Assembly (NCBI RefSeq): GCF_015354405.1
Contig: NZ_JADKYP010000050.1
Span: 1-49,100 of the forward strand
Source: Nocardia sp. BSTN01
GTDB lineage: Bacteria; Actinomycetota; Actinomycetes; Mycobacteriales; Mycobacteriaceae
DNA length: 49,100 nt
Direction of reading: 5' to 3'
This document shows positions 1 to 49,100 of the stretch, piece after piece (within the stretch, counting starts at the first letter, position 1; every line of letters starts with the position of its first letter). A program made the translations under genes and the position numbers. The notes beneath the pieces were generated by a model that ran no database searches, was not told the DNA's origin, and saw only the letters and a list, made by a program, of their open reading frames with translations.

Positions 1-38
1 CACAATTTTTTGCCGCATCGCCTCCACTGCCGGTTGGG

Positions 39-1217
39 TCAGTGTTGGCCGACGCGTGCGCGGCCGACTCGTTGTGAGGCGGTGACCAGGGGTTGGGCGT
101 AGGCGAGCATGCGTCGTTGGTAGTCGGTGACGGCGTCGTTGAGGCGCCGGCCGGTGGTGCGGGCGGTGGCGATGGCGGTGGTGAGTTCGCCGGCGTCGCG
201 CAGGGCGGTGTTGGCGCCCATGGCCAGGACCGGGCTCATGGCGTGTATCGCGTCGCCGAGCAGGGTGACCGCGCTGCCGGACCACGGCTGTACCGGTGCG
301 GCGGTGGAGATGCGCAGTGGGAACAGGGTGGTGGTGTCCCAGTGGTCCAGGATGCGGTACAGGTCGGGATGCCAGCTGTCGCCGATCAACCGGCGTGCGA
401 GTTCGGCCAGCGCTCGGCTGTCGAGCCGGCGCAGTTCGGGGAACGGGGGCATCGCGGGATGGTCGATGCGGGCGCCGACCATCGTGGCCAGGTAGTCGGC
501 GACCGGGGTGGGGCGGTCGGTGATAGCGGTGGTGCGGGAGTGGTCGAACAGGACCGGACCGAGGCCGATGTGGGTGCGCTCGGGTCCGGTGGCGACGGTA
601 AACATGGTCTCGAATACCCAGTCGGGCAACAGGTTTCGGTCGGGCAGTGGGACGAGGCCGTAGATCAGGCGCAGTCCGGCGTCGTCGACGCGGGCATGGG
701 GCAGCAGCGCCGCGCGCACAGCCGAGCCGACACCGTCGGCGCCGACGAGCAGGTCGGCGGTGTCGGTATGGCCGTCGGAGAATCGGACGGTGATTCTGCC
801 GTCACCGTGTTCGTCGAAACCGGTGCATTCGCGGCCGAAATCGACTGCGGCGGGCAGGGTCGACAGCAGAATCTCACGCAGGGTGGCGCGGTGGAACGGG
901 TACGCCTGGGTCTGCCGGTTGTAGGCCGCGGGTGCGCCCGCCTGTTCGGTGATGGGGCGTAGCCGGTGGTCGAGTACCCGCGGGGGCGCCAGAGGCGTGC
1001 CGGCGGTGGCCAGGCACAACTGCAGCACTTCCGGGGGCAGGCACTGACGGAGACCGATCAGGCCGGGGGGATCGAGCTGGATCCGGTAGCCCTGAGGGCG
1101 GGCGGTCGGTGACGGATCCCGTTCGTACACGGCAACTTCGGCGCCCAGCCGCGCCAGGCCGTGTGCGCAGGCCAGGCCACTGAGACCGGCACCGATGATG
1201 ACAACACGAAAATTCAC
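39..1217 (-). CDS. FAD-dependent aromatic-ring-type monooxygenase
   Basis: This 392-residue protein has the layout of class A flavoprotein monooxygenases, which use NAD(P)H and O2 to hydroxylate small aromatic or polyketide-like substrates in the cytosol. The dinucleotide-binding GAGLSG lies at about residues 9-14, the DG motif (GADGVGS) near residue 158, and the flavin ribityl-binding GDAIHAMSP at about 321-329. Length is normal for the family. The start MNFRVVIIGAG places the Rossmann fold directly at the N-terminus. No partner gene is adjacent, so the substrate cannot be named. A decarboxylating salicylate-type or tetracycline-inactivating-type enzyme is equally possible. Confidence 0.9.
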   Translation of the reverse strand: MNFRVVIIGAGLSGLACAHGLARLGAEVAVYERDPSPTARPQGYRIQLDPPGLIGLRQCLPPEVLQLCLATAGTPLAPPRVLDHRLRPITEQAGAPAAYNRQTQAYPFHRATLREILLSTLPAAVDFGRECTGFDEHGDGRITVRFSDGHTDTADLLVGADGVGSAVRAALLPHARVDDAGLRLIYGLVPLPDRNLLPDWVFETMFTVATGPERTHIGLGPVLFDHSRTTAITDRPTPVADYLATMVGARIDHPAMPPFPELRRLDSRALAELARRLIGDSWHPDLYRILDHWDTTTLFPLRISTAAPVQPWSGSAVTLLGDAIHAMSPVLAMGANTALRDAGELTTAIATARTTGRRLNDAVTDYQRRMLAYAQPLVTASQRVGRARVGQH

Positions 1218-1702
1218 GGTTCACTGCCTTCGTCAAAGGTACGAAGGAAACACCGGAACCCATGGGTTGCACACGCGGGGAACGCGTGCTGCCGGGAACA
1301 CCATCCTCGGCAGATTTTTCGTGTGTCCTACAACAACGACTGCGACCGTACCGCACAACCGGACGCTCCGGGAAATACCGTCCTCGTCCGCACGGTGGTA
1401 ACTGGCGGCGGCGGTATGTAGCGAGGGAGGACCCGGCGGCTCGGACCGCCGGGGCCCTGTTGTCGACCGTAGAAGAAGGGCCTCGATCGTGTGGCCGAAA
1501 CGGGGAGTTGTGTCGCCGGACCGTCACTGCAGGACCAGTCGTTGGCCGAGTCTCCGGCCGGCCCGTGGTGGTGAGGTTTCGCATCATTCAGCAGTACTCG
1601 AGCTACTGAGCAGCCACTGGAAGGGGCAGTGCGCGGGTGAATGTGAGTAACATCCGCGAATATTCAGCGATCTTCAAGGCAACAACGTCAGGGAGAGTCG
1701 AC
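1218..1702. other. Intergenic region with one strong hairpin
   Basis: There is no convincing gene between the monooxygenase start and the small secreted protein; the short open frames show no recognisable motif. The main structure is an inverted repeat with 8-bp perfect arms CCCGGCGG (1432-1439) and CCGCCGGG (1446-1453) around a 6-nt loop. It is not followed by a T-tract, so it is a poor intrinsic terminator and may be an RNA structure or a protein-binding site. Promoters for both flanking genes should lie here. Confidence 0.5.
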
Positions 1703-2020
1703 ATGAAATCTGTGAAGCGATTGGCTGCGGGTGCCGTCATTGTTACTGCGACTGCTGCTGCCGCGCTGGCCGGTAGCGGTGTGGCCCAGGCTGATGTCCC
1801 GGTGTGGCAGGCCAACTGTCACGTCTACAACATATTCAACACCGGCGGTATGTCCAATTGCGAGTTGCCGACCTGGCAGCAAGTGAAACTGACGTGCGTC
1901 GCGTGGCCCGTTCCCTTCACCTATTGGAAGTACGGCCCGGTCCAATACGGGCAAAATCAGTCGTGGGCCAGTTGCGACTCGCCGGGTGCGCTGGTGCGCG
2001 TCGAGGTCATCCAGGCCTGA
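1703..2020 (+). CDS. Small secreted protein, unknown function
   Basis: A 105-residue precursor. The ATG at 1703 is preceded by a good ribosome site (GGGAGAG, 1691-1697), so it is preferred over the in-frame upstream start at 1637. A classical Sec signal peptide is visible: MKSVKRL, an Ala-rich hydrophobic core, and a likely cut after GVAQA near residue 29. The mature part is about 75 residues with four cysteines (in NCHVYN, NCEL, TCVAW and SCDSP), suggesting two disulfides, and is rich in Trp/Tyr. Such small cysteine-containing exported proteins are common in Nocardia. I do not recognise a named family. A hairpin with a T-run follows the stop. Confidence 0.75.
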   Translation: MKSVKRLAAGAVIVTATAAAALAGSGVAQADVPVWQANCHVYNIFNTGGMSNCELPTWQQVKLTCVAWPVPFTYWKYGPVQYGQNQSWASCDSPGALVRVEVIQA

Positions 2021-2026
2021 AAGCCG

Positions 2027-2044
2027 AAAGCGGCCGGGGCTTTT
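2027..2044 (+). terminator. Intrinsic terminator
   Basis: AAAGC (2027-2031) and GCTTT (2039-2043) form a stem around GGCCGGG and run into TTTT, starting 7 bp after the stop of the small secreted protein. An alternative pairing AAAGCC (2020-2025) with GGCTTT (2038-2043) also exists. Confidence 0.55.
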
Positions 2045-2385
2045 CGTAGTCTGCGTCTGTGGGGAGGACGTGTATGTCCGGTCGATGGTCTGTCTGACCA
2101 ATGACAGCGTGCGCAGTCGTGCCGTCGCCGGACCGCCGCGATGTGGTGTCGGTGGAGGAGTTGATGCAGAGGCTCGCGCGGCCTACCCACGATGCTCGTC
2201 TACGAATGACCGCCGATCGGGGTCGCGCGAGTGGAGGCGGTCTGCCGGGATCGATCCGGCAACAACCCATCTCGGAGTGGACCGGTGAGGCACCTCGATC
2301 GTCGCTGGAACCGGTGACGAACACTGTCTCTCCAGCTCTCGCCACCGCGAGGTAGTCTCACCTGAAACGATGAGGGGGCGGTGGT
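2045..2385. other. Intergenic, no supported gene
   Basis: Open frames exist on both strands here, for example plus strand 2101-2355, but none shows a family motif or a convincing ribosome site. The promoter of the membrane-protein gene at 2386 must lie in this interval. Confidence 0.4.
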
Positions 2386-2859
2386 GTGAGAGATTCGCAG
2401 GCCAATCCGGAGTCGTTCGGGCCACATGGTGCGACCGCCGTCACCGCAGCCGTCACAGCGCTGATCGCAGGACTGCTCAGCGGCATCGCCGGAATCCTGT
2501 GGCTTCTCTACGTGGTCGTCGGAATCGAGGATCAGGCCCGCGAATCACCAACCGAGATCAGCCGATTCTCGGACCTGATCGCCATGGGCATCGTCGCACC
2601 TGTCATCGGGCTGGCCTGGCTTGTCGGAGGATTCCTCCTGCTGATGTACATGAAGACGGGCCGCGTCCTGTTGATCCTCGCATCAGGAGTGGCGCTGGTC
2701 GCGAGCGTGGTGCAACTCGTCAACAGAGGCTTCGCCGTCTTGTACATTCCTCTCGCTGTGAGCCTGCTGATCCTCAGCCTGTGTGTGGTTCCGGCAACCG
2801 GTCGCTGGATCGGGTCCGAGCGATTGGAGCCGAATCCCGGTGTGGAACATGACGTATGA
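2386..2859 (+). CDS. Small integral membrane protein, unknown function
   Basis: A 157-residue protein starting at GTG, with a GA-rich stretch (GAGGGGGCGG) just upstream. Four hydrophobic segments are visible, at about residues 14-45, 66-88, 92-110 and 113-135, with a hydrophilic loop containing ESPTEISR between the first two. The last 20 residues are polar and acidic. This is a compact four-helix membrane protein with no catalytic motif I recognise. It ends 15 bp before the stop of the decayed amidase on the opposite strand. Confidence 0.65.
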   Translation: MRDSQANPESFGPHGATAVTAAVTALIAGLLSGIAGILWLLYVVVGIEDQARESPTEISRFSDLIAMGIVAPVIGLAWLVGGFLLLMYMKTGRVLLILASGVALVASVVQLVNRGFAVLYIPLAVSLLILSLCVVPATGRWIGSERLEPNPGVEHDV

Positions 2860-2874
2860 CCCGCACGGTGATCC

Positions 2875-3678
2875 CTACCGCCCGGCGTGCACGGCCGGAC
2901 GGCGGTCCGCCCACGGCATGGCGCGCTCGAGATCCCCGGCGAGCGCCAGCAGCGTGGCCTCGTCGCCGTGGCGTCCGGCGAACTGGATGCCGATGGGCAG
3001 CCCCGCCGCGGATTCGGCCGGCGGCAGGGAGATAGCGGGCATACCGGTGACGTTGAACAGCGCGGTGAAGCTGCCGTAGTCGAAGATCCGGTCGTACCAC
3101 TCGCGGGCGCTCAGCGAGGCGTCGTCGGCGTCGAGGTGACCCAGCGGGATCGGTGGCGTGCTGGTCGTGGGCGTCAGCAGCACGTCGTAGCGGGTCAGGA
3201 AGCCCGCGACCGCGCGGGTGGTCTGGTTGAACACCCGGTCGGCGGCGTAGATGTCGAAGGCGGACAGTGTCTTTCCGTATTCGACGCACGCCAGGGTGGT
3301 CGCCTCCAGGTGCTCCCGGCTAGCCTGCACGCCCAGCTGCGCCGAGGCGCCCAGGACGGCGTCGGCGAGGAAACTGCACCACGCGTCGAGGTTGGCCTTG
3401 TCGAAGGCCGCCACATCGAGCTCGGGCGCGGCCTCCTCGACGATGTGCCCCATCTCGGCCAACCGCTCGGCCATGTGGTTCACCGCGGCCACGCACTCCG
3501 GGTCGACGGCGCGAACGGTGTCCATCGGGGTCGCGGTGACGGCGATCCGCAGGGTCGGGAACCGGCGGCGGCGTGCTCGGCGTAGCTGGGCACCGGGCCG
3601 GGCAGCAGGTAGCGGTCGCCGGGCTCGGCGCCGTGCACCGCGTCGAGCAGCCGCGCGGTGTCGCGCACGGTGCGGGTG
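2875..3678 (-). pseudogene. Amidase-signature enzyme, 5'-truncated and frameshifted remnant
   Basis: The C-terminal half of an amidase-signature (GatA-like) hydrolase is clear, including DVLLTPTTSTPPIPLG, FTALFNVTGMPAISLP and GLPIGIQFAGRHGDE. Upstream homology continues in a different frame (TRTVRDTARLLDAVHG, then GDRYLLPGPVPSYAEH), and the shift falls near 3560, where one base appears missing between GG and TTCCCG. The N-terminal half, with the catalytic Lys-Ser-Ser triad and the GGSS loop, is absent: homology stops near 3678, where a LuxR-type remnant begins on the other strand. An open frame runs on to 3882 but its N-terminal part is a non-homologous Arg-rich shadow. The protein cannot be active. 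Confidence 0.8.
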
Positions 3679-3821
3679 ACGGCGAGATCGCCCGCACCCT
3701 GCGGATCGGCGCGTCCACGGTCGCCACCCACGTGGAGGCGATCCTGCGCCGCAGGGGGCCGTCCAACCGGACCGCCGCGGCCGTCTACGCGACGCGCATC
3801 GGGCTGTGCCGGTCCGCGTGA
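3679..3821 (+). pseudogene. LuxR-family regulator, only the C-terminal DNA-binding helices remain
   Basis: The frame encodes about 47 residues typical of the end of a LuxR/GerE helix-turn-helix domain: GEIARTLRIGASTVATHVE, then ILRRRGPSNRTAAAVYAT, followed by a short tail and a stop. In intact LuxR proteins these residues follow a conserved segment such as LTxREREVL plus a sensor region, none of which is present. Homology starts exactly where the amidase remnant ends on the opposite strand. The simplest reading is one deletion that removed the 5' ends of two divergent genes. Confidence 0.75.
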
Positions 3822-4221
3822 CGTCAACAGGCAAGTTTCCGCCTGCAGCGGTTGTAAGCGAATCCAATCGTTCGCGCTGCATCGAAATCTCGTCGAACCG
3901 CGGATTTTTTGCCCGATGAAACTGGGCTGAACGGGTTGAACGAGTAACTGCCCCAGCGTATTTGGGTATCGACCATATGGATCCGGCGCTACTGATGACC
4001 GGCCGGTTTGTCCGGTGAAGCGGCGTGACCAGTGGGTTGATCGCTATCGGTGAGTTGTCGCCGGTTGCTGTTTGTCAGCCTGCGACGTCCTGCCTGCTCA
4101 CGAAACCGATGACGTGGCGAAATTTCCGCATCACAGGTTTGCTTGACTGCAGTGGAATCGGGCACCAGGCTTGAACGCAGAGTATATAATCCAGCGCTCT
4201 ACTCGAGGAGACGATGGAGCT
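3822..4221. other. Intergenic, no supported gene
   Basis: About 400 bp with many stops in all frames. I see no recognisable protein remnant and no T-run hairpin. The short self-complementary GACCGGCCGG near 4000 is too small to interpret. The promoter for the gene at 4222 should be near the right end. Confidence 0.4.
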
Positions 4222-4719
4222 ATGTCCAGCGAACATCTGTCCGAAGAGCCTCAATCGCAGCGAGGAGCCGAAGGCTCGCGAGACACCGGGTCGAATACAG
4301 CGGGCGGCGGCCCGACCGATCGCCCGGCCGGCACATTCGACCAGGAAGAAGTTACTTCAGCCCGGGATCAGAACCAATCCGAAGACGACGTCGCCACGAC
4401 CGGGACGCTTCCACCCGCCGACGTCGAATCGGCCGTGCCGCCCTACGAAGGCCGGCGAACAAGCGCGGACGAGGTAGGCGGCACCACGGGAGAAGAGGGC
4501 GGCGCCAGAACAGCGGGCGCGACACATCCGGTGACCGATTCGGAATTCAAGTCTCCGCCCCCTGGCCAGACTCCCGGCGGGACCACCGCCTCCCCGGCCG
4601 AAGAGCAACCCGCGTCACAGGCGCCCGAAACCGAGGCCACCGACGAAGGAGCCGAGGGAGGGCATCACGGTGGCGTGCGCAGAGCCGAGGACCAGCCTCG
4701 GGAATCGCGGCCGCAGTAA
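4222..4719 (+). CDS. Acidic, low-complexity protein, probably disordered
   Basis: A 165-residue protein starting MSSEHLSEEP at ATG 4222, with GAGGAGACGATGGAGC immediately upstream; the in-frame ATG at 4171 lacks a comparable site. It has no signal peptide or hydrophobic segment. It is dominated by Glu, Gly, Thr, Pro, Ala and Asp, with runs such as GEEGGAR, PPPGQTPGG and DEGAEGGHHGG, so it is most likely intrinsically disordered. I do not recognise a family. It sits among decayed genes, but its open frame and ribosome site look intact. Confidence 0.55.
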   Translation: MSSEHLSEEPQSQRGAEGSRDTGSNTAGGGPTDRPAGTFDQEEVTSARDQNQSEDDVATTGTLPPADVESAVPPYEGRRTSADEVGGTTGEEGGARTAGATHPVTDSEFKSPPPGQTPGGTTASPAEEQPASQAPETEATDEGAEGGHHGGVRRAEDQPRESRPQ

Positions 4720-4781
4720 TCGCACTACGGCGAGTGCGCGAGACGACGACCCGACCGTGGCGAGCCGCTGAGTTCGGGTGA

Positions 4782-5042
4782 GTCGATGTAACAGGTGATG
4801 CGGGCGACGACGCGCTCCGCGCTGCCGGAACCTTGTCCGAAGCGCTGGAGACGATCGAACAGGCGCGTGGGAATCTGTATGCGTTTCACGTCTGACCGGT
4901 CGGGCCGGTCTGCTGTTGGACAGCGTTGCCGATCAGCTCGTCGTCGCGGGCCGCCCGCAGTTGGCCGAGCGAGTGCGAAGCGAGTTGATCGGTCGCAACG
5001 TCTTGCACCCACGGGCGGCCGGACCACACCGCGCGACCGTGA
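4782..5042 (+). pseudogene. Conserved actinobacterial ~140-residue protein, frameshifted and internally deleted
   Basis: Three pieces match, in order, a small conserved actinobacterial protein family that I know only as hypothetical. Frame 1 gives ALETIEQARGNLYAFH (4842-4889). After the loss of one base at about 4890, frame 2 gives LTGRAGLLLDSVADQL and LAERVRSELIGRNVL (to 5005). After a second frame change comes the family-typical end THGRPDHTARP and a stop (5007-5042). Intact members have about 50 residues between NVL and the final segment, including a WTFQ-EEYDDGYY-like stretch, which is missing here. No start codon is seen in the first frame after the upstream stop at 4779-4781. Recollection of the family consensus is the only support for the deletion size. 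Confidence 0.65.
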
Positions 5043-5353
5043 CCGAAACGACGCGAACGCCAACTGCGGCTGCCGGGACATGTCACGCCGGCAGAGCGGA
5101 GTCAGGATGCTGAAAAAGGCCCGGTAGGGAGCGGAATGGTCCTGGCGTGAGAACAGCCTGGGACGATGCCGAGGCGTCGCCGATCAACACGTTCGGTACC
5201 GAGAGCCCTGGCGCGACGAAGCGACTCGGCGCGGGCGAATCCCGGAGAGGCACCCCGGCACTGTCCGGTGAGTGAGATGCGGTGCGGCCGTTGTCTGTTG
5301 CTCCGCTGATGCTGGCGACCGATACCCCTTCCGAGTGAGAGGTCGCCGGTTCG
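5043..5353. other. Intergenic, no supported gene
   Basis: I see no coherent coding frame, hairpin terminator or repeat between the decayed gene ending at 5042 and the truncated phytase-like gene. Given the remnants on both sides, this may be former coding sequence too degraded to recognise. Confidence 0.35.
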
Positions 5354-5695
5354 ATGGCCTTGTTGCGGTCCGTGAGTGCTGTGTTGATGACGGACGGTGT
5401 TGCCGTGGTTTCGTTGCCGTCGTCGGTAGCGGGCACGGCGCGCGCCGATAACGCGCCGCTGGCGGTGCGTTATGTGAATTCGGTGATCGTGTCCGACGAG
5501 ACGATGTTCGGTGGGCAGAAAGTCGGCGGGCTGTCGGGGATCGATTACGACAGCGCGAAGAAGTCCTCTGTGGCGATCAGCGACAATCGCGGGGAAGAAG
5601 GGCCGGTACGGGCCTACACCCTGCAACTGCCGATCGATGCGACCGGCAGGGTGGGGCAACCGCAGTTCGAGTTGCTGTCGGTCACCGGCCACTGA
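5354..5695 (+). pseudogene. Phytase-like esterase, N-terminal third only
   Basis: The 113-residue frame begins with a signal-like segment ending in AGTARADN, followed by VGGLSGIDYDSAKK, AISDNRGEEGPVRAYTL and PIDATGRVGQ. This is the opening of the 'esterase-like activity of phytase' beta-propeller family (the PF13449 type), whose members are usually some 350-400 residues and exported. The frame stops right after QFELLSVTGH. The expected continuation, with a DPE/R motif and further blades, is not found in the next 150 bp in any frame. I read it as a 3'-truncated gene; a natural small protein is less likely because a partial propeller would not fold. Confidence 0.65.
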
Positions 5696-5844
5696 GCGGT
5701 GCGCCGCACGCACACGCCGGGCTCGTACCGATCAGGACAGTGCCGTGGCGCTCGTGTCCCAAATGTTCTCTCTCGACGTGAGTGGGTGGACGGCACTGCG
5801 TAGCCGCCGTGCCACCCACCGGCATATTCGATCGAAACCGGTTG

Positions 5845-6594
5845 CTACTGCGCCTCCTGCGGGTGATGTCCCACCTGCCATGCTCGGGTCAGAGCTTCGT
5901 GCAGGAGCTGCTTGCGGTGACGCACCACGACGCTGTCCGTCCGTCGCGGGCGTAGGGCTTCGGTCACCAGATGGAGAAATCTGCGCCGGTCGGTGCCGAA
6001 TGCCACGAGCAACTCGTCCGCGCTGGAGCCGCCGAACGGCGCCCATCGAACGGCGAAGGCGACCAGTGTCTTCTCCGCAGGATCGAGCAGGCCCGCCCGC
6101 ACCATGAGATCGCATTGGCGCAGCGCCGACCGCACCCAGGAAGCATCGCACTCTGTGGGAGGGTCGTCCCGATCGCTCGGCGGTACCGGCGATCGACGCA
6201 CCCGGTGGGCGGGCGCGGCATCGATCGCGAAGACCGGGAAGCGGTCGTACTTCGGGCGAGCCTCGAAGCGCACCCGCACCGGGACGTCGGAGTACGGCGG
6301 GAGATCGCCTTCGACCGTGGCGTAGATGCGTGGTCCCTCGTCGAGTTCGACGATGGCGATCGTCAACGGGACGACCTCGGAATGTGGTCCGCCCATGCTC
6401 CGGTGCACGAGGCGGTAGGAGACGAGCGAGCCTCGGCCGGACGATGCCGTCCACTCCAGATTTCCGGTGCGGCACGTCGCGCATTCCGCGGTCGTCGGCG
6501 CGTGCAGACCATCGCACTGCCTACAGCGTCGGACCATCAGAGAGTTGCCGGACCGGGACTGGTGGTCGCCCGGTGTCTGTGTGTGCTGGACCAT
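5845..6594 (-). CDS. DUF35-type zinc-ribbon/OB-fold protein fused to a helical C-terminal domain
   Basis: In this 249-residue protein, residues ~22-45 form a rubredoxin-like zinc ribbon (CRQCDGLHAPTTAECATC). An OB-fold of the DUF35/acyl-CoA-associated type follows (GSLVSYRLVHRS, then VPLTIAIVELDEGPRIYATV). These proteins usually partner thiolases or acyl-CoA/hydratase enzymes in lipid or steroid metabolism. From about residue 150 a different domain follows: WVRSALRQCDLM, FAVRWAPFGGSSADELL, FGTDRRRFLHLV. The same domain forms most of the separate protein at 40859-41287. Its spacing resembles the helix-turn-helix of DUF3263 proteins, but that comparison is weak. No thiolase is nearby. The first ATG is used; a later in-frame Met precedes the zinc ribbon. 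Confidence 0.75.
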   Translation of the reverse strand: MVQHTQTPGDHQSRSGNSLMVRRCRQCDGLHAPTTAECATCRTGNLEWTASSGRGSLVSYRLVHRSMGGPHSEVVPLTIAIVELDEGPRIYATVEGDLPPYSDVPVRVRFEARPKYDRFPVFAIDAAPAHRVRRSPVPPSDRDDPPTECDASWVRSALRQCDLMVRAGLLDPAEKTLVAFAVRWAPFGGSSADELLVAFGTDRRRFLHLVTEALRPRRTDSVVVRHRKQLLHEALTRAWQVGHHPQEAQ

Positions 6595-6830
6595 CGCAAA
6601 CCTCGAAGGTGATATCGGATCCCGGTACTCACAGCTTCGTTCCGGAATCGGCGTCGGGCGACGGCGGAACTACCCGGGAGATACCTATTTGTCGCCTACC
6701 TACCGGCCTCCGCAGCGGGATGGCGGGAAGCGTGGGTCCGGTGGCTTTGCCGGGGATACGCTGGGGTGTCGGAAGGTGAGCGCATGGTGCCCGGTATACG
6801 TGCCCGTGCCCGGTGGTTCGCGAGCGACTG

Positions 6831-9800
6831 ATGGTCGACGAGGATCCGCTGCGGACCAGCCGCGACGTGAACATCTCCGTGGCGGTGGAATTGAGCGCGT
6901 CCGGTTTCGAGGATGCCGAGGAGATCGGGCACGGGGGCTTCGGTGTGGTGTATCGCTGCACGCAGCCGGCGTTGGATCGCACGGTCGCGGTGAAGGTGCT
7001 GACCGCGGAGTTGGACGCCGATAATCAGGCTCGGTTCTTCCGCGAGCAGAAGGCGATGGGCCGGTTGACCGGACATCCGAATATCGTCACGGTGTTGCAC
7101 GTGGGCGTGACCGCCGGTGGGCGTCCCTATCTGGTGATGCCGTATCACTCGCGGGATTCACTGGATGCGTGGATCCGCCGGGACGGTCCGGTGCCGGTCG
7201 AGACGGTGCTGTGGGTGGGGGTGAAGATCGCGGGTGCGCTGGAGACCGCGCATGGGGTGGGGATCCTGCATCGGGATGTGAAGCCGGGCAATATTCTGCT
7301 GAGCGAGTACGGGGAGCCGGCGTTGACCGACTTCGGAATAGCCCGGATCGCCGGGGGCTTCCACACTGCCACCGGGGTGGTGACCGCGTCGCCGGCCTTC
7401 ACCGCGCCGGAGGTGCTCGCGGGGGAGGCGGCGACCTCGGCCGCGGATGTGTACGGGCTGGGTGCGACCCTGTTCGCGGCGTTGACGGGGCATGCCGCGT
7501 TCGAGCGGCGCAGTGGTGAGCAGGTCGTCGCCCAGTTCTTGCGGATCACCAGTGCGCCGCTGCCGGATCTGCGGGAAGGTGGCATTCCCGCGGACGTCGC
7601 GGCGGTGGTGGAGTCGGCGATGAATCGGGATCGGCAGGCGCGCCCCACCGCCGCGGAGCTGGGTGAGGCGCTGCGCGAGGTGCAGCGCCGTCACGGATAC
7701 CGGGTCGGTGAGATGGCGCTGCGGGGACAGCCCGCCGCCACGCCAGTGCGCGGCGACGAGACGTCGCCTTACACTGAATCCGTTCCGCCGCAATCGTTTC
7801 CAGCATCCCGAACTGCCGAGCTACCACTCGAGCTGACCAGTTTCATCGACCGGCGGGCGGAGACGGCCGAGATCAAGAGCTTGCTGGCGGCGGTGCGGCT
7901 GGTGACGCTGACCGGAGTCGGCGGTGTCGGCAAGACACGGCTGGCGTTGCGTGCGCCGTCGACCGTACGCACCGATTTCGCCGATGGCGTATGGCTGATC
8001 GAACTCGCCGACGTGACCGACCCGGCACTGCTGATCGATGTGGTGGCGAGCGCACTCGGCTTGCGCGACGATTCGCCGTTGCCGATGCGCGAGGCACTGC
8101 TGGGCTTTCTGCGTTCGCGGCATGCGCTGCTGGTGCTGGACAACGGCGAACAGGTCGTGGACGCTCTGGCGGACCTGGTGGAAACGCTGTTGCTGGCCTG
8201 TGCGGACCTGCGGATTCTGGTGACCACCCGGGAGCCGCTGGATATCGCCGGAGAAGCCGTGCTGCGGGTGTCGCCGTTGACCGTCCCGAGCCACGACGAC
8301 CGGCCCACACTGCGGGGACTGCCGCGATACGACGCGGTGGCGTTGTTCGCCGAGCGCGCCGCGGCGGTGGTGCCCGGATTCGAGGTGACCGAGAAGAATA
8401 TGTCCGCCGTGGCGGGGATCTGCGCCCGCTTGGAGGGCCTGCCACTGGCGATCGAACTCGCTGCCGCCCGCATTCGCACGATGTCGCCCGAGCAGATCCT
8501 GGCTCGGTTGACCGACCGCTACGCACTGCTCACTCGTGGCAGCCGCACCGCGCCGCAGCGCCAGCAGACGCTGCGGTGGTGCATCGATTGGAGCTACCGA
8601 TTGTGCACACCGGCCGAGCAGCGGCTGTGGGGCCGATTATCGGTATTCGCAGGCGGTTTCGAGATGGATGCGGTCGAGCAGGTCTGCGCCGGGGCGGGGC
8701 AGGGGAGTCTGCTGGACGAGTTGTCGTCGTTGGTGGACAAGTCGATCGTGATCCGGGAGGAGTTCGAGGGCGCTGTCCGGTTCCGGATGTTCGAGACCGT
8801 GCGCGACTATGGGCGTGAGCAGTTGCGGGAGGCCGGCGAGGAGACCACGGTGCGTGCGCGCCACCGCGATTGGTGCCGGCAGTTGACGGTGGACGCCGAA
8901 GCCGGGTGGATCAGCGAGCGGCAACCCGACTGGCTGGCGCGACTCGAACGCGAGCAACTGAACCTGCGCGAAGCGCTCGAGTTCTGCCTGTCCGACGACA
9001 CCGCGGAATCGGGTGAGGCGGGACTGCGCACGGTGACCGCGCTGTGGCTGTTCTGGAGCTTTCGCGGTATGTACGGCGAGGGTCGGCGCTGGATCGACCG
9101 AGTTCTCGCCCACCCCGCCGCCCACGATTTACCCGCCCGGATCCGGGCACTGCACGTCGGCGCCGTGATGGCCGCCGAGCAACAGGATTTTCCGGCCGCG
9201 GAATCGCTGCTTGCTCAGGTCCGCGAACTCGCCGAGCGCGACCCGACTCCGCTGCACGATGGACTCGTCGCCTCCGCGGACGGCATTCTTGCGCTGTATC
9301 GAGGCGATCCCGCCCGCGCGGTCGCCTGTCTCGACGATGCGGTCGGGGTGGTCGCCTCGGATCCCGGCGGACATCTGCACATCGCGGCGTTGATGACGCT
9401 CGGCTGGGCACTGGCGGCGCAGGGCGATACCCGGCGGGCGATCGAGAATTACGAACGAGTCCTGGCGATCACCGAGGCGAGCGGCGAATCGCTGTTCCGG
9501 TCGAGCGCGTTGTGGGGGCTGGGAATCTACGCCTGGCAGCAGGGCGAACCTTCGCGCGCACGCGAGCTGCTGGGCCGATCGCTGCGGGTGAATCGACGGG
9601 TCCGCAGCCCTCTCGTCGCGGTGCTCGATCTCGAGGGATTGGCCTGGATCATCGCCGACGAGGACAGCGAGCGGGCGGCGGTACTGATGGGCGCCGCGGA
9701 AAGCCTGTTGCGGTCCGGTTCCGGTTTCTCGATCTTCTCCCCACAGCTGTCGCGGTCGCATGAGGAATGCGACCGCATCGTGCGCCAGTCGCTCGGCGGT

Positions 9801-10115
9801 CGGCGGTTCGATGCGGCGTTCCGGCGCGGGCGGGCGATGACGATGAACGCCGCGGTGGCCTACGCTCTCGGCAAGCAGCCGAGCGAGACGCCGCCCACCG
9901 CCGCCGGGCAGGTCCAGCTCACCAAGCGCGAGCGGCAGGTCGCGGAGCTGGTCGCGCGAGGACTCACCAACAAGCAGATCGCCGCGAATCTGGTGATCGC
10001 CCAGCGCACCGCCCAAGGCCACGTCGAACATATCCTGACCAAACTCGGGTTCACGTCCCGCGCCCAGATAGCGGCCTGGATGGTGGACCGGGCCCATCGG
10101 CAGAGCCGTGGGTGA
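6831..10115 (+). CDS. PknK-like Ser/Thr kinase fused to a STAND ATPase, helical repeats and LuxR DNA-binding domain
   Basis: A regulator of about 1,094 residues. The N-terminal kinase domain (about 27-285) has the glycine loop GHGGFGVVY, the catalytic HRDVKPGN (near 146), DFGIARIAGG and SPAFTAPEVL, and closely resembles mycobacterial PknK. A proline-rich linker leads to a STAND/NB-ARC-like ATPase with Walker A GVGGVGKT (near 362) and LLVLDNGEQ. A TPR-like helical region follows, then a C-terminal LuxR/GerE domain (LTKRERQVAELVARGLTNKQ, then RTAQGHVEHILTKLGF). The combination suggests phosphorylation-linked or ligand-linked control of its own DNA-binding domain. ATG 6831 (MVDEDPLRTSRD) matches the family N-terminus better than GTG 6813. 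It stands alone as a transcription unit, so its targets are unknown. Confidence 0.9.
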   Translation: MVDEDPLRTSRDVNISVAVELSASGFEDAEEIGHGGFGVVYRCTQPALDRTVAVKVLTAELDADNQARFFREQKAMGRLTGHPNIVTVLHVGVTAGGRPYLVMPYHSRDSLDAWIRRDGPVPVETVLWVGVKIAGALETAHGVGILHRDVKPGNILLSEYGEPALTDFGIARIAGGFHTATGVVTASPAFTAPEVLAGEAATSAADVYGLGATLFAALTGHAAFERRSGEQVVAQFLRITSAPLPDLREGGIPADVAAVVESAMNRDRQARPTAAELGEALREVQRRHGYRVGEMALRGQPAATPVRGDETSPYTESVPPQSFPASRTAELPLELTSFIDRRAETAEIKSLLAAVRLVTLTGVGGVGKTRLALRAPSTVRTDFADGVWLIELADVTDPALLIDVVASALGLRDDSPLPMREALLGFLRSRHALLVLDNGEQVVDALADLVETLLLACADLRILVTTREPLDIAGEAVLRVSPLTVPSHDDRPTLRGLPRYDAVALFAERAAAVVPGFEVTEKNMSAVAGICARLEGLPLAIELAAARIRTMSPEQILARLTDRYALLTRGSRTAPQRQQTLRWCIDWSYRLCTPAEQRLWGRLSVFAGGFEMDAVEQVCAGAGQGSLLDELSSLVDKSIVIREEFEGAVRFRMFETVRDYGREQLREAGEETTVRARHRDWCRQLTVDAEAGWISERQPDWLARLEREQLNLREALEFCLSDDTAESGEAGLRTVTALWLFWSFRGMYGEGRRWIDRVLAHPAAHDLPARIRALHVGAVMAAEQQDFPAAESLLAQVRELAERDPTPLHDGLVASADGILALYRGDPARAVACLDDAVGVVASDPGGHLHIAALMTLGWALAAQGDTRRAIENYERVLAITEASGESLFRSSALWGLGIYAWQQGEPSRARELLGRSLRVNRRVRSPLVAVLDLEGLAWIIADEDSERAAVLMGAAESLLRSGSGFSIFSPQLSRSHEECDRIVRQSLGGRRFDAAFRRGRAMTMNAAVAYALGKQPSETPPTAAGQVQLTKRERQVAELVARGLTNKQIAANLVIAQRTAQGHVEHILTKLGFTSRAQIAAWMVDRAHRQSRG

Positions 10116-10168
10116 GGGCGGAGCGCCGAATCACCTTGGCGCACAGTTCGTTGCGCGGCTGTTCGGTG

Positions 10169-10759
10169 TCAGTGTCCGCGCGGGGTCAGGCCGTTCAGCA
10201 GGAGGCGGATCAATTCCTCGCGTCGGTCGGCGGGCAGGACATTGCCGGGGTGTGTGGAGGCCCGGAACACGATGGCGCCGGTGATGGTGTCGGCCACGGT
10301 GCCAGGGTCGATGTCCGCGTCTATCTCGCCGCGGGTGACGGCGTCGTGTAGCGCGTCCTCGATCGCCGCCAGGCAGCGGTCGATCGAGTCGCGCTTGAAG
10401 ACGGCGTACATGTCCGGGTAGTCGGCGATTTCCGCCGCGCAACGCTGCAGGATGCTCAGTCGCGGCTCGACGAATACGGCGGCGATCCGGTCGAGCAGGA
10501 TGGTCAGATCATCGGCGATCGATCCGGTGTGCGGTGGAACCAATCCGGCGGCGAGAGTGGACATTCCGGCCAGGATGAGGTCTTCGCGGCGGGGCCAGCG
10601 CGCGTAGATGCTGCGCTTGGCGGCGCGGGCGCGGGCAGCGACAGAGGTGATGCTGAACTCGGCGATGCCCTTCTCCGCCAGTTCCTCGACCGCGGCGTCG
10701 AGGACGCGGTGGTCGACGGTGTCGTCGCGAGGTCGTCCACGTGGCCGGGGCGAGGTCAT
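10169..10759 (-). CDS. TetR/AcrR-family transcriptional regulator
   Basis: A 196-residue protein. The helix-turn-helix at about residues 15-60 is typical (VLDAAVEELAEKGIAEFS, SVAARARAAKRSIYARWP), preceded by a basic tail GRPRDD. The C-terminal ligand and dimer domain resembles the TetR_C type with SILQRCAAEI and ADTITGAIVFR. It is divergent from the glutathione peroxidase with only 64 bp between starts, so that peroxidase and the regulator itself are the likely targets. The ligand cannot be predicted. Confidence 0.88.
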   Translation of the reverse strand: MTSPRPRGRPRDDTVDHRVLDAAVEELAEKGIAEFSITSVAARARAAKRSIYARWPRREDLILAGMSTLAAGLVPPHTGSIADDLTILLDRIAAVFVEPRLSILQRCAAEIADYPDMYAVFKRDSIDRCLAAIEDALHDAVTRGEIDADIDPGTVADTITGAIVFRASTHPGNVLPADRREELIRLLLNGLTPRGH

Positions 10760-10823
10760 CCCGGCAGCATATATGGCACCGGACCCGTTGCATAAATAGG
10801 TGAACTGAAATACGCTCGGCCCT

Positions 10824-11360
10824 ATGACAATTCACGATTTCTCCGTCACCACCGCCGACGGGGAAGACCGTTCGCTGGCGGACTACGCGGGCCGCGTGGT
10901 GCTGATCGTCAACGTGGCCAGCAAATGCGGCTTCACACCCCAGTACGAAGGTCTCGAGGCGCTGTACGAGAAGAACCGGGACCGTGGGCTGGAAATTCTC
11001 GGATTCCCGTGCAACCAGTTCGGCGATCAGGAACCGGGCGCGGACGCCGAAATCCAGGAGTTCTGCTCCACGAATTACGGTGTCACCTTCCCGGTTTACG
11101 GCAAGATCGAGGTCAACGGGCCCGGCGCCGATCCGCTGTACACCTATTTGCGCGCGGAGGCGCCCGGAGATTTCGGGCCCTCCGCCGGACCGCTCTACGA
11201 CCACGTCAAGGCCACGCGTCCGGAAGCCATCGGCACCGATGAGGTGAAGTGGAATTTCACGAAATTCCTCATCGGCCGCGACGGCAAGGTGATCCGCCGC
11301 TTCGAGTCGACCGTGACCCCCGAGCAGATCGAAACCGAGATCGCCGGCCTGCTGGACTGA
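10824..11360 (+). CDS. Glutathione-peroxidase-family thiol peroxidase
   Basis: A 178-residue thioredoxin-fold peroxidase reducing hydroperoxides. The peroxidatic site NVASKCGFT carries Cys, not selenocysteine, near residue 36. The other site residues are in FPCNQFGDQEP (Gln) and VKWNFTKFLIG (Trp, Asn). Actinobacterial members usually take electrons from thioredoxin or a mycothiol system because glutathione is absent; that is family knowledge, not visible here. It is divergent from a TetR regulator and is followed by a long hairpin. Confidence 0.92.
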   Translation: MTIHDFSVTTADGEDRSLADYAGRVVLIVNVASKCGFTPQYEGLEALYEKNRDRGLEILGFPCNQFGDQEPGADAEIQEFCSTNYGVTFPVYGKIEVNGPGADPLYTYLRAEAPGDFGPSAGPLYDHVKATRPEAIGTDEVKWNFTKFLIGRDGKVIRRFESTVTPEQIETEIAGLLD

Positions 11361-11439
11361 TGTGGTGCCTGCGGGCTGTTCCGAGCGGCGCCCGGGCACC
11401 GGAGCAGCGGTGGCTCGAGAAGCTCTTTTCACCGAAACA

Positions 11440-11477
11440 AGTGACGCGCACCCTCGTTGTCGAGAGTGCGCGTCACT
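11440..11477. terminator. Bidirectional hairpin between convergent genes
   Basis: A perfect 12-bp inverted repeat, AGTGACGCGCAC (11440-11451) and GTGCGCGTCACT (11466-11477), with an inner CTCG/CGAG pairing. It lies 80 bp after the peroxidase stop and before the converging SUKH-like gene end. It lacks a T-run, as is usual for actinobacterial terminators. Confidence 0.6.
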
Positions 11478-11628
11478 GCGTTCATCTATTCACCGCGTGT
11501 GCGCACCGGCAACATTTCCGGAATTCGTTTCAGTAGTTGGAGTTGGCGGCGCGGTCGCGTCGAGGAAGGGGTATCAGGACGGCCGGGGCATGTCGCCCGA
11601 CCGTGACCGAACCGCCTCGGCGGCGTTC

Positions 11629-12231
11629 TCACGACATGAGTCTCAGCAGGCCCAGTTGTGGTTCCAGTGCGCCGTCCTGGCCGAGAGCGCGGAAATCGGC
11701 CGCCACGGCCCCGAGTTCGAGACGGCCCGCGCGCACCGCGCGGTAACGCAGGAACGACCAGACGAAGACGTCGAGATTGTCGAAGCGGGTGCCGCCCTCG
11801 AGAACCTCCTCCTCGTGAAACCACAGTGCCACTTGACCATTGGTGAGCACACAGAACAGGTTTCCGCCACCGTCGGCACCCACGGAGAAGACGTCGGCGT
11901 CGGTGAGTTCGGTGGTGTAGTCCGCGTCGAGGATGCCGCACTCGTTGCCGGCGAAGTCGAAGCCGTAGGACCAGTCGAAGATGTCGAGAAACTGCGGCAT
12001 CACCCCCGAACGCACCCGGGCGTCCAGCGCGGCGAGTGCGGCCGCGTCCGCCGGGGCCAGCCGGGTGAGAAACGGTGTCGCCGAACGGGTCTGCTCGGGC
12101 ACGACCACGGGTTCGGCGTCGGGAAACCAGCGGCCCAGATCGGCGTCGAGACCACTGTCGACGTAGCCGATCACATCGGCGGGGGAAAGCGTCACCAGGC
12201 GATGGTAAAGTGCGTCAACAGAATTGGCCAT
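11629..12231 (-). CDS. SMI1/KNR4 (SUKH)-like protein
   Basis: A 200-residue protein counted from MANSVDALYH; the frame stays open upstream to 12756, but that part runs through the divergent DUF427 gene. FLDIFDWSYGFDFAG, DVFSVGADGGGNLFCVL and NGQVALWFHEEE resemble the SUKH/SMI1-KNR4 fold, known as immunity proteins to contact-dependent or polymorphic toxins and as general ligand-binding proteins. No toxin gene is adjacent, so immunity is only a possibility. The family call rests on the central GxDGGGN-like strand pattern and is moderate. Confidence 0.55.
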   Translation of the reverse strand: MANSVDALYHRLVTLSPADVIGYVDSGLDADLGRWFPDAEPVVVPEQTRSATPFLTRLAPADAAALAALDARVRSGVMPQFLDIFDWSYGFDFAGNECGILDADYTTELTDADVFSVGADGGGNLFCVLTNGQVALWFHEEEVLEGGTRFDNLDVFVWSFLRYRAVRAGRLELGAVAADFRALGQDGALEPQLGLLRLMS

Positions 12232-12369
12232 GTCGGCCGCCGCCCTGTGGACGAGTCCGCGCCGCCGGTGGACGTGCAGTCGTCGTTCGTCGGCAGCGTG
12301 GTCGTGCCGTCGGCATCGGTCACCTCTTCTCCGCTGGGACCCGCTCGCAGGCCGGGGCAGAATAGGAGC

Positions 12370-12660
12370 ATGGCAAAGGCAACGGTCAACGGTGTCACCA
12401 TCGCGGAGTCCGACCACTACGAAACGGTGGAGGGCAATATCTACTTCCCGCTGGAATCGATAAAGAAGGAGTACTTCACGCCCACCCAGACGCACACCAT
12501 CTGCCCGTGGAAGGGGCGTGCGAGCTACTACACCGTGGATGTCGGTGACGGAAACCCTCTCGTTGACGCCGCATGGTATTACCCCGACGCGAAACGGGCA
12601 GCGGCCAACATCGAAGGCCACGTCGCGTTCTACAAGAACAAGGTCTCCATCCACGAATGA
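12370..12660 (+). CDS. DUF427-family protein
   Basis: A 96-residue protein with AGGAG immediately upstream of the ATG. ESDHYETVEGNIYFPLESI, THTICPWKGRASYY and DAAWYYPDAKRAAANI are the hallmarks of DUF427, a compact beta-rich fold found alone or duplicated in actinobacteria and fungi. A structural or nucleotide-binding role has been suggested for the family but no reaction is established. The gene starts 139 bp from the divergent SUKH-like gene. A much longer frame running in from 11362 is an artefact of GC bias. Confidence 0.85.
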   Translation: MAKATVNGVTIAESDHYETVEGNIYFPLESIKKEYFTPTQTHTICPWKGRASYYTVDVGDGNPLVDAAWYYPDAKRAAANIEGHVAFYKNKVSIHE

Positions 12661-12781
12661 CTCCGGCGCCCACCTGACGACAGAGCCCGGCGAACTGATC
12701 GATCCGGAATCGCCAGTCGCGTAGGGCCCTGTCACCAGGCGACGCGATGCCCGCAACGCTTCGGATTACCGGATGTCGAAA

Positions 12782-13573
12782 TCAGCTCGGCAGCGATTGT
12801 GAGAGGAACTCGAGCAGATGCGGTTCCACGGCGTCCGCATCGGTGAGCGAAAGGAAGTGCGCGCCGCCGTCGATGATCACCGGCGGTGCGGCGTTCGGCA
12901 GTGCCGCGGCCAACTCGTAGGCCCGCTCGATCGGATAGGCGGCGTCTGCAGAACCGTGCAGGACCAAGGCGGGGCAGTCGATCGCGGATGCCCGGTCGAG
13001 GATGCTGTCCCGCTCGACCAGTGGGGTCAGGACGCGGTCGATGTGCTCTCCGGAAAGCGTGCGCCACTTGGCCTGCCACTCGGTTGCGTCGTGCCGGCCC
13101 AGGCAGATGGCGGCGTTCATGTCGAGCAGATCCTGCGTCGGACCGAGTTCCCGCCATGCGGTAGCCGCCTGCCGGTAGGCGTCGGCGACCTGCGGGTCCT
13201 CCGCGGCGCCCGACGTTCCGAGCAACACCAGCGCGGCCACCCGGTCAGGTGCCAGGAGGGCCATGCGCAGGCCGATGAATCCACCCTGACTCGTGCCCAC
13301 TACCGCGCACCGGGCCACCCCGAGGTGGTCGAGCAATCCGAGTGCGTCGCGGGCCACATCCCAATAGGTGAAGGAGCCGCCGGCAGGCGTTTCGCCGTGG
13401 CCGCGTTCGTCCATGGCGATCAACCGGTAGGTCTGGCCGAGCGAACGCACTTGCGGGGCGAACATGTCCGCGTCCATGAGGTAGCTGTGCAACAGCAGTA
13501 CAGCCGGGCCGGAACCGCCGTGGTCGATGTAACTGACGACTTGGCCGCTGTCGAGCGTCATCACTGTCCGCAT
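12782..13573 (-). CDS. Alpha/beta-hydrolase-fold enzyme
   Basis: A 263-residue protein from MRTVMTLDSGQ. The fold is clear: oxyanion region VLLLHSYLMDADMF, DERGHGETP, nucleophile elbow VGTSQGGFIG with Ser, an acid in LHGSADAAYP, and the catalytic His in DGGAHFLSL. This is the 3-oxoadipate enol-lactonase/esterase/peroxidase-like branch. The substrate is unknown. An in-frame ATG at 13618 adds 15 Arg-rich residues and is less likely to be the start. It is divergent from the sugar operon at 13.8 kb. Confidence 0.85.
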   Translation of the reverse strand: MRTVMTLDSGQVVSYIDHGGSGPAVLLLHSYLMDADMFAPQVRSLGQTYRLIAMDERGHGETPAGGSFTYWDVARDALGLLDHLGVARCAVVGTSQGGFIGLRMALLAPDRVAALVLLGTSGAAEDPQVADAYRQAATAWRELGPTQDLLDMNAAICLGRHDATEWQAKWRTLSGEHIDRVLTPLVERDSILDRASAIDCPALVLHGSADAAYPIERAYELAAALPNAAPPVIIDGGAHFLSLTDADAVEPHLLEFLSQSLPS

Positions 13574-13611
13574 GCGGCGCAGTCTATGCGGAAGCGGCGA
13601 TACCGAGATTG

Positions 13612-13685
13612 TCCCCACCGATGGGGAATGTGTCGCCGAGTTCGCCTGCTCGCGGCGTCGTCTACCGTGTCATCGGATGCCCGAT
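13612..13685. promoter_or_regulatory. Possible operators upstream of the sugar operon
   Basis: Two short perfect inverted repeats lie between the divergent hydrolase and the sugar operon: TCCCCA-CCGA-TGGGGA (13612-13627) and ATCGG-ATGC-CCGAT (13672-13685). Either could bind a regulator of the operon. No regulator gene is linked, and repeats this short can arise by chance. Confidence 0.3.
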
Positions 13686-13886
13686 ACGGATCCGGCCTAC
13701 GCGGTGTGACGCCTGCCCGGATGGATCTCGTATCGGCCGGGTCCGCAGTAGGTGTCCCCGGCAGCTTCACACCCGGTACGGCGAACGCGACTGAGGAGAG
13801 CGGTGGCAGATGACCGAGCCCGTGATCGAACGTCGAAAAGGACCCCCACCGACCGGCCTGATCCTCGTGGACGATCGGCACGCCAC

Positions 13887-14747
13887 ATGGTGAGCGTCCG
13901 AGCCGGGCACTTCCACCCGATCTACGACCCGAGCGCCGGCGAGCCGCAGCCGTGGTACATCAACGACCACACCATCATTCGCGACGAATCCGGCCGCTGG
14001 CACCTGTTCGGCATCACCCATCCCGAACCCGCCGATCCGTTCGACGAGATCGAATTCGCCCACGCCAGCGCCGACGGCTTGCACGGCCCGTGGACCAAAC
14101 ACCCTTCCGCGCTGACCGTGGACCGCGATTACGGCGAGACGCACCTGTGGGCGCCATACGTGATCCGCGCCGACGGTCGCTATCACATGTTCTACGCGGG
14201 CGGCGGCGACGACCGCACGGCGGCGGCGATCTGCGTGGCCACCTCCGACGACCTGTTCGAGTGGACCCGCGAGCCGGCCGGGCCGGTGTTTCGCGACGGG
14301 TACGACGCCCGCGATCCCATGGTCGCGCGGATCGACGGCCGCTGGGTGATGTACTACGCCGCGACAAGCTCGCCGACCGGTGGCAACTATGTGGTCGCGT
14401 ACCGGACGAGTACCGATCTGCGCACGTGGAGTGAGCGGCAGATCGCGTTCACCGACCCGACCTCGGGCACCGAGGCCGGCAATACCGAATCGCCATTCGT
14501 CTTGTCCGACAACGGTTCCTGGTATCTGTTGATCGGTCCGCGGCCCGATTACGTCGGAACCGACGTGTTCCGCAGCGACACCCCCTACCACTTTCGGATC
14601 GACGACCGTGTCGGACACATCGCCGCCCATGCCGCAGAGCTGGTCGACGACGGCGAGCTGTGGATCACCAGTTGCGGCTGGGGGCAGGGCGGAGTGTCGC
14701 TCGCATCCCTCGAGATCGGGAGAACTGCACCGGAAACCGCGCCCTGA
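13887..14747 (+). CDS. Five-bladed beta-propeller glycosidase-like protein (GH43/GH32 clan type)
   Basis: A 286-residue cytosolic protein with repeated propeller blades: WYINDHTIIRDESGRWHLFG, LWAPYVIRADGRYHMFYAGG, YDARDPMVARIDGRWVMYY and NTESPFVLSDNGSWYLLIG. Acidic residues in NDHTI (Asp), ARDPMV (Asp) and NTESPF (Glu) sit where GH43/GH32-like enzymes carry their catalytic base, pKa modulator and acid. No signal peptide is seen, so it would act on imported oligosaccharides. GTG 13803 in the same frame has GAGGAG only 4 bp upstream and would add 28 Arg-rich residues. A 27-codon open frame from ATG 13810 ends over this start (ATGGTGA). It is the first gene of the sugar operon. Confidence 0.7.
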   Translation: MVSVRAGHFHPIYDPSAGEPQPWYINDHTIIRDESGRWHLFGITHPEPADPFDEIEFAHASADGLHGPWTKHPSALTVDRDYGETHLWAPYVIRADGRYHMFYAGGGDDRTAAAICVATSDDLFEWTREPAGPVFRDGYDARDPMVARIDGRWVMYYAATSSPTGGNYVVAYRTSTDLRTWSERQIAFTDPTSGTEAGNTESPFVLSDNGSWYLLIGPRPDYVGTDVFRSDTPYHFRIDDRVGHIAAHAAELVDDGELWITSCGWGQGGVSLASLEIGRTAPETAP

Positions 14748-14799
14748 GTGATATCTCTAGGCGAGTAGTCCGACCGTTCGTCTCTTGGAGGGATCCGGC

Positions 14800-16212
14800 G
14801 TGGCACGTATCGGTGTGATCAGCATTTCCGACGGACGCGACTATGTGCACGACGGCATAGCCGAGTTCATCCGTACCAACGAAGACCGGCTCGTCGCCGA
14901 ATTGACCTCCGCCGGACACGAGGTGATTCGCGGCTCGGCGCCGGTCAGCACCAACACCCTCGCCGTCTCGGTGGCCCGCGAAGTCGCCTCGGCCGGAGTC
15001 GATCTCACGGTGCTGCACTACGCGGTATGGGCGTTCCCGCACTTCACCATGCTCGTCCAGGGAGCCACGCCGGGAGCGCTGCTGTTGCTGTCCAATATCG
15101 ATCCGGTTCAGCCCGGAATGGTCGGGATGCTGGCGGCCGGGGGAGCACTGGATCAGATCGGCCGGACGCACACTCGGCTGTGGGGCGACCCGGCCGACCC
15201 GGACCTGATCGCGAAGATCGGTGTGCAGGCTTGCGCCGCCTCGGCGGTGTCGAGCCTGCGCGGCTCGACGTTCGGCAGGTTCGGCGGCCGGCCGATGGGG
15301 ATGAACACCGCCGTCGCGAATACCGATCAGTGGCAACGCATTTTCGGCGTCGATGTCGAGGAGATCGACCAGTGGGAGATCGTGCGCCGCGCCGAACTCG
15401 CCGACGCCGCCGAGGTTTCCAAAGCCAGGGTTTGGCTGGAGGAAACCACCGCCGGCGTGCACTACGACGGCGACAAACTCACTCCCGAGCTGCTGGAGCG
15501 CCAGATCCGCTCCTACCTGGCGGTGCGCGAGCTGATCGACGAATGGAATATCGACTTCTCCGGCATCAAGGGTCAGCCCGAACTCACCCAGTACTTCGCC
15601 ACGATGGACGTCACCGAGGCGTTCCTCAACGACCCGTACGACTGGAACGGTCCGAAACCCACCCATGTGTGCGCCACCGAGGCCGACATGGACGGCGCGC
15701 TGACCATGCAACTGCTCAAACAGATCTCGGGTACACCGGTGCTGTTCGCCGACGTCCGCCACTATCACGCCGACCGCGACATCTGGGATTTGTGCAACTC
15801 CGGCCAGCACGCCACCTGGTTCGCCGCCCGCAGTGACGATCCGGCGGAAAACCTGTCCCGGGTGCATCTGTTTCCCGAAGTGTTCTTCTTCCCCGCCGGT
15901 GGCGCGTCCGTCCATCATCTCGCCGCACCGGGGCAGATGACGCTGGGCCGGCTCACCCGCAACGACGGAAACTATCGCATGCAATTGATGCTCGGCGATT
16001 TCGAGAGCTACGACGAAGCCACCAACGACGAACTGATGCGCCAGTCGACCCGCGAATGGCCGCACGCCTTCGCGCGGCTGGACGCTCGCGCCGAGGATTT
16101 CCTGTCCCGGTTCGGTGCCAACCACATCCACGCCGTGCCCGGCGACCATCGGGCGACCGTGCGGGCCGCCTGCGATCTGCTGGGCGTCACCGTGGACGAA
16201 TTCACGCGCTGA
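14800..16212 (+). CDS. L-fucose/L-arabinose-isomerase-superfamily sugar isomerase
   Basis: A 470-residue protein starting at GTG after GGAGGGA; TTG 14785 is a weaker option. The N-terminal MARIGVISISDGRDYVHD and THTRLWGDP belong to the fucose-isomerase-like (COG2407-type) family. The metal-site acids are expected in ATEADMDGALT (Glu) and ADVRHYHADRD (Asp), with a His further on (ASVHHLAAPG). Relatives isomerise L-fucose, D-arabinose or other aldoses to ketoses. With an FGGY kinase overlapping its stop and a GH172 glycosidase downstream, D-arabinose to D-ribulose is a plausible reaction. Sulfoquinovose and deoxysugar isomerases of the same superfamily are alternatives. Confidence 0.8.
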   Translation: MARIGVISISDGRDYVHDGIAEFIRTNEDRLVAELTSAGHEVIRGSAPVSTNTLAVSVAREVASAGVDLTVLHYAVWAFPHFTMLVQGATPGALLLLSNIDPVQPGMVGMLAAGGALDQIGRTHTRLWGDPADPDLIAKIGVQACAASAVSSLRGSTFGRFGGRPMGMNTAVANTDQWQRIFGVDVEEIDQWEIVRRAELADAAEVSKARVWLEETTAGVHYDGDKLTPELLERQIRSYLAVRELIDEWNIDFSGIKGQPELTQYFATMDVTEAFLNDPYDWNGPKPTHVCATEADMDGALTMQLLKQISGTPVLFADVRHYHADRDIWDLCNSGQHATWFAARSDDPAENLSRVHLFPEVFFFPAGGASVHHLAAPGQMTLGRLTRNDGNYRMQLMLGDFESYDEATNDELMRQSTREWPHAFARLDARAEDFLSRFGANHIHAVPGDHRATVRAACDLLGVTVDEFTR

Positions 16213-17693
16213 TGTTCATCGGAATCGACATCGGCACGTCCGGTTCCAAGGGCGTGCTCACCGACGCCGACGGCACAATCCTCGCGCGGGCCGAGCGTCC
16301 GCACGAGGTGACGACGCCGCGACCGGGCTGGGTCGAGCACGACGCGGAATCCGTGTGGTGGGCGGACTTCGTCGCCATCGCCCGCGAACTGGTCGATGCC
16401 GCCGCGGGAGCGCGGCTGGACGGGCTCGGCATCAGCGGTATCGGCCCGTGCCTGCTGCCCGCCGACGCGCAGGGAATTCCGTTGCGCCCGGCGATCCTGT
16501 ACGGCGTCGACACCAGGGCGGGAATCGAAATCGCCGAGCTGACAGACGAATTGGGCGCGGCGGCGGTACTCGAACGCGCCGGGTCTCCGCTGACCAGCCA
16601 GGCCGTCGGGCCGAAACTGCGGTGGCTGGCGCGACATGAGCCGCAGGTGTACGAGCGCACCCACATGCTGCTCATGGCGAGTTCCTTTCTCGTGCACCGG
16701 CTGACCGGGCGATACGTACTCGACCACCAGTCGGCGAGCCAGTGCGTGCCCATGTACGACCTGCGCAAACGAGAATGGGCTCATGACTGGGCGGAACACT
16801 GCGCTCCGGGCCTGGCGCTACCCGAACTCGCTTGGCCCACCGAGATAGCGGGCAGGGTGAGCGCGGAAGGGGCTGCGGCGACCGGTCTTCCGGAGGGGCT
16901 GCCGGTCACCACCGGCACCGTCGACGCCTGGGCCGAGGCCGCCAGCGTCGGCGTACGCGCTCCCGGTGATGCGATGGTCATGTACGGCACCACGATGTTC
17001 CTGGTCCAGATCCTCACCGAGCCGCGCCCACATCCCGGCCTGTGGGGCACCTGCGGCGCATGGCCCGAAACCTATTCTCTCGCAGCGGGAATGGCGACAT
17101 CGGGCGCGGTCACCGATTGGCTGCGCCGCCTGGTCGGCGGAGATTTCGGTGACCTGGTCACCGACGCCGGCAAGGTTCCGGCGGGCAGCCGCGGGCTGCT
17201 GATGCTGCCCTATTTCGCCGGCGAACGAACACCGCTGTTCGATCCCGACGCGCGCGGCATGGTCGCCGGCCTCACCACGAGCCACGGCCGCGGTGAGCTG
17301 TATCGCGCCGCGCTGGAAGGAACCGCCTACGGGGTGCGACACAACCTGGAGGCCATGTCCGACGCCGGTGGCCGAGCCCGACGGCTGGTCGCGGTCGGCG
17401 GTGGCACCAAAGGCGGTCTGTGGACCCAGATCGTGTCCGACGTGACCGGTCTGCCGCAGGAGCTGCCGGCAGAGACTGTCGGGGCCTGCCTCGGTGATGC
17501 CCTGCTGGCCGCGGAAGCCGCTGGTGTCGACACGTCCCGGTGGAACCCGGTGACGTCGGTTATCGAGCCGGACTCGGAACGGCAAGCGATCTACGACCAG
17601 TACTACCGACGCTATCGCGAACTCTACGAATCGACTGCGGATATCGCGCATTTTCTCGCCGCGGAACAACATCGGACGGCGGACCATGGCTGA
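16212..17693 (+). CDS. FGGY-family carbohydrate kinase
   Basis: A 493-residue kinase whose ATG overlaps the isomerase stop (TGATG), implying coupled translation. The ATP-site phosphate loop is GIDIGTSGSKGVLTDADG at the N-terminus. The catalytic Asp is expected in TGTVDAWAEAASVG, and the C-terminal ATPase motif is VAVGGGTKGGLW. It is closer to the xylulokinase/ribulokinase-like kinases than to glycerol kinase. As the partner of the isomerase it should phosphorylate the ketose produced, for instance D-ribulose. The cluster holds a second FGGY kinase at its end, so the two presumably take different ketoses. Confidence 0.85.
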   Translation: MFIGIDIGTSGSKGVLTDADGTILARAERPHEVTTPRPGWVEHDAESVWWADFVAIARELVDAAAGARLDGLGISGIGPCLLPADAQGIPLRPAILYGVDTRAGIEIAELTDELGAAAVLERAGSPLTSQAVGPKLRWLARHEPQVYERTHMLLMASSFLVHRLTGRYVLDHQSASQCVPMYDLRKREWAHDWAEHCAPGLALPELAWPTEIAGRVSAEGAAATGLPEGLPVTTGTVDAWAEAASVGVRAPGDAMVMYGTTMFLVQILTEPRPHPGLWGTCGAWPETYSLAAGMATSGAVTDWLRRLVGGDFGDLVTDAGKVPAGSRGLLMLPYFAGERTPLFDPDARGMVAGLTTSHGRGELYRAALEGTAYGVRHNLEAMSDAGGRARRLVAVGGGTKGGLWTQIVSDVTGLPQELPAETVGACLGDALLAAEAAGVDTSRWNPVTSVIEPDSERQAIYDQYYRRYRELYESTADIAHFLAAEQHRTADHG

Positions 17694-17894
17694 ACCCTGG
17701 CGTTTCGACAGCGCGCGTACCCGCTCGATCAGCGCCGCGAAACAGTGTCCGTCGGGGCGAAGAGTGGTCGAACTCTGCCGTCTCGAAAGGTCGTGCAGTC
17801 GACCGGTCAGCACCGCCGTACGCCATCGGACGGGGGCCGACATTGTCTGAACTCTGGCGACTCGATCGGGCGCGCACCCGTTCGATCAGCCCCG
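17692..17894 (+). repeat. Three tandem diverged 78-79 bp repeats at the kinase/GH172 junction
   Basis: Units begin at the GAA codons at 17692, 17770 and 17849. Translated, they read EPWRFDSARTRSIS, ELCRLERSCSRPVS and ELWRLDRARTRSIS. Units 1 and 2 are in one frame, opened by ATG 17686, which overlaps the kinase stop (ATGGCTGA). The third unit is shifted by one base and is the true N-terminus of the GH172 protein. The stretch before units 1 and 3 (CATCGGACGG...) is also shared. The frame from ATG 17686 closes at 17848-17850. Confidence 0.75.
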
Positions 17895-18850
17895 AGAATC
17901 CGACCGGCGAGCCGGGCGCGGGCGCACGGGCGGAAACCGGCACGGGCGCGGGTGCGGCACGTGATCTCGGTGTCGGCTGGAAGGTTTCGCCGTCGATCGA
18001 TCTGGCCGCCGGGTCCACCGCGACGCTGGCCGACGTGTCCGGACCGGGAGTGATCCGGCACTTCTGGCTGACCACCGACCGCACCGTGCTGCGCCGGTTG
18101 ATCCTGAACTTCACCTGGGACGATGACTCGCAGCCGTCGATCGACGTGCCGCTGGGCGACTTCTTCTGCAACGGCTGGGAGGAACTGGCACTGGTGAGTT
18201 CGGAAATGGTGGTGGTCGCACCCGCCGGTGGCCTGAACAGCTACTGGCCCATGCCTTTTCGTGAGTGCGCCCGCGTCACCCTACATAACCCGACCGAGCG
18301 CTCGGTGCCGGTCTACTACCAACTCACCTACGACGAGACCGAGGTAGGCGAGGACGCCGGCTACTTGCATTGCCAACGCCGGCAAAGTAATCCGCTCGGA
18401 ACACCGGCAGTCCACACCATTGTCGATGATGTTCGAGGCCGCGGACGCTATGTCGGCACCTATTTGGCGATCGCACCGAATGCGCCCGGTTGGTGGGGCG
18501 AGGGCGAAATCAAGTTCCATCTCGACGGGGACGACGAGTTTCCGACGATCTGCGGCACCGGCACCGAGGACTATTTCGGCGGCGCCTGGAACTTCGACCT
18601 CGACGGCGCCTACCGCGACTATTCCAGCCCGTACCTCGGCCTGCACCAAGTACTTCCGCACGACGAGATCTACACATCACAACAACGATTCGGCATGTAT
18701 CGCTGGCATGTCCGCGACCCGATCCGCTTTCACGAGGAGTTGCGAGTCACGCTGCAAGCGCTGGGCTGGCAGGACGGCGGGCGGTATCTGCCGTTGGCCG
18801 ACGCCGATGTCGCCACCACCGCATGGTGGTACCAGGAAAGGGGACTGTAG
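17844..18850 (+). CDS. GH172 (DUF2961) glycoside hydrolase, cytosolic
   Basis: About 335 residues from TTG 17844, the only usable start near the conserved N-terminus ELWRLDRARTRSIS-PENPTGE. DUF2961 hallmarks follow: WKVSPSIDLAAG, VIRHFWLTTDR, VPLGDFFCNGWEELALV, NSYWPMPFRECARVTL, GWWGEGEIKFHLDGDDEFP, CGTGTEDYFGGAW, FGMYRWHVRDPIRF. Characterised GH172 enzymes act on difructose dianhydride and on alpha-D-arabinofuranosides, including mycobacterial D-arabinan. Candidate acids lie in GEGEIKF and GTEDYF. There is no signal peptide. Two diverged copies of its 5' end lie upstream, so initiation here probably depends on coupling or read-through from ATG 17686. Its stop abuts the next ATG. Confidence 0.85.
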
Positions 18851-19831
18851 ATGCGCGCGTTGGTGATCGAAAAGCCCGGCGAGTACTCGGTACAGACAAT
18901 TCCCGACCCGGCCCCGGGACCGGGCGAGGTCGTTGTCGAGGTTGCCGCGGTAGGGATCTGCGGCACCGATATCCACATCGTCGAAGGCGAATTTCCGCCC
19001 ACGCCGTATCCGATCGTCCCCGGTCACGAGTTCTGCGGCCAGATCGTCGAGGGCCCGAGGTCCGGCGAGAAGGTAGCCGTGGACCCGTCGCTGTTCTGCG
19101 GCGCCTGCCACTACTGCCGCATCGGTCGCGGCAACCTCTGCGAACGGTGGGGTGCGATCGGCGACACGGTGAACGGTGCGATGGCCGAATACGTCGCTGT
19201 GCCGGAGGCGAACTGCTTCACGTTGCCCGACGAGCTGCCCGCCTCGCACGGCGCGCTCGTCGAGCCGCTGTCGTGTGCCGTACACGGATTCGACGGGCTA
19301 CCAAGGACGCTGGGCTCGCACTACCTGATCTACGGCGCCGGCACGATGGGCCTGATGATGCTGCAACTCGCGGTCGCCGCGGGCGCGGCCTCGATCTCGG
19401 TGGTCGACCTCAATACCGACCGCCTGCAGGTCGCCCGCACCCTCGGTGCGGACGCGGTCGCCACGAACGCCGACGAGTTCGACCGCCCGCACGGCTGGGA
19501 AGTCGTCATCGACTGCACCGGCGCGATCCCGGCGATCGAAGACGGCCTCACCCGAGTCCGCCGCGGCGGCACCTACCAGCAGTTCGGTGTCGCCCCCGGC
19601 GACGCCACGGCCTCCTTCTCACCCTTCCGCATCTACAACGACGAAATCACCGTCGTCGGTTCGATGGCAGTGGTCCACAGCTTCGGCCGCGCCGTCGACC
19701 TCATGTGCAAGGGCGCGATAGACGCGCAAACAATGGTCACCCACACGTTTGCCCTCGACCAGTTCTCGGAAGCGCTACAGGCATTCCGTGACGGCATCGG
19801 CCGCAAGATCCAGATCGCTCCGCGCGGATAA
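18851..19831 (+). CDS. Zinc-dependent medium-chain sugar-alcohol dehydrogenase
   Basis: A 326-residue MDR-family enzyme starting immediately after the GH172 stop. The catalytic zinc ligands are CGTDIHIVE (Cys), GHEFCGQI (His, Glu) and a later VEPLSCAVHG segment. A structural-zinc-like set is present in CGACHYCRIGRGNLC. The NAD(P)-binding motif is GAGTMGLM. Relatives are sorbitol, xylitol, arabitol or threonine dehydrogenases. Beside a xylulokinase, oxidation of D-arabitol or xylitol to D-xylulose fits, but oxidation of a sugar released by the glycosidases is also possible. Confidence 0.82.
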   Translation: MRALVIEKPGEYSVQTIPDPAPGPGEVVVEVAAVGICGTDIHIVEGEFPPTPYPIVPGHEFCGQIVEGPRSGEKVAVDPSLFCGACHYCRIGRGNLCERWGAIGDTVNGAMAEYVAVPEANCFTLPDELPASHGALVEPLSCAVHGFDGLPRTLGSHYLIYGAGTMGLMMLQLAVAAGAASISVVDLNTDRLQVARTLGADAVATNADEFDRPHGWEVVIDCTGAIPAIEDGLTRVRRGGTYQQFGVAPGDATASFSPFRIYNDEITVVGSMAVVHSFGRAVDLMCKGAIDAQTMVTHTFALDQFSEALQAFRDGIGRKIQIAPRG

Positions 19832-21226
19832 ATGGCGACCGTCGCCGGAGTGGACAGCTCCACTCAATCCTGCAAGGTCGTCGTCTGCGACGCGGACACC
19901 GGTGAGGTGTTGGCTCGCGGCCGTGCCCCGCACCCCGAGGGTACCGAGGTCCCTCCCGAAGCATGGTGGACCGCATTACAGCAGGCGGGGGAGGGGTTGC
20001 TCGACAAGGTCGACGCGATATCGATCGCCGGCCAGCAGCACGGTCTGGTAGCACTCGACGACTCGAACCGGCCTGTGCGAGATGCCTTGCTGTGGAACGA
20101 CGTCCGCTCGGCCGAGGCAGCCGACGACCTTGTTGTGGAACTGGGCGGACCGCAGGCGTGGCTGGACGCCGTCGGCAGCGTCCCGGTCGCCGCGTTCACC
20201 GTGGCGAAACTGCGCTGGATGGCCGACCACGAGCCCGATCTCGCCGACCGAGTCACCGGAGTGATGCTGCCGCACGACTTCCTCACCTGGCGGTTGCGCG
20301 GCGGTGGCGACGCGGAACCCACCACCGATCGCAGCGATGCTTCGGGGACCGGGTATTGGTCCGCGGCGCAGGGACAGTACCGAGAAGACTTGCTAGCTCT
20401 TGCCTTTCGAGGCCGCCGCCCGCAGTTCCCCAAGGTACTGGCTCCGTCCGAGAGTGCCGGACGGACCGCATCGGGCGCACTCGCCGCCGCAGGCGCGGGA
20501 GACAACGCGGCAGCGGCACTCGGCCTCGGGATCGGCGACGGCGACGTGGTGATCTCCCTGGGCACCAGCGGCACCGCATTCGCACGCACCTCACAGCTGC
20601 ACACCGACCCGTTCGTCAACGGATTCGCAGACGCTACAGGACAATTCCTGCCGCTGGTGTGCACACTCAACGCCGCCCGGGTACTCGAGGCAACAGCCAC
20701 CGCCCTCGGAATCCCGCTCGCCGAACTCGATGCGCTGGCCCGCCAGGCCCCACCAGGCGCCGACGGCCTCGTCCTACTGCCATACCTGTCCGGCGAACGC
20801 ACCCCGAACCTCCCACACGCGACGGGCAGCCTGCACGGATTGCGTTTGGAGACAATGCGTCCCGCCCACCTGGCTCGCGCCGCCGTCGAAGGAATGCTCT
20901 GCAATATGGCCGACGCTCTCGACCGCCTCCGTGCGGCCGGCGCGACACCCCGGCGCGTGCTGCTGATCGGCGGCGCTTCACGTTCGGCGTTCGTCGCCCA
21001 AATCGCCGCACAGATCTTCGGGGCCGCTGTCACCGTTCCGGAGCCGGAGGAGTACGTCGCTTTGGGCGCGGCGCGACAGGCCGCGTGGGCGTTGCGCGGT
21101 GGTGCTGAACCGCCGCAGTGGACTGCTACCGGGACTGTCGAGATTGCGGCACCTGGCGACAGTGCTCTGGGGACGCGGATCCGTCAGGCCTATCGGCGGG
21201 CGCGAGAATCGTTGTACGGCAGCTGA
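19832..21226 (+). CDS. xylB: Xylulokinase
   Basis: A 464-residue FGGY kinase that begins directly after the dehydrogenase TAA. The N-terminal [20 protein letters not shown], the [13 protein letters not shown] substrate motif, the catalytic Asp in [36 protein letters not shown] and the C-terminal [14 protein letters not shown] are xylulokinase-like. It would phosphorylate D-xylulose to xylulose 5-phosphate, feeding the pentose phosphate pathway. It ends the sugar operon. Downstream genes converge on it. Confidence 0.88.
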
Positions 21227-21437
21227 ACCCGTATCACTGTCCGGCGACTCGCACACCGTGATGTCCTAATCGCCAACCGGGGCAGCGTCTGACCGCGAAT
21301 CCCTACACCGCCGACCCGCTGATTCGTTCATCACCGAGACAGTGAACTACCCAACATCGACAATAGGGCCGGTGCGCCATCACCAGTAGATGGAGATACG
21401 TTCGGATTTCCGGGATCGTTCAGCGGCCGCTGGTTGA

Positions 21438-22328
21438 TCAGAATGCCTGCCATGTCCAGGGTTTGTCGATGCGGCCGCGTAGGCAAGCAATGCGATGGGC
21501 GGCTTCGGTTTCGGCCCCCGGGTTCCGGGTGCTGAGAGTTATCGCGAAGGCAGTCCAACGGAGTTCTTGGATGTCGGCGAATATACGAAAATCTGGGGTC
21601 GCAGTCATATCTGTTCCGCCGTAGGCCGTTACAAAGGATTGGTAGTCGGCAGTGGTGAGGCGGTTGAAGTCGCTGTGGTCGACCGCGAGTTGGATCAGAT
21701 CCCATTCGGGGCGCCCTGTGGAGATTTTGTCCAGGTCGAGGAATGTAGGTGGCCCGTCGGGGGGCACGACGAGGTTGCCTTGCCACGCGTCCCCATGGAT
21801 CACGCAGTGGCGGCGAGGAGCCGGCAAACGCTGGTAGCGGCTTCGTAGTTGTTGTTCATGCTGAGTGAGCCATCCGCGATCTCCATCGTCGAGAGTTGTT
21901 GCAAACTCGATCGTTTCGAGCAGTCCACTGAATGGATCGTATTCCGGCAAGGTGAAAGTGGTTGGAGCGGCGACGGAGTGCAGGCGCTGTAGAGCCTCGC
22001 CGAGTTCTGCCGGGGTGGCCGGTCGGTGGTCCGGGATGAGCTGCCACCAGGTGACCGGGCGGTCGTCGACGACTATCGGCTGGTCCAGTGAGGAGGCCGC
22101 CTCGACCGTGTCGATACCGGATTCGTTGAGCCATCGAGAGACCCATAATTCTCGCCTAGCGGCATCCATGCTGCCCGGCTTGCCAATTCGAGCGATGATT
22201 CCGCAGCGCAATTTGTAGATTGCATGGGCGCCTGTGCGGATTGGTACCGCCCCAGTTGCGTCGGCCCCGGCTACTGCGGCTGCCTGGGTCAAGATTTCTT
22301 CTACTGAAGTCGACCCTGGTGAATTCAT
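21438..22328 (-). CDS. APH-fold phosphotransferase
   Basis: A 296-residue aminoglycoside-phosphotransferase/choline-kinase-fold protein. The catalytic loop is VIHGDAWQGNLV near residue 174, and the metal-binding FLDLDKISTG follows. The Lys of the N-lobe is not obvious, but IRTGAHAIYKLRCGIIARIG is the expected region. Its start overlaps the stop of the XRE/TPR regulator by 4 bp, so the two are one operon. Kinases of this type linked to XRE regulators are common in Nocardia and Streptomyces. The substrate is unknown and it need not confer drug resistance. Confidence 0.82.
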   Translation of the reverse strand: MNSPGSTSVEEILTQAAAVAGADATGAVPIRTGAHAIYKLRCGIIARIGKPGSMDAARRELWVSRWLNESGIDTVEAASSLDQPIVVDDRPVTWWQLIPDHRPATPAELGEALQRLHSVAAPTTFTLPEYDPFSGLLETIEFATTLDDGDRGWLTQHEQQLRSRYQRLPAPRRHCVIHGDAWQGNLVVPPDGPPTFLDLDKISTGRPEWDLIQLAVDHSDFNRLTTADYQSFVTAYGGTDMTATPDFRIFADIQELRWTAFAITLSTRNPGAETEAAHRIACLRGRIDKPWTWQAF

Positions 22329-23623
22329 GACTTCACCTGATGGTTCCCGGTGGAGGCGATGACGTTGGTGAGTTCGGCGACTTCGGTGATCCGGCGGTAC
22401 GGCGCGGCCGCGTCGGCCAGGGTTGTGAGCTCGTCTCGGATCCGTTGTGAATCGAACTGGGCGGCTTCGGTGGCCGCTCGCATGCCGAGAGCTGCTGCCT
22501 CGCGCGGTTCGCCGATCGTCATGGTCAAAGTGGCGAGCCGGGTGAGTGAGAAGGTTCGGGATCGCGGATAGTCCGGGCCCTGCAACTCGATGGCCTTACG
22601 GATCCGAGGGGCGGCCAGATCAATTCGTTTACGATGCACGGCGACGGGCAGTAGGGCCTTGCCGGTACTGCCGAGATGTTCGGCTTCGTCGTAGTAGCAC
22701 ATCCAGGGCCTGTCGTATTCGGGCGCTCGGGCAGCAAAGTGTTCGTCCGCGCGCGAGACCTCGGCCAGTGCTTCGTCCGTGCGGCCGAGCGTCGACAGAA
22801 ATTGGGCGCGCATGCTGCACAGCATGGCACGGGTGGTGTGCGCGAGACGGTCGGACCGGACCTGCGCCAGTTCGATGAGCGACAAGGCTCCGTCGGCGTT
22901 GCCGATGTATGCCGCCTTGCGGGCCATATCGGCCAAGGTCGCTGCTCGGAGTTCCCACGACCCCGCTGCGTCCGCGCACCACAGGGCGAAGCGGAACTGC
23001 CGCTCGGCGGCGGTGTAATCGGCGATGTCGAATGCGGAGTATGCGCCGATACCGGCTAGGTTGCCGATCGCCTCGAGCAGAGCTTGGCGGGTCGCCGGGG
23101 CTGCAGCCCCCTGGAGAAGAGGAGTGAGGGCGCGTAGGTGCCGGGTGGTGGTATCGGATGCAGGGCCGCCCCCATGAACGTTGTCCAAAGATGCCGCGTT
23201 GCGGGCGATCTCTCGAATCTTCTCGACGTCGGACCGTCCCACGCGCACCGAAGTTGTCGGCACGGGCAGGTAATCGTCCGGAATGGTGTCCGGATCGAAT
23301 GGGCTGATCAGATTGACCGCGAGAACATCGCGTTGGGCGCCCGCCTGGATTCGCTGCCTGTTGGCGACGAAGCCGAGCTCTGCGACGGTGGCGCCGAGTA
23401 TTGCGGAGAGCGCGGTGCGGTACTCCTTACCAGGCCAGCGCACCACGCCGCGTTCGTAGCGCGCGATCGTGTGGGCATCGATCTCGCGGCGTATTCCTTG
23501 GGTGCGCCACAGGAAGGAGTTGACCGCCTCAGCCAATTCCCGACGGCTCATCGAACGTCCTGGGACAGACGGTGAGGCAGTGGCTTCCCGGCGCTGCTGC
23601 AGTTTGAGATTCGGGCTCGGCAT
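22325..23623 (-). CDS. XRE-family regulator with TPR-like C-terminal domain
   Basis: A 432-residue protein. The N-terminal helix-turn-helix (SMSRRELAEAVNSFLWR, HTIARYERGVVRWPGKEYR) is followed by a conserved linker and a long helical region with TPR-like pairs (TRQALLEAIGNLAGIGAYSA, YTAAERQFRFALWCADAAGS). This matches the large actinobacterial group of NsdA/BldD-neighbour-type XRE-TPR regulators. AAGGGGGG lies just upstream of the ATG. It is translationally coupled to the APH protein and divergent from the three-gene operon at 23802. Confidence 0.85.
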   Translation of the reverse strand: MPSPNLKLQQRREATASPSVPGRSMSRRELAEAVNSFLWRTQGIRREIDAHTIARYERGVVRWPGKEYRTALSAILGATVAELGFVANRQRIQAGAQRDVLAVNLISPFDPDTIPDDYLPVPTTSVRVGRSDVEKIREIARNAASLDNVHGGGPASDTTTRHLRALTPLLQGAAAPATRQALLEAIGNLAGIGAYSAFDIADYTAAERQFRFALWCADAAGSWELRAATLADMARKAAYIGNADGALSLIELAQVRSDRLAHTTRAMLCSMRAQFLSTLGRTDEALAEVSRADEHFAARAPEYDRPWMCYYDEAEHLGSTGKALLPVAVHRKRIDLAAPRIRKAIELQGPDYPRSRTFSLTRLATLTMTIGEPREAAALGMRAATEAAQFDSQRIRDELTTLADAAAPYRRITEVAELTNVIASTGNHQVKS

Positions 23624-23691
23624 ACGGCCACCCCCCTTCGGTCGACTGATTCAAGACAACCACTGCGATGTCGATCGCGGAACCGCTCGCC

Positions 23692-23714
23692 GCAATCTGC
23701 CCGGCAATCTGCCC
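23692..23714. repeat. Short tandem direct repeat in a divergent promoter
   Basis: GCAATCTGCCC occurs at 23692-23702 and again at 23704-23714, a 12-bp period, within the 178-bp region between the XRE regulator and the divergent operon. It could be a binding site for the XRE protein. Confidence 0.35.
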
Positions 23715-23801
23715 TCTGGGAATCCTCGCTCGCGGTCGAGGCTGGATGAGTCCATCGAGCCGATTCGCAGACCGGACTACCCGGTTGGAGGGGAAGGGAA
23801 A

Positions 23802-24134
23802 ATGTACGGCTATCTCTGGTTGGACGTGGCCGTTGAGCGCGTCGGCGAGTGCGACCGGCGGATCCGATCACTCGCTGCCCCCGAGGACTACGACCTGGGC
23901 ATGGTTTTCCACGAACGTCGCTGTGGAAGAGCGGCATTGGACGCTCTGACCGCCGAGGTGCGGCGCGCTGAATGCCGCAATGTTGCCGTGCCGTCTGTTG
24001 AGCATCCGACGGCACCTGCTGCGCTCGAGGAAGCAGTCGAGGCGAGGCTGCGGTGCTCGGCCGGTGCGGAGGTGCTCCTCGCCGCGGCTGCGGCGAGGGG
24101 CGACGAGGATGGTCGAATTGGGGACAGGGCATGA
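23802..24134 (+). CDS. Small protein resembling a resolvase N-terminus, unknown function
   Basis: A 110-residue protein. The start MYGYLWLDVAVERVG has a strong site (GGAGGGGAAGGG) just upstream. Strand-helix spacing recalls the N-terminal domain of serine recombinases (MxGYLRVS...), but no catalytic Ser follows the first strand (LDVAVE). A Cys-Arg pair (ERRCGRAAL) and VAVPSVEHPTAP occur later. It overlaps the next gene (ATGA). The family is not known to me, and the resolvase resemblance is weak on its own and stronger with its neighbour. Confidence 0.55.
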   Translation: MYGYLWLDVAVERVGECDRRIRSLAAPEDYDLGMVFHERRCGRAALDALTAEVRRAECRNVAVPSVEHPTAPAALEEAVEARLRCSAGAEVLLAAAAARGDEDGRIGDRA

Positions 24135-24796
24135 ACGCCGACACACGGAATGTGCGGCGCCCCATCGCAATCGGCCTGCTTCGCGCCGAGGTATCGGGAA
24201 TGCGAGCGCCGGAGCACGCTGAGCAGATCCGTCGCCATGCCGAGCGCATGGGCTACGTCTACGCCTATACGGTGGAGCCACCAGCAGGTGACGCCGATCC
24301 GGTCGGGTACGCGCTCGGTCTCGCCGCAGGCCTGGGTGTCGACGCGATGATCGTCTTCGACCTGGAAACGGTTGGGCACACCCCGAGCCGGGTGTGCGAA
24401 CTGTTCGATCTGGAGACGGTCTGTCCTTCGGTGACATGGGCCGCAACGGTGCCGAGCCCGGACGACGCCGCTCATGCGCACCCGGAGCAGCCGCTCACGG
24501 TGGTCTCGGCTCAGCGAATCATGCAGCAGCACTTGAAGTGCCACGCGGTTTCGTGCGCCCGGAAATCGAGCGCGTACAGCTTTCTCGTGCGCGAGGGCAA
24601 GATCATCCCGCCCGTCGATAGCCCGCGCGAGCGCGCCGCTGCCCGCGGCATAGCCTTTCGGCCGCGATCCGACAGCGACGCCCCGCTACCGGAGGGCGTG
24701 AACTTGGAAACGCTACTCGAAATTCTCGCCGGCCTGGCCGATTACTCCACGGGGGGAAGAAGTAGGGGACTCGATGAGCTTCGTCGATCCCACTGA
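24131..24796 (+). CDS. Resolvase-fold-like protein lacking the catalytic serine, with an extra C-terminal domain
   Basis: A 221-residue protein. The N-terminal half follows the serine-recombinase fold: AIGLLRAEVSGMRAP in place of the usual YxRVSTxEQ, then EQIRRHAERMGYVYAYTVE and GVDAMIVFDLETVGHT in place of VVxxLDRLGR. The position of the nucleophilic Ser is in LRAEVSG, where the register is uncertain and the normal Arg-Val-Ser is not kept. The C-terminal half has CHAVSCARKSSAYSFLVREG, a Cys-rich helical segment, followed by PPVDSPRERAAARGIAFRP. It would not be expected to recombine DNA. It is the middle gene of an operon divergent from the XRE regulator. Confidence 0.6.
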   Translation: MNADTRNVRRPIAIGLLRAEVSGMRAPEHAEQIRRHAERMGYVYAYTVEPPAGDADPVGYALGLAAGLGVDAMIVFDLETVGHTPSRVCELFDLETVCPSVTWAATVPSPDDAAHAHPEQPLTVVSAQRIMQQHLKCHAVSCARKSSAYSFLVREGKIIPPVDSPRERAAARGIAFRPRSDSDAPLPEGVNLETLLEILAGLADYSTGGRSRGLDELRRSH

Positions 24797-25019
24797 AGCT
24801 CAACATGAATCGCCGCTGCCGGACGAACCGGATATCGGTCTCTGCGTCCTGATCACGGTCCCTAGTGAGCATGAACTGAGGTTCATTGCGTGCGTATCGG
24901 CCGCGATGCGATTCGTCATGCAATGCTCCGCTGATTACCCGGCCGTGAGCGTGACCTTCGAAGTGCCGGCCCAGGATTGGCGCCGACTGCCGTGTGAGCG
25001 GCTGCGGGCTCGTCCATGA
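24774..25019 (+). CDS. Small hypothetical protein
   Basis: An 81-residue protein starting at an ATG inside the end of the previous gene, with AGTAGGGG just upstream. It has a strand-helix pattern (IGLCVLITVPSEHELRFIACV, then AVSVTFEVPAQDW) and no membrane segment or signal. It is probably co-transcribed with the two resolvase-like genes. I recognise no family. Confidence 0.5.
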   Translation: MSFVDPTEAQHESPLPDEPDIGLCVLITVPSEHELRFIACVSAAMRFVMQCSADYPAVSVTFEVPAQDWRRLPCERLRARP

Positions 25020-25194
25020 TCGGCGGCCGAATCTCTCTCGCGGCCACCGCCATTCTCAGAAAGATACGGATCAAATTGCACGGTGGGGGAACCGTCCTGG
25101 TCGTCACCGCGTCATAACAGCGAGCAACGCAGACGCCTGGGGGGTCACATTGTGGAGCACTCGTTTCACGCCCCTGCGTTGTTGGGGAGGCAAT

Positions 25195-25638
25195 ATGTCT
25201 ATAAAAAGAGCTGTCGCAGCAGTAGTTCTCCTGCTGGTGGGTTTGTCCGTGGGGGTGGCTGTACCGGCATCGGCGCAGCCGATTCCCGCATCTCATCAGT
25301 TCACACCCAATGACCCGTCGTGGGTCCGGGAGAACAATGTCGCGCGGTTCACGGGTCAGGTGGCCTATTCGAGCATGACGTTTGCCTGGTCCCTCCGACT
25401 ATGTCCTTCGGTTCAGGCGATCGTCTTGGGGCCGATGACTTGTTGGACCACGATCAGCGGAGTTTCGGGATATTCCGACAATCATGCGGATATCCCGGCG
25501 GACTACCTGCTGCATTCGAGTGTGACGATCCGGGGAGGGATGAATTACAGCCTTCGCAGTCGGTGTGACTTCAAGGTGATGACGGATACTGGGCCCACGC
25601 CCTCGAATGTTGTGACGGCGATCGATTTCAGTGCCTGA
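25195..25638 (+). CDS. Secreted protein, unknown function
   Basis: A 147-residue precursor, with GGGGAGG 6 bp before the ATG. The signal peptide is clear: MSIKRA, a VVLLLVGLSVGVAV core, and a cut probably after ASA near residue 28. The mature 120 residues hold four cysteines (RLCPS, MTCW, SRCDF plus the signal boundary region uncertain) and a Ser/Thr-rich body. The overall plan resembles the secreted protein at 1703-2020 but without obvious sequence similarity. A perfect hairpin follows the stop. Confidence 0.7.
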   Translation: MSIKRAVAAVVLLLVGLSVGVAVPASAQPIPASHQFTPNDPSWVRENNVARFTGQVAYSSMTFAWSLRLCPSVQAIVLGPMTCWTTISGVSGYSDNHADIPADYLLHSSVTIRGGMNYSLRSRCDFKVMTDTGPTPSNVVTAIDFSA

Positions 25639-25658
25639 TTGCCAGTGGCTACGGATTA

Positions 25659-25694
25659 GGGGCTCTGCTCGCACCATGGTTCGAGCAGAGCCCC
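25659..25694. terminator. Bidirectional hairpin terminator
   Basis: A perfect 13-bp stem, GGGGCTCTGCTCG (25659-25671) and CGAGCAGAGCCCC (25682-25694), with a 10-nt loop. It lies between two convergent genes and probably stops transcription from both sides. Confidence 0.7.
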
Positions 25695-25712
25695 TGCTTA
25701 TCGTGGCGAGGT

Positions 25713-26012
25713 TCAGGGCCAAGTAACTTTGACGGCACGAAGATCGTGTGAATCCTGTTGAGCTGCCTCATATTCCACTTCAACCGAGTCATCGAGGGCA
25801 ACGTCACCGAAATTCTTGTGCTCTCCCAGCGAGTCGAGGCCGAACCAGACATGCGAGCCGTCTTCGGTCTCGATTATTCCGGTGGCGCGCTTCTCGTTCC
25901 AGCGCCAGACTTTCCCCTTGGCGCGCTGTACCTCTCGCTCGTTTTCCACGCGCTCGACTATACCTACGGCGGCGTCGATCATGTGCTCCTGCGACGGGCG
26001 CTCGCGGATCAT
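25713..26012 (-). CDS. Cold-shock-domain-like protein
   Basis: A 99-residue protein. After a helical lead (MIDAAVGIVERVENEREVQR) it contains GKVWRWNEKRATGIIETEDG and VWFGLDSLG, followed by DSVEVEYEAAQQ and LRAVKVTWP. This follows the order of a cold-shock OB fold (GxVKWFN..GFI..DG..VF.H), although the second RNP motif is altered (HVWFGL in place of VFVH). A nucleic-acid-binding role is likely but less certain than for a standard Csp. The start could be the in-frame Met at residue 11. Confidence 0.65.
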   Translation of the reverse strand: MIRERPSQEHMIDAAVGIVERVENEREVQRAKGKVWRWNEKRATGIIETEDGSHVWFGLDSLGEHKNFGDVALDDSVEVEYEAAQQDSHDLRAVKVTWP

Positions 26013-26318
26013 GTCAGACCGGGCGAGCAGTAGTTGCTGACGAGGCTATTCAGGTAAACCTCGCAGCGTCTACGCAGTGCGATCGGTAGGCATGGATGGA
26101 GGACGACTTGGCGTCCGTGGGACGCCACATTGTCACCCTGCGGTAGTCGATCATGTGATCGGGCAACTCCATGGCTGTAACCAATTGCAGTAACGGTCAC
26201 CGACGCCGCCTGGAAGACCCCTATCCACTACGTCGACCGCGAATGACGCTGAGGCGCGGGGGACTGCCTGAGCAGACGGAAGGTCTGTGGCACCGGTGAC
26301 TTTCGCGATCGGACTCGA
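26013..26318. other. Intergenic region with a hairpin
   Basis: No gene is supported. A perfect 8-bp hairpin with a 3-nt loop, TGGCGTCC-GTG-GGACGCCA, is at 26109-26127, and a smaller CGATC-ATGT-GATCG repeat is at 26148-26161. The first could end transcription of the efflux gene, whose stop is 190 bp away, or act as an operator for the cold-shock-like gene. Confidence 0.4.
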
Positions 26319-27836
26319 TCAGATGCCCGGCGCTACAGGTGTCTCCTCCGGCTCCCGCGCAGCATGTCGGGGCAGGAACATAGCCGGGACGATGATCACC
26401 GCGGTGAGCCCGAACGCCACCCAGAACGCGAAGCCGAAGGAGTCGGCGAGCAACGGTCCGACCACTGGCATGAGTTGGGGCGGGACGGAGCTGATCTGAC
26501 CGGAACCGCCGCTGCCGGAAGGGATTCCGTGCTCGGTCAGCTGGCGGGAGAGGTGCTGCGTCAGCGCCGTCACCAGCAAGGCGCTGCCGAGCGACGCGCC
26601 GACCTGCTGAATGGCCGAGAGCGTGGGTGCCGCGCGTGTCACGGCGTCCTTGCCCAGTTCCGTGTAGGCAGCCGAGATGGTCGGCATCATCACCGCACCG
26701 AGGCCCATACCGCGCACGAACAGGGCCACACAGAGCCAGACGTAGGAGGTGTCGGTGCCCACGTGCGTGTACGGGAGGGTGCCGATGAGGCCGAGCACGA
26801 CGCCGACGGGTACGACGTAGCCGGCGCCGATGCGGTCGGTGAGCCGGCCACCGATCACCACCGCCACGATCGCGCCCAACCCCTGGGGTGCGAGCAGCAG
26901 GCCGGCGTCGAGCGGGCCATGTCCGCGCACGGTCTGGTAGTACAGCGGGAGCAGCAGCATGCCGCCGAACAATCCGATGGCGACGAGGAATACCGCGATG
27001 GTTCCGCTGGCGAAGAGGCGGTTGGTGAGCAGGCGGACGTCGACGATCGAGTCGGCTCCCTTGCGGAGGCTGTGCCAGGTGTAGAGGGCCAGGCCCGCGA
27101 CGCCGCCGATGAGCCAGCCGAGCACGCCCCACTCGGTGAATCCGCCGTGTGAACTGGCCTCGGAAAGGCCGTAGAGAAGGCACACGAGGCTACCGGAGAG
27201 CAGGATCAGCCCCAGCAGGTCGAGCCGGCCGTGCTCGGGCAGGGTGTCACCGTGCGGGAGCTTCCAGGCCGCGAGCGTGAGGGCGAGGGCGCCGACGGGG
27301 ACGTTGACGAGGAAGATCCAGTGCCAGCTCGTGTACTGGACCAGCAGGCCGCCGATCACCGGACCGAATACCGGTCCCAGCAGCATGGGGACACCGAGGA
27401 TGGCCATCGCCCGCCCGAGGCGTTGCGGGCCCGCGGCCCGGGTGATGATCGCCTGCCCGGCGGGCAACAGCATCCCGCCGCCGAGTCCCTGCAGGATGCG
27501 GAAGGCGATGAGGCTGTCGATCGACCAGGCGGCCGCGCACAGAGCCGAGCCCGCCACGAACAGACTCACCGCGGTGAGCCAGACCGGTCTGGGCCCGAAA
27601 CGATCCATCGCCCACCCGGTCACCGGGATGACCAGCGCCACCGCCAGCAGATAACCGGTCACCACCCACTGGGTGGTGGACAGGGTCGCGCCGAGTTCGG
27701 TGCTCAAGGAGTTCAGGGCGACGTTCACGATGGTGGTGTCGAGAACCACCATGATCATGCCGGACACGACGACGAGTCCTGTGACGATGACGCTGCGGTC
27801 GAGCTTGCCCGACTGCTGCGCGGTGGTGGATGCCAT
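26319..27836 (-). CDS. DHA2-family multidrug efflux transporter (EmrB/QacA type)
   Basis: A 505-residue major-facilitator protein with about 14 hydrophobic segments, the DHA2 hallmark. The N-terminal motif VVLDTTIVNVALNSLSTELG contains the Asp typical of this family. Motif A-like (YLLAVALVIPVTGWAMDRFG) and motif C-like (ILGVPMLLGPVFGPVIGGLL) segments are present. It would export hydrophobic drugs or cell-derived compounds by proton antiport. It is divergent from a decayed HxlR-type regulator whose start is 63 bp away. Confidence 0.9.
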   Translation of the reverse strand: MASTTAQQSGKLDRSVIVTGLVVVSGMIMVVLDTTIVNVALNSLSTELGATLSTTQWVVTGYLLAVALVIPVTGWAMDRFGPRPVWLTAVSLFVAGSALCAAAWSIDSLIAFRILQGLGGGMLLPAGQAIITRAAGPQRLGRAMAILGVPMLLGPVFGPVIGGLLVQYTSWHWIFLVNVPVGALALTLAAWKLPHGDTLPEHGRLDLLGLILLSGSLVCLLYGLSEASSHGGFTEWGVLGWLIGGVAGLALYTWHSLRKGADSIVDVRLLTNRLFASGTIAVFLVAIGLFGGMLLLPLYYQTVRGHGPLDAGLLLAPQGLGAIVAVVIGGRLTDRIGAGYVVPVGVVLGLIGTLPYTHVGTDTSYVWLCVALFVRGMGLGAVMMPTISAAYTELGKDAVTRAAPTLSAIQQVGASLGSALLVTALTQHLSRQLTEHGIPSGSGGSGQISSVPPQLMPVVGPLLADSFGFAFWVAFGLTAVIIVPAMFLPRHAAREPEETPVAPGI

Positions 27837-27899
27837 ATCAGCTCCCTCGTTGAAGGTGCCAGGACTCGACCGGGCGACAACACCCTGCGACTACCCGTC

Positions 27900-28264
27900 G
27901 TGAGGCCGATCATCGCGACGCTGTCATTCCCCAGCGTGTCACGGACATTGCCGCCGAGGGCGAGATCGGACGAGTCAGGCGCGGCTGACGGAGGCTCGCT
28001 GTTCGAACTGCTCGAGCGCCGGTGGGTACTGCGGGTGATCTGGGAACTCGATCAGGCCCGGGCCCGCTCACCTTCGGTGAGCTGCGCACCGCATGCGGCG
28101 ACGTCTCCTCGAGCGTGCTGACCCGGCGGCTGGCCGAACTCACCGAGGCGCGCCTCGTCGAGTGCGAGGAGGGGTACCGGCTGACTCGCGCAGGGCACAC
28201 ACTCGTCGAGCGGCTCGCGCCTCTGACGCGCTGGGCGGCGGAGTGGCACAACGATAGTGGATGA
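27900..28264 (+). pseudogene. HxlR-family regulator, frameshifted
   Basis: From GTG 27900 one frame encodes SLFELLERRWVLRVIWELDQ, the N-terminal helix of HxlR winged-helix proteins. The rest (PLTFGELRTACGDVSSSVLT, RRLAELTEARLVECEEGYRL, TRAGHTLVERLAPL) is in the next frame. The shift occurs within CAGGCCCGGGCCCGC (about 28053-28066), where one base seems missing from the repeated GGCCC. Rejoined, the protein would be about 120 residues, normal for the family. It may be a true pseudogene or a sequencing slip in a GC run. The divergent efflux pump would be its natural target. Confidence 0.7.
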
Positions 28265-28303
28265 GTCGCCGCCCGGCGGCCGAGAGCGCAGGAACCCGCG
28301 GCG

Positions 28304-28729
28304 TCAGGTGTGATCGTGGCCGGAGCGGCGTTCGTGGTCGATTTCGGCGTCGCGTTCGCGGTCGCGCTCATGGTCGGATTGGGCATTCACATTCCATGAG
28401 ATCGGGTGTGCGCCGGGGCCGCAATCCTGACTCAACCGGATTGTCGATTCGGGGCGGATCCGTACCTCCTGGACGAGTGGGCGGAGGTCGCTGCACATGA
28501 CGAAGATTCCGGCGGTCGCCGGGCCCACATCGGTATTCGTACATTCGATGTCGACGCGGCTGTCGACCGGAACCGATGAGCAGAACGCTTCGCGGGGCCG
28601 CGACGCCTGAGCAGATCCCGCGCCGACGGTCGTCGATACCGTCACGACCGCGAGACCGGATATCACCGCGCCCACGATCGATCGCCGGGCAGTTCTCTTG
28701 GGGATGGACACCGAACTTCTCACTTTCAC
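28304..28729 (-). CDS. Secreted protein with charged His-rich tail
   Basis: About 141 residues from GTG 28729; an upstream ATG at 28801 in the same frame is an alternative. A signal peptide fits the GTG start: VKVRSSVSIPKRTARR, a VGAVISGLAVVTVSTTV core, and a cut near AQA|SRPREAF. The mature part has four cysteines (AFCSS, IECTN, VMCSD, QDCGP), implying two disulfides. It ends in a highly charged tail (SDHERDRERDAEIDHERRSG-HDHT) that could bind metal. No family recognised. Confidence 0.55.
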   Translation of the reverse strand: MKVRSSVSIPKRTARRSIVGAVISGLAVVTVSTTVGAGSAQASRPREAFCSSVPVDSRVDIECTNTDVGPATAGIFVMCSDLRPLVQEVRIRPESTIRLSQDCGPGAHPISWNVNAQSDHERDRERDAEIDHERRSGHDHT

Positions 28730-28936
28730 TGCACGACAGAACAATTCCCGAAATCGTAGGCACGCCGGAGCATATTTCCCAATGGAAGGAATTCTCGACA
28801 CAGTTGACTGCCTCGGACGGCATGCTGGTCACACATCGATGAGGTCGTCGCTATCGTGAACGACAAGTTTGCTGTTCAGCCGTAACGACCGACGTGGCTC
28901 AATCGTTTCGGGGATGGAAAGGCGCGGTGTCGGATC

Positions 28937-29365
28937 ATGGCTGAGGACCTGACCGTGACTGGGACGCTGGTGATACCCGCGGCCGAGTTGCGCGAGCGGT
29001 TCTCGCGATCGTCCGGTCCAGGAGGGCAGCACGTCAACACCACCGACAGCCGGGTAGAGCTGTCTTTCGACCTCGCCGGCTCGCCCTCGGTGCCGGAGTG
29101 GCTGCGCACCCGGATGCTCGACCGCCTGGCCACCCGCCTGGTCGACGGGGTGCTTACAGTCGCCGCATCCGAGGAACGGGCGCAGTTGCAGAACCGCGCT
29201 ACCGCCCGCGAACGCCTGGCCTCGTTACTGCGTGACGCCGCTGCCGCCCCGCCACCGGTTCGCCGCGCCACCAAGCCGTCGCGCGGCGCCAAGGAACGCC
29301 GCATCGCCGCGAAGAAGCGGCGCGGCATCACCAAACGCAACCGCCGAATCTCCCCGGACGACTAG
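28937..29365 (+). CDS. arfB: Peptidyl-tRNA hydrolase ArfB (YaeJ-type ribosome rescue)
   Basis: A 142-residue protein that hydrolyses peptidyl-tRNA on stalled ribosomes. The catalytic GGQ is in SRSSGPGGQHVNTTDSRVEL (about residues 23-42), as in class I release factors, with no codon-recognition domain. The basic tail (KPSRGAKERRIAAKKRRG, then KRNRR) is the part that enters the empty mRNA channel. Length is normal. Confidence 0.92.
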   Translation: MAEDLTVTGTLVIPAAELRERFSRSSGPGGQHVNTTDSRVELSFDLAGSPSVPEWLRTRMLDRLATRLVDGVLTVAASEERAQLQNRATARERLASLLRDAAAAPPPVRRATKPSRGAKERRIAAKKRRGITKRNRRISPDD

Positions 29366-29547
29366 CGCCGCTTCCGAAAAGGCTGGTGCCGCATCTCTGG
29401 GCCAGCTGAGCACCGCCGGCGTGCGGACCGGGATGTGCTGGTCTCCGGACCGGGCCGTGACGGTGAACTAATGGTGCAAACCTCGCCGTTATTTGCGGTT
29501 TCCCGAATTCTCGCTCAGCTTTGCACGAAAAGTTCAATGCATCCGCG

Positions 29548-30213
29548 TCATTCATCGTTCGATGTCGAGCCGGATACCGATTCGAGCAGACGCGCGCGCT
29601 CCCTGTCGGATACCTCCGTTCCGGATACCGGCTCCGCGAGCACGCACAGCAGCAGCGCCACGCCTACCGCACCCGGGTCCGGGTGGCCGACGGCGCGTTC
29701 GCCGAGGTAACTGGCGCGACCGCGACGTGCCCGCAGGGCCGCGGTGGACAGCGCTCCATCCACTGCGGCGCTCACCATCGCGGCGACATCGCGGCCACCG
29801 AGAGCCTCGACGGCCGGAGCGAGCGCATCGACCATGGTGCGGTCGCCGACTTCCGCCTCGCCGACGCGCTGGATGGCGGCCAGACCATCGCTGATGCCGA
29901 ACCTGAAGGCGTCGATATAGGAATCCGACCGTGCCGCCCGGGTGCCGAGTGATTGGAACAGCAGGCCGAACAGGGGGCCGCTCGTGCCGCCGACCTCGTC
30001 GAGGAAGACCGCTCGCAACGTATCCCACGGTGCGGGGCAGTCCGGTGCGGCAAGGCGGTCGGCGACCTCGGAGAGACCCTCGCGCAGATTGACGCCGAAA
30101 TCTCCGTCACCGGTGATCTCGTCCAACTTCGTCAGCGTGGGCTCGGCCGCGAAGAACACCTCCCGCAGTCGGGGGACGGTGCTGTCGAGCGTGGTCATCG
30201 CCGCGCTGGTCAT
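29548..30213 (-). CDS. dhaL: Dihydroxyacetone kinase ADP-binding subunit DhaL
   Basis: A 221-residue all-helical subunit. Nucleotide and magnesium ligands are in DEITGDGDFGVNLREGL (the DxDxG acids). GGTSGPLFGLLF, GDRTMVDALAPAVEAL and GRASYLGERAVGHPDPGA are the other family motifs. The ATG overlaps the dhaK stop (ATGA), so MTSAAMTT is used, not the Met six codons upstream. It donates phosphate to dihydroxyacetone bound by DhaK. Confidence 0.92.
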   Translation of the reverse strand: MTSAAMTTLDSTVPRLREVFFAAEPTLTKLDEITGDGDFGVNLREGLSEVADRLAAPDCPAPWDTLRAVFLDEVGGTSGPLFGLLFQSLGTRAARSDSYIDAFRFGISDGLAAIQRVGEAEVGDRTMVDALAPAVEALGGRDVAAMVSAAVDGALSTAALRARRGRASYLGERAVGHPDPGAVGVALLLCVLAEPVSGTEVSDRERARLLESVSGSTSNDE

Positions 30214-31214
30214 CGTGCGGCCTCCTTCCATGCGGGTGCGCCGGTCGGGGCGTGCCAGAGATCGAGCCAGCCGTCGGCGAGTTGGGTGAGGGTGATCGAG
30301 AAGCCGCTCATATTCAGTGCGGCAACGAATGTGCCGACCTGGACCGCCGCGATGTCGCGGCCCTGGTCGGTGAGTGCGCGCGCCGCGAGTTCGAGGACTG
30401 TGCAGAGCTCGAGTTCCGTCGTCGCGCCGAGTCCATTGATCAACAGCAACAACGGTTTTCGATCATCCCCGGGCAGCGATGTGAGGATATCGGTGAGCAT
30501 CCGGTCGACAAGTTCGGCGAGTGGTGGCCTGGTGATCGAGGTCGAGGCGCGTTCGCCGTGAATTCCCACCCCGTATTCGAGCTGATCGGGTTCGAGTTCG
30601 AAGGCCCGCGCCCCGGTATTCGGTGACGTGAGCGCCTCGGTCGCCACCGCGATACTGCGACTGTGCTCGGCCACCTCGCGGCCGAGCGCGGCCAGCGAGG
30701 TGAGGGTGTCACCGCGGTCCGCGGCGGCGCCGAGGATCTTTTCGACGACGATCGTCGCGGCTGTCCCACGCCGTCCCGTCGCCGTCTCGTCGGATTCGGT
30801 GGCCACGTCGTCGTCGACGAGTACCCGCTCGACCTCGATACCATCGGCGGCGAGTCGTTCTGCGGCGATGCCGAAATTGATCTTGTCTCCGGTGTAGTTC
30901 TTGACGATGTGCAGCACCCCACCGTCACGAGCGACGGCCTTGCTCGCCTCGTAGACCTGGCGATTGTGCGGTGAGGCGAAGATCTTCCCCGGTACGGCAG
31001 CGTCGAGCATCCCCATGCCGACGAATCCGACATGCATCGGCTCGTGACCGGAACCGCCGCCGGAGACGAGGGCGACCCGTCGTGTCGGCGCACCGCGATC
31101 GTGGTGCACGAACAGTGGGTCGGTAGTCAGCCGGACCCACGGGTGTCGGCGCACGAAACCTCGCAGTGACACCTCGGGGCCCTGGCCTGGTTCGAGCAAG
31201 AACAGTGCCGGCAC
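30210..31214 (-). CDS. dhaK: Dihydroxyacetone kinase substrate-binding subunit DhaK
   Basis: A 334-residue protein starting at GTG after GAGGAGGA. VALVSGGGSGHEPMHVGFVG and HIVKNYTGDKINFGIA are the DhaK signature motifs, and the covalent substrate His is in GVGIHGERAST (about residue 220). DhaK and DhaL normally need DhaM (PTS-linked phosphate donor) or work as an ATP-dependent pair in some species. No dhaM is present in this window. The operon would assimilate dihydroxyacetone to its phosphate. Confidence 0.93.
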   Translation of the reverse strand: MPALFLLEPGQGPEVSLRGFVRRHPWVRLTTDPLFVHHDRGAPTRRVALVSGGGSGHEPMHVGFVGMGMLDAAVPGKIFASPHNRQVYEASKAVARDGGVLHIVKNYTGDKINFGIAAERLAADGIEVERVLVDDDVATESDETATGRRGTAATIVVEKILGAAADRGDTLTSLAALGREVAEHSRSIAVATEALTSPNTGARAFELEPDQLEYGVGIHGERASTSITRPPLAELVDRMLTDILTSLPGDDRKPLLLLINGLGATTELELCTVLELAARALTDQGRDIAAVQVGTFVAALNMSGFSITLTQLADGWLDLWHAPTGAPAWKEAAR

Positions 31215-31367
31215 GGATATCCTCCTCGTCGATCGACTGCGTGCTGTCCAGTATCACGGAGCCGGGACGCTGCCCCAGGGTGGATTCCCGATCGTGCTGG
31301 GTCGCAAGTCTTTCCGCTTCGCGGAGAGCGGAATCTGCGACGATGTTCGCCGATTACAGTGGCGCCC

Positions 31368-32132
31368 ATGACAATCGAATATGTCCGATACCGGATTGCC
31401 GAGCACGACGCGGCCGAATTCGAGGCCGCCTACGGTCGTGCCGCACGGTCGCTGGCGGCGTCCCCGCACTGTGTCGACTACGAGTTGTCACGGTGCGTCG
31501 ACGAACCCGAGTGCTACGTCCTGCGCATCTCCTGGACCTCTGCCGAGGACCATCTGCGGGGCTTCCGCGGCGGTAAGCATTTCGCGGCATTCTTCGCCGA
31601 GATCGGACCGTATGTGCAGCGTATCGAGGAGATGCGCCATTACGAACGCACCGCTGTCCGAGGTTCCGGATCCTCGGTGCCGAGTATGTACGACTGGCTC
31701 GGTGGTATCGAGGCGCTGGAGCGGCTCACGAAGGTCTTCTACACCCACGTACTGGCCGACGACCTGATCGGGCCGTTGTTCGCCGGGATGGATCCGGGCC
31801 ATCCGCACTATGTGGGCATGTGGCTCGCCGAGGTATTCGGTGGCCCCTCCCGCTACACCGACGAGCGCGGCGGTTACGACCACATGCTGGCGCACCATCT
31901 GGGCAAAGCCATCTCCGAGCCGCAGCGTCGGCGCTGGGTGTCGCTGCTGCTGGATGCCGCCGATGAGGCCGGCCTGCCCGGCGATCCGGAGTTCCGGGCC
32001 GCGTTCGTCGGCTACATCGAATGGGGCACCCGCATCGCGCTGGGCAACTCACAGCTCGACGCCGACCCGCCGCGGCATCTCCCGGTACCTCATTGGGGCT
32101 GGGGTGTCGCCCCGCCGTACACCCCCGCCTGA
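31368..32132 (+). CDS. ABM-domain/truncated haemoglobin fusion
   Basis: A 254-residue protein from MTIEYVRYRI; GTG 31359 adds three residues. Residues 1-95 form an antibiotic-biosynthesis-monooxygenase-like (ABM) ferredoxin fold (FEAAYGRAARSLAASPHCVD, ISWTSAEDHLRGF). Residues ~108-240 form a group II truncated haemoglobin: YDWLGGIEALERLTKVFYTH, PLFAGMDPGHPHYVGMWLAE, the proximal-His region HMLAHHLGKAISEPQRRRW, and the conserved Trp in GYIEWGTRIA. This chimera is known from Streptomyces and relatives, with a suggested role in oxygen/NO or redox chemistry on a quinone-like substrate. It is divergent from dhaKL. Confidence 0.85.
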   Translation: MTIEYVRYRIAEHDAAEFEAAYGRAARSLAASPHCVDYELSRCVDEPECYVLRISWTSAEDHLRGFRGGKHFAAFFAEIGPYVQRIEEMRHYERTAVRGSGSSVPSMYDWLGGIEALERLTKVFYTHVLADDLIGPLFAGMDPGHPHYVGMWLAEVFGGPSRYTDERGGYDHMLAHHLGKAISEPQRRRWVSLLLDAADEAGLPGDPEFRAAFVGYIEWGTRIALGNSQLDADPPRHLPVPHWGWGVAPPYTPA

Positions 32133-32556
32133 TCGAGACCCGTACCGAACGAGGCGGGCGTCGCGCCGCCCGAACCGGACCGCGTGATGCAACAGATCTG
32201 GGCGAGCGCGGCCTATTGCAGCGTTCCGTCGTCGGCGCGGTTGAATGCCTGTACGGTGCCACTCGCCGCCGGTCGGCTCCGTATGGTCGAGTCCCGATCT
32301 ACGAGAACAATCTCTTCGTGTGGCCGCTTCGGCGAGGCCGATTACCCCCCTGGCATATCAGTCGGCACCGGTACGCACAGTGGAAGGTGAGAAATTCTCG
32401 AAGATGATCGTGGGGAGCACATTGCCCCCCGGAGACCGATGGGAGCGAATTCGGCGAATTCATGGCAATGGTTCCTCATCAAGCGCCGACGGTGCGACGC
32501 GAAACGAAGATCGGACTGCGGTCGCCGAGAGCGGAATCGGTCTCTGGCGGAACGGA
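32133..32556. other. Intergenic, no supported gene
   Basis: The open frames here lack family motifs and ribosome sites. A hairpin CGGGCG-N6-CGCCCG at 32155-32172, 22 bp after the haemoglobin-fusion stop, may end that transcript. Confidence 0.4.
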
Positions 32557-32856
32557 TCAGGAGGCCGACTTGGGCTGGGACAGGTCCCTGATACCGGTGA
32601 TCGCGGTGATGATGTTGTCGATAGTGGAGGTGCCGCCGTCGAGGGCCGAGCTACCGGAGTCGAGCATGGCCGAGCCCGACGATGATCCCGCGGAACCGGA
32701 GGATGAGCCGCTGTCGGCCGATCCCGTGCTCAGCTGCGCGGGGGCGGTAGTGCCCGAGTCGGCGGAGGGGGCGGCCGCGGAGGCCATCGCGGCCGGGCCG
32801 AGGAACAGGGCTGCGGCGGAGAGGGTGGCGGCGGCGAGGACCTTGCGAGAAACCAT
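32557..32856 (-). CDS. Small secreted Ser/Gly-rich protein
   Basis: A 99-residue precursor from MVSRKVLAAATL; the frame runs further upstream, but that part contains no comparable signal. The Ala-rich signal peptide ends near AMASAAA. The mature ~70 residues are Ser/Gly/Ala-rich and nearly lack cysteines (SADSGSSSGSAGSSSGSA), with a hydrophobic patch (TSTIDNIITAITGIRDL) and a basic end. It resembles small exported Nocardia proteins of unknown role. An AT-richer upstream region with a palindrome may be its promoter. Confidence 0.6.
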   Translation of the reverse strand: MVSRKVLAAATLSAAALFLGPAAMASAAAPSADSGTTAPAQLSTGSADSGSSSGSAGSSSGSAMLDSGSSALDGGTSTIDNIITAITGIRDLSQPKSAS

Positions 32857-32951
32857 GTACGGGGATTTCCTTTCACAGATGGATAACGACGCCATCACGG
32901 CGCGTAACCCAATATATGAAGGAGAAATCTGTGAGGCCACTTTCGTTACTG

Positions 32952-32972
32952 TGTTAATGGTCACGGTTAACA
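32952..32972. promoter_or_regulatory. Palindromic operator candidate
   Basis: TGTTAA (32952-32957) and TTAACA (32967-32972) form a perfect 6-bp inverted repeat with a 9-bp centre. It sits in the AT-richer 354-bp region between two divergent genes (small Ser/Gly-rich protein and the SCO4226-like gene). The rest of that region, 32857-33210, shows no gene. Confidence 0.4.
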
Positions 32973-33210
32973 ACTGGCGAACTATGCATTTTGCCGAGGT
33001 GACACGATGTGATCTTGTATTTCTCTTGATAATTGAATGATCGGACGTCCAGCTTGGCGTCGGTGTCTCGAATCGTGTACTCGCCCTGGTAGACGGGGGC
33101 TCGTCCGGCGTAATCTACGCATAGGTGCGGGGCCGGCCGATCGAGAATATTTCGCCCGCCGTAACTCACCTGGTCCGCTCGAACATCGCCCCCTCGAACA
33201 AGGACTCGTG

Positions 33211-33465
33211 ATGGTTCTCTTCATCGACGTGCACGAACATCTGCCCGAAGGCACGACGGCGCAGGACGTGGCCGCCGCCCACGCCGCCGACCTGGCGATC
33301 CAGGGAGATTACGGCGTGACCTACCAGCGCTACTGGGTCGACGAATCGAGCCACACGGCGTTCTGCCTGGTCGATGCCCCAGACGCGGACACCGCGATCA
33401 GCGTGCACCGCGAGGCGCACGGCCTCGTCCCCGACAGGATCTACCCGGTGGTCGAGGGCACCTGA
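33211..33465 (+). CDS. SCO4226/DUF4242-type small protein, possible nickel binder
   Basis: An 84-residue protein, with AAGGA 6 bp before the ATG. LFIDVHEHLPEGTTAQDVAA, AADLAIQGDYGVTYQRYWVD, TAFCLVDAPDADTAISVH and REAHGLVPDRIYPVVEG match the DUF4242 family. Its Streptomyces member SCO4226 was described as a nickel-binding ferredoxin-fold dimer. The cysteine and histidine residues here are the likely metal ligands. Physiological role is unknown. Confidence 0.85.
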   Translation: MVLFIDVHEHLPEGTTAQDVAAAHAADLAIQGDYGVTYQRYWVDESSHTAFCLVDAPDADTAISVHREAHGLVPDRIYPVVEGT

Positions 33466-33477
33466 TAAGCCGCTCGA

Positions 33478-33726
33478 AACCTTCGCCACCTGCGCGCACA
33501 GCGCGATGCCCGCCCGGATTTGATCGCCTTCTGGGCGGCTCCGACGACGAGCGCCGGTCGACTGCTGTTCGTGGCCGTCACCACCGGCTACATCCTCATC
33601 GCCATCCGCTTCGAGGAACACGGCCTCGTCGGCGTCTTCGGTGATCGCTACCGCAACTACCGGTGACAGGTCCCGATGCTCGTCCCGCATCCGCATCGGA
33701 GCCGCGTGCATCCGGTCGATCTGTGA
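33478..33726 (+). pseudogene. MddA/isoprenylcysteine-methyltransferase-like remnant with in-frame stop
   Basis: One frame encodes the C-terminal membrane part of a methyltransferase of the NnrU/ICMT-like family that includes methanethiol S-methyltransferase MddA: LIAFWAAPTTSAGRLLFVAV, TTGYILIAIRFEEHGLVGVF, GDRYRNYR. A TGA (33664-33666) then interrupts the frame just before QVPMLVP, where family members continue with the same residues. Nothing recognisable lies upstream of about 33478, so most of the gene is gone. The TGA could derive from a CGA Arg codon. Confidence 0.65.
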
Positions 33727-33757
33727 CGCGGCCCGCCTGCGGACATATCTCCGTGCG

Positions 33758-34411
33758 TCAGCGCCCGAACACGTTCACCGCGATTTCCCCGCCGAGGTGA
33801 TAGTCGGACGACAAATGCAAGTTGTCGCCGCTCCAAAATCTGCCCGGGTCGTACCAGTTCGGACGCTTCTCCGGCAGCAATCCCATCGCCTGGTAGGTCA
33901 TGGCGACGATCTCCGCGCAGTAGGCGTTCTCCAGACCCGCTTCGGTTTCATCGGTTTTCGAACGCTTCGGCAGCGGTATGCGGCCCCGGAACCACCGGCC
34001 CGCCAGCGCGCTGGTCGAGGGGAAGGGCATGCCGTCCAGCCGCGCGACCGTCCGCAGCGCCGCGTCCTCCATCTCGCGTGTCACCGGGCGATCCAGCTGA
34101 CGCAGCCACGCTTGCTGCCCGTACTCGTTGGTCCAGCGCAGCACCGCGGCTTGGAGGTCGTGCAGCTGGGCGCCGCGATGGTGGTTGCCCGACCAGACAT
34201 CCGGCAGCGCGCGTCCGAGTTCGGCATGCCAGATCAGGGCCGGCAGGTCATCGACGACCACCGCCATACCGACGTGGTTGACCGGGCTGTTGGTCAGCCC
34301 CCGGATCGCGCGGTCGGCGCCGGAATGTCCACGGAACAGCCACAAGTCGCCCGTCCGCGTGAGTTCGACCGCTTCATCCAAACCGATACTCGAGGGCGCT
34401 TCGCGTGGCAC
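33758..34411 (-). CDS. Permuted NlpC/P60-like (YiiX/YaeF-type) protein
   Basis: A 217-residue protein. GDLWLFRGHSGADRAIRGLT and SPVNHVGMAVVVDDLP place the catalytic His near residue 47. AYCAEIVAMTYQAMGLLP places the Cys near residue 172. This His-before-Cys order is the circularly permuted papain-like NlpC/P60 superfamily, whose relatives hydrolyse peptides, amides or lipid acyl bonds. No signal peptide is evident, so it is probably cytosolic. It is divergent from a small membrane protein gene with 19 bp between the starts. Confidence 0.75.
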   Translation of the reverse strand: MPREAPSSIGLDEAVELTRTGDLWLFRGHSGADRAIRGLTNSPVNHVGMAVVVDDLPALIWHAELGRALPDVWSGNHHRGAQLHDLQAAVLRWTNEYGQQAWLRQLDRPVTREMEDAALRTVARLDGMPFPSTSALAGRWFRGRIPLPKRSKTDETEAGLENAYCAEIVAMTYQAMGLLPEKRPNWYDPGRFWSGDNLHLSSDYHLGGEIAVNVFGR

Positions 34412-34430
34412 GACGACTAGCCTAAGCCGT

Positions 34431-34601
34431 ATGCGGTGGTGGAAAGTACTCGGCTTGGCAGGAGCCGCGGGTGTCGCGGCGACCGGAGCGGTAATCGTGC
34501 GGTCCGAGCGTAAACGCCGCGCCTATACGCCGGATCAGGTTCGGGACCGGCTGCACGCCCGCCTCGGCGAGCAGTCCGAGCCCATCGGCGAGGAGCGCTG
34601 A
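34431..34601 (+). CDS. Small single-pass membrane protein
   Basis: A 56-residue protein. MRWWKVLGLAGAAGVAATGA gives one membrane segment, followed by a basic stretch (VRSERKRRAYTPDQVRDRLH) and an acidic end. Small proteins of this plan, with AYTPDxVRxRL after the helix, recur in Nocardia and Mycobacterium. No function is known. It starts divergently from the NlpC/P60-like gene. Confidence 0.6.
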   Translation: MRWWKVLGLAGAAGVAATGAVIVRSERKRRAYTPDQVRDRLHARLGEQSEPIGEER

Positions 34602-34740
34602 TCCGGGACGGGAAGCGTTGGCCCACAACAGCTTCGGTGAGTTTTGGTGACTGCTGCCGGTGCGGTGCGCACTCACATGCGGCCATCATCCGGACGAATT
34701 CGGCCGTCGGTCGAACCGCTGATGCCCACACAGCCGCTTT

Positions 34741-35160
34741 TCAGACGGCGACCACGGTCAGCAATGCCTCGAGCCCCTTGAAATCGTCCGGGTTGCGGGT
34801 GAACAGGGGGAGATCGTTCGCCGAAGCGATAGCCGCGATCATCAGGTCCATTCGGCGTGGCTTCGGGTTGCGTCTCGCTGCGACAACCAGTTTCGACATG
34901 GACGTGAACCGCCGGGCGGCGGTGGAGCAGAACGGCAGTGCGTCGAAAATGTGCTCGAATTCCAGCAGGCGTTCGGTGCGAATCGCCAACTCCTCCGCGG
35001 TCGCCGCCATGGCTGTGCCCAGTCCGAGTTCGGCGAGTGTGACTGTGCTGATTCGAAGCTCGATGGGTAGTGCGGCCTCATCGATCAGCGGCAGGTCGAT
35101 GCACACGCAGGTATCCAGCAGTCCGGCCTGATGGCGAAAGCTGTCGTCCGGCTCAGTCAT
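34741..35160 (-). CDS. vapC: PIN-domain toxin, VapC type
   Basis: A 139-residue PIN-domain ribonuclease. The acidic metal-site residues are in LLDTCVCIDLPL (Asp), VTLAELGLG (Glu), RRMDLMIAAIASAN (Asp) and TRNPDDFKGL (Asp), matching the standard quartet. Such toxins cleave tRNA or rRNA when freed from their antitoxin. Its ATG lies 8 bp inside the antitoxin gene, so translation is coupled. The pair is a type II toxin-antitoxin module. Confidence 0.9.
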   Translation of the reverse strand: MTEPDDSFRHQAGLLDTCVCIDLPLIDEAALPIELRISTVTLAELGLGTAMAATAEELAIRTERLLEFEHIFDALPFCSTAARRFTSMSKLVVAARRNPKPRRMDLMIAAIASANDLPLFTRNPDDFKGLEALLTVVAV

Positions 35161-35407
35161 CGAGCCGGTCTTCGCCGAATTCGGCGTCTACTTGCGCTCG
35201 TTCCGTTGCGCTGTCGGCGTAGGCGGCGAATCGAGCGAATCGTTGCTTGGCCACGGCCGCTGTGACGGTCCGGTGTGTGGTGACAGGCCGGAGTTCGCCC
35301 ACGGGCCGGCCGTTGCGGGTGATGACGAAATCGTCCCCGGCCTCCAATGCGTCCATGATCCCGGCACTACCGTTGCGCAGTTCGGCTTGGGTAATGGTCC
35401 TGGTCAT
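35153..35407 (-). CDS. vapB: Phd/YefM-type antitoxin, VapB
   Basis: An 84-residue antitoxin. MTRTITQAELRNGSAGIMDA, GDDFVITRNGRPVGELRPV are classic Phd/YefM DNA-binding N-terminus motifs. The C-terminal AAYADSATERAQVDAEFGE should wrap the PIN toxin and autorepress the operon. The frame runs on upstream to 35596 but the -10-like element lies just before the ATG at 35407, so that start is preferred and the mRNA is probably leaderless. Confidence 0.9.
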   Translation of the reverse strand: MTRTITQAELRNGSAGIMDALEAGDDFVITRNGRPVGELRPVTTHRTVTAAVAKQRFARFAAYADSATERAQVDAEFGEDRLDD

Positions 35408-35413
35408 GGCTTT

Positions 35414-35444
35414 ACTATAGCAACGGATGCTATGTGATGCTATA
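35414..35444 (-). promoter_or_regulatory. vapBC promoter and operator
   Basis: On the minus strand TATAGT (35414-35419) ends 6 bp before the vapB ATG, as expected for a -10 box serving a leaderless mRNA. Overlapping it is TATAGCA (35416-35422), with TGCTATA at 35438-35444 as its inverted partner. GATGCTAT also occurs twice in direct orientation 10 bp apart (35426-35433, 35436-35443), one helical turn. Binding of the VapBC complex here would block the promoter. Confidence 0.65.
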
Positions 35445-35688
35445 TCCAGACTTCTCTGGCCCGCGCAGTTCCGCCGAGCAGTTGGATGATGCCATCGAAG
35501 GCGTGATCTGGATCTCGGACCGAGGACATCGCCAATTTCGCACGAGGAAAGCGCGGATGGTCGAACTTTGGAGCTCTTCGTCGGTTTGCGGGTCATACCG
35601 GCTCCACCGACCCATGGCGCCGCCCGCCCGCTACGTCAAGGAAACCCGCGGGCCCGTACTTATCCGAAGGGAAGACCCGGAGTGTTCG

Positions 35689-35868
35689 TCAGTAGTTTCC
35701 GCCGGGCGGATATTCGGAGAAGAACTGCTGTAACAGCGGAGTGGCGGCGTCGAGCCCCCACCGTACGACGCCGAGTATGGCATTGCCCGTATTGATGACC
35801 ACGAATCCGATGACATCGCGATTCTGTTCGGCGAGTTGCTGGAGTGGCTCGATGATATTCGTGAACAT
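35689..35868 (-). CDS. 59-residue amphipathic protein, unknown
   Basis: A clear small gene. GAAGGA lies 6 bp before the ATG, and the 59 residues read MFTNIIEPLQQLAEQNRD, then VIGFVVINTGNAILGVVRWG and LDAATPLLQQFFSEYPPG. It has no signal peptide and no cysteine. The central 20 residues are hydrophobic but interrupted by polar ones, so an amphipathic or membrane-associated helix is likely. In size and plan it recalls the small helical PorA/PorH pore peptides of corynebacteria, but sequence relationship is not shown. It lies between vapBC and the DinB-like gene. Confidence 0.65.
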   Translation of the reverse strand: MFTNIIEPLQQLAEQNRDVIGFVVINTGNAILGVVRWGLDAATPLLQQFFSEYPPGGNY

Positions 35869-35968
35869 GATGTGTCCTTCGCATCCGGGCGGATGGATAC
35901 GTTCAAGGCTGCCACAACGGTCGATCGGTGACCATCCCTCATCGCTGAAGGCCGCGACGGCACCGCGC

Positions 35969-36613
35969 TCACGGCACCGCCCGTTCGCGCAGGGCCGGCA
36001 CGCCAGGCCCGGTCAGATCATCGAGGTACGCGGTGCGACCGGCCATGGCCATGGTCAACGCGATCGTCGTTCCGGTGACCAGAGGACCGGTTCCGGCGGT
36101 GAACGGGCCGTCGGTCGCTTCGAGGCGGAGCCCCTCGACCATGCTCCGGCTGGGAACCGCGAAGTTGCGGCTCGCGTAGAACTTCGCGACTTCGGCGGCG
36201 GCCTCGACGGATGGTTCGCGCAGTATCCCCAGCGGACGTCGGATGTCCTGAGCGTGGACGATCACCTCCCCGAGCCATGCCGCGGTGTGTCCGGATGCGG
36301 CAGTGGTGCTGGTGACGATTCTCCGGAACCGCTCCAAAGTCTCGGCTGTGGTGCTGCCGCGATGCTCGGCCAGCCGCCGAGTGTTGTGTTCGTCGAAGTC
36401 GAAGCGGGCCCCGACGACACTGACCAGCCAGCGCAACCGCCCGGTGCTCGCGGCCGCGGTCAGGTGTGCGACGACCTCCTCGACCGTCCAGCGACCGCAC
36501 AGCGATTGCCGGGCCCACTGGTGATCGTCGAGCTCGGCGAGATCGTCCGCCAGAGCCGCACGTTCGACATGGGCCATGGCCCAGAGGGCGTCGCGAGAAA
36601 TGACATCCGACAC
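35969..36613 (-). CDS. DinB-like/maleylpyruvate-isomerase-N-type protein (TIGR03083-like)
   Basis: A 214-residue protein starting at GTG with GGAGG 6 bp upstream. DALWAMAHVERAALADDLAE, LCGRWTVEEVVAHLTAAAS (with the metal-binding-type His), and the later TAAWLGEVIVHAQDIRRPLG (His) follow the DinB/maleylpyruvate-isomerase four-helix fold common in actinobacteria. Mycothiol-dependent detoxification is the usual suggestion for this group, but no substrate is shown. An apparent 816-residue frame continuing upstream is an artefact. Confidence 0.85.
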   Translation of the reverse strand: MSDVISRDALWAMAHVERAALADDLAELDDHQWARQSLCGRWTVEEVVAHLTAAASTGRLRWLVSVVGARFDFDEHNTRRLAEHRGSTTAETLERFRRIVTSTTAASGHTAAWLGEVIVHAQDIRRPLGILREPSVEAAAEVAKFYASRNFAVPSRSMVEGLRLEATDGPFTAGTGPLVTGTTIALTMAMAGRTAYLDDLTGPGVPALRERAVP

Positions 36614-36795
36614 CGGAAACCTCCATTCGAGCCCAGCCGGGCACGTCGATGACGTAGCTGCACAGGCCAGGGCACTGCCACAGCACATTCGTCGGTCCAC
36701 AGTGCAGACGGCGACGGTCCCGCGAATTAACCGGTCGCCCGGGAACGCGCTCAGCGCGGGGCATGGAACCAGTGATTCCGGCAGCCGACCCCGCC

Positions 36796-37647
36796 TCACC
36801 GACCACCCATCCCGGACATCGCGATCCCGCGAACGAACGACTTCTGCGCGAACGCGTAGATCACCAGCATCGGCGCCACCATCAGGATGGAGGTCGCCAT
36901 GAGGATCGGCCAGTTGGTTTCGTACTGGCCCTGCAGACGCACCAAACCTAGTGTCAGCGTGGAGATCTCGTCGCGCTGGATCATCACCAAGGGCCACAGG
37001 AAATCGTTCCAGACCGTCACCCAGGTGAGTACCGCGAGCACCATCACCGCCGGTCGGGCGTGTGGCAGCAGCACCCGCCAGTAGGTCTGCCAGACCGAGC
37101 AACCGTCGAGGATGGCCGCCTCCTCCAATTCGGCCGGCAGAGTGATGAAGAACTGGCGCATCAGGTAGGTGCCGAACGCACTGCCGAACAGACCCGGCAC
37201 GATCATGGCCAAGGGACTGTCCACCCAGCCGAAGGTGCGCATGAGGATGAACTGGGGGATGACCGTGACGGTCGTCGGCACCATGAGGGTGGCGAGGTAG
37301 GCGACGAACAGGACGTCGCGACCCTTGAACGGCAAGCGAGCGAAGGCATATCCGGCCAGCGAACAGAAGAACACCTGGCCCGCCGTCACGCAGCCCGCGT
37401 AGAGGACGGTGTTGAAGAAGATCCGGCCGAACGGCATCAGGTCGAAGATGTCGCGGTAGTTCGCCCATGCAGGGTGGGCCGGGACGATGCTGGTGTCGGA
37501 GATGTTGCCCTGTTTCTTCAGCGAACTCGACAATGCCCACAGCAGCGGGAACAGTGCGCACCACGCCATCACGACGAGCGCCAGGTACAGCAGCATGCCG
37601 CGCCCGGTACGGCGGACAACGGCACGATTCGCGGTCGCTGTCGCCAC
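36796..37647 (-). CDS. ABC sugar transporter permease (MalG-like)
   Basis: A 283-residue membrane protein with six hydrophobic segments starting GTGGCGACA (MATATANRAV). The cytoplasmic EAA loop is in LEEAAILDGCSVWQTYWRVL, the contact site for the ATPase. It begins exactly where the preceding permease stops (TAG then GTG). It belongs to the CUT1 family for oligosaccharides and polyols. No ATPase gene lies in the operon, so a shared MsiK-type ATPase encoded elsewhere is likely. Confidence 0.92.
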   Translation of the reverse strand: MATATANRAVVRRTGRGMLLYLALVVMAWCALFPLLWALSSSLKKQGNISDTSIVPAHPAWANYRDIFDLMPFGRIFFNTVLYAGCVTAGQVFFCSLAGYAFARLPFKGRDVLFVAYLATLMVPTTVTVIPQFILMRTFGWVDSPLAMIVPGLFGSAFGTYLMRQFFITLPAELEEAAILDGCSVWQTYWRVLLPHARPAVMVLAVLTWVTVWNDFLWPLVMIQRDEISTLTLGLVRLQGQYETNWPILMATSILMVAPMLVIYAFAQKSFVRGIAMSGMGGR

Positions 37648-38565
37648 CTAGGCCTCGCTCTCGTAGGCATTGCCGCGGGTGAGTCGCAATTGCAGCAGCG
37701 TCAGCACCAGCAGGATCGCGAAGATCACCCAGGCGAGTGCGCAGGCATAACCGATGTCGTCGAAGGAGAAGGCGTTCTGGTACAGCATGATTCCGAGCAC
37801 GTAGGTGCCGGTTTCGGGACCGCCCTTGCCGCCCGTGAGGACGTAGGCCTGATCGAACACCTGGAACGAGTTGATGAACGTGATGACGAAGGAGAACACC
37901 AGCGCGGGCCGGATCAGCGGCACGGTGATCGAGCCGAACCTGCGCAGCGCTGCGGCGCCGTCGATGCGGGCGGCCTCGTAGACGTCGGCCGGGATGCCCT
38001 GCATGGCGGCGAGCAGGACGATGGTGGCGAAGGGGACGCTTTTCCACACACTGACCAGGCACAGCGAGAACATCGACCAACGGGGGTCGGTGAGCCACGG
38101 GACCGGTCCGATGCCGATCCAGCCGAGGGCCGTGTTGAGCACGCCGTAATCGGTGCTGAAGGTGAGCCGCCACACCACCGCCATCGCCACGGTCGAGGCA
38201 ACCAGCGGCATGAACATGATGCTGCGAAAGATGCCGATACCCTTCAGTTTCCGGTTCAAGGCCGCCGCGACGACGAGACCGATGACGATCGTCGGGATCA
38301 GCGTGCCGGCGGTGAAGATCACCGTATTGCGCAGGGCCACCCAGAACAGCGGGTCGTGCGCGAAGAGCCGGCGGAAATTGTTGAAGCCGATGAACGTCGG
38401 CGAACTGAACAGATCCCATCGGTGCAGGCTCAAATACAGCGTGAACACCAACGGGAACGCCATGAACACCGCCACCGCGATCAGGTTGGGCGCGATGAAC
38501 ATTCGGCCGGCGGCAGCCTTACGCCGGCGCAGCGCGGAACGTCGTGGTCTGCCGAGTGTCGTCAT
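37648..38565 (-). CDS. ABC sugar transporter permease (MalF-like)
   Basis: A 305-residue permease with a basic cytosolic N-terminus (RRSALRRRKAAAGRMFIAPN), six membrane segments, and the EAA-type loop YEAARIDGAAALRRFGSITV. It pairs with the MalG-like permease and the downstream-oriented binding protein, forming a CUT1 importer. Its start follows the second copy of the duplicated spacer at 38570-38683. Confidence 0.92.
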   Translation of the reverse strand: MTTLGRPRRSALRRRKAAAGRMFIAPNLIAVAVFMAFPLVFTLYLSLHRWDLFSSPTFIGFNNFRRLFAHDPLFWVALRNTVIFTAGTLIPTIVIGLVVAAALNRKLKGIGIFRSIMFMPLVASTVAMAVVWRLTFSTDYGVLNTALGWIGIGPVPWLTDPRWSMFSLCLVSVWKSVPFATIVLLAAMQGIPADVYEAARIDGAAALRRFGSITVPLIRPALVFSFVITFINSFQVFDQAYVLTGGKGGPETGTYVLGIMLYQNAFSFDDIGYACALAWVIFAILLVLTLLQLRLTRGNAYESEA

Positions 38566-38569
38566 AGCG

Positions 38570-38683
38570 GCACCCGGTCGACACAGCGAGCCGCTGCGCG
38601 ATTGTCGCTCACTGTGCCCGGTGATATGCGGGACACCCGCACCCGGTCGGCACAGCGAGCCGCTGCGCGATTGTCGCTCACTG
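38570..38683 (-). repeat. Duplicated 69-bp-period spacer with hairpins inside the ABC operon
   Basis: A 45-bp sequence occurs twice, at 38570-38614 and 38639-38683, with one mismatch (A/G). Each copy contains AGCGA...TCGCT arms that can fold back on the RNA. On the minus strand the first copy starts with the stop codon of the binding-protein gene and the second ends just before the permease ATG. It probably reduces transcription or mRNA 5' stability so that binding protein is made in excess. Confidence 0.75.
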
Positions 38684-40036
38684 CGCCTCCAAGAGATCGT
38701 TGATCTGTCCGGCGAGGCCGTGCTTGAACCATTCCGCGGAGGCGGCGCCGCGGAATACGTGGTCGTATCCCTGTTCGATGACCGCGTCGACGCGGGGCCA
38801 CGCGGGCGTGACCGGCAGGTTGTTGGCGTGATCGCCGCCGTGGAACACCTCGAGGTTGTGCACTCTTTCGTGCGCCTGTGCGAACCCGTCGGAGGCGAGG
38901 GCCGATTTCAACGCGGGGACGAACAGTCCCGACTTCGCGATGACCGCCTGACCGACGGGCCCGGTGGCGAATTTGACGAATTCCCAGGCCTGTTCCTTGC
39001 GCGGGCTGTCGGCCGCGATGGACAGGCCGGTGGTGCCGATATCGGAGCGAGCCGCGGTACCGCGCGGGCCGACAGGCAGCACTGTGACGTCGAAGTCGAG
39101 GTCTTGCCGACCGGTGTAGGCGCTGTACATCCAATGCCCGGACAATGCCATCGCGGCCTTGCCCTGGGCGAACATATCCGACGACGAAAGTGATTGCTGG
39201 AATTCGATTTTCGGCATGACCCGGTGCCGGGTGGACAGGTCGGTGTAGAACTGGACGCCCTCGATGAAGGCGTCGTGGTCGATATTGGTGCGGGTCGGGT
39301 CGATGGATGGGGTGAACCATTCCACGCCGTTGTTCATGCCGAAACAACTGGCGGAGTAGTAGACGGTCCAGGGATCCACGAATCCCCATTGGGTGACGTC
39401 GCCGGAGCTGTCGCGTTTGGTCAGCGCCTGTGCGGCGTCGAGGAATTCATCGAAAGTCCAGGCGTCCTCCCAGCGTGCGGGCGGCGGTGGGAGCTTGGCG
39501 TCGGCGAAGAGTTTCTTGTTGTAGTACAGGAAGATCCCGGCCCACTGCTCGGGCAGTGCGTGCTGAGCGTTCTTGTAGCGGAAGGTGTTGTACAGCGCCG
39601 TCGAGCTGTCCTTCTTCAGTTCGGCCGCGTACGCCGGGTCCTTGTCGAGAATCGTGTCGAGGTTTTCGAAGATGCCGCGTTCGGCGAGGAAGGAATAGGA
39701 CAGGTCCCACGACATCAGCACGTCCGGACACTTGCCGCCCGCGCAGTAGGTGAGGATCTGGGTCTGCGGATCGGGGCCGGACATCTGAGTCCGGATTTTG
39801 ATGTCCGGATGCAGTTTGCGGAACTCGTCGATGATCGTCAGCCGGACCTTCGCCTCATCGGGTTTGGCCTGGAAAAAGAAGGTGAGCGCATCGTCGTCGT
39901 GGTCACCGCAGCCGGTCATCGAGGAGGCGGCCGCTGCCGCCCCGGCCGCCGCCGCACCGCGCAGGAGTGTGCGCCGGTCGAACCTCCGAGACCATGCCAC
40001 CCGTGCCCCCGTTCGGCTACCGCAAGCGAACTTCAT
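38678..40036 (-). CDS. ABC transporter sugar-binding lipoprotein
   Basis: A 452-residue extracellular solute-binding protein. The N-terminus carries a twin-arginine-like SRRFDRRTLLRGAAAAG and a lipobox-like SSMTGC near residue 43, so it is probably an exported lipoprotein. Family motifs include DEFRKLHPDIKIRTQMSG, FAQGKAAMALSGHWMYS and GTTGLSIAADSPRKEQAWEF. It is of the CUT1/extracellular family 1 type. GTG 40000, which starts VAWSRRF, is a plausible alternative start. The sugar is not predictable. It might supply the catabolic operon at 13.8 kb, but they are 16 kb apart. Confidence 0.9.
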   Translation of the reverse strand: MKFACGSRTGARVAWSRRFDRRTLLRGAAAAGAAAAASSMTGCGDHDDDALTFFFQAKPDEAKVRLTIIDEFRKLHPDIKIRTQMSGPDPQTQILTYCAGGKCPDVLMSWDLSYSFLAERGIFENLDTILDKDPAYAAELKKDSSTALYNTFRYKNAQHALPEQWAGIFLYYNKKLFADAKLPPPPARWEDAWTFDEFLDAAQALTKRDSSGDVTQWGFVDPWTVYYSASCFGMNNGVEWFTPSIDPTRTNIDHDAFIEGVQFYTDLSTRHRVMPKIEFQQSLSSSDMFAQGKAAMALSGHWMYSAYTGRQDLDFDVTVLPVGPRGTAARSDIGTTGLSIAADSPRKEQAWEFVKFATGPVGQAVIAKSGLFVPALKSALASDGFAQAHERVHNLEVFHGGDHANNLPVTPAWPRVDAVIEQGYDHVFRGAASAEWFKHGLAGQINDLLEAQ

Positions 40037-40275
40037 TGCAGAAGAACGTAATACCGCCGTGGCGGATTCGTCTGGAAAATACGCACGAGACCGGCCGAAC
40101 GCACGCCGACCGAGTCGGAGCCACCGGCGGCGGTGAACTCGCGCGGCCGCCTCACGGATGTCGGTGCCGGGCTACCCCGCCGACCACCCGCAGGGCGAAT
40201 ACCGATCAACCCTCTCGTTCCCTCCGCGCGGCATACTGGAGACACAGCGCCGACTTCGTCCTCGGGAGGATCGAG

Positions 40276-40659
40276 ATGGCAACAAACGGGCCTTTCGGGA
40301 TCGATCCGGAAGAATTCGAGCGCGCCCTGCGCGAGGCCGAAATCGAGGTTCGCGACCTGCTCGGAAAGGCCGCCGGATACCTCGACCGCACCACCGCGAA
40401 TTCGCTGACGTCGCTGTTCGGGCAGTTCGTGCAGCCGGAGCGGACACGATCGCCGGAACCGGACGACGCGACGACCGGGGAGACCGGTAGCGGGGTGTGG
40501 GCCGTCTACAGCGTCGACGACGCCGGCGAGGCCCGGGTCGAGCAGGTCTTCCCGACCGAACTCGAGGCCTTGCGCGCGCACCGCGACAACACCGACGAAC
40601 GCCGTAAGGTGCGATTCCTGCCCTACGGCGTCCCCACGAGCGTGCTCGACCAGACCTGA
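40276..40659 (+). CDS. Hypothetical protein
   Basis: A 127-residue protein with GGGAGGA 5 bp before the ATG. The N-terminal GIDPEEFERALREAEIEVRD is an amphipathic helix, followed by an acidic linker with EPDDATTGETGSG. The C-terminal part GVWAVYSVDDAGEARVEQVF, and TELEALRAHRD, resembles a small beta-alpha domain found in other short actinobacterial proteins. No signal or membrane segment. I recognise no function. Confidence 0.6.
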   Translation: MATNGPFGIDPEEFERALREAEIEVRDLLGKAAGYLDRTTANSLTSLFGQFVQPERTRSPEPDDATTGETGSGVWAVYSVDDAGEARVEQVFPTELEALRAHRDNTDERRKVRFLPYGVPTSVLDQT

Positions 40660-40840
40660 GGGCGCCGACCCGGAGAGATATCGCGGTTCGCGCACTATGC
40701 GGACGCGATGAATGCTCAGTTGTGGAATCAACCGGATAAGTCTCCGGTACCCGGCTGTCGAAAAATAGGTACGAGCATAGGTAGATCTCCCGTCGCTGAT
40801 CGTGCGCTGCCGAAGCAGGCTGTGGGGGACAGATCGCACA

Positions 40841-41839
40841 CTATTGCTCGGGGCCAGCATGAATCCACAGCAGCGACAGAGAAGTCGTTCCGGCGCGATC
40901 CGCGGTGCACGAGGGGCACACTCGCCGCGACCGCGGGCGACGGACGAGCCGAATTCGCCGCCGAAGGTCGTTTACGATTCCTTCTGGGTTCGCTCGGCGC
41001 TGAGTCAGCTGGAGTTTCTCGTGTCCGGCAGGTCGATCGGTGCGGAAACGCAGTCGATGGTCGAATTCGCGGTCCGGTGGGCGCCGTTCGGCGGTGCGGG
41101 TTCGGGGGATCTGCTCGTGACCTTCGGTGTCGAACGGCGGCGGTTCCTCGAGTTGCTCGCCGAAGGGCTGCGGGCCCGGCGATCCGACAACTCGGAGGAG
41201 CGCTGGCTCAAGCGGAGGCTGGCAGACGCGTTGACGGCGGCGTGGTGCGTCGATGGCGCCGCCCCGGCCAGAGCCCGGCAGTGCTGACCCTCGCCGAGCG
41301 CGCTCGGCTGTGAATCGACGAGCCACGTCGCACCGGAACGGCATCGTCAGTGTGGTGTCGCTGCCACATCGTCGTTCGCCAGGGCCCCGGGCTTGGGGAT
41401 CCTCGTCGGGTTGGCCGGTGCCGGTGGCGATCAGGTCGCGCAGGCTTTTGTCGATGTAGATTGACCAGCCCTTGCGGCAGGCGTCGAAGCATTCGAACGC
41501 GGGGGTCAGGCCGACATGGGTGAAGTGGAGTTCGGTGGTATCGGCGCCGGGGGTGATCTCGAAACGGATTTCGGTGCCGTTCCACTCGGTCTGGTCGCCG
41601 ACGAGGGTGAGCCGGGCGTTGAGGACGCGCCAGACGACGCGTTCGTGGGGGACGACCTCGGTGACCTCGATGGTGGCGCGATGGACGCCCGGGACCTCGT
41701 ACGTGAAGACGTCTCCGGGCTTTTCGCTGTGTCCCGTGAGCGTTTTCGACCACCAGCCGCGCACGTCCAGCACGGCGTCGAAGAGGGTTTCGGGGGTCCG
41801 GTCGACGGCGAAGGTCGTCGGGAAATTCTGCTCGGTCAT
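40841..41839 (-). CDS. SRPBCC (AHSA1-like) protein with a read-through C-terminus
   Basis: The first ~150 residues are a normal SRPBCC/START-like domain: TEQNFPTTFAVDRTPETLFD, VLDVRGWWSKTLTGHSEKPG, HRATIEVTEVVPHERVVWRV, FTHVGLTPAFECFDACRKGW and YIDKSLRDLIATGTGQPDED. Family members usually end about there. The frame then runs on for some 180 residues of Arg/Pro-rich sequence antisense to the gene at 40859-41287. A lost stop or a frameshift near 41400 is likely. The start has GGGAGA upstream and is divergent from an ArsR gene 23 bp away. Confidence 0.65.
   Translation of the reverse strand: MTEQNFPTTFAVDRTPETLFDAVLDVRGWWSKTLTGHSEKPGDVFTYEVPGVHRATIEVTEVVPHERVVWRVLNARLTLVGDQTEWNGTEIRFEITPGADTTELHFTHVGLTPAFECFDACRKGWSIYIDKSLRDLIATGTGQPDEDPQARGPGERRCGSDTTLTMPFRCDVARRFTAERARRGSALPGSGRGGAIDAPRRRQRVCQPPLEPALLRVVGSPGPQPFGEQLEEPPPFDTEGHEQIPRTRTAERRPPDREFDHRLRFRTDRPAGHEKLQLTQRRANPEGIVNDLRRRIRLVRRPRSRRVCPSCTADRAGTTSLSLLWIHAGPEQ
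40859..41287 (+). CDS. Paralogue of the helical C-terminal domain of the 5.8-kb DUF35 fusion
   Basis: A 142-residue protein. After a basic low-complexity start (QQRQRSRSGAIRGARGA), SFWVRSALSQLEFLV, EFAVRWAPFGGAGSGDLL, FGVERRRFLELLAEGLRARR and LKRRLADALTAAW match the C-terminal half of the protein at 5845-6594 almost residue by residue. This argues strongly that the plus-strand frame is the real gene here, although a long minus-strand SRPBCC frame also covers the region. It is likely DNA- or protein-binding (HTH-like spacing), function unknown. Confidence 0.75.
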   Translation: MNPQQRQRSRSGAIRGARGAHSPRPRATDEPNSPPKVVYDSFWVRSALSQLEFLVSGRSIGAETQSMVEFAVRWAPFGGAGSGDLLVTFGVERRRFLELLAEGLRARRSDNSEERWLKRRLADALTAAWCVDGAAPARARQC

Positions 41840-41862
41840 GGGTTCTCCCTGAAGAGCTCGAC

Positions 41863-42428
41863 ATGGTCTTCCATGCGCTGTCGGACTCCACGCGCCGCTC
41901 GATGCTGCGCACCCTGGCGCGGCGCCAGTGCAGCGTGGGTGAGCTCGCCGCTCCGTTCGACATCTCGCTCGCGGCCGCGTCCAAGCACATCAAGGTGCTC
42001 GAGCGGGCCGGGCTGGTGCGGCGCAGCGTGCGCGGGCGCACACATCTGTGCCGGCTCGATCCGCGTCCGCTGCGAGAGTGCGCCGAATGGGTGAACTTCT
42101 ACGAGCGCTCCTGGGGCGAGCCGGGCACGGTTCGGATCGAACGATTATTGCCCGGACCGATCGACCGGGTGTGGGCCTACCTGACCGACGTCGACAAGCG
42201 TGCGACCTGGCTGGCCGGCGGACTGCTCGAACAGGCCACCGGCGGCCGGGTCGAACACATCTTCCGGATAGTTCAACTCACCGGTGAGGGCGATCCCACC
42301 GAGGTGGCCGATCGCAGGCACGGTGAGGTGCTCGAATGGGAGCCCCCGATGTGTTCTGGCCGAAGTTCAATTCCCTTCGCGCAGAATACGAATCACTCCT
42401 TGCTCCGGAATCGTCGGATCATGGCTGA
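41863..42428 (+). pseudogene. ArsR-SRPBCC fusion regulator with an internal deletion
   Basis: The ArsR winged helix is intact (MVFHALSDSTRRSMLRTLAR, ISLAAASKHIKVLERAGLVR). A fused SRPBCC domain starts normally (RIERLLPGPIDRVWAYLTDV, KRATWLAGGLLE, GEVLEWEPP). It then stops abruptly. In another frame the expected family ending VFWPKFNSLRAEYESLLAPE-SSDHG follows at once, ending at TGA 42426. The intervening ~60-80 residues that normally complete the SRPBCC fold are missing. The original frame stays open to 42501 with an unrelated tail. DNA binding may survive, but the sensor part is broken. Confidence 0.7.
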
Positions 42429-42469
42429 TCTCGGCGCTCCGGCCGGGGCCCGGGCGTGGGTCGCGCTGT

Positions 42470-42931
42470 TCACCGAGGGAGGGGTTCGGCTGCCGCGGTG
42501 AGGAGGTTCTCAGCCAGATCTCCGAGGAATCGGAGCAGGAACCGCTTCCACAGCCATCCGGTGCCGGGAATGCGTTCGATGAACCCGCCCGACCATCGCA
42601 CGGTCGTGGTGCCGTCGTCGTGGGCGGTGAACTCGACCCGGGCGTGGTAGTCGCGGACCGGCCAGCGGGTGAGTATTCGGTAGGCGTGGACGCGGGGGCG
42701 ATCGTCGACGGTGATCTGTTCGGGGGTCTGGAAACGCGGTGTGCCCATCAGTCGCACCCGCCCGACGATGTCGTCGCCGACGCCGGTTGTTCCGTCGCGC
42801 CAGGTCGCGTAGGTGATCAGCGGGCCGGCCCATCGGGGCCAGCCCTCGGCATCGCGGATCAGGTCGAACATCGCCTCGGGCGCGGCGGGCCCGCGGCGGT
42901 CCAGCTGGTAGGTGAACGTGCGGCCGAACAT
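42470..42931 (-). CDS. SRPBCC/polyketide-cyclase-like protein
   Basis: A 153-residue protein with GAGGAG upstream of the ATG. APEAMFDLIRDAEGWPRWAG, VGRVRLMGTPRFQTPEQI, YHARVEFTAHDDGTTTVRWS and a C-terminal helix LLRFLGDLAENLL form a complete START-like fold that binds hydrophobic ligands. The plan resembles polyketide cyclase/dehydrase and lipid-transport members. It is divergent from a TetR regulator with a palindrome between them. Confidence 0.8.
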   Translation of the reverse strand: MFGRTFTYQLDRRGPAAPEAMFDLIRDAEGWPRWAGPLITYATWRDGTTGVGDDIVGRVRLMGTPRFQTPEQITVDDRPRVHAYRILTRWPVRDYHARVEFTAHDDGTTTVRWSGGFIERIPGTGWLWKRFLLRFLGDLAENLLTAAAEPLPR

Positions 42932-42962
42932 GCCGGCTCCTCTCGGTGTAAGCCGACCGAAA

Positions 42963-42986
42963 TATAACAGAAGGATGTTCTATTAT
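42963..42986. promoter_or_regulatory. Divergent promoter with palindromic TetR-site candidate
   Basis: ATATAACAGAAGGATGTTCTAT contains AACA/TGTT half-sites six base pairs apart, flanked by TAT/ATA-like extensions (one base out of register). It lies in an AT-rich spot between the divergent SRPBCC and TetR genes. Such a site suits TetR self-control and control of the SRPBCC gene. Confidence 0.5.
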
Positions 42987-43026
42987 TGGCGCATTCGGAT
43001 CGCTCGGTACGGGTAGAAGAGGTGCG

Positions 43027-43683
43027 ATGACGGGTGAGAGCTTTCAGCGGGCGCGTACCGCTGCGCAGCGTGCCGAGCGGGTGCAGGCCGTCTTGGCGGC
43101 CACGCGAGCGTTGCTGGCAACTGTCGACGTGACATCGCTGTCGTTGGGGGCGATCTCGCGCGAGGCGAACTTGGCGAGCTCGAATGTGTTGCGCTACTTC
43201 GGTTCTCGCGAAGCGTTGCTGCTCGACCTCATGGACATGGAGTACCGCACGTGGACCCCGCATCTGGAAACGACAGTGCGAGAGCATCGGGGACCGCTCG
43301 ACGTCGATCAGGTGGCGGCGACCGTCGCCGGCGAACTCGCCGAGCGTCCCATCCTCACGCGGCTCATCGCCGCCTCGGGGGAATTGTTGCAGTATCCGAT
43401 GCCGCAGGCGGCGCGCGAGCGGTGCCGCGAGCAGGGGCGTCACAACCAGGCCGAGCTGGCTCGCATCCTCACCGCCGCCCTCGGCGTCGAGCTGCGAGTC
43501 CGTGACCAGGCATATCTGGTCGCGGGATTCCATGCCGTCGTCACCGCGGTATCGGCATGGTCGAAGCAGCCGACGTTCCCCGTCGAGACCGCCAGCGCGG
43601 TCCGTGAATTGCTGGCCATCCAACTGCAGGGCCTGATCTGCCGCCGCGCGGGCGGGCATCACGCGCACGATCGCCGTCGATGA
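43027..43683 (+). CDS. TetR/AcrR-family transcriptional regulator
   Basis: A 218-residue protein, with AAGAGG before the ATG. The helix-turn-helix is at about residues 15-65 (VLAATRALLATVDVTSLSLG, AISREANLASSNVLRYFGSR). The C-terminal helical domain (ILTRLIAASGELLQYPMPQA) is of the common TetR_C type. It is divergent from the SRPBCC gene, its probable target. Ligand unknown. Confidence 0.85.
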   Translation: MTGESFQRARTAAQRAERVQAVLAATRALLATVDVTSLSLGAISREANLASSNVLRYFGSREALLLDLMDMEYRTWTPHLETTVREHRGPLDVDQVAATVAGELAERPILTRLIAASGELLQYPMPQAARERCREQGRHNQAELARILTAALGVELRVRDQAYLVAGFHAVVTAVSAWSKQPTFPVETASAVRELLAIQLQGLICRRAGGHHAHDRRR

Positions 43684-43876
43684 CGTCCGGCACAGGTGGG
43701 TCGATTCGCGAAGTCGCTCCGGCGACCCGCGCGGCGGCGGCCGGAACCGTTCGAATAATCGCAGGTAGAGGCGCTGTCCATGTAGGATGGCGTACTGATT
43801 GGTCGATATGTGTGGTGCCGCGGCCGGAGTCCGGCCGTGCAGACGACGGATATTTCGCTGACGAGGGAAGGCTCGC

Positions 43877-45004
43877 ATGCAGATACCGGCCGCGCGAATC
43901 CTGTTCACCGACGATGACCGAGACGAAATCGCCCGTCGCGTCTCCACGGCGCTGAGCACCGGCGCACTGACCCTCGGGCCCAATACGAGAGAGTTCGAAT
44001 CCGATTTCGCCGCTGCGCACGGTGCGCCCTACGCCGTCGCCGTGAGCAGCGGAACCGCCGCGCTGGAGATCATCCTTCGCAGTATCGATGTGGCCGGGCG
44101 AGACGTCGTCGTGCCGGCGAATACTTTCGCGGCCACGGGATTTTCGGTGCTGCGCGCCGGTGGCAACCCGGTCTTCGCCGACGTCGACCGCGATACCTTC
44201 GCACTGTCGCCCGAGACCGTGGCGGCCGCCCTGAGCCCCGACACCGCGGCCGTCGTGCTCGTCCATATCGGTGGACTGGTCTCGCCCGACGCGGCGGCAC
44301 TGCGGGCGCTGTGTGACGAACGCGGAATCGCCCTCGTCGAGGACGCGGCGCATGCGCACGGCTGCGACTACGGCGGCCGGTTCGCCGGTTCGTTCGGCGT
44401 GGCGGGCGCGTTCTCGTTCTACCCGACCAAGGTGCTCACCAGTGGCGAGGGCGGCATGATCGTGACCGGGGACGAGCGTATCCGCGACGAAGCGGTGATC
44501 CACCGGGATCAGGGGAAGGCCGGCTTTCTCGGGAACGTCCACATCCGCGAGGGATATGCCTGGCGGATGAGCGAGCTCCACGCCGCGGTCGGTCTGGTCC
44601 ACCTGCGTCACCTTCCCGACTTTCTGAGGGTGCGTCGCGCCGCGGCGCGGCGCTACGACGCGGCAATCGACGCCATGGACGGATTCGAGCGGCTCGTCGT
44701 CGGCTCGGAAGGGCGCAGCAACTATTACAAGTACATCGTGCTGCCCACCGACGACATCGACCGGGCGCAGTTCAAGAAGGCGGTCAAGGAGCGGTTCGAG
44801 GTGTCGCTGAGCGGTGAGGTGTACGAGGCGCCGCTGCACCGGCAACCGGTGTTCGAGCGCTTCGCCCGCCGCCGGCTCGAGGTCGCCGACGACATCTGTG
44901 CCCGCCACATCTGCCTGCCGCTGCATTCGGACATGACTGATGCCGAGGTCGACCATGTGCTGGCGGCGCTGCGCGAGGTCCGAGACACGTTGACGGGAGG
45001 CTGA
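43877..45004 (+). CDS. DegT/DnrJ/EryC1-family PLP sugar aminotransferase
   Basis: A 375-residue PLP enzyme with GAGGGAAGG before the ATG. The Lys that holds PLP is in SFYPTKVLTSGEGG (near 182). Others are AVSSGTAALEIILR, PANTFAATGFSVLRAGGNPV, VEDAAHAHGC and GYAWRMSELHAAVGLVHL. Family enzymes transaminate keto-sugars, such as the 3- or 4-keto nucleotide sugars, to amino sugars. As the first gene of a coupled cluster it likely makes an amino sugar for a glycoconjugate. The exact sugar is unknown. Confidence 0.88.
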   Translation: MQIPAARILFTDDDRDEIARRVSTALSTGALTLGPNTREFESDFAAAHGAPYAVAVSSGTAALEIILRSIDVAGRDVVVPANTFAATGFSVLRAGGNPVFADVDRDTFALSPETVAAALSPDTAAVVLVHIGGLVSPDAAALRALCDERGIALVEDAAHAHGCDYGGRFAGSFGVAGAFSFYPTKVLTSGEGGMIVTGDERIRDEAVIHRDQGKAGFLGNVHIREGYAWRMSELHAAVGLVHLRHLPDFLRVRRAAARRYDAAIDAMDGFERLVVGSEGRSNYYKYIVLPTDDIDRAQFKKAVKERFEVSLSGEVYEAPLHRQPVFERFARRRLEVADDICARHICLPLHSDMTDAEVDHVLAALREVRDTLTGG

Positions 45005-45010
45005 ACACTT

Positions 45011-45961
45011 ATGCGGATCGGAGTGACAGGCGGCTCCGGCTTCATCGGAGCCCACGTGGTTCGCCGGCTCGCCGAGTCCGGCCACACCGTGTACGCCCTG
45101 GATACGGTGGCCCCGTCGAGACCGGACCCGCGCGCGAGGTTCCGCTGGCTGGACGTCCTCGACCCGGCTGCCGTACTCGACGCGTCGTCGGATCTCGAGG
45201 TGATCTTCCATTTGGCTGGGATGTCGAATGTCGATGTCGCGCAACATGATCCGCTGCGGACGGTCCGGTTGAACGTGGACGGCACCGCCCATGTTCTGGA
45301 AGCGGTGCGTGTCCACGGCCTGCGCCGCATGGTGTTCGCGAGCACGGTCTGGGTGTACGGCGCCGCCTGCGACATCTCCGGCGGGACCGAGCCGCTGACG
45401 GAGGCAGCGCCGATGGTGCTGGCCAAGGCCGGCCACATCTACACCTCGACGAAGATCGCGGCGGAAATGCTGATCCACAGCTACGCCGAGACCTACGAGG
45501 TGCCGTTCACGATCCTGCGCTACGGCGTGCCGTACGGGCCTGGCATGCGAGACGAACTCGTACTGGCCCGCTTCGTCCGCAAAGCCCTCGCGGGTGAACC
45601 CCTGACCATCGCCGGGGACGGCAAACAGTTCCGCAACTACGTGTTCGTCGAGGATCTCGCCGACGCGCATGCGCTGGTGCTCGACGAGGCTGCCGAGAAC
45701 CAGGTGATAGCGCTCGAAGGAAACGAGCGCGTGAGTGTCCTCGACATGGCGGAGGCGGTCCAGGCGCGTTTCCCCGGTACCACGATCGACCATGTCCCGG
45801 CGCGGCCCGGCGACTTCCGGGGCATCGATGTGTCGAACGCACTGGCGCGGAAACTGGTCGGATGGCGGCCCACGACCTCGTTCCAGGACGGTGTCCGCCG
45901 CTACGTCGAGTGGTATCTGGCGGAGCATCCCGACACGGCAGCCGCACCCGGAAACGGGTAG
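45011..45961 (+). CDS. Short-chain NAD-dependent sugar epimerase/dehydratase
   Basis: A 316-residue extended SDR. The NAD motif is GVTGGSGFIGAHVVRRLAES. The catalytic triad is in FASTVWVYGAA (Ser/Thr region) and YTSTKIAAE (YxxxK). Motifs such as ILRYGVPYGPG and YVFVEDLADAHAL resemble UDP-glucose epimerases or nucleotide-sugar dehydratases. GGGAGG sits 10 bp before the ATG, inside the end of the aminotransferase. It should modify a nucleotide sugar for the same product. Confidence 0.87.
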   Translation: MRIGVTGGSGFIGAHVVRRLAESGHTVYALDTVAPSRPDPRARFRWLDVLDPAAVLDASSDLEVIFHLAGMSNVDVAQHDPLRTVRLNVDGTAHVLEAVRVHGLRRMVFASTVWVYGAACDISGGTEPLTEAAPMVLAKAGHIYTSTKIAAEMLIHSYAETYEVPFTILRYGVPYGPGMRDELVLARFVRKALAGEPLTIAGDGKQFRNYVFVEDLADAHALVLDEAAENQVIALEGNERVSVLDMAEAVQARFPGTTIDHVPARPGDFRGIDVSNALARKLVGWRPTTSFQDGVRRYVEWYLAEHPDTAAAPGNG

Positions 45962-45963
45962 CC

Positions 45964-47079
45964 GTGGCGACGCCCTCCGCGCTGCTGCTGTCCGGCTCGC
46001 TCGGCATGGGACACGACGTGATGGCCGAGGCGTGCGCGGTGTCGCTGCGCCGGCGTGGCTGGACGACCGACACCGTCGACAGCATGCGCCTGATGGGGCA
46101 CCGCCGAGGTGGGCTGGGGGAAGTGGTGTTTCGTGGCATGCTCGCCGTGCCGGGCCTCTACGACGCCTTCCACTTCGGGCAACTGCGCTCCGGAGGCCGG
46201 CTGGCGCGGTTCGTCGACGCGGCATCCTGCCGTTACCTCGTGCCCGCCCTCGACGAACGGCTGCGTGACCGGCCGGTCGAGTTGCTGGTGTCGGTGTTCG
46301 CGACCGGCGCCGCCGCTGCCAGCCGCATCAAGGAGCGCCATCCCGATGTCGTGAACGCGGTGTTCTGCACCGACACCTGTCCCCACCGCTTGTGGGTGCA
46401 CCCCCACACCGATCTGTACCTGGTCACCTCGGATCCGGCGGCCCGCTACATCCGGCGCTTCGACCCGGACGCGGAGATCGCGGTGGTGCCCGCGCCGGTG
46501 CGCCCGCAGTTCTACCGGGCGCCGACGCAGGCCGCGGCGCGGGAGGCGCTGGGCGTGCCTCCGGACGCGAAGTGCGTACTGCTCATCTCGGGTGCCTGGG
46601 GTCTCGGCCCGCTGGTCGAGGCGGCCGAGCTGATCGCGCGCGCAGGCGTCCACGTGCTGGCGGTGGCGGGCCGCAATGCCGGACTGGAATCCCGGTTGCG
46701 ATCGCTGGCCGCGGCGACGGACCGGGTCGTCCCGTTCGGGTTCACCGACGAGATCCCCACGCTGATGGCCGCTGCCGATCTCGTCGTCACCTCGTCGGGC
46801 GACACCTGCGCGGAGGCGAGAGTCATCGGCCGGGACCTGCTGCTGCTCGACGTCGTGCCCGGACACGGGCGAGAAAACCTTCACCAGGAGCTCGTGCGCG
46901 GCGGCGCCGCGGTCACGTCCGCGCAGCCGGAGGCGATCCGACGTTCCGTTTCGGCGTGTCTGCAACGGGTGGAACCATCGTCGGCTCGGGTCGCCGTCGA
47001 GCCCACGGCGTGGGAGGAAGCGTTCGGCGCCATGCTGGAACGGGTCGGGCCGGCCGGTTGGGCGGCGCCCGCGCCGTGA
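45964..47079 (+). CDS. MGDG-synthase/UgtP-like glycosyltransferase (GT28-type)
   Basis: A 371-residue protein from GTG 45964. The N-terminal LLLSGSLGMGHDVMAEACA and the later CTDTCPHRLWVHPHTDLYLV, then PFGFTDEIPTLMAAADLVVT-SSGDTCAEARVIGRDLLL resemble the processive diacylglycerol glucosyltransferase and MGDG synthase family. Such enzymes add sugars to lipids at the membrane. Here SSGDTCAEA replaces the more usual GGxTxxEA donor site. Its acceptor could be a polyprenyl or acyl lipid. Confidence 0.8.
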   Translation: MATPSALLLSGSLGMGHDVMAEACAVSLRRRGWTTDTVDSMRLMGHRRGGLGEVVFRGMLAVPGLYDAFHFGQLRSGGRLARFVDAASCRYLVPALDERLRDRPVELLVSVFATGAAAASRIKERHPDVVNAVFCTDTCPHRLWVHPHTDLYLVTSDPAARYIRRFDPDAEIAVVPAPVRPQFYRAPTQAAAREALGVPPDAKCVLLISGAWGLGPLVEAAELIARAGVHVLAVAGRNAGLESRLRSLAAATDRVVPFGFTDEIPTLMAAADLVVTSSGDTCAEARVIGRDLLLLDVVPGHGRENLHQELVRGGAAVTSAQPEAIRRSVSACLQRVEPSSARVAVEPTAWEEAFGAMLERVGPAGWAAPAP

Positions 47080-47993
47080 ATCAGTCGCTGACCCACGGAT
47101 TGCCCGCGGTGGTCGTGGCCGCGGCACTGTACGGTTGCGCGCCGGTGGTGCAGGCCGCGGCGGCGCGGCGGACCGCCCCGGGCGGCGGCCTGGGGCTCGC
47201 GCTGTTGGCCCGGCTCGCCGTCCGGCCTCTCTGGCTGCTCGGATTGAGTTGTGAGATAGGCGGTTTCGCGGCCGAGGCATACGCGTTCTCGATCGCGCCG
47301 GCGACGCTGGTCGCGCCCTTGCTGACCCTGGATATGGTGTTCCTGGTCGTGCTGGCCCGGCGCGGGCTCGGTGAGCGGCTGGCGGCCGTGGGCCGGTACG
47401 GGATCGTCGCGATGGTGCTCGGCACCGGCCTGATGGCGTATGCGTTCGCCGGCGAATCATCCCTCGGTTCCCCGGCTTCGGACGGACAGATGGTGCTGTT
47501 CGCCGTCGTGGGCGCGGTGGCCGCGGGAGCCGGAGCGGTCGCCGGGGATCTCGGGTCGAGAACCGGCCGGGCATGGGTCGCCGCGCTCGGTTTCGGCGCC
47601 GCGGCGGGAATCGCCTACGGCATCGCGACGGTCGCGACACGACAGTTCGGATTGACCTTCGATGCCCACAACCCCTGGCGGCTGCTCGCCACCCCGACAC
47701 CGTATGTGCTGGCAGTGTGCTCGCTGCTCGCGATCAGCTTGCTCCAGCGCGGACTGCAGGCGGGCGCCGCCGTGTTCACCTTCCCGGTCACCAGCGTCGT
47801 GTCCTCGCTCGTTCCCGTCGTGCTCGGGATCATCGTGCTCGGCGACGAGGTACCGGGTGGCCGCGCGGGTGCCGCCTTCGCGGTCGCGTTGGTGGCGATA
47901 TCCGTCGGTGTGACATGTCTCGGTCGCGACCGCGCCGCGGCCGCGCACGGGATCGAGGCGGACACCGACCTGACCATGAGGAGTACCGGGTGA
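47076..47993 (+). CDS. EamA/DMT-like membrane transporter
   Basis: A 305-residue protein from GTG 47076, overlapping the GT stop (GTGA). About ten hydrophobic segments are visible, in the double five-helix arrangement of drug/metabolite transporters. ATLVAPLLTLDMVFLVVLAR and TSVVSSLVPVVLGIIVLGDE are the EamA-like repeated motifs. In a glycolipid cluster such a protein may flip or export the product, as ArnE/ArnF do for lipid-linked aminoarabinose, but this is inference. Confidence 0.8.
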   Translation: MNQSLTHGLPAVVVAAALYGCAPVVQAAAARRTAPGGGLGLALLARLAVRPLWLLGLSCEIGGFAAEAYAFSIAPATLVAPLLTLDMVFLVVLARRGLGERLAAVGRYGIVAMVLGTGLMAYAFAGESSLGSPASDGQMVLFAVVGAVAAGAGAVAGDLGSRTGRAWVAALGFGAAAGIAYGIATVATRQFGLTFDAHNPWRLLATPTPYVLAVCSLLAISLLQRGLQAGAAVFTFPVTSVVSSLVPVVLGIIVLGDEVPGGRAGAAFAVALVAISVGVTCLGRDRAAAAHGIEADTDLTMRSTG

Positions 47994-48976
47994 CCTGGCT
48001 CGTGACCGGCGGCGGCGGGTATATCGGATCGCATGTGGTGCGCGCTCTGCTCGCGGCCGGACGGCCCGTAGTCGTCCTCGACGACTTCTCGACCGGCCGC
48101 CGTGCCGTGATCCCCAACGACGTCGCGACGGTCGCGGCGTCGATCACCGACTTCGCGGCCGTAACCGCCGCCCTGCGCGACTACGAGATCACCGGTGTCG
48201 CCCACCTCGCCGGCCGGAAGTCCGCGGTGGATTCGGTGACCCATCCGCTCGAGTACTACGAGCAGAACACGGGCGGAACGCGCACCTTACTCGCCGCGAT
48301 GCACGCCGCCGGCGTCGAACATCTCGTATTCTCCTCGAGCGCAGCGGTATACGGTTCGCAGACCGGTGAGGGATCGGTAGGCGAACACGCACCGCCGCGC
48401 CCGATCAACCCGTACGGGCGCAGCAAACTCGCCTGCGAGTGGATCGTCGCCGACGCCGCCGCGGAATTCGACCGCCTGAACTCGACCGTTCTGCGCTATT
48501 TCAACGTCGCCGGGGCGGGCGGTCCCGGGCTCGGTGACCGGAATGCGACAGGGTTGGTACCCAATGTCCTGCAAGCGATTTCGTCCGGTCACCCCCCGGT
48601 GGTCTTCGGTGCCGACTACCCGACGCCGGACGGATCCTGTGTCCGCGACTTCGTGCACGTGCTCGACGTAGCGAACGCACACGTCAGTGCGGCCGAACGG
48701 CTCGAGTGCGGGCAGCCGGGTACTTCGGTCTACAACGTCGGAACCGGGCGCGGGTACTCGGTATTCGAAATTCTCGATGCCGCCCGCGCGGTGACCGGCG
48801 AACGGTTCCGCCATCTCGTCGGCGACCGACGGCCGGGGGATCCGCCCCGTGTGATCGCCGACATCGCAAGGATCGGCGACGAACTGGGGTGGCGGGCCCA
48901 GCTGGGACTGGCGGAGATGCTGGGCAGTGAATGGGAAGCCCGGTGCGGTGTGCGAGGCGGGCTGACGGGCGCATGA
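47990..48976 (+). CDS. galE: UDP-glucose 4-epimerase-like protein
   Basis: A 328-residue extended SDR from GTG 47990 overlapping the previous stop. TGGGGYIGSHVVRALLAAG is the NAD motif, the catalytic Ser is in FSSSAAVYGSQ, and NPYGRSKLACEWIV holds YxxxK. LRYFNVAGAG and SCVRDFVHVLDVANAHV are GalE hallmarks. It interconverts UDP-glucose/galactose or their N-acetyl forms to supply the cluster. A role in a related nucleotide-sugar is possible, so the gene name is tentative. Confidence 0.85.
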   Translation: MTWLVTGGGGYIGSHVVRALLAAGRPVVVLDDFSTGRRAVIPNDVATVAASITDFAAVTAALRDYEITGVAHLAGRKSAVDSVTHPLEYYEQNTGGTRTLLAAMHAAGVEHLVFSSSAAVYGSQTGEGSVGEHAPPRPINPYGRSKLACEWIVADAAAEFDRLNSTVLRYFNVAGAGGPGLGDRNATGLVPNVLQAISSGHPPVVFGADYPTPDGSCVRDFVHVLDVANAHVSAAERLECGQPGTSVYNVGTGRGYSVFEILDAARAVTGERFRHLVGDRRPGDPPRVIADIARIGDELGWRAQLGLAEMLGSEWEARCGVRGGLTGA

Positions 48977-49100
48977 AATCGGCTGTCGTGCACGGGGCGA
49001 CCGCCGGTGCCGGTGCGGTCCTGCTGAATGCCCTCCCATCGGTCACAGCGATCTCCACGGTTCGCACCCGCCTGACCCCCGGCCTGTCCGGATACTCGGA
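48973..49100 (+). CDS. Start of a further cluster gene, cut by the window edge
   Basis: The ATG overlaps the galE stop (ATGA), and the frame stays open to the end: MKSAVVHGATAGAGAVLLNA, then LPSVTAISTVRTRLTPGLSG. A weakly hydrophobic Ala-rich start could be a membrane anchor or signal. Only 42 residues are available, so no family can be assigned. A polysaccharide deacetylase or ligase would fit the setting but is a guess. Confidence 0.5.
   Translation, partial: MKSAVVHGATAGAGAVLLNALPSVTAISTVRTRLTPGLSGYS

What the first reader, a model, noticed from the sequence alone, without database searches (positions are those of the whole stretch)
13803..21226. Candidate intracellular D-arabinan / pentose-oligosaccharide salvage operon with a GH172 enzyme
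Six genes lie in one orientation, and from the isomerase on they overlap or abut, except where the repeats lie before GH172: propeller glycosidase, fucose/arabinose-type isomerase, FGGY kinase, GH172 (DUF2961), zinc polyol dehydrogenase, xylulokinase. Established knowledge: some GH172 enzymes cleave alpha-D-arabinofuranosides of mycobacterial arabinan, and fucose-isomerase-like enzymes often accept D-arabinose. Inference: a mycolate actinomycete could recycle its own arabinogalactan. Neither glycosidase has a signal peptide, so oligosaccharides would be imported first. As far as I know, this gene combination has not been described as a pathway.
Basis: partly seen in the sequence, partly recalled or inferred. 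Interest (0 to 1): 0.78.

Follow-up and report, generated by a model that had tools for sequence, protein, structure and literature searches.

The report
Nocardia cell-wall D-arabinan salvage operon
Many Nocardia soil bacteria appear to carry one operon that breaks fragments of a cell-wall sugar polymer (D-arabinan) down to single sugars and burns them; most steps resemble a pathway already proposed elsewhere, but one of the two sugar-cutting enzymes is of an untested type.

Summary
The six-gene operon is real (13887-21226, + strand; Nocardia). GH172 belongs with proven exo-alpha-D-arabinofuranosidases: best solved match 8ic8, E 1.7e-119, with the catalytic Glu pair and the Asn that excludes fructofuranosides; a Nocardia brasiliensis GH172 has been assayed on arabinogalactan in print. 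The endo-D-arabinanase family GH183 is in 149 of 149 Nocardia genomes sampled. FucI is in 66, always with GH172; Paenibacillus has a FucI-FGGY-GH172-GH183 cluster. D-arabinan salvage is thus well supported. The pathway (extracellular GH183, import, intracellular GH172 plus GH116, isomerase, kinase) was already proposed for Microbacterium in 2023, so the claim that it is undescribed fails. What differs: GH116, the known beta-D-arabinofuranosidase, was found in 0 of 149 genomes; its place may be taken by an uncharacterised five-bladed propeller enzyme that co-occurs with GH172 (82 genomes with both, 5 GH172 only, 4 propeller only, 58 neither). I propose that it removes beta-D-Araf caps (about 0.4). 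Importer, source of substrate (own or foreign walls) and the dehydrogenase/xylulokinase branch stay open. The repeats before GH172 are copies of the kinase/GH172 junction; they form a mini-ORF that keeps stop-start overlap with GH172.

The parts
13887..14747 (+). five-bladed propeller glycoside hydrolase (GH43/GH32-like, 286 aa); proposed exo-beta-D-arabinofuranosidase
   Evidence: Pfam; 13 orthologues (N26-D27, R142-D143-P144, E201); AlphaFold pLDDT 87.2, pTM 0.88; fold matches; co-occurrence
14800..16212 (+). L-fucose/D-arabinose isomerase-type enzyme (470 aa)
   Evidence: PF07881, PF07882, PF02952; PDB L-fucose isomerase E 1.1e-17 and D-arabinose isomerase 5e-17; 66 of 66 FucI genomes carry GH172
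16212..17693 (+). FGGY pentulokinase, presumably D-ribulokinase
   Evidence: below the xylulokinase equivalog cut-off (317.1 of 380.25 bits)
17678..17898 (+). three degenerate tandem copies (64 nt in register, spacing 78 and 79) of the kinase-end/GH172-start junction
   Evidence: relatives without the copies
17686..17850 (+). 54-codon mini-ORF; ATG overlaps the kinase stop, TGA overlaps the GH172 start TTG 17843
   Evidence: sequence; mini-ORFs with the same overlaps in 6 of 13 genomes of the clade, this one included
17843..18850 (+). GH172 (DUF2961), proposed exo-alpha-D-arabinofuranosidase, 335 aa; E220, E242, N250
18851..19831 (+). zinc-dependent polyol/sugar dehydrogenase, substrate unknown
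   Evidence: in 47 of 87 GH172 genomes at E <= 1e-80
19832..21226 (+). xylulokinase (XylB)
   Evidence: 413.8 bits, above the 380.25 cut-off of TIGR01312
36796..40036 (-). oligosaccharide-type ABC importer (two permeases, binding protein), only a candidate for uptake
   Evidence: Pfam; binding protein in 87 of 87 GH172 genomes but also in 35 of 62 without (E <= 1e-60)

Best explanation
An intracellular D-arabinan salvage operon. GH183 endo-D-arabinanases encoded elsewhere in the genome cut arabinogalactan or lipoarabinomannan outside the cell (inferred from published relatives); oligosaccharides are imported by a transporter not yet identified; in the cytoplasm the propeller enzyme removes terminal beta-D-arabinofuranose caps (inferred, about 0.4) and GH172 peels off alpha-D-arabinofuranose (shown in print for relatives); the FucI-type isomerase turns D-arabinose into D-ribulose and the FGGY kinase gives D-ribulose 5-phosphate (inferred). 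The dehydrogenase and xylulokinase may serve a second entry through a pentitol to D-xylulose 5-phosphate (inferred, weakest step). The confidence is for D-arabinan salvage as such.
For: GH172: 8ic8 exo-alpha-D-arabinofuranosidase E 1.7e-119 over 328 residues; E220 and E242 match acid/base and nucleophile of alphaFFase1 (E270, E291) and N250 matches Asn253 of ExoMA1, which blocks fructofuranosides. NocGH172 of N. brasiliensis is active on pNP-alpha-D-Araf and arabinogalactan. G072, whose single contig of 9,436,348 bases I recall as the N. brasiliensis HUJEG-1 length, has one GH172, 73% identical, in an operon with propeller, FGGY kinase and XylB but no FucI or dehydrogenase. GH183: 149 of 149 Nocardia, 5 in G000. 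FucI nested in GH172: 66 both, 0 FucI alone, 21 GH172 alone, 62 neither. P. arenilitoris L132: LacI-FucI-FGGY-GH172-GH183 in a row. In 7 genomes a 72% identical FucI lies on another contig than GH172; in 5 of 5 fetched it is followed by ABC importer genes (Pfam of one, L199). Both strong GH172 of the same-order genome G039 adjoin oligosaccharide-type ABC importers, one also a monosaccharide-type one. [quoted passage not shown] gadei on D-arabinan. Propeller: 82/5/4/58 with GH172, Fisher p 2.6e-30 (kinship not corrected), 54 upstream on the same strand, 24 downstream on the opposite strand, 4 on other contigs; GH116 in 0 of 149; triad-like D27, D143, E201.
Against: No importer and no GH183 among the six operon genes. 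21 of 87 GH172 genomes lack this FucI (E <= 1e-30) and 13 lack both FucI and the dehydrogenase, so their route for D-arabinose is unknown; the presumed N. brasiliensis is one of the 13. 5 GH172 genomes lack the propeller, 4 propeller genomes lack GH172, and 4 of 88 propeller matches hold an in-frame stop. The fold does not single out beta-D-Araf: GH32, GH159 and GH43 all match, and by sequence the best solved match is a 'beta-galactosidase', then GH43 arabinanases. The three full-length propeller relatives outside Nocardia lie in genomes without GH183 or GH116.
Confidence: 0.78

Rival explanations
1. Same salvage operon, but the propeller is a beta-D-galactofuranosidase (or another enzyme that does not cut beta-D-Araf) working on the galactan or another part of the wall.
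Confidence: 0.25
2. The operon serves scavenging of D-arabinan from other mycolate bacteria rather than recycling of the cell's own wall (compatible with the enzymology of the best explanation).
For: GH183 is in 149 of 149 Nocardia but GH172 in only 87, so wall turnover does not need the operon; close GH172 relatives lie in Paenibacillus, Cohnella and others, which have no D-arabinan of their own (recalled).
Against: The host genus has D-arabinan walls (PMC10509167); nothing here separates the two sources.
Confidence: 0.45
3. A pentitol/free pentose operon (D-arabinitol, xylitol, D-arabinose) in which the glycosidases are minor.
For: Dehydrogenase plus xylulokinase above cut-off; FucI with ABC importer genes of monosaccharide type in other genomes.
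Against: Dehydrogenase missing in 40 of 87 GH172 genomes, while GH172 and propeller stay together.
Confidence: 0.1
4. A fructofuranoside operon (GH172 as difructose anhydride or alpha-fructofuranoside enzyme, propeller as GH32-like fructosidase).
For: alphaFFase1 is GH172 and the best fold rows of the propeller are GH32.
Against: N250 in the place of Gly299; ExoMA1 match far above alphaFFase1 (402 against 126 bits); fructose needs no aldose isomerase.
Confidence: 0.04
5. Isomerase and operon for sulfoquinovose.
For: Weak SftI match, 37.1 bits.
Against: Cut-off 700; FucI models score higher (92.4 and 83.8 bits); GH172 evidence points to D-arabinan.
Confidence: 0.02

Closest known systems
D-arabinan-degradation gene cluster (PUL) of Microbacterium arabinogalactanolyticum (Shimokawa et al. 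2023, PMC10509167; abstract, Results sections on exo-enzymes and their structures, Discussion and term passages seen)
   Same: Intracellular GH172, putative isomerase and kinase to D-ribulose 5-phosphate, GH183 in the genome, import of oligosaccharides assumed
   Different: GH183 and ABC importer are not in the Nocardia operon; GH116 not found in 149 genomes; propeller enzyme, dehydrogenase and xylulokinase added; the host itself has D-arabinan
NocGH172 (O3I_017420) of Nocardia brasiliensis (Al-Jourani et al. 2023, PMC10115798; abstract, Results part 1 of 3, Discussion and term passages seen)
   Same: GH172 of the same genus, active on pNP-alpha-D-Araf, arabinogalactan and LAM; very likely the orthologue (73% identical gene in G072)
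   Different: Its operon and propeller neighbour are not mentioned in the parts that I saw
Dysgonomonas gadei PUL42 (PMC10115798)
   Same: Fucose isomerase, GH172 and DUF4185 in one locus, proteins abundant during growth on D-arabinan
   Different: Bacteroidota; three GH172; a putative GH116 (PMC10509167 Discussion)
GH43, GH32 and GH159 five-bladed propeller hydrolases
   Same: Fold and an Asp-Asp-Glu triad
   Different: 11-21% identity in the structural alignments listed; substrate untested

Membership tests
GH172 exo-alpha-D-arabinofuranosidase | DUF2961 domain over the gathering score | tested here: met
   287.6 bits, cut-off 27
GH172 exo-alpha-D-arabinofuranosidase | catalytic Glu pair of alphaFFase1 (E270, E291) | tested here: met
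   E220 in GWWGEGE and E242 in GTGTEDYF
GH172 exo-alpha-D-arabinofuranosidase | Asn in place of Gly299 (arabino- over fructo-specific) | tested here: met
   N250; N in 83 of 91 motif matches in the 101 loci scanned, 4 D, 4 C
GH172 exo-alpha-D-arabinofuranosidase | hydrolysis of alpha-D-arabinofuranosides | not testable with these tools
   published for relatives only
Microbacterium-type D-arabinan PUL | isomerase plus kinase with GH172 | tested here: met
Microbacterium-type D-arabinan PUL | GH183 in the genome | tested here: met
   5 matches in G000; 149 of 149 genomes
Microbacterium-type D-arabinan PUL | GH183 in the cluster | tested here: not met
   none among the six operon proteins
Microbacterium-type D-arabinan PUL | GH116 exo-beta-D-arabinofuranosidase | tested here: not met
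   PF04685 in 0 of 149. The same model finds a gene 4.6 kb from a GH183 in G039, but ExoMA2 itself was not scored, so a diverged GH116 could be missed
Microbacterium-type D-arabinan PUL | ABC importer in the cluster | tested here: not met
   among the 30 window translations scanned with Pfam the nearest ABC importer is 15.6 kb away; an MFS transporter lies at 26319-27836, 5.1 kb away
L-fucose/D-arabinose isomerase family | three FucI domains over gathering scores | tested here: met
   147, 67.6 and 64.2 bits; far below the L-fucose isomerase equivalog cut-offs (92.4 of 775)
L-fucose/D-arabinose isomerase family | D-arabinose as substrate | not testable with these tools
   only context
GH43 or GH32 (propeller) | full-length match to one family and not the other | tested here: inconclusive
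   55.1 (GH32) and 54.0 bits (GH43), partial matches; many folds tied
GH43 or GH32 (propeller) | Asp-Asp-Glu catalytic triad | tested here: met
   D143 and E201 invariant, D27 nearly so; by my reading of the alignment E201 falls on the Glu201 mutated in AbnB (titles, alignment); not checked in 3D

The most novel reading that the evidence does not exclude
The propeller founds a new glycoside hydrolase family: an exo-beta-D-arabinofuranosidase that replaces GH116 in a salvage pathway of D-arabinan-walled bacteria, used inside the cell in Nocardia and, as export-type versions with lectin-like repeats beside peptidoglycan hydrolases in other actinomycetes, against the walls of mycolate bacteria.
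Probability: 0.3. Interest if true: 0.72.

Novelty: new variant of a known kind. Interest (0 to 1): 0.52.

Why it matters
How mycolate bacteria reuse D-arabinose from their walls is, as far as I know, an open question. GH183 is in every Nocardia sampled, yet only 87 of 149 have GH172 and its partners, which makes wall turnover and salvage separable by genetics. The propeller is a concrete, untested candidate for the beta-D-arabinofuranosidase step; such an enzyme would also be a tool for reading the caps of arabinogalactan and lipoarabinomannan.

Tried and rejected
Sulfoquinovose and fructan readings: rejected as above. The window's ABC importer (36796-40036) as dedicated importer: not specific; its binding protein is in 122 of 149 genomes and only 24% identical, over 254 positions, to the GH172-linked one of G039, though it is present in 87 of 87 GH172 genomes. 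A simple swap between FucI and dehydrogenase routes: rejected; of 87 GH172 genomes 39 have both, 27 FucI only, 8 dehydrogenase only, 13 neither. Propeller with GH172 outside Nocardia: none among the 80 named loci, which reach at most 8 kb each side (12 strong matches, all in loci titled Nocardia, plus fragments in L072 and L076). Divergent, longer GH172 with a propeller beside it: one genome, G092, of the 9 that list a divergent GH172 (31-34% identity); no second propeller match lies beside the other 8. Folds not listed are not thereby excluded. Searches behind statements on print: (open-access PMC only). Kinship was not corrected for in the Fisher tests. My gene calls are from a home-made codon-usage finder, not a standard program; in L198 it over-extended FucI.
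Full report
OBSERVATION. The window holds six genes on the + strand: propeller glycosidase 13887-14747, FucI-type isomerase 14800-16212, FGGY kinase 16212-17693, GH172 17843-18850, zinc dehydrogenase 18851-19831, XylB 19832-21226. The two kinases differ: the second passes the xylulokinase equivalog cut-off (413.8 of 380.25 bits), the first does not (317.1). The closest named GH172 relatives are in Nocardia veterana (95%) and N. mikamii (93%), so the window is taken as Nocardia.

GH172. Best solved match is 8ic8, exo-alpha-D-arabinofuranosidase (402 bits, 328 residues). Acid/base and nucleophile Glu of alphaFFase1 (passages of PMC8605356) correspond to E220 and E242, and Asn253 of ExoMA1, which excludes fructofuranosides (section of PMC10509167), to N250. 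Al-Jourani et al. (PMC10115798; abstract, Results part 1 of 3, Discussion and term passages seen) assayed NocGH172 of N. brasiliensis: active on pNP-alpha-D-Araf, arabinogalactan and LAM. G072 has one contig of 9,436,348 bases, which I recall as N. brasiliensis HUJEG-1. Its single GH172 is 73% identical and weighs 37,973 Da; the paper's trimer mass gives 40,169 Da per subunit, presumably with a tag. It lies in an operon with propeller, FGGY kinase, a 157-residue gene and XylB, but without FucI and dehydrogenase. If the identification holds, the assayed enzyme comes from this operon type, while I saw no test of its propeller neighbour.

GENUS SURVEY. The same 149 Nocardia genomes, drawn evenly from a larger group, were searched each time. 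GH183: 149. GH116 by PF04685: 0 (the control rang in 3 of 14 known genomes). GH172: 89 matched, 87 after dropping G116 (fragments) and G149 (divergent only). Propeller: 88 matched, 86 after dropping fragments in G019 and G097. FucI at E <= 1e-30: 66, of which those of G063 and G096 are in pieces. Dehydrogenase at E <= 1e-80: 49. GH172 and propeller: 82 both, 5 GH172 only (G019, G024, G097, G151, G166), 4 propeller only (G078, G117, G124, G136), 58 neither; without dropping any, 84, 5, 4 and 56. Of the 82, 78 have both on one contig, 77 of them within 15 kb; 54 with the propeller upstream on the same strand, 24 downstream on the opposite strand. So they stay neighbours through rearrangement. 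FucI: 66 of 66 with GH172; 21 GH172 genomes without it. Seven genomes (G012, G022, G060, G092, G093, G106, G160) carry a 72% identical FucI on another contig than GH172 (most are drafts). In 5 of 5 fetched it is followed by the same three genes, and in 4 of 5 it faces a 335-aa gene; Pfam of L199 makes these an ABC ATPase, a BPD_transp_2 permease, a Peripla_BP_4 binding protein and a LacI regulator. Dehydrogenase: 47 of 87 GH172 genomes and 2 others. 4 of 88 propeller matches hold an in-frame stop (G080, G110, G158, G168). Fisher p-values (2.6e-30; 4.5e-24) ignore kinship.

OUTSIDE NOCARDIA. In Paenibacillus arenilitoris (L132) LacI, FucI, FGGY kinase, GH172 and GH183 follow one another, which ties isomerase and kinase to D-arabinan independently; that FucI is of the long kind (597 aa) and only 89 bits to the Nocardia profile. 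In G039 (same order) one GH172 lies between an oligosaccharide-type and a monosaccharide-type ABC importer and another beside an oligosaccharide-type one. The propeller profile matches in 90 of 394 genomes of the class, but only three outside Nocardia are strong and full-length (410, 320 and 316 bits; next 53). All three (G522, G312, G524) have an export-like N-terminus and C-terminal repeats. Of the neighbourhoods of G522 and G312, proteins with M23, lysozyme-like SLT and, below cut-off, NlpC/P60 domains carry like repeats; these reach the tectonin or FG-GAP cut-offs in those neighbours but not in the propellers. G524 was judged by sequence likeness only. This points to bacterial wall glycan as substrate. 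These three genomes have no GH183 and no GH116 match. In Nocardia G092 a second propeller (58%) lies directly beside a divergent, export-type GH172.

KNOWN OR NEW. Shimokawa et al. describe the route extracellular GH183, import, intracellular GH172 and GH116, isomerase, kinase, D-ribulose 5-phosphate. The Nocardia operon works like it but fails three features of that cluster (GH116, GH183 and importer in the cluster). Searches in the open library listed, as far as titles and abstract starts show, no paper on this operon or on a propeller beta-D-arabinofuranosidase; subscription papers were not searchable.

JUNCTION. In 13 genomes of the closest clade the kinase/GH172 border was compared. Six (G002, G035, G080, G102, G103, G158) have GH172 starting at an ATGGCTGA that overlaps the kinase stop. 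Six (G000, G010, G061, G126, G127, G157) have an insertion of 67 to 328 bases; in all six a mini-ORF of 24 to 111 codons starts at the kinase stop, and a GH172-frame start codon lies 5 bases before its stop. By eye most of the peptides read as GH172 N-terminus followed by kinase C-terminus; G157 also holds unlike sequence. G147 has about 1 kb between the two genes; the script misplaced its kinase stop, so it is not counted. The reading is retained translational coupling; the six are related, so this is suggestive only.

Noticed in passing
window 17686-17850; L031, L187, L191, L192, L194: Mini-ORFs made by duplication of an operon junction, open in the 6 genomes with an insertion and keeping the stop-start overlap with GH172.
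   Followed up: partly
L036 9483-9986 and like genes in 8 of 22 loci: A thioredoxin-fold gene (PF00085, L036 member scanned) sits between FGGY kinase and GH172 in many Nocardia, in L036 overlapping both; role unknown.
   Followed up: no
L036 10984-11478 and like genes in 7 of 22 loci: A 164-residue gene without Pfam match lies on the opposite strand after GH172, where most of these loci lack the dehydrogenase.
   Followed up: no
L170 6738-11833, L171 8690-13728, L169 8572-11762: Export-type lytic cassettes: M23, SLT or NlpC/P60-like proteins and the propeller carry like C-terminal repeats.
   Followed up: partly
L132 9102-15988: Paenibacillus arenilitoris LacI-FucI-FGGY-GH172-GH183 cluster.
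   Followed up: yes
L072 13372-13995, L076 6318-6956: Fragments of propeller (and of FucI in L072) near GH172 in N. acidivorans and N. uniformis.
   Followed up: no
window 26319-27836: MFS transporter 5.1 kb after the operon on the other strand (PF07690; weak Sugar_tr match above cut-off); similar genes lie near the operon in G002 and G035. Not tested as importer.
   Followed up: no
window 31368-32132: One protein with an antibiotic biosynthesis monooxygenase domain followed by a bacterial-like globin domain.
   Followed up: no
window 34741-35407: Two small overlapping genes that look like a PIN-type toxin and its antitoxin (by eye only).
   Followed up: no
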